Positions 1 to 64,000 of a stretch of DNA of 64,000 nucleotides are shown here, in pieces. Source of the stretch: Cenococcum geophilum 1.58 (lineage: Eukaryota; Ascomycota; Dothideomycetes; Gloniales; Gloniaceae). Under the pieces are notes generated by a model that saw only the letters and a list, made by a program, of their open reading frames with translations, was not told the DNA's origin and ran no database searches. The translations under genes and the position numbers were made by a program. The DNA lies in contig KV748176.1 of the NCBI GenBank assembly GCA_001692895.1, forward strand, positions 2,232,001 through 2,296,000, read 5' to 3'. Every line of letters begins with the position of its first letter. Position 1 is the stretch's first letter.

Positions 1-854
1 TTACCAAAAAGAATAGGTATCCTTTACCTTTAATTAGCGAAATCTAAGATAGGATAGGTAATGCGTAAATCTTTACAAAGATAGATCTAAGATAGGCGTA
101 CTATTAGATTAGAATTAAGGAAGGCAACAAATAAAAGGCAGCCTTTAGGTTAAAGGAAGGACTATATAAACTATTAGTTATACAATTCGGGCTTATAAAC
201 GCACTAGTAACGTTTTAAAAGCGTATTAATAATATATTAGGAGAACACTTAGATAAATTTATTATAGTATATTTTAATATTATTATTATTTACTTAATAA
301 CTAAGGAAGAATACAGAGAATATATTAAATGGGTTTTAAAGAGATTATAAGAAGAATAAATGCTAGTAGCAATTAAGAAATGCGAGTTCTTTACTAGGAA
401 GACCAATTTTATAGGATTTATTATTAAACTAGGCTAACTTAATATAGATCTAAAGAAGATCGAGGCTATAGTAAATTAGTAGGAACTAGAGAACGTTATA
501 TAATTAAGATTATTCTTAGGGTTTTGTAATTACTATAGAAGGTTTATAGCGTAATGGTTAAAGAATATTAAACCATTTACGCGACTAATAAAGAAAGAAG
601 AACTATAGGTATAGGGAAAGGAATAATAAGAACTATTTAAGAAAGTTAAAAGGTTATTTACCTAGGAGCTAGTTCTTAAGATCTATTAACTAGGTCTAGA
701 GACGGTTATAAAAACGAATGTATTAGACTTTATATTAGGGGCATACTTTATATAGAAATATCTAGACGGATGGCACCTAGTAGTATACTATAGTAGGAAG
801 ATAATACTACTAGAGTTAAACTATAACATTTATAATAAGGAGTTATTAGGTATA

Positions 855-1040
855 TATTACGGCTTATATAAATGCCTCTAAACCAAAGCTTGTAGAATGC
901 TGTATTACAAAGATACTAAGCTAAGGAGCAGAAGAAGGTCAAGGAAAGGATAGGTCTATATACACGAGCCAAGTCCCTAAGCGAGCCCCTAACTAGGCTG
1001 CATGTAAACGTCGCAGGGGCAGTGCCCTAGCGCCGTCACA
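855..1040. repeat. Left LTR of the LARD-like element
   Basis: This 186-bp copy matches 5246-5431 apart from about nine transitions. It starts right after the target duplication copy gtata (850-854). The minus strand shows a G-run ending in GGGGTAA immediately before the LTR, which resembles a polypurine tract. Confidence 0.9.
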
Positions 1041-1443
1041 TTACCCCCCCCCCCTTCCAAAAAAGCCTGCCCTTAGGCTTTATCCCCTTATAGAAAAGAA
1101 AGAAAAAGAAAAGAAAAAAAATCTAGTATCTAGCGCTTAATCGCAATGCTAGTTAACGTAGGACTTATAGCAGTCCTGCAGCTCCTACTACTATAGGGGT
1201 ATATTACTATACCTAGTTAACGTGGGGTAGGCAGCCGTCCTGCAGCTCCTACTACTACAAGAGGTATATCGCTAGGAGCCCTCTGTTAGTCGTTCCTCCT
1301 CTAGAACTCTAGTACCTCCTAGCTCTACTATCCCCCCTTTTATTATAGCGCGCCCCAAGCCATAAAAAAAGCCCCCCTACTCCTCCTCTTATAAAAAGGT
1401 AGGTAAAAAAGTTTTAATAAGGGTGGGAGGGTTAGGGAGTTAT

Positions 1444-4400
1444 AGCTCGCATATATATCGGCACAAGCTTTTATCCGTTTAGTAGTAGTACAGTGCTAGT
1501 AGTAGGGTCGTATTCTAAGGGGCAAAGCTCTCCCTTATATATAGTTATTACTACAAGCGGGGTAGTAGAAGTCAGTTATGGTGCTATAGGTAGGGCAGTA
1601 GGTATTAGTTAGCTACAGCAACATAGTAAGGTATTATATTTAGCTATAGGTGGAGCAGTAAAGGTCTAGTAGTAGTATAGTACTAGCGATAGGGTCGTTT
1701 GGGTGGCAGTATAATGCTAGTAATAGAGTTATATTCCATAAGCAAATCGGCACAGAATCTTATTAATAGGTCGTAGTTTTATAGGCATATTAGCGCGGAG
1801 CTTATCAATTCAGGTAGCAGTACGGTGCTAGCGGCAGAGTTGTATTTTAAGGAGCAAAGCTCTCCTTATATATAGTTATTACTGTAAGCAGGGCAGTAGA
1901 AGTTAGTTGTAGTGCTATAGGTAGAGCAGCGATAGTTAAATCGGGATCTGCTGTAGGCAGAGCAGCAAGGGTCTGTTTGTTTAGCTGCAGGCAGAGCAGT
2001 AGGTGTTAGTTTAGCTATAGGCGAAGCAGTAGAGGTCGAGTGTGGTACTGTAGGCAGAGTAGTAGAAGTCGGTTGGCTGCAGGCAGGGCAGTAAGTAGTT
2101 AATTAGCTGCAGGCAGAGTAGCAAGGGTAGTCGGCTGCTTATAAAGCAGTAAGGGTTAATTGGCTATAGGTAGAGCAGCGGAGGTCTATTATAAATAGCA
2201 GTACAGTGCAAGCGTTAGGTGGTAATAGTGGTTAAATATAGAACTCGGTCTATTAGTTAGTTAGTAAATTATAGGCGTATTAACACAATTGGTCTATTAG
2301 TTAGACTGTAGGCGTATTAACATAGTCGTTGTTAGGTTAGCGTAGGGCATGTAGCCGTCCTACTGCTACAAGAGGTGTATATCGCTAGGAGCCCTTTATA
2401 GTCATTATTCCTCCTTTTAAAACTTAGTACCTCCTAGCTCTCTACCTCCTCCTTTAATATAGCGCGCCCTAAGCTATAAAAAAAAATATAGCTCATATGC
2501 ATATCGGCACGAGCTCTTATTTATTCGGTAGTAGTATAGTGCTAGTATTAGGGTTGTATTTTAGGGAGCGAAGCTCTACCTTATATATAGTTATTACTAT
2601 AAGCGGGGCAGTAGAAGTTGGTAGTAGTGCTATAGGCAGAGTAGTAATGGTTAAATTGGGATTAGCTGCAGGTAGGGCAGTAAAAGTTAACTAGCTATAG
2701 CAAGGCAGTAAGGTGTTAGTTTAGCTGCGAGAGGTATATCGTAGAGGTCGGGTGGTAGTACGGTGCTAGCGTTAGATAGTAGATAGCAGGCGTATCGGCG
2801 CTATCATTGGTCGATTAATCGCAGGTATAACGGCACGATTAGTTAATCGGTTTGCATTTAAATCGCGTTTAAATTGCATTCGGATCGCAGGCGTATTGGC
2901 GCGATTATTATCTAGTTTGTCTAAATCGATTTCATTGTTAAAGCTTTACAGCTTAGTATTAACCTCGTTGTCGAAGTATATAAATGCCTGAGGTAAGCTT
3001 ATATAACTCAGTATTAACCGTAGTCGTTCCTTAGTATGCGTAGCTTAGTGTTAGTTAAAAAGGATCACCGTAGGTTAAGAAGAAGATAATTAAATTAGTA
3101 AGGGAGCAGTTAATCGTTAATAAACTTATACGGTCGTTATTAAAGTTATAGTTCGTGTCGCAGGTATATCGGCACGACGGTCGGTCGGGTTCGCGTTCGG
3201 ATCGCATTCGGATTGTAGGCGTAATGGCACGATCCGTCTATCGGTTTCTTAAGGTCTACTATTAATTGGTAGGTAGTTTGAGACGTTATTAATTATTCAA
3301 TTAATTAATATGCCATTAACTAGTAGAGATACTATCGTACTACTAGCCACAGTTGATCGATTGGTTTAAGGTATGCTATTAATCGTAGTATATTTAACCA
3401 GTTATTATATAAGTAGGGTATTAAGGGAGACGCGCCGATAGGTTGATTCTCGTTAAGGTATTAATTAGTTAAAGTATACTGTTGATTATAGTATATTTAA
3501 TAATTTAACAGGAATTGATTAGGGTATCGGTATATAGTTTGTTAATATTCTTATAATTCTTAGAACAGGTTGTTGTAATATAGTAAACGTATTTAAGTGT
3601 TATTAGGAGATTCAAAGGTACGCTATAGGGTTAGCAGCCGTATTCGAATATTTATATTTGATTGAGGATATCGCTTTAAGTGACGGATATCCAGGGTCGA
3701 TCGAGGACTCGTAGGAATGCCGTTGATTTGGCATATTAAGTCGTTATTAGAGAGGTATTAAAAGAGGTATTAAGAAGGTGCGTGTTGATATTTTAATTCT
3801 TTATTAAAGAGTCAAAGGTATTAAAGAAAGAGTGCGCTTTAATATTCGAGCATAGTTATTTAAGGGTAAGCTATAATATAGTATTTAAAGAGAAAAGAAG
3901 AGATACTACTAGATAGCAGATTCATAGCTTATCGTTTAAAGGAGGACTGCCATTAAGTAGTAGGTAGTTTGAGGGTAGTCAATAAATGGTATTAAGAGGG
4001 TACGTATTGATATTTCGATTCTTATTAACGAATGGTGAGACATACTTTTGTAATAGTAGGCTATCTCGTTTATAGAAGGTCGTATAAAAGGCTATTAAGA
4101 AAAAACTTGATAGTTTATAAGAGGTTGTGGAGATAAATAGGCTCATCTGCAGAGCTATTTGGGGAGTGCCATAAATCGGAATAATTTTCCTAATTTGTTC
4201 TCCTAATTAAGAGTGCTATAAATTACTTAAATTCTCCCCCAGATTCCTAGTACCCCTGTACGTAGGACTGTAATGCTTATAGATGTATTCGGCCGTAAGA
4301 TCGAGAGACTGTCTAGGTTAATAGTAAGGTTCAGGTCGATTAGGTACGGTAGTTGTTAATAAGAACTTAACGTATATCTATAAGGCGTTTATAGACAAGT

Positions 4401-4547
4401 CAGAGAGTCATATCGCAGGTATATCGGCGCGACAGGTTATCGGGTTTGCTTTTAAATCCCTTTTGGGCCGCATTCGAATCGCAGGCGTATCGCAGGCGTA
4501 TCGGCGCAATCGTTAGTTAATCAGACTGTAGGTATATCGGCATAGTC
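1444..4547. repeat. Dispersed hairpin family with conserved 14-nt loop and variable paired stems
   Basis: The loop consensus is CAGGYRTATCGGCR. Stem pairs with loop positions: AGCTCG/CAAGCT (1450-1463), AATTA/CAATT (2272-2285), GACTG/TAGTC (2309-2322), AGCTCA/CGAGCT (2496-2509), GATAG/CTATC (2787-2800), TAATCG/CGATTA (2822-2835), ATCG/CGAT (2888-2901), GTCG/CGAC (3161-3174), CGGATTG/CGATCCG (3216-3229), GACTG/TAGTC (4529-4542). Weaker or rearranged copies lie near 1736, 1780, 4416 and 4480. Stem sequences differ by transversions as well as transitions yet remain paired, apart from a few G-U or C-to-T type mismatches. No copies were seen outside this element. Function unknown. Confidence 0.75.
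1580..2720. repeat. Second hairpin family, GCTG/CAGC stems around loop CAGGCAGAG
   Basis: About ten irregularly spaced copies of a short unit have a 9-nt loop (CAGGCAGAG and close variants) between GCTG-like and CAGC-like arms. Clear copies have arms at 1949-1953/1963-1967, 2046-2050/2060-2064 (TACTG/TAGTA) and 2105-2109/2119-2123. A third unit, arms TAGCA/TGCTA around GTACGG, is best seen at 1815-1830, with variants near 1480, 1675 and 2525. The stem changes in these two families are all C-T or G-A, so RIP acting on both arms could produce them without any selection for pairing. Confidence 0.55.
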
Positions 4548-4695
4548 GGTAATCGGGTTTAAGGGTTTAGGGTAGTAATATAGTGCCAGCGATAGGTCCT
4601 TCCTAATTAATTTCCGACTCTCCTTATACAGCTCAGTATTAATCGGGGTGGTTATTATAGTAGTAGTAGCTAGAGAACAACGGATAGAATTCGTT

Positions 4696-4865
4696 CTAGA
4701 GGACTCGCGGACAACATACACCTACCGCCTAATGGCACGGCGCGGGTTATGTCTTAGCTTGTCTTAGCCGTTAGCCTAAACCTAATGCATACTAGAGGAC
4801 TTCGCGGACAACATGCACCTACTGCCCAATGGCACGGCGCGGGTTATGTCTCAGCTTATCTTAGC
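4696..4865. repeat. Tandem duplication of about 73 bp (period 96)
   Basis: 4696-4768 and 4792-4865 are near copies, both starting CTAGAGGAC and containing GGCACGGCGCGGGTTATGTC. They differ mostly by transitions. This part of the LARD-like element (about 4690-5245) is clearly richer in G+C and less RIP-worn than the rest of its interior. Confidence 0.8.
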
Positions 4866-5245
4866 TAACACTGCAGGATCAGTTCCAGGCTCTAGACAGG
4901 ATCACTTCGTTCCTCGCGGCCCTAGGCTAAGTCTCAACCGAGGTCGTCTCTGCAGCTCGTACAACTCCGTGTCAGTTAAAAAGGTTAGAGGGGTGGTAAG
5001 ATATTATTGCTTTCCCAGGCAGTCGTCCTTATCCACAGGAGACCTTCTAGCTGCTTAAATACCGGCTCCCAGTATCAATAATAGCGACTCGACGCGTCGA
5101 CGACGCGCAGCTAGGGGTGTTTGACGCGTGTCCTCCTAGAACACGCGGAACGGGGGTGGGAGATTATCCAGGCCTTCCCAGGCGAGGTAAAGAGGGAGCT
5201 TTAAAACGAATGAAGTCCCCCCCGGGGTAGGTAAGCTTAGTATAA

Positions 5246-5431
5246 TGTTACGGCTCGTACAAATGCCTCTAAACCAAAGCTTGTAGAATGCTATATTACG
5301 AAGATACTAAGCTAAGGAGCAGAAGAAGGTCGAGGAAAGGATAGGTCTATATACACGAGCCAAGTCCCTAAGCGAGCCCCTGACTAGGCTGCATGTAAAC
5401 GTCGCAGGGGCAGTGCCCCAGCGCCGTCACA
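5246..5431. repeat. Right LTR of the LARD-like element
   Basis: This 186-bp copy is the less mutated of the two. It starts TGTTACGGC, ends GCCGTCACA, and is followed by gtata (5432-5436). Confidence 0.9.
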
Positions 5432-7491
5432 GTATAGTTACAGTATTAAAGAAATAGAGAGTATTTTTATAAGGTATAGAGAAACCATTTATAATTAAAA
5501 TAGATTATAAAAACTTAACGGGATTCTTAATAATAAAGAAACTTAATTAAAGATAGGTTAGATGGGTAGAGATGCTTATAGAATACTATTTTAAGATTTA
5601 GTATATTAAGGGTACAGATAATATAAGGGCAGATGCTTTAAGTTAAAAAGCTAAACTATAAAATAATAAAAAGCCATTAGGGACTTTACTGCGAAAAGAT
5701 ACAGATAGACTAATTAGGTATAATTATCCAAAAATTATAATAATTTAAAAAGAACTAGATAGAGTTTATAAGTTACCAAAAAGCTTTTAGGTATAAAGAA
5801 TCTTTAAGGTATAGCTAGAAGAGCAGTTAGAATACCTAGGAGAAGAAGTATTATATAAGTATAGAGAGGCAAAGTACATCCTAAAACGCATAGTAGAACA
5901 CTTTATAGAAGATTTCTATAAAGGACTAACTTAAGGACACAATAGAGCTATAGGCTTAGTGTTAAGACTTTAGGAGAAGTATATTATTAATAGAATCTAG
6001 AACCTAGTATAGAAGGTTATAAAGGAATATCTAAATTGCTAAAGAAATAAACTAACGAGGCATAAGCCATATAGAGGGCTATAACCTATTAAAATACCAG
6101 AGAGACTATAGGAGGTTATATTATAGGACTTTATTATAAAGCTACTAAAGTTAAAAGATCCTATTACCGGATAAGATTATAATATAATTTTAGTAATAGT
6201 GGATAAGCTTATAAAGTGGGGATACTTTATAGCGTATACAGAAGAAATATTAGTAGAAGATATTACTAGAATCTATATTAAGGAAGTATTTATAAGATAT
6301 AGAGCACTAAGTAAAATTATATTAGATAGGGATCTAAGATTTATAGCAGTATTCTAGGAGGTATTTTTAGCGGAATAAGGAGTTAGAGCAGTAACTTCTA
6401 CTATATATTATCCGCAGACAGATAGTTAAATAGAAAGACTAAACTAGACACTAGAGTAGTATTTAAAACACTATATTAATTACGCATAGAACAATTAGGT
6501 ATTATTATTACTAGTTATATAGTTTACATACAATATAACACCATAAAAAGAAATGGGTACATTACTATTTAAGGCGAATTACGGGTATAAGCCAAGAACA
6601 TCGTTATTGCTACGTTAAGTAAAGAAGATAAGTAGCACAGCTAAGTAAAGAATAGAGACATTAATAAATCTTTATAAGAATCTCATAGAAATAGCTAAAG
6701 TAGTATAATAGAAAATAAAAAAGTATTATAATGCTAAGAGATCTAAGGGACTAGATCTTAAGGAGGGAGATAAAGTATGGCTACTATATAAAAATTTTAA
6801 GAGTTAACAATTAAGTAAGAAATTAGACTATATTAGACTAGGACCTTTTAAAATTATATAAAGAATTTTACCAGTTACGTTTAAATTAAACCTACTAGCT
6901 AAAATAAAAATCTACCCTATATAGTATATTGCAATACTAGAGCTAGTATATAGGAATATTAAGCTACTAGTTTATAAAGCAGACACGTATAAAGGATAGG
7001 AAGAAGATAAATAGTAAGTTTTAAAGATTATTAGTTATAAGGACGTTAATAATAAAACATAGTATAAGGTAAAGTAGATAGGCTATAATAAGACTACCTA
7101 AAAGCTACTAAAGAACCTAAGGAACGCTATAGGAAAAGTATAGGAGTATTAGAAGAGATTAGGTTAGGTAATATTAATAAAAAAGGATTGTTAAAGAATA
7201 AATCGCTTAAAGGGGACCTAGGAGGAACAGCTACTAAGCTATTTAAAGTTATTTCCTTTTTAGCTAAGAGAGGATTAGTCCTCTCATTACTAAGTTCTTA
7301 TAGACCCTATTCTATAAGTTTCTACTCCTTAGAGCGAACTTTCTTACGCACCTTCTTAAGATAAAGCAGCTAAGTAAATACCGTAATGCGAGTATTTAAG
7401 GCCTTCTACTCTGCGTTATAAGAACGTTCCAGCTTAATAAGAGCCTGCGTTAGATTACCGTCTAGTTTTATAGCAACGGATTAAATATAAG

Positions 7492-7709
7492 TATATAATT
7501 ACAGCACCTAGTATACGAACGCGTATTTACGCGTTTGTGCACCAACTACGTACGTGCTGACTAATCAGGGGGGAGGCGCGTCAGTATATAGACCACGTAG
7601 TCTACCTTAATAGAATCGACAGTTACCACCATCCTAAAGAGCATATAATACTATACGTATTTCGTGCCCCGGGATATGACTTACTTATGCTATTAAATTA
7701 ATACGAACA
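7492..7709 (+). repeat. 5' LTR of Copia-A
   Basis: This 218-bp repeat is matched by 13564-13781. I could not recognise a primer-binding site just downstream, where RIP may have erased it. Confidence 0.88.
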
Positions 7710-10700
7710 CTAATTAGTGAGCGCGCACAGATCAGCAATTACTTGATACCTCCCCCGAGCGATACTTAACAGCGACCACCCATTTAGACTCCTAGTACGA
7801 CCTGCTAGAAGGTCGGAAGTTGGGGATTACGGACTATCACCAACTCTGTATACTTATTTAAGTCTTAATACGGTTTACTAGAAGTTATAGACGCGAATAC
7901 AGACCTTTACGGAACCCCCTATCCTTAACTCCCTTAAACCCTAAACCTCTTCGGACCTTACGGAAACCCCTTACCCTTCTACAAACCGTTACGGACCCGT
8001 TAATCGCCTTTACGGACCACTATAAGACCCCTTAAACTGTTATAGACCCGCTAATTGATTTTACGGACCGTTATAAGACCTCCTCTACCCGCTATAAGCT
8101 ACTATAGCCCGCCATAGCTTATATAGATATATAACGCTATATAATATGGCAGATATAAGCAAGCAAATTAGTAAAGGTTAAAAGAAGTGGAGCTAAGGAG
8201 TCAATCTCACGTCTACGGACGACGTTAACGACTACATTAATTTTAAAATCCTTAAATACAGACACTATAAGCTTCTAAACAACGACCTATGGGAGTAATA
8301 TAAGGAAGACTTTACGGACTTTACGGAAGCTATTCTTAAGACTTATAACCCTACTACTATCCGTAACCTACGAACCCTTTTACGTCACCAAGGTGTATAG
8401 GTTAAAAAAGATAAANNAGTTACTNTTNNANGGTCCTTATATAANATAATATAGGAGGAGGACCAAACGGAATAGACTAAAGAGAAAATCCTAAACTAGG
8501 TTAAAGCTATAAATAATCTCTCTGCTTCTCCTAAACTTAATGGCATCACTAGCCTTATACCTAACCTACTTAACCAAATTCGTCCTATAAACCTAAGCAA
8601 TTTTAAAATTAATCTTATGGGCTAAAGCATACCCAGTACCTAAGTTATGGACCGTAATACCCCCGTAAACCAAAATATAGACTAAAACCCTTCCGTTAAT
8701 AAAGCTATAAATCTATAACCTACCTAAGTCATAGATCCGCAAGCTATATATCCGCAAACCACATATCCGCAAGCTATATATCCGNAAGCCACAGATCCGC
8801 AAGTTATAGATCTATAACGCGCCCAAGTAAAGACCTATGGTAAGGAACTAGCTAACCTAGCTAAGCTCTATACCGACGAATCTAAGTACAGTAGTAAAAA
8901 CGATAATTTTAACTTTAAACTAACTATCTTTACGAACCTTTGCCAAAAGGCTAATATTCCTAAACAAGAGTTCAGCCAAGCCTACTCTACTATGCTACGC
9001 GGCCTAGCACTTAACCACTACTACACCAACCTTAAGAGCAACCCCCTTGGTGTTCCCTTTAATAAGCTATATAAAGCTACCCGTAACTACTTTAAAGGAC
9101 CGGAATATAAGCATAATATCCTTACCTAATAGAATGCGACTAAGCTACGGACCGTAATTAACAAGAACACTAAAAAATCGACTATAGAGTGCCTGCAAAT
9201 TCTCATTAAAGACCTCCGGTACCTATAGCACGGCCTTAACGCTAAGTTTTAAACAGACGACTTCCTGTATAACAAACTTATTACGGCCTACTAGGAAGTA
9301 AAGCCCTATAAGTACGCCTATTATAAGCCTACAGACACCTTAGCTGGCCTTATTAATAATCTACGCTCCTCTATTATAACGTACGAAGTCTTAAACCCAC
9401 CAGGCAGCACTTAAGCCTTTACTGCGGATATTTAATATCCGTAAACAGACTTAGACGTCTACTTTACGGACCGCCGCTACCGCTAGCAGTACCCGTACTA
9501 ACCAAGTCCCACCCGTAACCCCTATAGTAACTCCCGTACGAAAATATACCCCCGCAGACGGACCAGCTAGAAGTGCTTTATATGCGGTAAGGAAGGATAT
9601 TAGTCTATAAGGTATACCTAGGAAGAACGTAACAAGTCTAGGAAGAGACTTAATAGCCATATTAGCCAGTTTATTTTAGAATACAAAGGAGAGGAAGTAG
9701 AAGAGCCCCCTAATAAGTCAATAGAAGCCCTTATAATTAACTTTAACTTAGACGCTTAGGAATAAGAGACCTTAGAGATATTCCTAACTACTTTTAGACC
9801 TTTTACGGACAGCCAAGCCTTTAATATCACGACTATATTAGCCGACCGTTCCTTTATACACTCAGTTGCGCCTAAAAACTATTCTATAAGCACCCCCGTT
9901 ACGGACGTTATAGATTATAAGTAGGACCTATTTGCATATATCACCACAGAACGCTATACCCCTAAGGAATTCTACGGTGTTATAATCGACATAGGTGCCT
10001 CTAAGAAGTCTACCGCAGGCTATAGATAATACCTTATATATAGGACCACCACAAATAATAATATAGACATTGATATTATGCAAACTGGGGCTATAACCGT
10101 CCAATTTGGCATTGGCTTAACTGCATTAATCAGATTAGTAGCAGTTAAGACTCTAATTAGCCTAGTTAACTTCCATATAGTAAAAGCGGACACCCCTTTC
10201 CTACTCTGCCTTGCGGATATAGATAGGTTATAGGTATACTACAATAACGTTACGGACACCCTAATCGGCCCTACAACTACCCTAGGAAGTAAGTATATTA
10301 CCCTACTAATTATATAACAATTCGGACACCTATTCCTTATATAGGGAGAGACCTTATGGACGTATATTTAGGAATCTTTTGACTATAACCCGTGCTACCT
10401 TACTAGTACGGAAATCTACCGCCTATACCGCTGTTTCGGCTACCCATTAGCTAAAAAGCTATATAGAGTCCTTAAACACTCTGGATATAACGATGTTAAT
10501 AGGAAGGCAATTAACTACCTAACTAAATACTACTCCTACTGCTAGAAATACAGATATTCTCTAGGCTAATTTAAGTTCACCCTTTATAAGGATCTTGACT
10601 TTAACCACTTAGTATACATAGATATTATGTATATTAACGGCAGCCTAGTACTATATATAATTAATAAGGTAACCCGTTATTAAGCCGCCCGTTAGTTATA

Positions 10701-13270
10701 AAATATATCTATAAAGTATACCTAGGATATTTTACGGACCTGCTAGATCGATACATACGTTAGACCCCTATAGTATATTACCCACAACGCTAGTAGGAAC
10801 TTTATTAGTAAGGAATTCTAGTAGTATACTACGGCCATGGCTATATTAATAAAAGCCGTTCCAGTTAAGGCGCATTAGTCTATCAGGCTTATTAAGTAAG
10901 CTTACCTAGCCTTACGGAGAGCTTACTAGATTATTATAGACAAATGTAAGGACATCTAAAAGGAACTAACTCTACAGATGGCCGTAAAAGCCGTTAATAA
11001 CACTGCTGGCCCAAACGGATTAGTACCTACCCTCTTAGTCTACGGAGCCTACTTAAGGATAAGTAAACTAGATCCTCCTACCCCATCTATTACAGAATAA
11101 GCAGCCATAATATAGAAGGCAATGGCTAAGATAGTCAAGCTATGGGCTAAATAAACTGTTAATAACGCCTTATACTACCGCAACGGACCTAATACGACCC
11201 TAGTATACGACCTCCCGCTTAACTCTAAAGTCCTCATATAGCGTAAAAGCGGCAATTGGAATAGACCTTATTGCCTACTAGCCGTAGAAAATAAGACGTG
11301 CTGCATATAACTCCCTAGCGGGCTAACTAGCTTTAGAAGCACGTCCGTAAAACCCTACTTTCGGCCCGAAAACACCTATAACATTAAGCCAGACAAACTA
11401 GAAGTAACTATTAAACCAGACAAACCAGAAGCGACTGCCAAATTAAACGAACTGGAAGCACCCTTACTTACCCTAGAAGTCCCCTAGAAACCCACTAAAC
11501 CTACTAAACCTACCGTAAAGCATAGCTAAGGACGCCCCTAAAAGCACCCCGTAACTAAGAACCCTATAATAAAGAATTACCTAACCTCTATAGGAATATC
11601 CGCAAGACAATCTCCGCCTACGGATATATTAGTTCTAGTATAGGAAACCCCTTTTACGGACTTATAACGCAAAGAGATTAACAGACTACTTAAGAAGGGC
11701 GTCTTTACGGTTATAATGGAGAAAGACGTCCCGCAAGGCGTCCGTATATTTAACTTATGCTTTATTAATAAAATTAAGCACCCTAGTACTAATAAAGCCT
11801 TTAAAAAGTCAAGGCTTATTATACAAGCTTATAACGACTAGGGAAAGGACTTAGTCCTTACGCAATCGCCTATAATTTAACGAGTTAGTTAACGGATTAT
11901 ACTTGCACTTAAGCCTAGACTATAGTAAACCAAGCCTATAGCCCTATACTTATAGGATATCTTATAAGCCTATGTGCAGTCTAATACCTACCTAAGTAGG
12001 GACATCTTTATACGACTACCCCGCGAGCTTAACCTATAACTAGAAATAATTTTATAGGTTATAAAACCTCTTTACGGAGTACTAGAAGCCGGAAACTATT
12101 GGTTTAAAACATACCATTAGCACTATGTTAGTAAACTTAAAATGGAACAGTTAACCTACGACCCCTACCTCCTATACACCCCATTAAACGGCCTTAGTAT
12201 TGTTAGACTCTAAATAGATAATACCCTCTTCCTAGCAGACTAAACCTTTGCGGACACTAAAGAAACTAAACTATAAAAGGCAAAGTTCTTAGTAAAGCCG
12301 CGAGAGTAGTTAACTAAGTAAACTCTAATTAAGTTTAACGGAGGCTTAATTATATAAAAGGGCAATTTAATCTAGCTAACTTAAAAACGCCAAGCTTAAA
12401 ACCTAAAGCCTATTATAGCAAAGCCTACGGACCTTACTAGTTCCCATAAAGAGACCCGTAAGACTATAAATATAAAGGACTAATACGCTGCATAGCGTGT
12501 AAGAGGCGCCTATATAGCCACAGTCTGCCAACCCAAATCTGCCTACGACTTATCCTTTGCGGCCTAGGCAGTAAATCTATAAGAAGAAAATATTAAGCAG
12601 CTTAATAAGCGCATTTAATGGCAAATTAACAACGCGATAAGAGGACTTACTTTTATACCACTGGACCTAAATTCCCTTAGTATAATGGTATTTACGGACG
12701 CCTCCTTTACTAATAATAAAGACCTATTATTACAAATCGGCTTTATAATTATACTTATAGACTATAATTAGGACGCAAATATACTATACTAGTCTTTAAT
12801 TAAATGCAAACGAGTAACCCGCAGTATACTAGCTTCTAAACTATATACACTAGCTTATAGCTTTAATATAGCAGCCATAATTAAATTAACGGTCCAGAAG
12901 ATCCTATAACTAGAGCAGTTACCCCTAGTTTTATATACTAATTTAAAGTCCCTCTATAACTGCCTAGTTAAACTAGGTATAACATAAGAGAAGAGGCTTA
13001 TAGTTAACCTAATGTGCTTACGTTAGGCCTATAAACGACGTAAAATTATAGAGGTTAAATAGATTAGCGGCGGAAATAACCTAGTAGACGCTATAACTAA
13101 GGCAAAGCCGTGTTAAGCCCTTAAAACCCTAATTAACACAAATAGGCTTAACCTAAAAGTTATAGAATGGGTAGAACGGGACTAACGGAGTACCTATGGT
13201 ACGCCTATAGCCCGTTAGAAGGCCGTACGGCTCATTATACGGCCTATTCTACGGACCGGTAGTTAAATCA

Positions 13271-13332
13271 ACCAATCACAATTTTCCATCCGGATGGAAA
13301 ATCGCCATTAGCTCGCTTAGCACTAGCGCCTT
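13271..13332 (+). repeat. Hairpin module shared with Copia-B, orientation 1
   Basis: A perfect 22-base palindrome occupies 13281-13302 (arms ATTTTCCATCC/GGATGGAAAAT). It is embedded in a 62-bp segment that also ends GCTCGCTTAG...CTAGCGCCTT. The reverse complement of 19822-19886 in Copia-B aligns along the whole segment. Direct repeats containing AGGCCGTACGG flank it (near 13210 and 13380). It lies between the RNase H region and the 3' LTR. Confidence 0.8.
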
Positions 13333-13563
13333 AGCGGCCCTTAAGATCTAACTTATGGCTCGTCTACGGCCTATTAAAAGGCCGTACGGTTTATTTTACG
13401 GACCGTAAGCAAGACTTACGGCCAGCCTAGAGCACCGTTTGGAAGGCAGCCCAGAAGGCACCTTAGGAGGGATTTCTTATGTATTTCCTTACGTATTTTA
13501 TGGTTCTATTGAGGCAATTACGGAGGCTATATATAAGTGGTTTCATTTTCTAAGTACCGCCAG

Positions 13564-13781
13564 TGTATAATTACAGCACCTGGTATACGAACGCGTATTT
13601 ACGCGTTCGTGCACCGACTACCTACGTGCTGACTAATTAGGAGGGAGGCGCGTCAGTATATAGACCACGTAGTCTACCTCAATAGAATCGACAGTCACCA
13701 CCATCCCAAAGAGCATACAATACTATACGTATTTCGTGCCCCGGGATATAACTCACTCGTGCTATTAAATTAGTACGAACA
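13564..13781 (+). repeat. 3' LTR of Copia-A
   Basis: The 218-bp partner of the 5' LTR. It is the better preserved copy and is followed by the target duplication ataag. Confidence 0.88.
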
Positions 13782-14181
13782 ATAAGACCCTATAATAAAT
13801 TACTTAGGGAACTCGCAGACTATTAAGAGTTATAGGACGCGTATACTTAGCGTTAGAAGTAGAATAAATATTATAGGACAAATAAATATTTACTTTAGTG
13901 CACTCTAAGTAAGAGAAAGGTTGCTAAGATAAGGGACTTGCTAGCGTAATATAAACTAACCTTTCTTTCGTATAATAAGAATAAGGAGATAGTATTATTT
14001 TACTAAGCGATAATATAGCAGCAATAGTGTGGGCATAATATTACGCGTATAAAGAAGAAGATGCTTTAGGTATAATAAGTAATAATATTAACTAAATTAA
14101 TTAAACGGATATTACACCTTTAGTAAATAACTTAGAGATACTTAGAATCTTTAAAGACAAAGATAAAAAGGAGGGAGATAG

Positions 14182-14432
14182 TATTACGGACGCTTTAAGT
14201 ATAATATTATAACTACTTAGGGAAGAGTTAAAAGAAGCTAGTTAGTTAATATAGATATAGTCTAGAATAGAACCGGTAGAACTATATAACGAGGAATGGT
14301 AAGCGAGTTATATAATATACTATATATTAAACGAGAGGAATAAGAGGAACTTATGTACCTTATATATAACACATATATTACGTATAAGGAGGGTTTCCTA
14401 GGAGTACGGTTATATATTTAAAGGACCATAGT
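14182..14432 (+). repeat. 3' LTR of Gypsy-A, first part
   Basis: Starts TATTACGGACGC (ancestrally TGTTACGG), directly after the polypurine tract. It matches the LTRs at 38933-39354 and 52462-52850, and is split by Copia-B at the target atagt (14428-14432). Confidence 0.88.
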
Positions 14433-14606
14433 TGTCAGATAATCTGTATTCTCGGTGGCGCAGGACGTGCACGAGTCACGTGCACGGGGCCCGTGCTTTG
14501 TAAATATCTTCATCTAAGCCCAGGGGCCCTAGGTCAAGACACAATCAAGATCATCAATCAATCAACCCATTTTATCAATGAATAGCTCTATATGAGTTAT
14601 CTGATA
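14433..14606 (+). repeat. 5' LTR of Copia-B
   Basis: 174 bp. It contains a direct repeat of ACGTGCACG (14465-14473 and 14478-14486) with an E-box-like CACGTG at the second copy, then a TATA-like GTAAATATC near 14500. These are candidate promoter parts of the LTR (inference). Confidence 0.92.
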
Positions 14607-14619
14607 GTTATGAGCCCGG
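14607..14619 (+). other. Primer-binding site, half-tRNA initiator-Met type
   Basis: GTTATGAGCCCGG lies directly at the LTR edge and is the reverse complement of CCGGGCTCATAAC. Eukaryotic initiator-Met tRNAs carry GGGCTCATAACCC or a near variant around the CAT anticodon. This is known for several Copia elements, which prime from an internal tRNA cleavage product instead of the 3' CCA end. Confidence 0.75.
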
Positions 14620-14795
14620 TCCGCCGACACAAGAAGCTATTCAGCTATTACTCAGTCATTTGAAGAAATTCTACCTCATCGTCAGACTCTAACACCTCAT
14701 CGTCACAAGACGACCCTGATCGAAATCCTACCTCAATTGTCACAGGACGAGATTCCACGAGATTCCACGAGACTCCACCTCAATCGTCAAAGGAC

Positions 14796-14880
14796 GATCC
14801 TGACGACAAGGACGATCCTGACGACAAGGACGATCCTGACGACAAGGACGATTCTGCGACAAGGACGATCCTGACGACGA
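14796..14880 (+). repeat. 18-bp tandem repeat in the Copia-B leader
   Basis: About five copies of GGACGATCCTGACGACAA, one of them shortened, lie between the primer-binding site and the gag-like region. Confidence 0.85.
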
Positions 14881-17800
14881 ATTCCATCTCAATTCCCATC
14901 TGCCTATCAGTCAAATGACTCCACCGAGGTCGAGTTCGTCTACCACGATCATCCTCAATAAGCCAGAAGACTGGGAGCAATGGATCTGGCAACTACAAGC
15001 CCTCGTGGACAAACGAATTTGGGCCCACGTTGACCCAGACAAGGAAGCACCTCAACGAGGTCTACTACAAGAACCAGCCTATCCAGAAGTCACAGATTTC
15101 AACGAGAATGCAACCTCATATGCACAGCTCTCGACGAATCAACAGAGGGCGTACGAGAACAGCAGACGATACTACGACCAGGACATGAAGTATTTCCTGA
15201 AACAAGAAGAGCACCTTCAAAAGATCCGCACCTAAATCACGTCCACAGTATCGATTCAGAAGAAGCTACTGCTTGACCCTTCCTTGACAGTCAAAGAATG
15301 GCTATCTCGACTGAAGGAGAACACAGAACCTACCTCGTCGTTCGTCAGGAAGAAGGTACAACACCAGTACACGGAAGCCCTCAAGGGGTTCAAACACTTG
15401 TTAAAATTGAATCAGTGGTTAGATTAATGGGAATATGCAATGGTACTAGGAGAGAAGTACAAGATCCCTCAAATGTTCGATGGAATCTGGCTTCAAGAAT
15501 TGGCAGAAGTTATTCGACCTTTCAGCGACGCCTATTGTATGAAGTATACTACCGAGTCGAATGACCCTCAGAAGTCGAGATCTTCCGAATACCGCAGAGT
15601 AGCAAAGGAGCTGCAAGAAGGACTCAGAATACCCTCGAAGAAAGCCAATGCTACTACAAGAGGGAGTACCTTTAATGCAGACTTCGCAGAGCAAGCCACG
15701 ATGGATCACTCTGATACTACTAAAGGTCCAGGGAAAGGAACCTCAGCACGTACTAGACGCTCGAAGAGAGCCGGGTCACTGGTAGACGAGGAGACGTCCC
15801 GCAAGAAGCTACTACCCGTGTGCTTGGCGTGCGAGAAACGAGGACATTCCCTACAGGACTGTTGGTATTTATTTGAAGATAAGAGACCCGAAGGAGTCAC
15901 CATCGGAGATGCTCGCATCAAAAGGGTGCTGAAGAAGGTAGAAAAGAATAAGGATCTCGCTGACCAAGTTGCAAAGATCAGACTTGAAGAACAGGAAGAC
16001 GAGGCTTGACAACGACAGGACGAGAGCCAGGAAGTCAAGATCAAGGGAGAAGCTAATGCGATATTCCTAGAATCGTATCATACAGGTCAAATCCATCCAC
16101 TAAAGCTATCGACTATTCTTGACTCAGGAACCACTCTCCATATCTTCAATAACCTCTCTCGTTTCTATAACTTTAGGAAAGCTCCAAGACTCGAATACGT
16201 CATCGCCGGCAGCTCAGAAGTGCCTATACTAGGCTACGGCGACGTCACTGTCCAAGTTACAAAACCAGACAAGAGCAAGGGAATCCTACGCCTTAAGGAC
16301 GTTGCCTTTTGTACGGACTTCAATACGAATCTAGTGTCGTTCCGTCTACTTCGAAAATGAGGGTACTACTAGGACAATAAAGGAGAGAACAATCTTCTAG
16401 TTCGAAAGGATGACTCAGTCCTATGTCAAATGGAAGAACGTCACGGACAACAGACTATCGAATACATCCGACCAGGAAGTCTATCAGCGTTTAATACAAG
16501 CCGACTGCTACGCCAACGGAAGCGCAGAGCATCATCAAGAGACGCTCGTCCAGATTCGAAAGGAGATGCACGTCTATGGCATCTGCGTCTAGGTCATCCA
16601 GGACCTATGAGCCTTTATCATTTAGGTCTCAACGCCTTAGGAGTCAAGCTTCGAGGCCCAAAGACGACGGAATGTTAACATTGCAGTCTTGCCAAAATCA
16701 AGCGTCAGGTCTTAAGAAGGTTCTCGGAACGGAAGATCGATAAACCCTATCTTGACCTCCATATTGACTGGACTGACCTTAAGGAAGCGCATGCTGGATT
16801 TGTACGAGTTATGTTCATCCACGACACCTTCTCAGGAAGAACCTTCTCGTATTTTATGACGACGCATGGCGAGGAGAAGGAGACACTACGAGTGCTTAAA
16901 GATTTCACCTAATGGATTCGTCTAAGGTACAACCTCAAAGTCAATACCATCAGATCAGACAACGAGCTAGGGAGAAGGAGAACCCTTAAATGGCTACGGA
17001 CGCAAGGGATTACATTCGAGCCTTTGGCGCCACATACGCAAGCACAGAACGGTACCGCCGAACGCTCAGGGGGTGTTATTATTGAGAAAGGACGTGCCAT
17101 GAGAATTGCTGCCAATCTACCACATGATCTATGGAACGAGATAGTTAACTGTGCAGTGTACCTTCGAGATCGAACGCCACGAGAAAGCAATGGATGGAAA
17201 TCGCTATATGAGAGGTTCTATACCTACCTAGCGAATGGGAGATCAAGAAAACCGCAACTGGCGCACCTGAAAGCCTACGGCTGTAGAGCGTACGCGATGA
17301 CGTCGGACGCCCAGCTGAAGAAGAAAAGGCTGAGCAAGCTAGATCCGCGAGCTCATATCGGCTACCTCGTTGGCTATGACTCTACCAATATCTACAGGAT
17401 CTGGATCCCACACAAGGGTATCGTCATCTCTACAAGGGATGTCATCTTCGACGAAAAGACGTTCTTCGACGGCAAGCGAACGGACATCTCAGAGGACCTA
17501 CACGCTGAATTAGATACACTGATCGAGAAGATTCAACTACCTGATACCCAGACCAAGAACGAGGTCCTTCTGGAAGACGATGAAGAAGTACTTGAACCGT
17601 CAATTTAAGAGGAAGATGACGACGTCGATGAGCCAGTTCAAGCCTTTGATGAGTTAGCAGATCTCGAGCTTGCAAGAGCCCTCGAAGATGCGTACTGTAC
17701 ACCACCTCCAACAGAAGAAGACGAAGAATCTCCATGTGCCTTTCACGTCGAGTATCCTACGAAGTTAGATGTACAAGGTACTGATCAAGACGTCGCTCAT

Positions 17801-19821
17801 CGAGCAGGAGATGCGTTTAATACTTAGGGGGTGCCCAACGACTCAGTCAAAGACTCGTTCAAGGAAGCCAGCGATAATAGGTTTGAAGACTTTATTACCA
17901 AAAGGATCACGTCAGCCTATCACGGCGCCTTCTTAGCAGGAAGGAAGTTTAACCTCGACAGTCGACTCAACGACAGCAAGCTGAAATCAGGCAGAACACG
18001 CGATGTCAGATTACATAGGAAGAACCTACCTCCGCCACCCTAGTCAATCCGGGACCTTAATACGCATCCTCTTCAAGATCAGTTCCAAGAGGCTCAACGA
18101 GCCTATCTCCAATCTTATCATCAAATGAGGTCGTTTCAAGAAACAGATAAGAAGCACGCAAAGGGACAGCAGGTCCTCAGCTCAATGTGGGTGTTCGTCT
18201 ACAAGATAGACAAGCACGGATTTCTCCAGAAATGCAAGGCACGCTTAGTAGTCTGCGGAAATCAACAGGCCCCAGGAGACCTACCTACGAGAGCTACTAC
18301 ATTAGCTAGTACGACCTTCCGAACCCTTATGGCGATCACTGCAAAATTCAACCTGGAGACGACACAGATAGATGCAGTCAATGCGTTTGTCCATTGCGAT
18401 CTCGACGAGGTTGTCTACATGAAGCTACCGCCAGGGTTCAATAAAGGAAAGACAGACAAAGTACTGCGCTTAAGAAAAGCCCTGTACGGACTACGACGAT
18501 CACCACTGCTATGGCAGAAGAATCTCACGAGCTCATTGAACGAATTGGGTTTCAAAGAAGTACCCCAGGAGCCGTGTGTCATGCTAAAAGGTGGAATAGT
18601 CGTCTTCTTCTACGTCGACGATATTGTCTTCTGCTACCGAAAGACAGATGAGAAGAAAGCTCAAGAAGCAATTAAGGAGCTAAGCAAGGAATACCAGATG
18701 AGTACCCTTGGCGAGCTAAAATGGTTCCTAGGAATCCACGTGCTACGCGATCGTAGCCAGAGGCTCCTGTGGCTATCCCAGGAAGCCTATATAGAGAAGA
18801 TAGCTAATTAGTATGAGATAGATCTCAGAGGGCGTCTTCCAGACACTCCTATAGCAGAATCGGAACTCCTCCCTACCGATCACCGTATGATCCGTCTGAC
18901 GCCTCCGTCCCCCGATACAGACCTATTAGTCCGTCCTATATCCCTACCAGCCTCTACGATGCTATATCAGAGAAAATTGGGTTCAGTACTCTATGCAGCC
19001 ACTACGACGCGTCCGGATATTGCCTTCGCAGTATCACGGCTGGCAAGGTTCAATCAGAACCCAAGCCAAGAGCATCATCGAGCGGCAGAAAGAGTCATCC
19101 AGTACCTGTATGGCACGAGAAGCAGAGCAATCTGCTATGAAGGAGATGAGGAAGGAACGAACGGTAGAGGGAGAGACAAAGGAATACGCGACAAAGGACG
19201 AGACGACGGAAGAGACGGTGCGCAATCATTTATCTGTGCCAGCGACGCATTATTCGCGGACAACTCCGTCGACAGAAAGAGCTCGCAAGGATACATTATG
19301 AAGCTATTTGGGGGGCCGATCGCCTGGAGAGCAAATAAGCAGGGTACGGTTACGACGTCGAGCACAGAAGCCGAGTTGTTAGCCCTATTATAGACAGCAA
19401 AGGAAGCTATCTTTATCAGCAGGCTGTTTAAAGCAATGACGCTACGCCTGAACGAGCCCTTGATTATCAAATGCGACAACACCCAGACGCTCCGACTGAT
19501 CACAGAAGACACGGCAAAGCTGATCACGAAGCTCCGACACGTTGACATCCATTGACACTGGCTACGTCAGGAATACGCAATGAGACGAGTATGATTTCAA
19601 TGGACAGCGACGAAGGAGATGATCGCCGATGGACTTACGAAGGCCCTGCCCAAGCAGAGGTTTCAAAGCTTCGTTAATATGATCGGAATGGTGGATATCA
19701 AGGAGCGGCTAAATAAGGAGAAGCAACTGGAGGACCTCAGGGACAGTATCAGAGCAAGACGGAAGGATTCAGATGAGATTACGGTTCAATTGACGCATTA
19801 ACGAGCACGAGAAGGGTCACC

Positions 19822-19886
19822 AAGGCGCTAGCCGTAAGCGAGCCAATAGCGATTTTCCATGCCGGGCATGGAAAATCCTGATTGGT
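19822..19886 (-). repeat. Hairpin module shared with Copia-A, orientation 2
   Basis: This 65-bp segment has arms GATTTTCCATGCC/GCATGGAAAATC around a GG centre (about 19851-19877). Its reverse complement matches 13271-13332 of Copia-A through both the palindrome and the outer GAGC/CTAGCGCC flank. It lies just after the RNase H region and about 60 bp before the 3' LTR. Confidence 0.8.
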
Positions 19887-19948
19887 TGGCAGAATTTGGC
19901 AGGAAGGTGGTTAGCTTTGACCTCAAAGAGCTCGAAGCTAAGGGGGTG

Positions 19949-20122
19949 TGTCAGATAATCTGTATTCTCGGTGGCGCAGGACGTGCACGAGTCACGTGCA
20001 CGGGGCCCGTGCTTTGTAAATATCTTCATCTAAGCCCAGGGGCCCTAGGTCAAGACACAATCAAGATCATCAATTAATCAACCCATTTTATCAATGAATA
20101 GCTCTATATGAGTTATCTGACA
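19949..20122 (+). repeat. 3' LTR of Copia-B
   Basis: The 174-bp partner of 14433-14606. It is preceded by the purine tract AAGCTAAGGGGG and followed by atagt. Confidence 0.92.
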
Positions 20123-20299
20123 ATAGTCCCTACTCTAGATAGTTCTTTCCTTATAGTAATTCTTAGAATATAATTAGAGTTAATCTATTAGGCAACCACT
20201 CTACCAGTTATTATTACGTTGTTAACTTTAATTTACATTACCTATACACCTAGCCTAATAACGAGCCTATTGTAGTACTTACTACAAGGTTCCGTTACA
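20123..20299 (+). repeat. 3' LTR of Gypsy-A, second part
   Basis: Continues the LTR interrupted at 14432. It ends TCCGTTACA, the same end seen at 39354 and 52850. Confidence 0.88.
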
Positions 20300-21636
20300 A
20301 TAAATATAAGAAGGAAGCAGCTCCTCTACAAACTAGACAAAAAAAGGTCTCTTTACTACCGCCTATTATAGCAGCAGTCGCCTTAAGTAATTATAACTAG
20401 GGTGTTATTAATAACTATATTAAGATCCTATTACTAATTAAGACGCTATAAAGATACTTAAAGCTAAAGGCAAGTTAGGCCTATATAGAGCAATTTAGAA
20501 GGTTATTCCTATATTTAATTAACTGCTTAAGCTTTTTAAAGAGAAGAAGGATTATGTAGTTAACACAACTCTAGATAATTACCTAGATTAGGATATAATT
20601 AAGGACCACTATATAATTAACCTTAATCGCGGCTGGCTAAAGCTATAGAAGTATTTTAAGAAGCTTAATAACACGCCTATCTACTACGTAGCTATTCTAC
20701 TATATCCTTAGTATAAGCTCTTCTACTAAAATATATAGGCAGATTACCCAAAGTGGTTAATTAAAGGTAACGCATCCTTTAAGAAGCTTTAGCTATAATA
20801 TATAAAGCGACTAAGTTCTTCCTTAAATACTCTATCGGCTTATCTACCACTAAAACGCGCACACGTATTATTAGCTAGAGATAATTATATTCGTGCTAAC
20901 ACTAGCCGTATAGCTTAAAGCTTTATTAATATATTAGATAAATATAAAGCTTAGAAAACCCTGCCGCTACTACTAGATAATTACCCACTAGCAAACGACC
21001 CTATACTCTACTGGTAGTAGAAGTAAATGACTTAGCCAAAGCTTGCATAGATGGCTCTTAATATATTAACTATACCGGCTATAAGCGACAACTGCGAATA
21101 GACGTTTAGTAAAGCTAGTAATCTACTAGAGCCGCGTCGCTTAAAGCTTTACTCTAATATTATTGCTGCCTTATAGTATAATTACAGCTATTTAAGAATA
21201 GGCTTTAAAAAATCTAGTAGATAAGGTAGTAAGTCTACCGTAATTAATATAACTAGTAGCTAACCGTTAGAGTTACCAGCAGGATTTTCCTCCCTACCAA
21301 AGCCTTCCTACTAGAGCCTTCCTCACCACCATACCAAGCCTCGCGATAGACGCTCTCGGCCACGCAAACTTCCTCATTATATTATCTCTACATAATCTTA
21401 TATTACAATAACTGTAGATCAGGGCTGCGGAGGAGCTTTTTTGCCAAATCAGTAGCTCGGCTTAATTTTATATATTACTCTAAAATTTCTATATAAAATC
21501 AAACAAGCCTTCAAGCAAGCCAAGCAAGCCGACTGTTTGGCCTATCAAGCCAAGCAAGCCAGCTTTAGGTGTGAAAAGTTTCAAGCCAGCAAGCTAAGGC
21601 TTTCCGGCTTGGCTTGCTTGCTTAATAGCAAGTCTG
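20300..21636 (+). pseudogene. hAT transposase relic, C-terminal part ('hAT-A')
   Basis: Translation in one frame gives a hAT-type catalytic C-terminal half ending in the dimerisation domain at about 20990-21190: DPILYW, then LTIPA and the segment around CEQTFSKASNLL, then RRLKL. The frame carries many stop codons that fit CAA/CAG or TGG changed by RIP. The left part lies beyond Gypsy-A, outside the window. AAGCAAGCC repeats (21505-21625) are typical subterminal repeats of hAT ends. I place the right terminus at CAAGTCTG (21629-21636), where TA-rich DNA gives way to unique sequence. The left terminus is not available to test this. Confidence 0.75.
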
Positions 21637-21999
21637 GGTATGAAAGTGTAATGCTGCCTTGAAACTCACTTAAACGCTATGATATTGTCGCTATATAACG
21701 CTCTGATTGTTGCTATGGGAAGAGAGTGAAATAAAGAAGTGAATAACTAAAATTTGCCCCTTTGGGCCGGCGTGGCGTGGGTCTAAGGTTGTATCTACTC
21801 TAATGCACTATACCTAGATGGGAATGATAGTAACCTGTATAGGCTAGCCCCCTATTTTGGATCCAATTGGCCTGAGTGTTCGCGCTGGTCTAAATAGACC
21901 ACTGATCATAGTGGCAATTAAGGCGATAAACGATGCAGAGGTCCATGAGATACTGTGAAAGCGATTGGGTAAAACGAGGTAGCTAGATCGAGCAGCAAT
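21637..21999. other. Unique intergenic sequence
   Basis: No gene or repeat seen. Base composition is close to that of the gene island. The last five bases (21995-21999, gcaat) are the target duplication of the solo LTR that follows. Confidence 0.5.
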
Positions 22000-22153
22000 T
22001 GTTGAACGGACAATCAAGAATGAGAACTCTGTCTATTGAATGTGGCTCTAGAGCCTCTATATATACATGAGGAAGGGGTAGTAGACCGAGTCAAGGGGTA
22101 GGTAACTGAGACAGTAGTAAGACGGTAATAAGTAAGTCCGATTCAGGTCGACA
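22000..22153. repeat. Solo LTR 1 with target duplication gcaat
   Basis: 154 bp from TGTTGAACGG to CAGGTCGACA, flanked by gcaat (21995-21999 and 22154-22158). The inner block GAATGAGAACTCTGTC and the end CAGGTC-ACA are shared with solo LTR 2. No internal retroelement sequence remains, so this is a recombination scar. The small size suggests Copia type. Confidence 0.85.
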
Positions 22154-22443
22154 GCAATCGATATAGATGGCTATTTTCAGATAATAAGTAATATCAGCAT
22201 CGTTATTCTTCGGCTCGAAGTACGTTTATCTAGAAGGGAATTTGCGTAGTATCCCTATTGTTGTGTATACCTCAACAACAAACATTAAGCATTCTTATCG
22301 ACAATCAGCTTGAAGCAATTCTCTGTCTCCAACGAAGAAAACCATAAGACCTCTCATGTGCATTTACCTTGGAGTGAACACATTTAGGTAGTTGGTCCTC
22401 TTTCACAAACTGACTTAATACCTTCGTTAGGTACATAAGTTAT

Positions 22444-22640
22444 TGTTGAACATGACGATCAGGAATGAGAACTCTGTCGATTGAAGCTGGCTCTAGAAAG
22501 TCTCTATATACATAAGGTAGTGCAGACAACACAAACAGATGGTAAGCAATACGATGGTAAGAAACAGGGTGGTGACTCATAAGGTAATAGGTATCAAATA
22601 CGGTAGTAAGACGGGTAAGGAAATCCGACCCAGGTCAACA
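22444..22640. repeat. Solo LTR 2 with target duplication gttat
   Basis: 197 bp from TGTTGAACAT to CAGGTCAACA, flanked by gttat (22439-22443 and 22641-22645). Same family as solo LTR 1, differing by several indels, so the two are not a recent pair. The different target duplications show independent insertions, not the two ends of one element. Confidence 0.85.
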
Positions 22641-22645
22641 GTTAT

Positions 22646-23781
22646 ACTCAGAGTCAAATCGGCAAGCGTAGGGCTTCGTTGAGGATTGAAGACCGAGGTG
22701 ACTACCTGAGGATTGTTGTGGTTAGTAACTATCCCTTATATATTGTGTAGAAATCAATGTCCTTTGTTCTTTCATTTGTCTGCCTAGCTAATGGATGCCC
22801 GTGACTTCTATAGTGTATATCCCTTAACAATGCTGGAGACAGAAATTGATAAAGAAAAAGGAGCCTCTCTAGGAGCAGAGATTGATTTGAAATGTTACCG
22901 TGTATTGCTCCTCAGCAGCCACTAACTCTGCATGTTCACTCAAGCTCCGCCGAAGAAGCCGAAGCACTACTACCGACGAGCTGCAAGCCGGAACAACTTC
23001 TGTCGTTGATGCTGGTTCACACCTAACACAAGAAATATCAGCTCGTTCGCCAAATCTATTCCCTCACCTGCATTGCTCCTGAAACACTCAACAACGCAGC
23101 TGAACCTCGCAGACTGCGCGCAGGAGATGCATCTCTCCCCGCGGCCCATCTCCTCCGTCGAGCCTGTCCTGCTATTCAAGGCATCGAGCCCGTTCTTGCA
23201 TGTTACACTGACTCGCACTGAGACATGTCAAAACCCATGATCCTGATCGACGACGATACCTGCGACTGACATGCTGCTAACCGTGACGCGCAGACACGAG
23301 CGACGTTCGAAGCCGTTGCTGTTAAACAATCGGTAGGGCTGCACTAGCGTCCGCGTATTTCCCTTTTCGGACGAGCATGGTCTCGAGTTCTTCAGCGGAA
23401 GCCGCGTGATCAAGCAAGGGAACCGATGGGCTTCATGGCTAATTCCATATGCAACGCTAGCTGTGCGCCTGCATACTCCTTGGGGTGTTGATCGAGCACA
23501 TTGCTAAAATGAGGTTTCGAGGAAGTGGAAGCAGGATCACTGAGAGTGGCCTCCCGTCATTATTTTGCATACTACACGCTGGAAAGAGGTATACCATCAG
23601 AAAGAGCCGGCCAGATTTTCAAGACAGGTAACACAAAACACCAGCCATCACTGCAAATCGTTGCATCGAGCAAAAAGAAAACCGTATTCTTCACAATCGT
23701 CACTAGGTTGCCGTCTCCCTCTTCTCCGGGGTATACAATGTGAGCCATGCCAACAATTCAATTACGGAGCCGCTGCAGATT
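22646..23781. other. Intergenic region between solo LTR 2 and pil1
   Basis: About 1.1 kb of normal composition. Several short overlapping frames lie on both strands at 22900-23840, none with a recognisable domain or credible splicing. The right part presumably holds the 3' untranslated region of pil1. Confidence 0.5.
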
Positions 23782-25211
23782 CTATGCAGCGACGGGCCTC
23801 TCCTCTTCACGGCCCCTTGTCTCAGTGGCGACAGTAGATGGGGCGTCCTCCTCATCCTCCTCATCCTCGTAACCGTTACCCTGATGCTCGGAAGCCGGGA
23901 TCCATAGTCCGGATTCCCTATTGTCGAGGGGCTGGTCTTGGTGTGAGAGATCAATGCCTTCGCCATGTTCACGACGGGCATTGCGGCGGCGCTGGGATAG
24001 GGTCCTAGCACGAGTTGATAGCTTAGCGGAGACGGCAGCGTTCTGTTGAACCCAGTTGGTCAGGGCATCCTCGCAGTCTTGAATGATACTAAAAACACAT
24101 GTCAGCCAAGAACAGATGAAGAAAACTCGAGATAACCTACGCCTTGCTAGCTTCATAACCGTCATAGGCATTCCTTGTCTCGCCGGGGGTGACCGGGGTA
24201 TCATCGATCAACTCCAAAAGATGCTTCCCATATCCAGCAATTATAGCCAACTTCTCGCAGTGCTCACGGAGAGCATCAAATTGGTATGTGAACGCAGCCT
24301 TGAGCTTCTCGCGAGTGATGTTGGACAATTGAGCTTCAGCAACAAGCGACTCGGCTTCGGCGCGAACAAGCTCCTGCTCAAGGACGACAATTTTAGGAGA
24401 GTTGGGCTCCTTGTACTTCAATTGCGCAATCTGGTCGGTGATCTTCTGTTTCCCTATTCTCATGTGTTAGGTATGTTGGTTTTGGATGTTGCACATGACG
24501 TACTGTCGCGACTGGGCTGAACCGAAGCTTCAATGTTACGAATGCTCTTAATCGTAACACGATACTGGTCGTAACGGTCCACAAATTGATCCTCAAGCTC
24601 TCCAATTTCGTAAATTAGGACACCCAACTTATCAGTAACATCAGAAACGTCATCGTCACATGCTTCGCCCCAAATGGATAGTTGTTGCTTGTAGGCGTCA
24701 GCGCTGGAGACCATAACTCCAGGTATACAGGAGGGCTTACAGCAACTTCCATTCGCTCCCTGCTGACAAGCTCCATGCTGCGCATGACGTTCTTCTCCAT
24801 CTTAACTAATTGTGAAAGCTTCTTAGCGAGATCGGGACCGAAGGCACCGGCGGCACTTCTGCGGAAGGTGTGGCCTATACAGCGAACACATCGTTAGTAT
24901 GAACAGTCATGAATGAAATAAGTCATGTATAAGTGAGTAAAGTCATGCGAGAATAGGTGTCGGTATGTCTCGTGTTGTTCTGTCGCAAACTCCGATCGAG
25001 TGGTCAAGAGTGCGGATTGACGACGGATATGTCGGACGAAGCTCTACTTTGATGCTCTAACCCCTTTACAATTAAATAAACCGAGTAACTCACCAATATT
25101 GGTTTTCCCGAAAAATCTGCCAGTTTTCGTTGACGAAACCGGAGGAGGGGGATTCTGAATCTGCGACGCCGTTGGGGCGCGCGATTGGCGCATCGAATAC
25201 GTTCTATGCAT
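23782..25211 (-). CDS. pil1: Eisosome core component Pil1/Lsp1 (BAR-domain protein), five exons
   Basis: Pil1/Lsp1 proteins form the membrane-bending coat of eisosomes, furrow-like plasma-membrane domains. Exons on the minus strand: 25211-25094, 24874-24741, 24687-24504, 24453-24141, 24088-23782. Together they give 1056 bases, 351 residues plus stop, usual for the family. Introns are 219, 53, 50 and 52 bp, all GT-AG. The start was chosen for the family N-terminus (MHRTYSMRQSR, then GRFFGK). The helical core includes FGPDLAKKL, LSIWGEACDDDVSDVTDKLG (about residues 87-106) and LVAEAQLSNITREKLKAAF. The tail after about residue 250 is charged and acidic (EDEEDEED). The family is regulated by Pkh-type kinases; no site is claimed here. 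A complete host gene of normal composition. Confidence 0.95.
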
Positions 25212-25880
25212 CTTGCTATTGGGGCCTGAGTGTAAAAAGAAGAAATGAAGAGTTCCCTATTTCTCTAGGCAAAGGCGTAGAAGATGCGAACGCGAACAGG
25301 GCGAGGATGGGGGAGGTTTTTGTTTGTGAGTGTCGCAAGTGACGACAAGGCTTGATGACGTATAGACGAAACTCCCGCCAAGAACTTCGTTGCGCGGGAA
25401 CGCAAACGCGCATCATCGCCATGTGCTTTCATGCATTGAGCACCCTGATCTTCATCGCTGCAGGGAAGGCTAAGACAACATAAGCTGCTCTCGAAGAAAG
25501 TTGGTTTGCAAGCTGCGTATTGCAACGGCATTCATCCGCTATTGCTCTACTAATATTTTTATTCGACCAGCTACCACTACTCTTAGTAATCCTCGCAATT
25601 AATACAACCACCTTTAAACTATTGATACAAGTCTCTGATCACTCGACGAGGTAATAATCATCATCCGAGATCCCGATGGGTTACTTTAGTAAGGCCAACG
25701 AGCTCTGATTATATATAGGATAAGTGGTCTATTTCACACGTGAAGTTAGGATTTAGCTTAGGGTGAGGTGGAATATATTTTACTCTAGCAATACATATAC
25801 ACTGCAAGTCAGATCAAGCATATACTCGTCGAATAGAAACGATGTCTTACTAGTTTTACATCGTAGATTACATGGCCTCA
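25212..25880. other. Intergenic: pil1 upstream and sam37 3' flank
   Basis: 669 bp. The left part should hold the pil1 promoter and leader, the right part the sam37 3' end. The stretch near 25540-25860 is AT-richer. Short frames at 25130-25611 are not supported. No motif stands out. Confidence 0.5.
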
Positions 25881-27533
25881 TTACCTTGGTGCTTCGACCT
25901 CGACCTCACTAGCCACCGCCATCCCTTCACCAGCACCTAAGCCACTATCGCCTCCTCTACGTTCTTGCTGCCACCTTGTATTCCAATTCCTCTCTGCCCG
26001 GATCTGCTCAGCGAACACTCCGAGAAAATCTCCCGCTTGCCCAAGCCCTTGCCATTGCTGTTGACGGGGTGCTTCAAAGACCATGTCTTCTATGCGTGGG
26101 GTACGTGCGTGGTGGATCGCAACACCTGCGACTGTAGAGAAGAGAGCGGCAGAGAAGGCAAAGAAAGAAGAAACAAATAAGGAAGATGGCAGGGACGAAG
26201 CTGGTTTGGTATTAGAAGTGGACGTAGAGAATGGTGAGGGTTGGATGGTATGGCGACGGAAAGCGAGAGATACTAGAGGCATGCCGCTGAAGACCTCACG
26301 GGCAATAGTCGAAGCGATTGCTGTAAGTGACTTTGCGGGAATGGGATGCCACGGGAGGCGCATGCCCAGTTTGTGCCGTGTGCCGTCCAGCGTCGCATCG
26401 TTTCCTCGGTATGCATTGAGAGATAACACATCTGCAGCTTTAACTAGCCCATCACCGCCAAGGAGTTCTTCCCGTAATCGCCAAATGTATTTCACGACTC
26501 GCGGATACCGTGCTTGAATCGCTTCCTTCAGCCACGTTTGTGGGACGGGCGGGTACAACATTAGCGCTAGATACCCGAATGCCAGGCAATCTAGACTCGA
26601 TGGCGCTTTTTCAGTGAGGAGATAATTCTTCTTGCTAAGGAGATCGGACAAGGGACTGAGAAAGTCGCTTGCAAGTGCATCAAGGCGGAATCTCGCTGCG
26701 TATACCGGAGAGCTGAGGAGACCCTGTATGCCCTTCTGCCGTCCTAGACTCAGAAGGCTAGGCTTACTTGTTCGGCTCTCGGATGGTAGGCCGGTGGCTT
26801 TCTTTGCAGCCTCATACTCTCTGCTCAGGTTTGGAGCACCAGTTTCGGGGCCTTCGAGCTCTGAGTTATCTACGTCCAGTCCGCCCAACCCTAAATGTGC
26901 AGTTCGCGCCTTAGCGGCTTCGCGATGCGCAGGCGGAATAGTATAGTTGGTATACCAGGGAAGGATAGCGGTGTATGCGGGTGCAGTAGTAGTGGAGTAA
27001 TTCTCGAACGAGGAATAGAGCGAGAGGTCGAGGAGGGGTCGGGCGGTGCTTTGGATGAATGCCGAGAAGCTGTTAGAGGAGTGGATTAGTGGAAGGCCGA
27101 GAGGGATGCTAGGACTTTGAAAGAGCCCCAAGAAAGCACTCACGCAATTCTATCGGCAGTTTGAGAGGTTGTCAGCGAGGAGTCGAGGCTGTACGGTCTG
27201 GATGGAAGGGTTTGGAGATAGTCAACGATATGGTAGAAGTCACCTATCCAAGTCGAGCCATCACGGAGGGCAGGGAGTTCCTCTGGAGATTATTGTTAGT
27301 CTATTTGCGGAAGCGTTTTTATATTTTATTGGTATTAATTAATGTGCGATTGGGAATGGGGGATTTGAGAAGTCGACGCACGCACGATTTGGACTTGAAG
27401 TTTCGTGGTCAGCCACCACTACCCATTGCCCTTGTGGAACAGCGCGATTCAGATATGCAATCGCAGCAATACATTCGGCGTCTATTGAGGGGAGTCCGAA
27501 TGCTGGACCCAACACATGGAGCTCTAGTACCAT
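25881..27533 (-). CDS. sam37: Sam37/metaxin-like mitochondrial outer-membrane protein, three exons
   Basis: Sam37 (Tom37, metaxin relatives) works with Sam50 and Sam35 in inserting beta-barrel proteins into the mitochondrial outer membrane. Exons on the minus strand: 27533-27386, 27282-27144, 27069-25881. They total 1476 bases, 491 residues plus stop, with GT-AG introns of 103 and 74 bp. The N-terminus (LHVLGPAFGLPSIDAECIA) and ELPALRDGSTWIGDFYHIVD form the thioredoxin-like GST_N part. SSLDCLAFGYLALMLYP and YPRVVKYIWRL (about residues 250-295) form the GST_C/metaxin part. A hydrophobic segment at about 393-414 is a probable outer-membrane anchor, followed by a charged tail of about 77 residues. 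The splice at 27143 is preferred over starting inside the long last frame because the two upstream exons supply the conserved N-terminal half. Confidence 0.88.
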
Positions 27534-27833
27534 CCTAGGTGGTTGATCTTCGAGGATGAGGAATGCGCCTGCGAAAGGCGAGCAAGGAGGACTTGTTTGA
27601 CTCGCAGCTCAGTGATTTGCTCGACGACTAAACTGTATCTGGATGCCCAATATGTTAGAGCGACGTTGCTGTTAGCGGAAATTGAGCTGTTGTGGTTCCT
27701 TTGAGTTCACCTCGGGGTGTCAAGCTCAAGCTCTGGAAATTATTATTTTATGTCTTGGCGTACCTCCTATGTCCGCTCATCAAGGTCGTCAGGGAGCCTC
27801 CAACACCGCTCCATCAACATTGGACTTTCAAAA
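27534..27833. promoter_or_regulatory. Divergent promoter region between sam37 and the conserved gene at 27834
   Basis: Only 300 bp separate the two start codons, which point away from each other, so both promoters and leaders must share this stretch. No TATA box or named site is convincing. Confidence 0.6.
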
Positions 27834-28889
27834 ATGGCACCTACACGTCGCTACCTTCGTATAACCAAACACTCCGTACTTGAAGTGCGCATCTACCTCG
27901 AGCGGCCATCGGATTCCGAAAGTTGGCTTCTGCGTCGGGATAATCCCGCTCTTCCGCGCGTTATTGAGGCTGTGCGTCCACTGGTATTACCGAAGCTGCG
28001 CGAGGAGAACGAGAGAGCTAGTGGGAGGGCAGGGGGTAGAGGAAAGAAGAAGGGAGTCAAGGATGTGGTTGTTGGAGGTATGTTCTATTTTTGCTCTTCG
28101 TAGAAGATGTTGGGCCCTAGAAGCATTTGCATACTACTTCGATACCAACCGAACTAAGCGCTGAAAAATGAGCTTATTTCGATAACAATCACCCTAACTA
28201 AAACTGATATTTCCTTAACAGACGAATTCGATGTGTCTATTTTCCTAACTGAGCTCTCTTCCCGTCACTCTCTTCTCACAAAACATAAGAGCTTCCAGGA
28301 TAAGCCCCGCCTCCAAAGCAATTCGGGGAAGCTTACGGGTTGGCTTACTACTGGTACCAGCGAGCAGCCTGTCGAGGTGCCTGAAGACGACGATGTTCCA
28401 ATGATAAGAGAGGAAGATAAAGAAGACGCTATCAACCTGGATGATATTCCAGAAACGAGCGGGGATGATGAGATTACGGAGTTCACGACTAGTCAGAAGC
28501 GCTTGAGGCGCAGTAAGCGTAAACGGCAGAATAGCCAGGAGGGTATATTCGTCGGGGATTCGGATGACTCAGCGGACTCCTTTCAAATGCAGAAAAGTCC
28601 ACCAATGAAGCGCAGTAGGAGAGGCAAGGAAAGGGAAACGGATCCTACTATGGGTGAGGAGGGGGACGAGGATGAGGGTGGGGGGCTGGATGACGAGAAG
28701 AAACTAGGGCTGAACACATCCTACGATGGTTTCAGCATCTACGGCCGCATACTGTGCCTGGTTGTTAAGCGCAAAAGGACAAGGCCCACGGTTGGGGAGA
28801 CCAAGGTGCCGATATCGAGTCAGCAGATGCTGGAGAACTGGGTTTCAACCCAAGCAGCCGCTGAGCAAGGAGACAGCGACGATGCGTAA
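27834..28889 (+). CDS. Conserved fungal protein of unknown function, probably nuclear, two exons
   Basis: Exons 27834-28077 and 28222-28889 give 912 bases, 303 residues plus stop. The 144-bp intron is GT-AG (donor GTATGT, acceptor TTAACAG). The start is MAPTRRYLRI. The N-terminal 80 residues, with LEVRIYLERP and VIEAVRPLVLPKLREENE, look like a folded conserved domain that continues across the splice as DEFDVSIFLTELSSRHSLLT. The middle is acidic and low in complexity. Basic clusters KRLRRSKRKRQ (about 174-184) and MKRSRRGKER (about 212-221) look like nuclear localisation signals. Residues 282-289 (QQMLENWV) resemble a PCNA-interacting box in spacing only. I recall similar fungal hypothetical proteins but no assigned function. 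Confidence 0.8.
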
Positions 28890-31854
28890 GACCTATCGTA
28901 TTTTGTCGCTTTAGAGGGTAACCGGGAATTAATACAGCTGATCTCTGGAGGTGCAAAAATAGCCACAGGGCTAGGGCGTTCCAAAGCCCTCTGTACCCCC
29001 GCTTGGACAATCGCCGGCCGTGCTTGGTCCCACGTGGCCGCACAGTCGAAATCGGCGATCTGTGTGGGGCCGGCCAGTTCTCTACCCTTTAGGGTTTAAC
29101 TCGTGTGAGTGGATAATGCGGCTTATCGTGAGAAATATTTGAACGACTAGGGTATATGATTGATGAATCGGATGAAAAGCCAGAGTAGGGAGCTACAGGA
29201 GATCAGGAACCAACGTCAATCAACCTTCGGCGTTTGGCGAGCGAGAGACTCAAGCAGCCGCAAACAGCAAATTGTACTTCGGTAACATTGCAGGATGGCA
29301 TGATAATACATGGCTCTTTTCTTCTTTCCTCAACAAAACTGCCCTTTTTTTTTTATTTTTATTTTGTCAGATGATGATGACCTGGATGCGGACAGACAGC
29401 CGTGAATGGCCGGGCCGGGCCCGTCAAAGTCCGCTGCCGTTTCTTAACACTCCAAGAAGCACTGTTAAAAGTCCATCAACCGAGACCGAATAATGACGAC
29501 GGTATTGAAATGCCGGGTGCTGGGGGTTTTTCCCATTGTGGCTGTCCCTCGGCTTGGTATGAGTCCCTAGCGCACGCGCAAGCCACTGGCAAGGGAGGTG
29601 GAACGTGGCATTTCCAATAATTTTAAGATGCGGCTGCTAATTTATCAAGGTGGCGTGCTTGCATATGTCCCTTTCTCTTGCAGCATCTCATCAGCAGTCT
29701 AGAACTTTATTCTCGCTATGGTCTGTAGCGCATTGAAACGACCAAACTCTATGTATTGACAATAAGGACCCTTGACAGGGGGTGATTACGCATCAGACAC
29801 GGCATGAGAGTCAATTGATAAATTCCGAGACCTGCAAAGCGCGCAGCGAAGGGTGAGCTAGCATGATGACTTGCAGCTGAGGCGCGGGACGCAGTGGTGA
29901 TCGGATGACCTGATGCTTGAGAAAGTGCGCCGAGCACGAACTCTGTCTCCGCATATCCAAATTGCTGGAACGAGACACGGGTGCATCAGCAGCGACGGGT
30001 GGCCGCGGGAACTGAGTTAGAACAAGAGCAAAGCATTCCTTGTAACCAGATTGTGCGACCACAGGCAACGGCTATCGTGTTGTTGAGGTTGCTGACTCTG
30101 CGCGTCTGAGCAGTGTTTGCGGCCTCGCGGTGTTGCTCGGGGAGTTTTGACGTAGTTGGAACCCCTGAAGATCAGGTTCAGGTACAGGCACATGTACACC
30201 AGCAGCGTGTCACATTATAGCGCGCGCGAGGACTTGCACATCCCGCTATCTCAAACTTGACACTCATGGTTTCGGAAAATCCCCGGGGAGAATTATGGGA
30301 GTGACGATGTGCGATGGATGATGCGGTGTCGTGCCTAGGCGCAATCAAAAGGGCAACTCGAGCGCACCTCCACCGCAGCTTGCCCGTTCTCGCGTTGGGT
30401 GTGGCAGATGCTGTGGAATTGTGCGTTTCGAAAGGCACTGTGGCGTGATGGGGGATCCTAGCTCCCACGTGTGCGCACGCTCTGTTGGACTCTGGGCAGG
30501 CGGCACGCGCGTACTGTATCTGCAACCGGCTACCTAGGATCGACTAGGTTTGCGACTGGCCCGATGAAGCACGGAAGTTCCTGTTGTCTGGAATTTTGGG
30601 CGTGCGAGGGGGTGGGCCAGCTGCTGGTCGCCGCTAACCGCCTTCCATGCGAACCACCATGCTCTGCTGAGATTCCCTCGCCCCTAGGGTTGCCCGGCGT
30701 GGCTGGCGCGTTGACACCGGTCAGACGAATCGATTAAGCAGGTCCACAGGGAGCTCAGTGATATCGAAATCGGTCGCCTAGCGAAGCTTGACCATGGCAA
30801 GCCGGCAAAATACGAGCGAGGCAGTGAGGCAGCAAGGTCGAGAACCGCTGCCTCCCATCTGCTCTGCAAAGGCAATCCCAGAGACGGCCCCCCGCACAAA
30901 CCTGAAGAATTTTCAGAGTCATGCAGGACCGAGGCCCCCTCCAAGCATGACTAAACTTCCCCCTAGGTGTCGTAGATGGAGGAGAAGGGGCGGTGGAGCG
31001 ACGGCAATTTCCACCCGGGGAGACGAAATGGAACGCCGGGAGAAGAACGGCAGAATACGCCGTGCAAACGCCCGATTTGTGCAAGGAAAGTGGGCTCAGC
31101 AAGCGATCGCCCAGAGCATGCCGACCAGGCCCAAGCAGGCCCAGGTAGGCCGCCGCACGCTGCAAAAAGTTGCCCGTTTGCTCTCTTTGCCACGCCGGAG
31201 CGGGCGATGGCTGGCTCCGGCTGCGCTGGGTGGTCCGCCTTTCAGTACCATTCTGAGACAGGAGAGGGTGGTGATCCCTGCCTGTTCCTGACTGACAAGC
31301 AACGACCTCGAGGCAGGCCCGCCGTGCAGCGCGCTTTGTTGCGGAACGATGGCCGCGGCGCATGGCAGCATGGCAGCATCGTACCATGGCAGCAAGCCTC
31401 ATCGCCCTGGATCATTCATACTTATCATCGGTGTTCCCTGCTAACGCGCCGCGACGATACTAAAGTGCTGACTGTGATGTCACCGCAGGGCCGCCAATGC
31501 CCACATAACGATAGCAGTGTGTATGGCGAGGCACGGCCTGCATCGCGCCGCGGCGGCAGTGGATCAGCATGGTCTTCGTCTTGTCACGAGGCCGGTGAAA
31601 CATCACAGAACAAGCTCGTCTCCGTGTTTTGTTCCCATTCATTCCGGGACGAGCGATGTTTTTGGCTTATGCACGGTTCAGGGAGTCGACCTTGGCTGCC
31701 TTCAGCCCTTTGCTGCTCAGGCCCCGCATAACAGCCCAAGCCGTCTCCTTTTCCACGGTCTGATGCCTCAGCTCACCGCTATGGCCACGCCAGCTTATTA
31801 CACCATCGTTCAAGGCAGGCTGACCGAATATGACAATTTCTTGCGGCTGCAGCA

Positions 31855-32123
31855 CCAACATAAATACCTCGCTCCCCGTCCGGCCCCCTCACTGCCCTCT
31901 GTTTCATCACAAACTCGGACACGCTACTTTCAAGTACATTGTGGAAGCGCCTCAGATATTTATATCTAATACATCCAAACTACTATCCGCCATCCCCAGT
32001 AACCGCACAACTCGCACAACTCCTACAGCCTACTCTCAACCAAAGCGCCTCTCCTCACTTTGACAGCCTCGATACCCACCGGTACGGTCTGGTCCTACTC
32101 AATTGCAATCGACAACCGCATTC
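31855..32123 (+). promoter_or_regulatory. TATA-like box and pyrimidine-rich leader (candidate promoter)
   Basis: ATAAATA at about 31860 is followed by C/T-rich sequence of the sort seen at fungal transcription starts. The first ATG downstream in good context is at 32124-32129. Weak evidence only. Confidence 0.25.
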
Positions 32124-32201
32124 ATGATGTCTACTGCCAACCTTCCTCCTTGCCCCGGCCCACCACCTACCCGACCTCTTCCTCCGGTGCCGACCAAATA
32201 A
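32124..32201 (+). CDS. Possible 25-codon proline-rich short frame (uORF or first exon)
   Basis: Starts with tandem ATGs and reads MMSTANLPPCPGPPPTR, then proline-rich to a stop at 32199-32201. It lies downstream of a TATA-like box and a pyrimidine-rich leader. It could be a small upstream frame, or the first exon of a gene whose donor I cannot see (the end reads AAATAAGT, one base off a donor). No function proposed. Confidence 0.2.
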   Translation: MMSTANLPPCPGPPPTRPLPPVPTK

Positions 32202-35200
32202 GTGGGCCTTTTCCCTGGTTATGAACTCGTCAATTCTACATCGCTTCAATCCCATCGGCGTTGGCACATCGTCACTAATTCTCACCTTTGCTCGACCTGG
32301 ATACTCCCATTAAATCATGGTCTCCGGTCCATCTGTATCTGTCCTCTATTGCTCGTACAGCCCAGCGTTTCAGCGCTGCGAGCAACACTCTTCGCCTGTT
32401 ATGTCGCAAGCTCGCAATCAATAAACTCCCTAATTTGAAAGTCTGAAGGGCCAGCTCCAACTGCAAGAAAACAAAGGCAGCTCCCGAAACTTGGAAAGCA
32501 GGCGATCTTGCTAAGTGTTGTGCCGCATTGATGCATTTGCATTTGCATTGCGACTACGATCGATATTGGGTCTCATGATTGGCTATATCTCCTGCAGGAC
32601 ATCCCTGCAGCAGCTGTCACACGTCCACCTCCACCAAATTTTGCCGGAGAAGCAGCCAAGCACATTTCCACGCAGCTTTCGCATCTGCATCACAGCCTTA
32701 CTCGCTGCATATCATCGATGCTGCCTTGCCTGCTTATTCTCTCTAGCGGTTCATCGTCCCGGTGGACGGCCAATCACTGTCTTCGTTTACCGCTGCTATA
32801 GCCTTGCATCAGCTTTATCTCTGACTCAACTTTCTTTGTCTGACTCTTTCTTGTCCTTGAACACCCGCTGGCTCGGATGCAAGGATGCATTAGGTTGCGT
32901 TGAAGGCCGGAGGGGAGGCCTAGTTTTCTTTTCGGACCCCACACAGTCTTGTAATACATCAGCGACTTTTTGGATCCTTGTTTTCACTGCCACTTTCTGC
33001 TTTCTGCATCAGCTGGCGCGAGGGATGGATCTACCTGGCAGATTGAGTGAATTGGGCCATATCGGAGTTTTTATCGTCGGATGGGAAAACGTGGAAAATA
33101 CCCCAAACTTGTCTATTTTTGGTCTGAACGCCGCGATTTACCCCTCCATGACCCCGCCTATTATAGCTATTAGTAACCACGAAAATAATTATATAATGAG
33201 ACATAGAAATGCCTATCCATCGCAATTTCCTCTTTCCGCCAATAAAGTATCATGATAGTGGCGTGTACCTGTTGCAACCTCACAGCCTATTACCCAAGTC
33301 TCCTCGTGACTTGTCGCAAAAGCTTACATCCCTGCAAGCTCCTTGCAAAACTCCAACGTCAGCCAACATCGTGAAGTTCCAGACGCGATATTAAAGTGGA
33401 CGGGGCGTAAACCTTTCCAACCTCAAATCAGCGCAATCGTCCAGCTCATCTAACGAAACTTGCTCAAAATGCTCAAACCCCCATGCCCCACCCACGCCTC
33501 ATATCGTGCATCTAAAGTGCATAACCCAAACCTGGCCGAGACCGCAGCGTAACTCACGATACCTGAAAGCAGACTTCACCGGAATGCGTGCCGCGCATAT
33601 TGCGCTTCTCGCACACACGCACCTCGGGTCCTTTCGGTTCTAGTTATCTGTCTACTAAGCTGCCTCCTCCGCAACTAGCACACTCCTTACTCGTACCTGA
33701 TCCATTACCAATACAGTCCCCTGCTAGACCTTGCATGCAGGGCATGAAGATCAGCCTCAACCCTGCTCAATCTCAACTTACCCAGCAAAGTGACCCCCAC
33801 GCCTATGCCTCACAAGCCCCCGTCTTTCATCTCGCGTGGGATGTTGACCACACCATCTGGCGTTGTTTGCGAGTCATGAGCAGCATGGTGTTGGGCCCCT
33901 GATGGCGGTACCCAATGCTATCCTGTACCTGCCGGCACGTACCGCCGTTAGGAGCCGGGCTCGTGGTAAGTTATGGCTTAACCCAAGATCCCGAGGCGTT
34001 GCTGTCATCTGTCGAGAGAGCCCAATGTTCCACAATCACATACGCCAGAAGGAGTGCTAGATTCCTGGCGATTTATTGGGCGGCTGCCGCTATGCGCGGG
34101 GTGCCCGAAATCCAATACTCCCCAGGCGTAGTACATCGTGACCTGCTCGCAACGTCTAATGGCCCGCCCCGAATCGGGTAAGCAGAGCATGTTTAGCTTT
34201 ATGCGACCAGTCAACCCTCAATATCAACGTCGTGCTAGGGAAGGATTGGAATTTTCGTTTCAGCTATGCCGCCATCCCCCGCCCTTCAGCTTCGATAACA
34301 CAGGGCCACGCAACCATTGCAACCATTGCACCCATACCGGCTGGAAAACTCCACTGATCAGCACTACCATGACTATCATGAGCCGCCCGAAATCATCCAG
34401 GCTGGCCAGCACGCGACCGAGTATGCGCCCGTTCTTCAAGGTATTGCATTGGCCTGCCGCTATCAATCACAGCTTACGGAGCGCACCGTTAAGTGTTATA
34501 CTAGCTAGTATAACAAACCTAAGCTGATGCGCTAACCAACCTCAGCCAAGGCTCTCCGCCTTTTCTTAACGCGCAAACCGGCGACGCAAATACGTCAAAA
34601 GCTGACCCGAATGCTCGGGAAACCTTTCTAACAGAACAGTTTAACACAAAACGTCTTGACAGGATTTTTATCAGCGCAAGCTTAAAGTTCGACTTCCCCT
34701 GTCGCCTGGCCTAAAGCGTGGTGCGCCAAGCGAATGAAGTTCGCAGATGTGCCGTCCCACCTCCCAGAAAAAAAACACAGTGTGACGCCAGCATCCCGGG
34801 CGCCAACTCAAATCTCATCACATCACATTTCCCATCACGGGGACCTCAAGCACACGTTTTCTGAAAGCCACCAGCACTGCTTTTGTGCATGTGATGGACT
34901 TTGAGACAGGGCAGTCCTGCGTTTCGACTATACTAATTTCAGGCCCGGTGTTTAAAGGCGGAAGATTGGAGGAGCGGCACGGGCAGTGCCGTAGCGCCTC
35001 ACACATAGAATTTTCTCTCACCGCTCTCGGGAGTACAACACTCCGAAGGGGCCGGGAAGTGCCGCATCTTGTCGTAGAATACCTATAACGTTGGTGATGG
35101 TCGTTTGTCCAGCCTGAGCGGAAAAAGTATGTGGCGTAGGCTTGTGGGGATTGCGGGAAGTTACTTTAGACGAAGCTATCGACAGATGAAAAAAGTAATA

Positions 35201-37704
35201 GGAGGAGATGAACCGCAGCAAAGTCAAGAAAAGAGCTTGGAATGTGGTTCCTTAGAGGAGAGACGGTGGGTCCTAGCGTAGGAATGTCTCTCTAGCCTTG
35301 AACTAAAGGTTTCATTGTAAAATGAGAAGGCACAAAATGATTGCTCGTTGCACATCAGTTGTATCAGTACGCGAAGGGCCGCATCTCCATACTCAGAAGA
35401 AGAGAGGATTTGCTCTTATCATGACGTCTATGAAAGCTAATTGAGAAAGCTGGCTTAGTCTTAGATGTCGCTCATATTTTCAAAGTGGAAAAGAAACCCT
35501 ATCTTTCCTTCTTCACTATCTTGACGGTAAGTTCTTCTCAACATGTAGCGGCTGGCATGCTTCATTCCCCTTGTCTCGATCGTTTACGTCTCGCGTCAAG
35601 TATTGCGAAAGCTCATTCGCTCAGTCCACGCTTCCTTGAACGAAAGTGTCTTCAATCTTACAATAATCAACAAAGCTTGGCTGCCTTAAAGTCTGTAGCA
35701 TTTCGAACACACTCGGTTATAGAGCAGCTGCTGTGATCTATGAGTCGATGTCACTCAATAAGAGTGGCTTTGCACATTGTGTCGTGTTATCAGAGTTAAG
35801 TAGGGTTAGTATTAACTTCTACAGTCTAAAATGCGATTCATAAGTCATGGGCCAGGCAGACCGACCTATCGTTAACTAAACCAAGGTCTTATCAGTGATG
35901 TCACTGGTCTGGTTGAAGTTTTGGTTGGTTGGTTGGTTACGCTTCCAAAATCGCAACCGGTTGGAGCTTTTTTTGGCTTGCGATTGGTTGGTTATAGAAA
36001 ATTCCGCTTAACCGGTTAACCACCTAAACCAATTAAGTTAGTATAGAGCCTTGGTGTTAAGATTTTGGGTAAGGGCGCCACGTATAACAAGAGCTAGAGC
36101 CATTTAACTATTAAAGTTTACCCCCTTACTAACTTAAGAGCCTATTTATACATTACGTCCTTATTACGTCGCCCTTATTGCTTTATCCTTATTGCTAATT
36201 GCCCTTATTTCTACCTACCGTTAACTTAATAAAGGCCTTTATTTTAACTAGTCAATTATCGCGTAGTAGAGGTAGTAGTTTTATAGGTAGTAGCCGCTCT
36301 ACGGGTAAGGCTCCTGCCGTCCCTAAAAAGCGCGCCTATTAGTCTTCTTAAAGTTAAAAAAGAAAGCGTTAAAAGATAAAGCTAGATAAAGCTCCGGTGG
36401 AGCCTCTTACCTATTATAAAATTAAGTCTAACTTCGCGCCAGAGCCTATAATAAGCTAGGCCTCTTAATAAAAGCGATTTAAAGTCTATAGCTAATAGTA
36501 TAAGTATTATAATAAGGTTATAAGGAAGCGTGGAGGCTATATAAAGAAGTTATATATATAGGAGGAAGAGAAGGGATATATAATAGTTTACAAAGCTATA
36601 GGCGTTTAATATTACTACTACTGCTACCACCTAGATTAGAAGAAGGACCTAAAGTATAAGCCTCTTAGTAAGTCGCCCTACTCTTATATAGATATTAACT
36701 AATTTTAGGATAGCGCTTAATAGTAATTTAACAGTATTAGGCTATTGGAAACGGTCCTATTGCATTAATTACTATAGTAAAATAATTCCCCTTAAAGGCG
36801 CAATTATAAAATTTGTTAAGCAGTAGGATTATATTTAAAAGGCTTAGTTTAAAGCTTTTAAGCTTCTACTAATTTAATGGCTCGTATACTATTACGTTAC
36901 ATTTTACTAGATTAAAAACGCCTATTTTATTAAATTAATTTAGCATATAAATAAAAGCCTTACTAAATTGCTTTTTACGCGAAATATAGTACGTAAATAG
37001 GTAATAGGAGAGTTTAAAAAATAGAAGAAATAACTATAGGAGGACTTATACCAAGCTTAATTAAGTATTTATTTATCCTTTAACTTATAGATATTACCAA
37101 ATTACTACGCTATTATAATAATAGTTACCTATTATATTAATTGCGATAGAGTACGCTAGGTAAAGCTTCTTAGATTATAATAGCTAGAGGGAAAGTATAG
37201 CGGCGCTAATATAGCCTAGATAGTTCTTAATATAATTAGTAAGTATAGAATTAGTAGTTATTTTAGGTATTTTATGCTTAATAACGCGTTAAGTAATAAT
37301 ATAGCTATTAACTTAATTCTTAAAACTCTCTACCCCTAAATAATAGCTAAGTAGCGGAAACATTATTATATTTAGTATTTTAGCTATATAGTTAACTTAG
37401 CTACCTAGGCCTTTTTTCTAGGCAAAACTACGGATACTACTTTAGAGGAGCTTAAGTTGGCGTATAGTAGGCGGAATTTTAACGCTATTACGGCAATTTA
37501 GAGAAAGTAAGGAGCGCTTAGTTAACTATATAATATAATAAGGTATATTAGGATTGTCGCTATAGCGTTATAAGGAGTTTAAGAGAATTATAATTAGTGG
37601 AGAGTGGGTAGAGTTTAATTAGCTTAAGGTAAGTCCTATTACTGCCTCTCTATAACGTAATAAGATAGGAGTTTAATTAAGTATAGCGCTAGATTATCTA
37701 TTTC

Positions 37705-37920
37705 CCTAGGCTATCTGTAACCGACTACCGGACCTTGCATATTACCCTGTTTCACCTGCGTCAGCACTACCCTCGTATGTCTNNGATACGTTNGANATGA
37801 GTNATNGGNTNCGGAGTTNGGGGTCTACTTTCATGTATTTATACCACTTGATTTCCATAGATTTACAATTAAGTTGCTCGTTCAATACCCACACTGCAAA
37901 GCTTACACTATCTATAGTCG
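37705..37920. other. Unmutated, N-rich segment inside the RIP-worn hAT-B
   Basis: About 215 bp with ordinary composition and ten or more scattered Ns (37782-37820) interrupts otherwise uniformly TA-rich sequence. It shows no target duplications or terminal repeats. It may be a misassembly or collapsed join, or a small unclassified insertion. Confidence 0.5.
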
Positions 37921-38932
37921 CAATATTATTAATATTCTAACTTTTTACTCTATAGTTAATTTAAAGCAATTTAACCCAGTGGAACTTGTACTTTAGCTCT
38001 ATTATATATACTATTAACTATAAATAACGTATCTAAAACTTCTATAATAACTATATACTAAAACGCGGCAAAGGTATAGAAAATAACACCCTTATAAATT
38101 ACCACTGGTTCCTACTTAAAAAGCTCTTATTTGTACTATAACCCTTCTATAAGGTAACTATATATAGCTAGGGCCATAAATATACGCTTTACCGCTGGTT
38201 TACTATAATAGATTAGCTTTTTAGATATCTATTTAATATAAAGAAAGATTTTAAAGAACTATAAGAGAAGTATAGTAATAGTAAGAAATACACCTACTTA
38301 GAAGCTTTAGCTTTTACTTTATAGGAGAAGTATAAGTAATACTATAAGTATGCGGATAAGAGCGCTGCCTATTATACTGCGCAAGTTCTTTTTCCAGATA
38401 AGAAGTAGGTGTAGTTTAAGTAATAATTTAAGGGCAATAAAAAGAGGAAATATTGGCTTTATAGCAACCCTAAGAATCCTAAAGATCTTAGTATATAAGG
38501 CCTTATAAAGAAGCTCTAGTAGGAGGAATATAAAGGTAAATATACCACTATAGCCGCTTAGCAGTTATTTACTACAGAGTATACACCTAGCGAGACTTTT
38601 AGTAGGCTATATTTATATAAGTAAGTTAAATATATACCCCTTATAAAAGCTAACGCCTACTAAAGCTATATATAAGTAGAGCTGGAACCTAATTTAGATC
38701 CTCTGGCTTATTAAAATTTGCTATATTTCTTATAGCTAAAGCTTACCTAATTTACTCTTAATATACTAGCTATATTACTTATAAGCGCTAAATATAAGAG
38801 AGTATTTAGCTCTGTAAAACACCTTATTACTAACTTTTATAATTATCTTAAAGCTAATATTGTTAAAGTAAATAAGTGCTTAAAGTCCTAGTATGGGCGC
38901 CTAAAGCCTAAGGCCTTTTAGTAAGGCGTTAA

Positions 38933-39354
38933 TATTACGGACGCTTTAAGTACGATGTTACGACTACTAAGAGAGGAGTCGGAAGAAGCTAGTTGGTTAA
39001 TACAAGCACGGTTTAGGATAGAACTGGTAGAACTATGTAACGAAGAGTGGTAAGCAAGTCATATAATGTTATACGTAGTATACGCAGTATACGTATTATA
39101 CGGCCATATACAATACGTATAACACGTACATTACGTATAAGAAGGATTTTATAGGAGTACAGTTATATATTTAAGGACCCTTGGTCCCTACCTAGATAGT
39201 TCCTTCTTTATAGTAATTCTCAGAATATAATTGGAGTTAATCTATTAGGCAACTACTCCACTAGTTATTATTACGTTATTAACTTACTTGCAATACCTAT
39301 ATACCTAGCCTATTAACGAGTCCACCGTAGTTCCTACTATAAGGCTCCGTTACA
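38933..39354 (+). repeat. 5' LTR of Gypsy-B
   Basis: 422 bp, from TATTACGGACGC (ancestrally TGTTACGG) to CTCCGTTACA. Confidence 0.9.
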
Positions 39355-42300
39355 CAATTACTACCACAGTTACGGTTTTAATAAGTCGAACAATATACTA
39401 CCAAAAGCAGCCACTATAACGCTATTAACGGCGGCAACTACTTTAAAATTAGGAAACGACATTAGTATGGCGGACACTAACTTATAACAACCTATAACGG
39501 TAGGATAGTTATAAGAGATAGTTAACTAGCTAACAGAAAATAATACGACACTTAAAAATAGGATTAATAGGATAGGAGTAGTAAAGATTAAGCTACTATT
39601 AATTAAGAGATTAAAGTTTAAAGGATTCCTTACGTAAATATACTTTAAGGTTTTATAAGAGGGAGCTAAGCTACTAACACCTATAAATTAAGTAGCGTAT
39701 ATAGGATTATTCTTATTAGGAAGAGCACTTAAATAGTTTAAGCCTTACCTTATAGAGATATAAGTAAACAGAATAACGACTATAAACTAAGAAGTATAGT
39801 TTATATTCTTAAGTTAGGGAGGGTTCGCGGAGCAACTTATATAAATATTCGGAGATTTAGAGGCGATAACCATAGCGGAAGAAAAACTCTAAAGCATTAT
39901 GCAACGAACCTTAGTAATTAAGTACACAACGCAGTTCTAAACGCTAGTAATATAAGTTAAGTAAAATAATAAGGCGCTTATAGCACAGTATAAATAGGGA
40001 CTTAAGGCTAAAGTCTAGGATGTAATTATCCTAATGGAAGATGCGGACACCCTAAGGGAACTAATAAATTAAGTAATAAAGATTAATAATAGGATCTACT
40101 AAAGGGAACAGATTAAGAAGGGTTAGGATAGAGTTTTATAGTTATATAAGATATAGAGCACGCAATAACTAAAGCTAAGTTAGAAACTATAGTATAGCAC
40201 AGAGCTAATAGACTTAAGTAGTACTAAAGAAACCTATAAGAGATGGAGTAAGAAACTATAAAAACTTAAAGGTTAAGGATTAAGTAATTACAGAACTAAG
40301 GAGCATAGGCTAAACCAGGGATCTTAGCAGCAGAAGACGTTTAAGCGGACTTTATAGCAAAGTTAATAGTTTAAAGACGGAGCTTATATAAATTACAGAA
40401 AATAGGGTTATTTCGCTAGAGACTATAGAGCTGGTTAGAGTTACTATATAGTAAGGGGAACTAGACTAATAGTATATAATACATACGTATAGAGGGACGA
40501 TAATGTACTACAAGGAATAAAAGAATGTTTAATTAGAAGTTTTGCGTTCTATTATAATAACACATGCTAAATTTATAAAGACGCTAAGTATAGTGTAAGC
40601 TATTAGCTATAAGAGCTAGAGTTAAAAGAACTTAAGGGAACTAAAGAGTTAGATAAAGAATAAAATTAACTCTATAAGCTAAATTAAGATATTACAGTAA
40701 CGTGCGGATAAAGATTAGCAATAATAATAATGGAGTTAGAGTACTTATTAATTAACAGCGACGAGGATAGTAAAGGAATTAACTGGGGGTATTTAAACCT
40801 TAATAACACAATAGAAGTAGAGACTAAGACCACTATAAAGCAAGGTTTAGTAACGGGTATTATAATACCATTAGATACGGCATCCATTGCTTTATAAGAC
40901 GGAAGGAGTAATATCTAAAAACGATTAAGTAAGTAGACGACTGCTAGTGCTAGCTTACTACTTAATAAAGGTAAAAGGCCAAAGGCTTAAGATTCTTAAG
41001 ACGAGATAAGGTATGCTTAGGGACCTATAATAAACAACAACTAATAGAGCAGAGCAACAGCTTAGTTTAGTAATATATAAATAAGCTTAGAACGAAGTTT
41101 CCTAAAGGCATAAGACTCTTAAGACGAGATAAGTAAGATTTAAGACTCTTAAGACGAGATAAGAATACTAGTAAAGCCTAGTTAAACTAAGGCTAGAACA
41201 CAGCTTAAGATAGAAGTAAGCTTAGGATTAAAGAATCTAAGGAACTAAGAATTCGGAGTACGAATAAGGACACCTATAGGTAAGAGGTAAGAGGCTTCGC
41301 TATAGATTAGAGAATCTATAATATAAATAGTAATTAGACTAAAAGACAGATATATAAACCTAAAGGATTTACTAGTAGAATATAGTGTTTAGACTAAAGA
41401 TTAAAAAGTTAATACCGCGATTAATAAGTAAGGGAGCTTTAAGGATTTAATTACGAGATATAAGCAACAAGAAACTATAGACGAGTTTAGAGCAAGAATC
41501 CTTATATAGTAAGAAAAGAAACTAGATATAAGATCTAGCACACTAGGTTGTATATAAAATAGAGCACTAGTATAAAGAATTACTAATGGGCTAAGAACGG
41601 GCACGCTAAGAGCTAAGTAGCTTACCGAACTAGAATAAGAAGAGGATCTAGGGATTCTAACTAGGTTTAAGGAACGGCATATAAAAGGCTGTTATAATGC
41701 AGTAATAAGAAGATACTTCCTTACGGACAAGCCGTATATACTCTAGCAGCTGTACTAAAAGTGGTATAGGCAACGATATAATAATAAGTGGGAAGATTTC
41801 TATATATAGTTAGACGAAAGAGTTATCTAAGACCACCTAATTACGGAAAAAGCAATAAATTATATCAAGGGAGCCTTAATTATAACGTTAAAAAATCTAA
41901 AGGAATAATTAGAGAACTGGAGAAGCAATAAACGTATCTTAGTACCTGCGAATAAGGTCACAATGTTCATATTAATATAATAAAGGTTTAAACTTAAAGA
42001 TAAAGACAAGTTAAGAGTTAACCTAAAGCACTTAGTACACTATACGCTATTATAGATTGCATACGTAGACGATATATATAAGATACACAAAAATCCAAAA
42101 GAAAAGAACCGGAAATACCCTATAAGGATATATTAGGCGCTAGATAAGCAATAATATAGAAATGCTAAGTATATACACGGCTGGCATTTAGTAGAAGTTT
42201 AAGAGTTAGGAGACTTAATACTTTAACTAGGAAGATTCCTTACAGAAGAATGCCTAGATAGATAACAGTAGTGGGAATGTCTAGAGAATACCTATTTATG

Positions 42301-45300
42301 GCATATTAAGTATAAAAAGTAAATAAAGTATTAGCTAAAAGTAGACTAAGTATAAACAGGATCTAGCAGCTAATAGTTAGGAAAAGTAGAGGCTTACGGG
42401 ACTAGGGGAAACTAGTAGTAGAGCCTTAAACCCTTAAAGGAATTTAAGGACGACACCTAAATTTATAAGTTAAATGGTAAGATTAACAGTTCGAAGCATT
42501 AGTAGATAGTAGAGCAATAAGGAACTATATCTCACTAATAGCAGTAAAAAGGATAAGGCTACTATATAGATAAAAGGAGCACCCTTATCTATTAATTACA
42601 ATTTTAGGAGATCTAATAGCCTATAGAGGAGGCATTATTAATCTCAAAACAGGACCTATTTAGATAACTATTAAAGGGAGATAAATTAAGATGTCTTTTA
42701 ATATATTACTATTAGGGAACGATAAGGTAGTATTAGGAATACTTTAGTTATAAAAATACAATCTAAAGATTAATTGGGTTATAGGTTAGGTTAATATTAG
42801 AGATATATAATAACGTAAGATATAATAATAAACTAAGTTAGTATGGTACTAAGTTGGAGCAATATATAAAGAAACTAATTAAGGATTAAGTTATGTACTA
42901 AAGAGATACCATAAATATAGCAAAAAGTTATAGTTACTAGAAAGTGAAAAGCTGTTAGAATATATAGCATGGGACTATAAGATAGAATTAGAAGAGGGAA
43001 TAAGTCTAAGGTTTTTTCCAATTTATAAGCTTACCGAAGAAGAAAGTAGAGCACTAAAAGAGTTTATCTAGAAGAATCTTTAAAAGGGATATATTAGACC
43101 ATCGCAGTCATTAGTAGGTTATCTAGTACTATTCATACTAAAGAAGAATAGAAAACTAAGACTATGCATTAACTATAGACAGTTAAACAGTATCACTAAA
43201 AAAAATAGGTATTCTTTACCCTTAATTAGCGAAATTTAAGATAGGATAGGTAATATGTAAATCTTTACAAAGATAGATCTAAGGTAGGCGTACTATTAGA
43301 TTAGAATTAAGGAAGGCGATAAATAGAAGGCAGCCTTTAGGTTAAAGGAAGGATTATATAAACTACTAGTTATACAATTTAGGCTTATAAACACACTAGT
43401 AACATTTTAGAAGCGTATTAATAATATATTAAGAGAACACTTAGATAAGTTTATTATAGTATACCTCAATAATATTATTATCTACTTAATAAATAAGGAA
43501 GAATATAAGGAACATGTTAAATAGGTTTTAAAGAGACTACAAGAAGAATAAATATTAGTAGTAATTAAGAAATGCGAGTTCTTTACTAAAAAGACCGATT
43601 TTGTTAAATTTATTATTAAACTAGGCTAACTTAGTATAGATCCAAAAAGATCGAGGCTATAGTAAATTGGTAAGAACTAAAGAATGTAATATAGTTAAGG
43701 TTATTCCTAGGGTTTTACAATTACTGCAGAAGGTTTATAACTTAATAGTTAAAGAATATTAAGCTATTTACAAAATTAATAAAGAAAGAAGAACTATGGG
43801 TATAGGGAGAGGAATAAAAGGAACTATTTAAGAGAGTTAAATAGTTGTTTGCCTAGGAACCAGTTCTTAAAATCTATTAACTATAGTTAGAGACAGTGGT
43901 CGAAACGGATATATTAGACTATATACTAGGAGCGTGCTTTCTATAGAGATATAAGGATAAATAGCACCTAGTAGCATACTATAGTTGGAAGATAATACTG
44001 CTAGAGTTAAACTATAACATCTACAATAAGGAGTTATTAGGTATAGTTATAGCACTTAAGAAATAAAGAGCATTCTTACAAGGTATAGAAAAACTATTTN
44101 TAGTTAAGACGGATTATAAGAACCTAATGGGGTTCCTAATAATAAAAGAACTTAATTAGAGATAGGTTAGATAGGCGGAAATACTTATAGAATACTATTT
44201 TAAAATTTAGTATATTAAGGGTACTAAAAATGCGAGAGCTGACGCGCTAAGCAGAAAAACTAAACTATAAAACGATGAAAAGCTATTAGGGGCTTTGTTA
44301 TAAAAAGACACAGACGGATTAATTAGATATAATTATCTAAAAATTATAGTAACACGAGAAGAACAGATCCATAACTTACTAGAGAGTAATTAAATATAGA
44401 AGATCTAAGATATATAGGTAGAGGATCTAGACTTAGAGCAGTACAAAAATTAAGAGATAATATATATGCTAAGGTCTATTACAGAAGAGTTTATTAAGAT
44501 ATTTTATAAGGGATTAACTTAAGGATATAATGGAGCTATAGGCTTAGTATTAAGACTTTAAGAAGAGTATATTATTAATAGAATCTAGGGACTAACAAGA
44601 TAAGTTATAAAGGAATATCTAGATTACTAAAGAAATAAACTAATAAGGTATAAGCTATACGGAGAGCTACAACCTGTTAAAATACTAGAGAGACTATAGG
44701 AGGTTATATTATAGGACTTTATTATAAAGTTACTAAAATTAAGAGATTCTATTACCGGATAAGACCACGACGCGATTTTAGTAATAGTAGATAAGCTTAT
44801 AAAGTGGGGATGCTTTATAACATGTATAAAAGAAATATTAGCGGAAGATATTGCTAAAATCTATATTAAGGAAGTATTTGTAAGATATAGAGCATTAAGT
44901 AAAATTATATTAGATAGAGATCTAAGATTTATAGTAATATTTTAGGAAGTGTTTTTAGCAGAGTAAGGGGTTCGAGCAGTAACTTTTACCGTATATTATC
45001 TATAGACAGACGGTTAAACGGAAAGATTAAATTAGACGCTAGAATAGTATCTAAGGCATTATATTAATTATATACAGAATAATTGGGTATCGCTATTACT
45101 AGTTATATAGTTTATATACAATACAATACTATAAGAAGGAATGGGTATGTCACTATTTAAGGCGAATTATAGATATAAGCCAAGAACCTTATTATCGCCA
45201 TGTTAAGTAAAAAAGACGAGTAGTATAGCCAAGTAAAGGATGGAGAATTTAATAAATCTTTATATAAACCTTATGGAAATAGCTAAGGTAGTATAGTAAA

Positions 45301-45763
45301 GAATAAAGAAGTATTATAATACTAAGAGATCTAAGGGACCAGATCTTAAGGAGGGGGATAAAGTATAGCTACTATATAAAAATTTTAAGAGTTGATAATT
45401 AAGTAAGAAGTTGGACTATATTAAACTAAAACCTTTTAAAATTATATAAAAAATTTTATTAGTTATATTTAAGTTAAACCTACTAGCTAAAATAAAGATC
45501 TACCCTATATAGTATATTGCAATACTAGAGCCAGCATACGGGAATATTAAGCCACTAATCTATAAGGCAGACACGTATAGAGGATAAGAAAAGGACGAAT
45601 AGTAAGTTTTAAAGATCATTAGTTATAAGGACGTTAATAATAAAATATAGTATAAAGTAAAGTAGATAGGCTATAATAAGACTACCTAGAAACCACTAGA
45701 GAACCTAAAAAACGCTATAGAAAAGGTACAGAAGTATTAGAAGAAAAGAGGTTAGGTGGTATT

Positions 45764-46122
45764 TGTCACGGGACACCCCCGTAACACCTTATACACGTCC
45801 ACCTGTTTCCACCGACTTAGCAACTAGAGACTGACCACGAGACGGCAATTTGCGGCAATCTGACGGCAATCTGCTATATTCTACCATATTCCGCCAAGTT
45901 CCACTAAATCCTGCTAAGTTCTACTAGGACTACCACCTAAATCCTATTCTGCTCCGTATATGTGTTAACTAAGTAACTAAGCTAACGATATATACCCTTT
46001 CTTCCCATTTCCCTACCTTCTCTCCTTACGTAACGTCTTAACCTTATTATACAGTTTATGTATATAGCTTAATAGTATCTACTTTGCTATATATTATCGC
46101 CGCTTATACTTACTCCGTAATA
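45764..46122 (+). repeat. 5' LTR of Gypsy-C
   Basis: 359 bp, and the better preserved end (TGTCACGGGACACC). Confidence 0.9.
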
Positions 46123-49100
46123 CTACGTTGCGTTAACTACCTATACTACCGTTAAAATATAGACTAAACCCGAAGCCCCTATAATAACCGCCGGTATTAT
46201 ATCTACACTTTAAGAACAATTAGTAGAAATATAGAAGTCTTTTATAGACGCCCTCGCATAGAACTAAGCCACTTTAAATTAATAATAAGCCGAATAAGAA
46301 GCACGACACTAATAATTAATTAAGGACCTTTAAGAAGAAGTCCGCACCCTTAAGATGCCTACGCTAGGACCTTAAGACCGAACGCTGTCTCTAGAAATAA
46401 ATACGCGGAACGCGAGCCCCGAACCTATAGTAGTCACTTACCCCAAACTAACTACTATACTATAACAATCTAAACGACTACTAGACCCTCTAATATTTAC
46501 TAGTAAATAATAAGAACTCTAATTATTTCTAAGCTAGCTTAAAAATAAGCTAACTAGTAATGCTAACCGCTACCTAACTAAAGCCAACTAACTCTGCTAC
46601 GCCCTAAGTTAACTAGGAGGAGACGTAGCTAACCTTATTAAACCCCTTTAACCGAACTTAGTACTAAGTCTAGTTATACTTCTTAAAGCCACGTATGGTA
46701 ACCTAAACCGCTAAGCTACTACTTAGAGAAAGATAAACTATATAACTTAAGGAACGAAAAGCTTTCTAGTATACTTCTCCGAATTCAACCGTTACGTAAA
46801 GGAAATAGGCTAGAACGACTCCGCACTAATTAACAGCCTTATTAAATCCTTAAGCTCTAAACTAAAAACCTCCCTAATAGGCGTAGACCTACTAGGAGCC
46901 CTTAATGCCTGCGCAAACGTTATTAATAAACGGTATAACGATATACTACGCCTAATACCGAAGCCTGCCCCCCGATACAATACGACAACCCTACAAACGT
47001 CTACTAAGTTATTATCTTAGCCTAAGCACCCCAACGCTATAGATATTAACACTAGAATTCTAGATTATGCCCCACTAGGGTCCTCTAAATAAGAATAACG
47101 CCTTAAGCTAGGCCTCTGCTTTAAATGCGGAAGGAAGGATTATATCTTAAAATACTGCCTTATCCCTCTACCTACGCACTAAAACGATCTACAAACGGCC
47201 AACACTAACAGCTGTTCACCGTATCGATCTTCTGGTTACCGTCCCCGATCTTTATCTGGTTCTAGCCCTACGTTTAGTAAGCACTATTTATAAGGACAAA
47301 GCTCTAACCGACGCTCTATAAGAACCCCACCCTAATTACCTCTAAAAGAAAGGTCCTGGAGCTAAGTCGCTCTCTAGGACGGCTCTGCCTTAGGATCTCA
47401 TTAAACGCATTTAACGTTACGAACTCCAACTCTTAGGACTATAGTATAACCATTAACTGCCGTCTTTAGTAGAATAGTTAATAGGCTAACGCTTAAATCC
47501 TAATTAATACAGGAGCTAGCGGCATAGGATTTATTAACAAGATCTTTACGTAAGATAATAGTTTTACCCTAACCCCCCTTAACCGGCATATTAATGTATT
47601 TGGATTTAACGGTAAACGCACCGTCTTAGGCCGTATCACCCACGTGGCAGCCCTAAGACTCTAATACCTAAACCATAAAGAACTAATTAAGCTTTTTATT
47701 ACCACCTTAGGTTACCTAGTAATCCTTAGATAACCTTAGATAAAGCTATATAAGGTAACTATTAACTAGGATAACCTTAAGCTTCTATTTACCGCCTTCT
47801 GTTATAAGTAGAAGTGCTTTATAACTTACTGCCCTAACCCCAAACTAAAACCTAGGAAATCTACTAAAATCTACTAGCCTAAGATTTCTACCAATGTCCA
47901 CCCCACGCCTAAGGAATCCACCAGATTCCACTAACCTAAAAATTCCACTAAATTCCACCGATATAAGATTTCCACCAATATTTACTAAAGATCTAGAAAT
48001 CTTACCGAACCCCACAAACTAACCCTAACTACTACACTACCCTAAACTAAGCAGAAGCTTAAGCTTAGTATACGGGAGTACCAGAAGAACTGGTACCCTA
48101 TAATAAAAAGAATACTTAAAGAACCTAAACTTAAATCTGACACTAACTCTATACCTAATACTAAACCTAAACCTAAATAAGAAACTATATAAAAGACTAT
48201 AGACGATCTAAGAGAGCTTAACATTCTGGATATCCGTATAATTAGAGCTACTCCGCTAGCTTAGCTTGCTAAGAAGCCTAAATATACAATTTTCGCTGTT
48301 ATAATGGCTGATATTAAGAAAGCCTTGGCACTAAAGAAGCACACTAACCCTATCACGAAGGTACTAGCAGAGTACTATTACCGCTTAGACGCATTCTTAC
48401 GAAAGGAAGCTAATAAGCTATTAGAATACCGACTATACGACTATAAGATTGTATTTAAAGAAGGAAAGCAGCCCGGATTTAGACCCCTATACGGAATGTC
48501 CTAAAATAAACTTTAAGTGCTATAAAAGTATTTAGACGAGAACCTAAGTAAAGGATTTATTAGAGTAAGCTCTTTACCTATAGCCGTATTAGTAATCTTC
48601 GTTAAAAAACCTAGCGGCGGTTTACGCTTCTGCGTAGATTACTAAGCCCTTAATGCCGTTACTATTAAGAACTAATATCCGATCCCATTAATATAAAAGA
48701 CGCTAAACTAACTAAGTAAGGCTTGCTATTATATAAAGCTTAATATTATCTCTGTATTTAACCGCCTCCGTATAGCAAAGGGAGATAAATAGCTTACCGT
48801 ATTTCGTACTCAGTATAGATTATTTAAATACTTAGTAACGCTATTTAGCCTTATAAATACTCCGAGCTCGTTTCAATATTATGTAAATGATACCCTACGC
48901 CCCTACCTGGATATCTTCTATACTACTTATATTAACGACATCTTAATATATAGTAATAACCTAACTAAATATTGGAAATACGTTGATTTTGTCCTATAAG
49001 CCCTATACGGAGCTGGTTTATAATTGGATATAGATAAATGCGAGTTTTATAAGACGGAAGTCCTATACCTTAGGCTTCTTATTTTTATAGACGGCATATA

Positions 49101-51365
49101 AATGGACCTAAAGAAAATTAAAGTAATTATAAACTGGTAAGAACCTAAGAACGTTAAGGACGTAAGAGCCTTTATAGGATTTGCCAATTTCTACTAACGG
49201 TTTATTAATAACTTCTCCGCCCTAGTTTTACCCCTTATAGCTCTAACCTAAAAGGATAAAGCCTTTATCTTTAATAAGGAATATAAGAAGGCCTTTACTT
49301 ATCTAAAGGTTATATTTACTACCGCGCCCGTACTTTAATACTTTGACCTAAACTAAATAAGTGTTATAGAAGCTAACTTATCCAACTACGTTACTGGAGG
49401 CATCCTATCTTAATATAACAAAGAGGGAGTATTGTACCCTATAGTATACTACTTAAAATGACTAAGCCTAGCTAAATGTAACTATAAGATCTACGATAAG
49501 GAACTGCTGGCTATTATTAGATGCTTTAAGTAATAGTGACCCAAACTAGAAGGCGCTAGATTCCTAATTAAGGTCCTTAGTGATTATAAGAACCTATAGT
49601 ACTTTATAACTACGAAATAGCTAAGCCACCGTTAGGCCCGCTAGTTAGAATACCTATCTCGTTTCTAATTCTTAATTATATACCGCCTAGGCGTTTAAGG
49701 CTAGAAGCCTAATGCCCTAACCTAACGCTCGCAAGACGCGCTAGCACTAGAAGAGGCACGTTCTTACTAAAATTAAACCCTACTTCGCCCCAAACTATTT
49801 AACCCTCCTGCTAAAGATCTTATGGTATAAATCCTTAAAATAACTAATTAATTAATTAAATAGATTATAACTAACGAATACCTAAATAATAAGTTTATCT
49901 AAGAGACACTTAAGCTAATTTAAGATGGCGTTAGACGCTCTAAGAAGATCTCTCTAAGTAAATGTAAAGCTTGCGGAAACCGCTTATATTACCAGAACCG
50001 TCTAGTTATCCCTAATTACAATAAACTTAAGCTTAAGCTCCTTAAATACGTATACAACCTACTGGTAGCCGGCTACCTAGGCTGAGGAAAAACCCTAGAG
50101 CTACTCTAACGGGAGTACTACTGGCCGAATATGTATAATATAATATAAAGGTACGTCTCTAGCTGTTACGTCTGCTAATAAGCTAAAGCTTTGTATAAGA
50201 TATATAATAGCCTTCTAAAGCCACTACCTGTTCTAAACCGAAGATAGAAGGACGTCTTAATCAACTTTATTATTAACCTCCCTATAAGTAAGGGCTGTAT
50301 AAATATTATAGTAGTTATAGACCGACTATCTAAGATAAGACACTTGATCGCCTGCCCTAATATATTAACACCTGCCGTCGCCTAATTATTCCTAGACTAT
50401 GTATAGAAACTCCACAGACTCCCTAAAATAATTATCTCTAATAGAGGTAGCTAGTTTATCTCTATATTTTAGAAAGAACTAACTACCTAACTCCGTATTA
50501 AAGCACTATTGTCTATAGCATACCACCCAGAAATAGATGGTTAAATAGAATGTATAAACGCTATAATAGAATAGTACATTCGGATATACACGTCGTACTT
50601 ATAAGATAACTGGATTAACTAGCTTACATTTACTAAGTTTACTATAAATAATTCCGTTTTAGAAACTATAAAGGTCTCCCCGTTCCTGGCTAACTACGGC
50701 TAGCATCTACAAATGGGTTTTAAACCCTTTAGTAATATTCCTTACCCTGCTTATTATGCCTTATAAGTTACGGAAGCAAATGAATTCGTAGAGAAGATGG
50801 AGGAACTATAATAGTTCCTTGCTGACGAAATAATATGGGCTTAATCTGTCTATAAAGCCGCAGCAAATAAGAAACAAACCCCAGCACCGGCCTACTAAAT
50901 TAGTAACTTTATTTGGCTAGATATAAGAAATCTAAATACAAAATAACCTGCTAAGAAGCTTAATTAGAAGAACGCTGGCCCTTATAAGGTTGAGAAGGTT
51001 ATCTCCTCCTATGCCTACCGACTAAAGCTCCCTAATACGGTTAAAATCCACCCCATATTCCACACGTTAGTCCTCCGCCCCACTACTCCTATATTAGACG
51101 CCCTACCCAGACAGATATAAGACCCTCCTCCACCAGTTAAAGTAGATGGTGAGAACGAGTACTTTGTTAAAAGAATTAATGACATTAAGTATAATAAACG
51201 GAAACGTTAATATATATATCTTACAAAATAGAGAGGCTTTACTAAGCCCTTATAGGAACCTGTCAACTCTATAGGACTTATATAAGCCGCAGAAGACTTT
51301 TATAAACTCCATCTAGAACTACCACAGCCCTATCTCGCAGAAGCTCGAGTTTAAAGGGGGGGTAC

Positions 51366-51724
51366 TATTACGGGATACCCCCGTGATACCTTATATACGT
51401 CCACCTGTTTCCACCAACTTAGTAACTAAAGACTAACCACGAGACGGTAATTTGCGGTAATCTGACGGCAATCTGCTATATTCTGCTATATTCCGCTAAG
51501 TTCCACTAAATCCTGCCAAGTTCTGCCAGGACCACTACCTAAATCCTATTCTGCTCTGTATATGTGTTAACCAAGCAACCAAGCTAACGATATATACCCT
51601 TTCTTCCCATTTCCCTACCTTCTCTCCTTACGCAACGTCTTGACCTTATTATATAGTTTATGTATATAGCTTAATAGTATCTACTTTGCTATATATTATC
51701 GCCGCTTATACTTACTCCGTAACA
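51366..51724 (+). repeat. 3' LTR of Gypsy-C
   Basis: 359 bp, preceded by the purine tract AAAGGGGGGG. Confidence 0.9.
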
Positions 51725-52461
51725 GTATTAATAAAGAAGGATTACCAAAGAACGAGCCACCTAAGGGGGACTTAGAAGGAGCGACTACTAAACTACTTAG
51801 AGTTATTTCCCTTGCTATTAGAAGAGAATCCGTTTTTTTATTACTAAGTTCCTATAAACCTTATTCTATAAGCTTCTACTTTTTAAAACAGACCTTCTTA
51901 TAAACCTTCTTAAGATAGGTTAACTAAGCGAACGCAACCTATTAAGTCTTAAAGGAGCGACGCTAGGCCTTAAGGGCGCGAGCGGTCTCCTTAGTAGAAC
52001 GATAGAGTTTAGCACAAGTAGCGGCTAACTTAGACTTAAGCTTTATAGTAGCGGATTAAACATAAAACCCTAAAATAAATTACTTAGGGAATATAGAGAC
52101 TATTAAGAGTCATAGGACGTATATACTTAGTGTTAGAGACAAAGCAAACATCGTAAGACGATTAAATATTTACTTTAGTGCACTCTAAACAGAATAAGGG
52201 TTGTTAAGATAATAGACTTACTATTATAATATATACTAACCCCGCTTTCGCATAACAAGAACACGGAGACGGTATAATTTCACTAAGCGATAATATGGCA
52301 GCAATAGTACGGGCACAACATTACGCTTATAAAGAAGAAGATGCTTTAGGTATAATAAGTAACAATATTAACCAAATTAATTAGACGGATATTATACCTC
52401 TAATAAACAACCTAGAGATACTAGGTATCTTTAAGGATAAAAATAAAGAGGAGGGAGATAG

Positions 52462-52850
52462 TATTACGGACGCTTTAAGTACAATATTATAACTACTAAG
52501 AGAGAAGTCGAAAGAAGCTAGTTAGTTAATATAAGTACGGTCTAAGATAGAACCGGTAGAACTATATAATAAAGAGTAATAAGCGAGTTATATAATATTA
52601 TACGCAGTATACGCGGTATACGTACATTACGTACAAGAAGGATTTTATAGGAGTACAGTTGTGTATTTAAGGACCCTTAGTCCCTACCTAGATAGTTCCT
52701 TCTTTATAGTAATTCTTAGAATATAATTAGAGTTAATCTGTTGGGCAACCACTCCACCAGTTGTTATTACGTTATTGACTTACTTGCAATACCTATATAC
52801 CTAACCCATTAACGAGTCCACCGTAGTTCCTACTACAAGGCTCCGTTATA
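52462..52850 (+). repeat. 3' LTR of Gypsy-B
   Basis: 389 bp. It follows the purine tract AGAGGAGGGAGATAG and ends CTCCGTTATA (ancestrally TTACA). Confidence 0.9.
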
Positions 52851-53257
52851 GTTAATTTTAATATTAACAATTTATATAAGGAAGAAGCTGCTACTAAAGC
52901 TACTACTAAAGCTGCCGCTAAGAAAGATTCTAATATAATAGGTAATGCAGATAAGAAAAAGGATAAGGAAAAGGGTAAGGAAAATAATAAAGAATAGGAT
53001 GAGTAGGAAGGGGAGCTTAGTAAAAGTAATTGTAATAATAACGGTAATAAGAGCGATAAGGGAGATGCTATTAAATATATAGTTAGTAATAATTAATTTG
53101 ACTTAATACTATGCTAAAACTCACAATATTTCTAATCTTATTTGGTTTATCTGGTTTAACCGGTTAGGCAACCGGTTGGGGCCTTTAAATGGGCTATTGG
53201 TTGGTTATGAGGGCAAAATTTGTAACCAACCAGACCAATTACATCACTGGGTCTTAT

Positions 53258-54880
53258 TCAGTCGTTTAGCAATCCGGGCTTTATCCAGCTGAGAGCCACT
53301 CCTTGGATCCAACAATTCGATTTACTAGATACACATACGAATGACAGTGTTAATGGTTAATTACTTTTCGTCGGGTATTTCTTGTTTTAGTCAATCTCGT
53401 AGGACTAGCGTAGGATCTGAGACTCTGAGTTGAAGCTCTTTTTGCCCACTACAGTGGGCTAGTGTTGCCTAAGGCGCCTTAATGAGACACAGATCTAGCA
53501 AGAATGTATGCAGTCTTTTTCTTGAGTTACGTAACTTATTGTTGAACGCCAATTGGCACCAAAAAGACCGGCCCGCCGATTAGGACAATATATAGCCTCA
53601 AATTCCGGCCAACACCCATCGTCGTCATTTAAAAGTTTAAATCGGATAGGAGGAAGTTATTACTGAGTAAGTCTAGAGGAAAACTCCAGGTCATATCCGC
53701 TGATCTTTCTAATAGACCCGACGGAGCGGTCTAATTCTTGTCATCCTAAACCGCATATCGAATTACCTGCATGGCTTCTCGGTCGCATGTCGCCTGACGT
53801 CCGCTTCTGTACAGCGGTGCAGCTTTAGTTTACGTTAGTAGTCAAAGGACTCCACCAAGACAAAGGATCGACAAATTAGAGTAACACGGAGTAACGCTGC
53901 GATGTTTACCATCACCATAGGTTCCCGAACGTCTCCGTTAGACTTGTTGACGCAATTGAAAATAATAAATAATACACATAATTGTCTCAAACCAATAATT
54001 CGAAGTGCTTAAACACACTCTAGGCGGCTCCACAAGTGCACCCCTATCCCACAAGGCTCAAACCTTCCATTCCCTTGGAATGACTCAGGAGGTATACTCG
54101 GGATACTGCCTAGAGACTGAATGAACCGCGCTTACTACAACGCCATAACTGCGCTTACTACAGTGCTATCCGAGACAGTTGCACTGCCGTTGAAAAATTC
54201 TAGAAAAATCAATCAAGGCGGACGAGAGGGGATCCGTGAACCCCTGTATACAGAAATTTAGTCTTCTTGGCTTTATGGAGATGTATTTCGTTATGAGTGT
54301 CTCCCCAGAACTCGAGCTCTGATGTTGAGGGTTTTTCTCTAGTTTGTGACTAGACAGCAAAGGTAGCCCAGCTTGGGGCGAGTTTGGTCAGAACCTGTCT
54401 AATGGTGCCATGTACTCCATGGGTAACGCCGTGACTCAGCTAGGTCCAGAGCCCCGGATCCATGCCCTCCACTTTTATGTCAGTTCTGTTAAAACACTCA
54501 TTTTAAATTCCTAGTCTTAGCACCTTTGTTTTTTCCGTGCCAGTCTAGCGGCTTCCAGGCCCTAAGGAGATACAAAGTCTGCATTGGCAAAGGAAATTCT
54601 TTGACTAGGGGCTACCTCTGTTGAATTTGTAAGAAATGTGATAGATATCTGTGCGCGAAGTCGAGAGTATAAATTATGAAAATGCATTAGAGCCGAATGC
54701 CCAAGCTCGCAACCAGGCAACGCGGACGAAACAATATCAATTAAGCGTATGCTAATCTCTTCATGCAATAGTGCCGTGACCTAAGAGAAATGCTGTAGAC
54801 TGTTGGCTGTGAAGTGCCATATTGGGTCAAAGCGCCCTCGCGTAGCGGTCGCCCGCACAGAAAATCATCAAAATTCTAAT
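53258..54880. other. Unique sequence between hAT-B and the third transposon nest
   Basis: About 1.6 kb of ordinary composition. Frames shorter than 70 codons at 54166-54360 and 54562-54768 have no support. A TGTTGAAC near 53540 resembles the start of the solo LTRs but no end or target duplication fits. I see no gene here. Confidence 0.5.
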
Positions 54881-55230
54881 AATTTTTGTCTCCACCAATA
54901 TGACCCCAATTGAAGCTGTGCTGGATTCATTAAAATCGCTAAAGCCTGGAGAAACTCCTAGTTATGCTAAAATATTAAAAGAGATACGGTTGCGATTAAA
55001 ATACGTTATCGCGGCCGCACTAAGGTATTCAGGGCACTATGGCACAAAGCTTAAAAATCAACGACTCCTTAACAACACCTAGGAGAAAGAGCTTGTATGA
55101 TACATTAACAGCCTTTATAAGCGAGAATTACCCCCTTTAAGATAGATAATACGCAATCTTGCCTTTAAAATTGGCTATAGGGAGGCGGGTAAGTCGTGGG
55201 CCGATCGGTTTATTAAGTGTCAGGTGACGA
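54880..55230 (+). pseudogene. Tc1/pogo (Fot1-like) transposase fragment, DNA-binding part
   Basis: From ATG at 54900 the frame reads MTPIEAVLDSLKSLKPGE and on through a helix-turn-helix to ENQRLL-like KNQRLLNN. A stop (TAG, probably from CAG) lies near 55081, and the same frame then continues with ELVRYINSLYKRELPP and a CENP-B-like KSWADRF segment to about 55220. Fungal Fot1/pogo transposases open in exactly this order (psq-type HTH, then CENP-B HTH). The DDE catalytic part is absent; the similarity stops where a tRNA-like piece and then a MITE and Crypton relic follow. Much less RIP-worn than the neighbouring blocks. Confidence 0.75.
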
Positions 55231-55310
55231 GGTCATCTCGCGCCTATATGTATTGTTCCGCACAGCCGCGCCTGGCATCTTGCCAGTCACTCGCTTACCT
55301 TTCGCAGGTT

Positions 55311-55385
55311 TGTGCTGTGGCTGAGTGGTGCAGAGCTTGTCACCTCACATTGGGAGGTAGGAGGTTAACCTTATATCTCGATAGA
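55311..55385 (+). repeat. tRNA-like sequence, possible SINE head
   Basis: TGGCTGAGTGGT (55318-55329) fits the A box of the RNA polymerase III promoter. AGGTTAACCTT (55362-55372) is a degraded B box at roughly tRNA distance. A five-pair stem with a seven-base loop (55342-55346 with 55354-55358) occupies the anticodon-arm position. Position 33 is not T and the spacing is a few bases too long, so this is not a working tRNA. It may be a tRNA-derived SINE piece or an old pseudogene. Confidence 0.35.
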
Positions 55386-55478
55386 TATAGAAAGATAGTA
55401 AGTGGGTAAAAAAGAGGCAGAAGACGGCTAAGGAAAAGGTAGCTATAGCGGCAGCCGTAACTATAGGGGAGGAAGCTA

Positions 55479-55989
55479 TCCCTTAACCCGCTAGCGTCCT
55501 ACCGGAAGCTGGTCCGTGCCCGAACACCAAAATGAAAATAATATGTATGGCTAATTACTATTAACAATGCCTTCTAATTGTACTCCTAATAATATAGGCC
55601 TTGTCCAACCGACTTAGTATAACGTTCAGCCAAATTGATATGCTAAAAAGCCACCACCGAAGCCATGGCCGCTGCCCGATTTTACTCCTACGACAATTCG
55701 ATTTGGTTGATCTGATTGGCTAGTCCTACCGTTATCGATAAGGACTAGCCAATCAGATCAACCAAATCGAATTGTCGTAGGAGTAAAATCGGGCAGCGGC
55801 CATGGCTTCGGTGGTGGCTTTTTAGCATATTAATTTGGCTGAACGTTATACTAAGTTGGTTGGACAAGGCCTATATTATTAGGAGTACAATTAGAAGGCA
55901 ATGTTAATAGTAATTAGCCATATATATTATTTTTATTTTAGTGTTTGGGCACAGACTAGCTTCTAATAAGACGCTGGCGGGTTAAGGGA
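55479..55989. mobile_element. Fold-back MITE, 511 bp, TA target duplication
   Basis: Both halves are near-perfect inverted copies of each other for about 250 bp, with a centre of roughly a dozen bases near 55728-55741. The termini are TCCCTTAACCCGC at both ends (read inward), with TA on each side (55477-55478 and 55990-55991), as for Tc1/mariner-type elements. The arms differ at only a modest number of sites. No coding capacity. Normal composition, so probably later than the RIP phase of its surroundings. Confidence 0.9.
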
Positions 55990-55991
55990 TA

Positions 55992-56746
55992 AAGGAGGAA
56001 GGAGAGATATAGAATAAGGAGGCCTTAGACGCTCTATTTAACGAAATAGTCTAATACTTAGTTATAAATAGCTATATATCCACTATTACTAGGCTTTATA
56101 TATAGTAATTAGAAGGTAAGGCCTTATAGCCACTATAGGGGGTAAAGCTCTTAATAGTACTAGATAGCGTCCGCCGTAATAAGAACCGGATTTAACGCGT
56201 TAACTTTATTAATTAAGGCCTATTTATAATTACTAGCGGCTATAATATTAAAGGGCTTAAAAAGGCGATTACTTAGTACTAGGAGACGGGCTTTAAAATA
56301 CTAGGTTTAGTTAAGTCTTACCTTTAAACTACGGCTAAGCATTTATTAGGTTTATATTTAGTCTATATAACTACTATTTTTAAACCTATTTCTTAGGCTA
56401 TACTACTATTACCTAAGGTAAAAGTAGATAGGATATTTAGCTTACTAACCTTATTCTTATTAAACTAGAGAATAAAGGGCTTAAACTAGACGAGCTAGCG
56501 CTATATATAATTATATTAATAATATAGGGGAAGCAGAATTAATACGGCAAGGTTAAGTATATAGGCTATATATATAATACTAACCCTATCCTCTACCCTC
56601 TCTCTATAATAGCCTTTTACTTCTTTAACTACTAGGGTAAGAACGGCACTAAGAGCTTTTTATCCTTTTAGTAGCTAGAGGACTATTACGGCCTATATAT
56701 CTTCCCTAGTAGTATTAAAGTACCGCAACGGCCGTTAAGCTATTAT
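55992..56746 (+). pseudogene. Crypton-like tyrosine recombinase relic (Ndc10/CBF3 domain type)
   Basis: One frame reads EALDALFNEIV near 56018 and later, at about 56500-56640, a run resembling the fungal Crypton and Ndc10 central domain: GKQNQYGKVKYIGYI, then NPILYPLSIIAFYFF. Cryptons are DNA transposons with a tyrosine recombinase, and yeast Ndc10 is thought to derive from one. The frame is full of RIP-type stops. The left part may extend to about 55400 across the MITE. The right part is cut by Gypsy-D at 56747. The catalytic tyrosine region is not visible. Domain naming is from memory of the family pattern. Confidence 0.65.
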
Positions 56747-57142
56747 TGTTACGGACCTTATATCGGCAGTAATAACACTACTAAGGAGAGATATAAACGG
56801 ACTAGTGGTAAAAGCACGGGAGGTGCTAAAACCAGTCAAACTATAGGACGAGGGGTAGCTAAGTCACATAATAAGCCACGAGAGGAGATCTGTTAATCTG
56901 TTAGATCTATAAGATCTACTTATATACCTTACGTACCTTATATACCCAGTATTATATATTTAAAGGACTATAGTCCCTACCTAGATAGTTCTCTTCTTTA
57001 TAGTAAATCTTAGAATATAATTGGAGTTAATCTGTTAAGTAATTACTCTACTAGTTATATTTATGTTGTTAACTATTCTATACCTATATGCCTAGCCCAT
57101 TAATAAGTTTACCGTAGTATTTCCTATAAGGCTTTATTATAT
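56747..57142 (+). repeat. 5' LTR of Gypsy-D
   Basis: 396 bp. The second half (from about 56965) is closely similar to the end of the Gypsy-B LTR, while the first 200 bp are more diverged. Confidence 0.75.
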
Positions 57143-58580
57143 ATTTACTACTAAGGTTATAGTAAAAGAAGTTAAATAATATGCTACTAAAAGCAGTAGT
57201 TATAGCGCTGTTAACGGTAGCAACTATATTGGGATTAGGTAACGACACTAGTATAGTAAATACTAACTTTTAGCTAGTTACGGTTAAATAATTATAGGTA
57301 ATAGTTAATTAATTAACAGATAATAATAGGATACTTAAAGAAAGAATTAATAGGATTAGAGTAGTAAAGATTAAGCTACTATCTATTAACCGATTCTTAG
57401 GTAAGAAGTTAAAACTTAAGGGATTTCTTATATAAATACATTTTAAGGTTATATAAGAGGGAGTAAAGCTAGTAATACCTATAGACTAAATAGCCTACGT
57501 AGGACTATTCCTATTAGGAAGGGCACTTAAATAGTTTAAACCTTACCTTATAGAGGTATAGAAAAGCGGTATAGTAACTACTAACTAAGAAGTATAATAT
57601 ATATTTGCTAATTGGAATAAGTTCGCGGAATAACTAATATAAATATTTAGAGACCTAGAAGTAACTACTATAGTAGAATAAAAGCTTTAAAACCTAATAT
57701 AATAAACTTTAGCAATTAAATATATAATATAGTTTTAGATATTGGCTATATAAGCTAAATAGAATAATAAGGCGCCTATAGTATAGTATAAATAGGGATT
57801 TAAAGTAAAAGTCTAAAACGTAATTATTCTAATAAAAGATGCAGATACTCTTAGGGAATTAATTAATTAAGTAATTAAGAGTAATAATAGGATCTACTAA
57901 AGAGAGTAGACTAAGAAGGGTTAGGATAGAGTTCTATAGTTATATAAGGCGTAAGGTACGCAATAATAAAGTTAAAACTAGAAACTATAGTATAGCGCAA
58001 AGCTAATGGACCTAAGCAGTACTAAAGAAAATAAAAAATGGAATAAGAAACTATAGAAACCTAAAGGATAAGGATTAAGTAATTAAAGGTTTAAGGAGTA
58101 GAGGCTAAACCAGGGATCTTAATAGTAGAAGATGTTTAGGCGGACTCTATAGCAAGAAAAATAGTTTAAAGAAGGAGCTTATATAAATTACAGAAAATAG
58201 GGTTATTTCGTTAAAGACTATAGAAGTAGTTAGAGTTATTATATAGTAAGAGGAATGAGACTAGTAGATAATATATATATATAAAGGGATAATAATATAT
58301 TATAAGGAATAAAGGAATATTTAATTAAGAGTTTTACGTTTTACTATAATAATATATACTAAATTTATAAGGACGCTAAATATAGCGTAAGCTATTAGCT
58401 ATAGGAGCTAAAATTATTAAAGTTTAGAGAAACTAATAAACTATCTTATAAATTGAACATTAAGGATAATAAATTTAATATAGGCGAAATATTTAGTAAT
58501 AATAAGGCAATAAAAGCAGCTTACTAAGAGTATATAAACCTTAGAGATATTGTATTAGAAGTAAAAACTAAGACCGCTAT

Positions 58581-58815
58581 TATAAGGGGATTTTATAGAC
58601 AGGGGGCTATAAGGACACGATTGTAGAACAGGATAGATTGGTAAGAGAGACGAATCCTTAAGGAGGTAAGGCCTCTAGGATTGTAGAGACTATATACTAC
58701 GGGCACGTGCCTTCGGCATATAACCGGTAACTATCTAAGGGGCATCTAGGGGTTGTCCTAAGGGCAACCCGAGGTAACCGTAATAATATCCCTTATATTA
58801 CCCCCCCCTCTTACA
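58581..58815 (-). repeat. 3' LTR of Gypsy-E
   Basis: About 235 bp. On the minus strand it begins TGTAAGAGGGGGG and ends CCCCTTATA (ancestrally CCTTACA). The left boundary was placed by comparison with the uninterrupted gag region of Gypsy-B. The left target copy would be gctat (58576-58580). Confidence 0.65.
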
Positions 58816-58830
58816 GTTAGCCCCCGATCG

Positions 58831-61140
58831 CTATTACCTTACAGTAGGGAGATTATAAGGGCTTATCCCAGAAGGGGTTCGGAGAGATATTAGAGAGGTA
58901 TTAGTATACCGCTGTATATTATCTATCTATCTAACCCCTACTTTAAACTCCTAAAAAACCTTAATAAGGGAAAAACGTGGCTAGAGAAAAGACGTAAGAA
59001 TTACTAGGAGCCTACTAAAAGCCTACTAAAAGCCTACTGGTAACTACCTAGGCTAACTTAAAGATTTTTATGCAACTTTATATCTAAGCCTTTATGCCGG
59101 TCTATAATTAATTATAAGTATTATAGGTAATTTAGTGTTCCTAATATAGTTCCGTAGAACTATTTAGTATATAGCTTAATATATAAGGCCTTAGCTTACC
59201 GTTATCTTTTAACTATTAAAATGTAATCTGTAATTATTTTATATAATCCTTTGCGTTACTAACGTATTATTTCCGTATTTACCCTTAGGCTATTAGATAC
59301 GGTTAAGGTATTAATTAGTTAATTAAGGAGACTTATCTCCTAAGATTTAGTGTATATGCTTTTAAATCTAGTAGTCCTGTGCCGTATATTTGGTGTAGCT
59401 CTACTACCTAGCAAATAGGGACATTTTGTAATAGTAATTGTAGCTATTATACGATTGTTAAGAATGTCTATAACGTTAATTTTTGATACTATAGTATTAT
59501 TTTAGGTATAATTTAACCTATATACGTCTTTAATTGACGTCTTAATTGCCTTCCCCTAGCCGCGTACTTAGTTTTTATAAGGAAGTAATAGTTAGATAAT
59601 ATATACTTGTATTTTCTTCCTTCTAAATAACGCTATTATAATGGAGTTATATTGGTAAGGTTGCGGCTATTTATTAAAAGGGTATTAGAAGGTAAAGTAT
59701 AAAGATACCTTACTTATTAAGCTGCTCCTTTTCTTAAACACCTTACTTCTCGCCATTAACCGTTATCCAATTTTAGACGTATCTTCAATATATTATTAAG
59801 ATTTTCTTTTTTTCATTAATAATTTAATATGCCTCTTTATTCTCCTACTAACTGCTCTTTTAAGTAGATTCTATAGCATATCCTAGCCTTACCTTTACAT
59901 ATAGAACCCTAACCTCCGCTAACTCGCAACTAGTGCTGGTCCTGCTTAAATGATTTTATCTATACGTCTTTAAAAGACCAGAAATCTAATAATAGGATTC
60001 TAGAGGCTTGTAATAAGACGCACTACGTTAAATCTAATACCTTTAGTCCTTATAATTGATGCATGCATATTAAGAGCGGTAGTTACGTTAAGGTAAGCTT
60101 TTCTATTGTTAATAGACTTTTATTACCAACTTTAAGCTTTAATAGCCTAGGCCTAAGTGGCGACGTTCCTTTAATGTTTTTGACTACTATATTACCTGGG
60201 CTCTTTCTTATTCTAGCGTAAATACTAAACAACTTAGTCAAATTTAAGACTATGCTATAGCTATTTATACCACCTATAATTCTTAGTAAGCTAGCTAGTA
60301 ACGCCTAATATAAGAGCAAGGTTAGTATACTAAGGATAGGGTAAGAGATAGGGGTAATAAGAAGAAGGTTGCTATCTACTATAAGAAGGAGTTTACGTAT
60401 ACGCGTTAAGTTTTAAAAGAGCATAATATAATACGGTATTAGGTAGGTTACCCTTCGGGTACCTAGCGGATAGGTAACTAATAGTTGCTGTAGTAAGGTC
60501 TTGGTAGTTCTGGACTGTATTAGCCAGCTAAAGTCTCTATTTATTCTAGGCTTAAGCATATCTTTATTAACTATAAGCTTACTCCCTAAGAGCTTTATTA
60601 GTATTGGTTTAGACCTAATATTAGTATTAAGCATTTAAGAGTCTCTGCTCTAGCTACACCTTATCATCCTACCCCTGTTTTTATACCTACCTATACCACT
60701 ACTAAGGGTTCTAAATCTTATTCTCGTTAGCCATCCCTTAGAGGGCCGATAGATACTAATCTTACTCCTAAGGGTGAGGCATAGTGGCTTTTTAGATTAG
60801 GTATTTGGGATTTATTCTTATATATAGTAGTAATCGAGGACCTCGATTAGGTACTTAGAAAGGCCTTAGAAGGCTTTTAGGAAGGGCTTAAAAGCCCTAA
60901 AAATAATATTCCTAGTATAGATTAATGAATGGGAATGCAATTCTAGCAAAATGCCCTATTAACTCTATGCTATATACGTAAAAAGGCTAAGGACTAGTCC
61001 TACCTTAGGCTATATCCCTAATCCTTATAGTTTCCGGAGCTTGTCCGTTCTATATCTAATTTAACCTATTTACTCTTTTCGCGAGCTTTCTTTATAGGTC
61101 GCGATGATACTGTAGTATTAGAGCGCTTTCTGCGATTTAT
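58831..61140. other. Unassigned 2.3 kb inside Gypsy-E between chromodomain and 3' LTR
   Basis: TA-rich and RIP-worn. No LTR pair or target duplication was found that would mark a further nested element. Long low-stop stretches on the plus strand near 59880-60400 suggest former coding sequence running against the element, but I recognise no family. Confidence 0.35.
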
Positions 61141-64000
61141 AGATTATAGACCTTAGCCCTAATATTCTTTTAGAATATCTTTATAATAATTAAGGTAATC
61201 CTCTAGTTCCTATATAGAGTTCTTAGCGGGCTAGCCTAGCCATTTAACTTTATATTAAAGCTTGTTCTTAATAGACTTATAGCATAGTATAGCTTTAACC
61301 TTATACCGCTTGCCTACTACCTTAGGGTGTTTAATTGGGCCTAGACGGAAATTCTTTTCCGGTAGTAGTCTGTGCTATAGCTCTAGTAGGTTTATATAAA
61401 ATACTAGATGTATATAGGCCATAGATAGGGGTAGCTAGAGATGGTAGGCTAGCTTACTAATTCGTTCCTTAATTTAGAAGGGATCTAGGTATCTTATATT
61501 AAGCTTCTTTAATAGTTAATGGGTCTTAATATTTATTAAATATAATAGAACCTTATCGCCTACTCCAAAATGCTTATCCTAGTGCTTACGGTTATACTAA
61601 AGTCTCTACTGCTCTTAGGCATCTTATAGGCTCTGCTTTGTATACTTTTATTACTTTTTCTATTCCTAGAGGTATCCTTATACTCTCCGGTAGATGTCCT
61701 TAAACTTTTTAGTAGGATCCTATAACTAATTATGCGGCCTTAGCTAGTGATTATTAGGTATACTATTAAACCCTAATAGTTAAATGCCGTAGGTAATCTA
61801 GATTGGTGCAAACCGATATAATAAATATTGCTTTAAATTATAAGCGTACTCCGCGTACAGAAGTAGCTCATATTAATTATCTTGCTAGTAGTTTAAATAT
61901 ATTCGTAGGTAAGACTCTAGTTCCTAGTTTTAGCGTTTTATTTATCCGTCCGTCTATAGATAGAAAGCTATACTATAACGGTGGTCTATCTTTAAATGGA
62001 AGTGTAGGTCCGACCAGTATTAGCTTATAAAGACACTGCCCCTATTAATAATAATAGAGTGTAGCTAATCTACTTTAAGAAAGCATTTCTCCTTAATTAG
62101 GTTAGTAAGCTCTTATACATTAATCGTTTTATTAACAGGAAGGTATTAGACGTACTTTAAAAACCTATTAATAAGTACAAGGACCGAATTGTATACTCGT
62201 CCTTAGCTATCTTTAGATGGCGGGAGATCCGTAATAAAGTCTATAGCGTAATATTATTATAGCTTACTAGCGGGGGAAACTAATTTAAGTAGACCCTATG
62301 GCTTATACCTGTGGATTTTATATACTTAATACTTCTTACAATAGCTAATGTACTCCTTTGCTTTCTAATTAAGCCTTAGCTAATAGTATTTATATTAAAG
62401 TAATTCCACTATTTTCGCTTGACCATAGTGGCCGCCTAGGGGATTATTATAATTCTTTATAAGAATCTTCTGTCGTAGATTTGCTTCTTATAGCACCTAA
62501 ACCTTACTACCTCTATATAGTAGGCCCATCGGGTCTAGTTCCTAATAGTAGCGCCTAGCAGCTTCCTTTCCGTCACGTTTCCGGTCTACTTCCGCATTAA
62601 GGATGGTATAGAAAGCATCCCTCTATTATACCTTACAGATAAGATCTATTAACCTTTTAGGTGGTTCCTAGGTAAAAGCTATTTTATCCTATACTACTCT
62701 AAGTATAAAACTAGATAGTACTATAGATCTTATAACTCTTTAATATATATATATTAGAAAGGCCGCTACGGGGTTAAAGTCCTTTAGTTATTATTAGGGC
62801 TCCAAGTTCTAATTACTCTATAACTTCGCTATTAGTTTAAGGGGATAGCTTAGTAATTAGGGATAGTATATTACTAGGTTTTAAGAATGTATTAGGGACG
62901 TCCTATCTAGGTATATTTAGATCCTTATTAGTAACGGACTAGGTACTAGTTAGAACGTTAGTAGAAACTAATAGGGCTTATACCGCCTAAGACTTAGTAT
63001 ATAGAGCTATAGGTGCTTAAGTATTTTATACCTAGAGCTTGTTCTATAATATAGGGAGTAAAATATCTATTATCTATTTTCCTTCTTCCGTTTTAAAGCC
63101 TTTGGTATAGTCTGGCCGTTATAACGGTCTATTAGTAGGGTTATTTTCCCCTAGCTTGTATTTAATCTTAAAATTAAATTACGCGAGCTCTTCTATCTAT
63201 CTAGCTTATTAAGGTATAAGCTCCTTTATAGTTATAAAGTAGTATAGATTATAGTAATTTAAGAGTATATAAGTAGTATGGCTCGCGTACTTAAGGTAGT
63301 ATTACCACTATTTAAAGCAGTTAACTATAGCTAGTAGTTCTTTATTGTGGGTATAATACCTAAATTTAGGTCACTGGAATTTTCTGCTATAAAATACTAC
63401 TAGTCTTTAATAGAGCTGGGTAGCGTCCGGATGCCTATTAGGTTATAGTAGAATACCAATAAAGGTAAAATTTAATACATTAGTAATTATTATTAATAGC
63501 TAATTTAGGTTAAAATGCCGCAGTAATAGAGCTTTTATAAACTTTACGCGAAGTTCCTAAAAGGCCTCTTAAACCTTTCTAGGCCATAACTATAGCTTAT
63601 ACCATTTAGTTAGTCCCTTTTTAATTTTCTTTTTTACCGCCTTTAAGCTTTTTGCTCCTTAGGTTAGGTCTTAAAAAGCTTTTATAATATAGTTAAATAG
63701 GTATTAAGTAACGTCTAAATAGTTATAGATAAAGCGCCTATAGAAATTAGTAAAGCCTAGGAACACTTAAATATCCTAGTAGCTCTTTAGCTCCGGCCAC
63801 TCCTAGATTATCTACACCCATACTAAGTCTATAACTACACCTATAGGCGTTATAATATAACCCAGGAACTTAACCTGCTTAGTGTTAAAGACGTACTTTA
63901 ACGCCTTAGCGTAGAGGCCCTAATTATCTAAACGTTCCAGTACTTCGCGGACGTATTACTTATATTAATCCTTATCTTCTAAGTAGATTAAGATATTATC

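Follow-up and report, generated by a model that had tools for sequence, protein, structure and literature searches.

Large retrotransposon derivatives (LARDs) were reportedly first described by Kalendar et al. in 2004 in barley and its relatives, and the LTRs of plant LARDs are kilobases long. In Tf1-type self-priming, the primer site is located inside the LTR and is complementary to a stretch of the LTR itself. LARDs combine LTRs with an internal domain of several kb without protein coding and are described, in the available part of the source, as bearing well-conserved RNA structures (PMC7215508), so that LTR elements of this kind are already known. In MS2 and other RNA viruses, dispersed stem-loops with a common recognition motif, between which other sequence varies, are regarded as guides of assembly (PMC6281560, in part). 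A third point of comparison is provided by mitochondrial double-hairpin and repetitive hairpin-forming elements, which are short repeated hairpins, some of them paired.

The LTR element described here occupies 855-5431 of the window, the whole 64-kb stretch of DNA that was analyzed, and splits an A+T-rich repeat that fills the first 7 kb. It shares the general layout of LARDs but has short LTRs (186 nt) and holds repeated copies of a single hairpin type whose loop is fixed. As in the dispersed packaging signals, a loop motif is common to all 14 hairpins; in contrast to the MS2-type signals, with their virus capsids and coding RNA, the copies look like descendants of one repeat. Some hairpins lie only 35-43 nt apart and thereby resemble the mitochondrial elements, but they reside inside an LTR element, and their fixed loop and variable stems are the opposite of what the consulted part of the source describes for sponge repetitive hairpin elements (PMC2800124). 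Among the listed open-licence PMC titles and abstract starts, we found no fungal LTR element in which a hairpin with a single loop type is repeated and covaries, which leaves the absence of such elements unproven.

Anatomy and coding capacity of the LTR element

A first-pass annotation of this DNA had proposed a non-coding LTR element with 186-bp LTRs, which was borne out by the 186-nt pair listed in Table 1 and by an interior (1041-5245) with a longest open stretch of 90 aa. The LTRs differ by nine mismatches, all of them transitions, and in 8 of the 9 the copy at 855-1040 has A or T. Direct TG..CA ends are present in the copy at 5246-5431 (TGTTACGG..CGTCACA on the plus strand), and the other copy starts with TA through one G-to-A-type difference. 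The paralogous copy of the repeat without the element aligns at 43195-44045 with 3-854 (87%) and at 44041-45763 with 5432-7175 (82%), and the overlap of both alignments is the 5-bp target. Direct LTRs, a target-site duplication with an empty site, a polypurine tract and a putative primer site thus characterize the element as an LTR retrotransposon. Self-blastn detected no second copy in the 64-kb window, and Pfam gave no match to seven stop-free pieces taken from the target repeat and from its paralog.

Judged by the polypurine tract (preceded by TTTTTT at 1059-1064), the primer site and the placement of TATATA, the sense strand of the element is the minus strand, so that RNA transcribed from it would contain the hairpins in a form complementary to the sequences given here. 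The putative primer site ATACTAAGCT is complementary to LTR positions 119-128, 40 nt past the start of TATATA at LTR position 79, and an equally good match was obtained in 6 of 5000 shuffles. The sequence fits Tf1-type self-priming, in which the 5' end of the mRNA would be complementary to the primer site. The placement of the putative primer site directly inside the LTR, with complementarity to an LTR stretch 40 nt past a TATA-like box, resembles Tf1-type elements and fungal chromoviruses, but no gag, pol or chromodomain was recognized in the present element.

Among 19 open stretches with 50 aa or more, ten were scanned against Pfam; none had a match above the cut-off, and two weak matches (E 0.026 and 0.34) lay below it. 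We conclude that this is a coding-less, LARD-like LTR element, with a slight possibility that coding was lost through RIP. The ratio (CA+TG)/(AC+GT) was 0.57-0.68 in three interior segments, compared to 1.23 in a host-gene stretch and 1.00 in the LTR, and the composition of the interior supports C-to-T damage. The RIP-type composition, together with one Tom37-family match in the window, suggests a fungal host; the Tom37-like stretch had no tblastn match among plasmids.

Table 1. Location of the LTR element, its hairpins and related features (positions of the window)
Feature	Position	Strand	Description	Basis
Target-site duplication, left	850..854		GTATA	junctions and empty-site copy
3' LTR of minus-strand element	855..1040	-	186 nt; ~95% identical to 5246-5431
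Polypurine tract	1041..1058	-	GGAAGGGGGGGGGGGTAA, abutting 3' LTR	sequence
Hairpin h1450	1445..1468		GCTCG/CAAGC	alignment, pairing, covariance model
Hairpin h1739	1734..1757		TTCCA/CAGAA	alignment, pairing, covariance model
Hairpin h1782	1777..1800		TTTTA/CGGAG; purine-pyrimidine consistent run 7 bp	alignment, pairing, covariance model
Hairpin h2272	2267..2290		AATTA/CAATT	alignment, pairing, covariance model
Hairpin h2309	2304..2327		GACTG/TAGTC	alignment, pairing, covariance model
Hairpin h2496	2491..2514		GCTCA/CGAGC	alignment, pairing, covariance model
Hairpin h2787	2782..2805		GATAG/CTATC	alignment, pairing, covariance model
Hairpin h2822	2817..2840		AATCG/CGATT	alignment, pairing, covariance model
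Hairpin h2888	2883..2906		GATCG/CGATT	alignment, pairing, covariance model
Hairpin h3161	3156..3179		TGTCG/CGACG	alignment, pairing, covariance model
Hairpin h3216	3211..3234		GATTG/CGATC	alignment, pairing, covariance model
Hairpin h4416	4411..4434		TATCG/CGACA	alignment, pairing, covariance model
Hairpin h4493	4477..4511		arms AATCG 4477-4481 and CAATC 4507-4511	lengthened core
Hairpin h4529	4524..4547		GACTG/TAGTC	alignment, pairing, covariance model
Family 2 (15 copies)	1549..2682		core like CAGGCAGAG, RCTG/CAGY-like arms	internal control
Family 3 (7 copies and a weaker eighth at 2201)	1483..4588		6-nt core near GTAYRG, TAGCA/TGCTA-like arms
Putative self-primer binding site	5234..5243	-	ATACTAAGCT, 10 nt; 2 nt inside 5' LTR
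5' LTR of minus-strand element	5246..5431	-	186 nt; minus strand TGTGACGGC...GCCGTAACA
Target-site duplication, right	5432..5436		GTATA	junctions and empty-site copy
Paralogous repeat copy without element (empty site)	43195..45763			self-blastn

Pairing and covariation of the hairpin stems

Scanning both strands of the 64 kb for at least 12 of the 14 consensus letters of the loop gave 26 matches, 19 on the plus strand (15 inside the element) and 7 on the minus strand (none inside the element). After omission of the match at 4482, a slippage duplicate overlapping 4493, 14 copies in one orientation align without gaps and share the conserved core CAGGYRTATCGGCR between 5-nt arms (family 1), which confirms hairpins with a conserved 14-nt loop inside the element and exceeds the "at least ten" copies of the first-pass annotation. 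The stems named there were also recovered, with GATAG/CTATC at 2787, TAATCG/CGATTA at 2822 and GTCG/CGAC at 3161; AGCTCG/CGAGCT occurs at 1450 and 2496, each time with a single G-to-A-type difference in one of the arms, and the remaining two read GACTG/TAGTC (2309 and 4529) and CGGATTG/CGATCCG (3216). In h4493, the core is lengthened by an 11-nt tandem duplication of CGCAGGCGTAT (4480-4490 and 4491-4501) beside the left arm. Neighboring hairpins with a spacing of 35, 36, 37 or 43 nt form a double hairpin in outline. A covariance model that was built from the 14 copies, and hence matches them by construction, assigned them 23.7-35.3 bits, and the highest score elsewhere in the window was 13.0 bits. 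The copies are likewise set apart by a sequence-only model (12.6-21.0 bits, versus 10.1 for the overlapping place at 4477 and 4.8 for the next), so their detection is independent of structure. Neither an autonomous partner with the same hairpins nor the family 1 core with paired arms was found elsewhere in the 64 kb.

With arm positions numbered outward from the core, Watson-Crick pairs occupy positions 1 to 5 in 8, 9, 13, 13 and 10 of the 14 copies; when A.C and G.T were counted as C-to-T damage, pairing rose to 14, 14, 14, 14 and 13 copies, equivalent to 69 of 70 cells. The sole miss, position 5 of h4493 in the ungapped alignment, lies beside the 11-nt slippage duplication, and the arms of this copy are consistent at 5 of 5 positions when read across it. 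Position 6 was paired in 6 of 14 copies by either count, and positions 7-12 showed no pairing excess over permutation; damage-tolerant pairing ends at 4 or 5 in eight of the 14 rows and extends to 6-12 in the other six. The outer letters of the core form a Watson-Crick pair (Y1-R14) in 10 of 14 copies, while all 14 have A at letter 2 and C at letter 13, indicating a helix of 5+1 bp in most copies and a loop proper of 12 nt. Only G.C, A.C or G.T occurs at position 1, and the variation is found mostly at positions 2-5. With eight A.C and eight G.T at positions 1-5, the wobble is uninformative on the strand. Chance was offered in the first-pass annotation as a way to account for the paired flanks, but 53 of the 70 arm cells are Watson-Crick pairs, whereas 100,000 random samples of 14 positions from the element gave at most 36.

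The stems covary beyond what is obtained with shuffled arms, with the inferred tree and with random trees, and the covariation includes compensated double transversions. These figures all derive from one element copy, in which the 14 hairpins are partly related and their flanks mosaic. Permutation of the right arms among copies never reached the observed pairing (0 of 20000), either over positions 1-6 or over positions 3-6, and the covariation score of the 6-pair helix was 0.698, compared to 0.092-0.154 when the partner was slid to six other offsets of 1-3 columns. The number of pairs changed on both sides (five) did not discriminate, as it was reached by 267 of 500 shuffles. A tree was constructed from core and flanks without the stems (38 columns), and under a null model of independent columns that start paired and undergo the observed numbers of changes, 0 of 5000 simulations reached the observed pairing at each of three transition biases (mean 24-26 Watson-Crick cells of 70 and maximum 43, observed 53). 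With 40 random trees, the result was 0 of 10000 simulations and again a maximum of 43 Watson-Crick cells. Transitions, and hence RIP, cannot alter the purine/pyrimidine class, and RIP cannot make transversions. Purine/pyrimidine pairing was observed in 69 of 70 cells, against maxima of 56-64 under the tree and random-tree nulls. In a collapsed set of one hand-picked copy per group (n=9, leaving out 1450, 3216, 4416, 4529 and the imperfect 4493), 2 of 50000 permutations were as high for Watson-Crick and 10 of 50000 for purine-pyrimidine pairing. Descent of the stems in larger duplicated blocks, which the first-pass annotation had raised, is therefore not supported by the tree, random-tree and collapsed-set comparisons as far as a single element allows. 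Changes on the tree numbered 0-4 in core columns (mean 1.6), 2-7 in stem columns (mean 4.6) and on average 4.8 in flank columns, whereby the conservation of the core is partly ascertainment because the copies were picked by their core.

Among the 91 copy pairs, left and right arms differ by equal numbers of transversions in 78, and the remaining 13 must all involve 4493, because the other copies pair at all five positions. Without 4493, the left arms differ by a transversion in 60 of 78 pairs, which are not independent of each other; six distinct purine/pyrimidine arm pairs exist, five of which match. Homologous sites were identified by comparing the 30 nt outside the arms, with thresholds from random element pairs (95% point 12.2, 99.9% point 28.1). 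Both flanks exceeded the 95% point in 6 of 91 pairs (~0.2 expected if independent), namely 1739/1782, 1739/2272, 1739/2496, 2272/2309, 2822/4529 and 4416/4529; 1739/1782 and 2272/2309 are neighbors with overlapping flanks. Compensated transversions occur in three of the six, two per arm in 1739/2272 and one each in 1739/2496 and 4416/4529, whereas the other three, including 2272/2309 and 2822/4529, show nothing but transitions in their arms, a kind of change within the reach of RIP. In seven further pairs of the 91, one flank exceeded the 99.9% point without both exceeding the 95% point, and five of these seven have equal transversions in both arms, the other two involving 4493. The combination of matching flanks on both sides with compensated transversions implies that stems changed in place in at least some copies, for which independent insertion of a mini-element is thus not needed. 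The earlier claim that the stems remain paired despite transversions accordingly stands for the array as a whole in the permutation, tree, random-tree and collapsed-set analyses, but does not extend to 2272/2309 and 2822/4529.

Possible readers and origins of the hairpin array

To our knowledge, the packaging of protein-less LTR elements by helpers is poorly understood. An element without coding capacity depends on packaging in trans, and a conserved core combined with drifting but paired arms is the pattern expected from an RNA hairpin that a protein reads; we therefore favor an RNA-binding array. Our tentative but quite plausible explanation, and the likeliest of those considered, is that selection for an RNA shape keeps core and arm complementarity while the arm sequence drifts, the RNA (or the DNA) being recognized by shape, perhaps by the Gag of a helper. 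Pairing would have been kept in the RNA of the element before the present copy mutated, and each hairpin would offer a common loop to a protein that binds RNA. The array may then provide repeated, mutation-tolerant packaging sites for the Gag of the helper, or a host RNA-binding protein might use the hairpins instead. The likeliest reader, though by itself on the unlikely side, would be the Gag or nucleocapsid of an autonomous LTR element of the self-priming type, which would package the RNA of the present element. More doubtful still is that the element is a retrotransposon parasite that lost all its proteins and whose interior became a dispersed packaging code of a few dozen hairpins in three families (two of them described below), the family with the longest loop having a fixed loop and drifting but paired stems, and the code being recognized by Gag from a self-priming helper; in that case, redundancy would also make the signal tolerant of RIP-type damage. 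Helper Ty1 mobilizes a mini-Ty1 reduced to the element ends, for which structured RNA is required, as stated in the part of the source consulted (PMC5454406). With 14 internal copies whose stems covary, a single molecule offers a ready-made test of shape as signal, because moving a few hairpins should then move packaging.

The strongest rival, which we consider rather improbable, is template switching at quasi-palindromes during replication or reverse transcription, in which one arm is copied into the other and pairing arises without function. Template switching was proposed for RNA genes, and multiple compensatory changes are statistically enriched in rRNA histories (PMC8794818, in part). In its favor, 1739 and 2787 differ at 5 of 5 left and 4 of 5 right arm positions and 1739 and 2496 at 3 and 4, and the stem columns change as often as the flanks, although compensation should slow the stems. 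However, one event spares one arm, so that differing stems require mutation followed by switching, repeatedly, and the short arms of similar length, the conserved core and the lack of covariation in a second hairpin family likewise argue against it. The same covariation evidence would apply to users of the RNA other than Gag packaging, either a host protein acting in export, stability or silencing escape, or loop-to-loop RNA dimerization. A precedent for the latter is Ty1, in which a kissing contact between two hairpin apices was proposed and both RNA stability and retrotransposition required that the apices be complementary (PMC5454406, in part). We have no candidate for a host protein and regard these users as unlikely.

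A mini-element that inserts with its own inverted flanks had been suggested in the first-pass annotation and is weakened by our results. At the DNA level, such an element would insert with or generate 5-bp inverted flanks around a fixed core of 14-16 nt, in agreement with the short arms of similar length, the conserved core, the single orientation and the seven pairs with a strong flank match on one side only, and mobility is discussed for mitochondrial double-hairpin elements in the consulted part of PMC7218506. The six both-flank pairs, three of them with compensated transversions, speak against it, the core with paired arms is confined to the element within the 64 kb, and the sponge mitochondrial hairpin elements, as far as covered in the source (PMC2800124), show the reverse pattern of kept stems and varying loops; we therefore consider a mini-element very unlikely. 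Hardly credible is a degenerate coding repeat, chance, or RIP acting on both arms and mimicking compensation. Translated on the plus strand, the core resembles [IV]AG[VI]SAR, and open stretches at 2776-2991 and 4328-4516 on this strand do hold such peptides, but the core starts occur in all three frames and the spacing of neighboring hairpins varies between 35, 36, 37 and 43 nt, and a coding peptide repeat was rejected on the basis of the frames. RIP mimicry could account for pairs with only transitions, such as 2272/2309 and 2822/4529, but the purine/pyrimidine pairing is significant by itself.

Further hairpins in the element

A second family served as internal control; 15 of its 17 core matches in the element were used, while those at 3410 and 5179 were dropped because they are without arms. 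No covariation was detected in family 2, as 52 of 75 cells were Watson-Crick pairs compared to a permuted mean of 50.1, and 6312 of 20000 permutations were as high, in agreement with a further analysis; family 2 was therefore rejected as additional covariation evidence. A G followed by CAGGY is common to the core starts of families 1 and 2, which suggests that they are kin. With a covarying and a non-covarying family side by side, the element is a naturally occurring system in which selection for the shape of the RNA could be distinguished from mutation by template switching.

Perfect stems of at least 6 bp numbered 28 in the element interior, compared to 14.9 (sd 4.5) in 30 shuffles, but the flanking repeat at 5440-7900 showed an excess as well (27 versus 17.7), for which reason global hairpin density was rejected as the finding. 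Rfam gave no match at gathering score in the window and none up to E 1 in 850-5440. Viral contigs contained no match to the LTR pattern or to a 20-nt hairpin pattern. An 18-nt hairpin pattern matched once in each of 11 viral contigs with 16.1-19.0 bits, below the 23.7 bits of the lowest window member, and in at least 120 stretches of bacterial and archaeal contigs, the 80 listed having one match each; the 11 contigs and these 80 stretches were read as chance. The third family has its cores at 1488, 1675, 1709, 1820, 2534, 2758 and 4578, and its arms pair over 5 positions.

Putative primer site and base composition of the element

On the minus strand, just inside the 5' LTR of the element without coding capacity, the stretch 5234-5243 is complementary over 10 nt to the LTR stretch 5304-5313, and this complementarity fits a putative self-priming of the Tf1 type in an element that lacks coding sequence. 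On the + strand of 1044-5245, TpG reaches 0.44 of expectation and is more depleted than CpA, which reaches 0.77. This imbalance is a strand-asymmetric trace of C-to-T change.

Repeats within the element

Read on the minus strand, the element carries an imperfect direct duplication close to its 5' end (4688-4865; 89–92% identity, 96–97 nt spacing). In linkers separating adjacent hairpins, an 11-nt unit resembling GCRTTYRRATC was recognized by eye in two or three copies, and h4493, the hairpin with the lengthened core, also contains a slippage duplication of 11 nt.

Coordinates of linker repeats and other features in the window
Position	Strand	Feature	Basis
2840-2890		linker with GCRTTYRRATC-like units	by eye
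3180-3215		linker with GCRTTYRRATC-like units	by eye
4434-4480		linker with GCRTTYRRATC-like units	by eye
16913-18811		Copia-type element remnant	retroviral SH3-like and RVT_2 domains
25881-27149	minus	Tom37/GST_C_6	family match
55477-55991		large palindrome	93% match to own reverse complement, 516 aligned columns

Other features of the window

Besides the Copia-type remains and the large palindrome, the window contains the Tom37/GST_C_6 match, which was the sole match to a host gene in the nine stretches of the window that were scanned.
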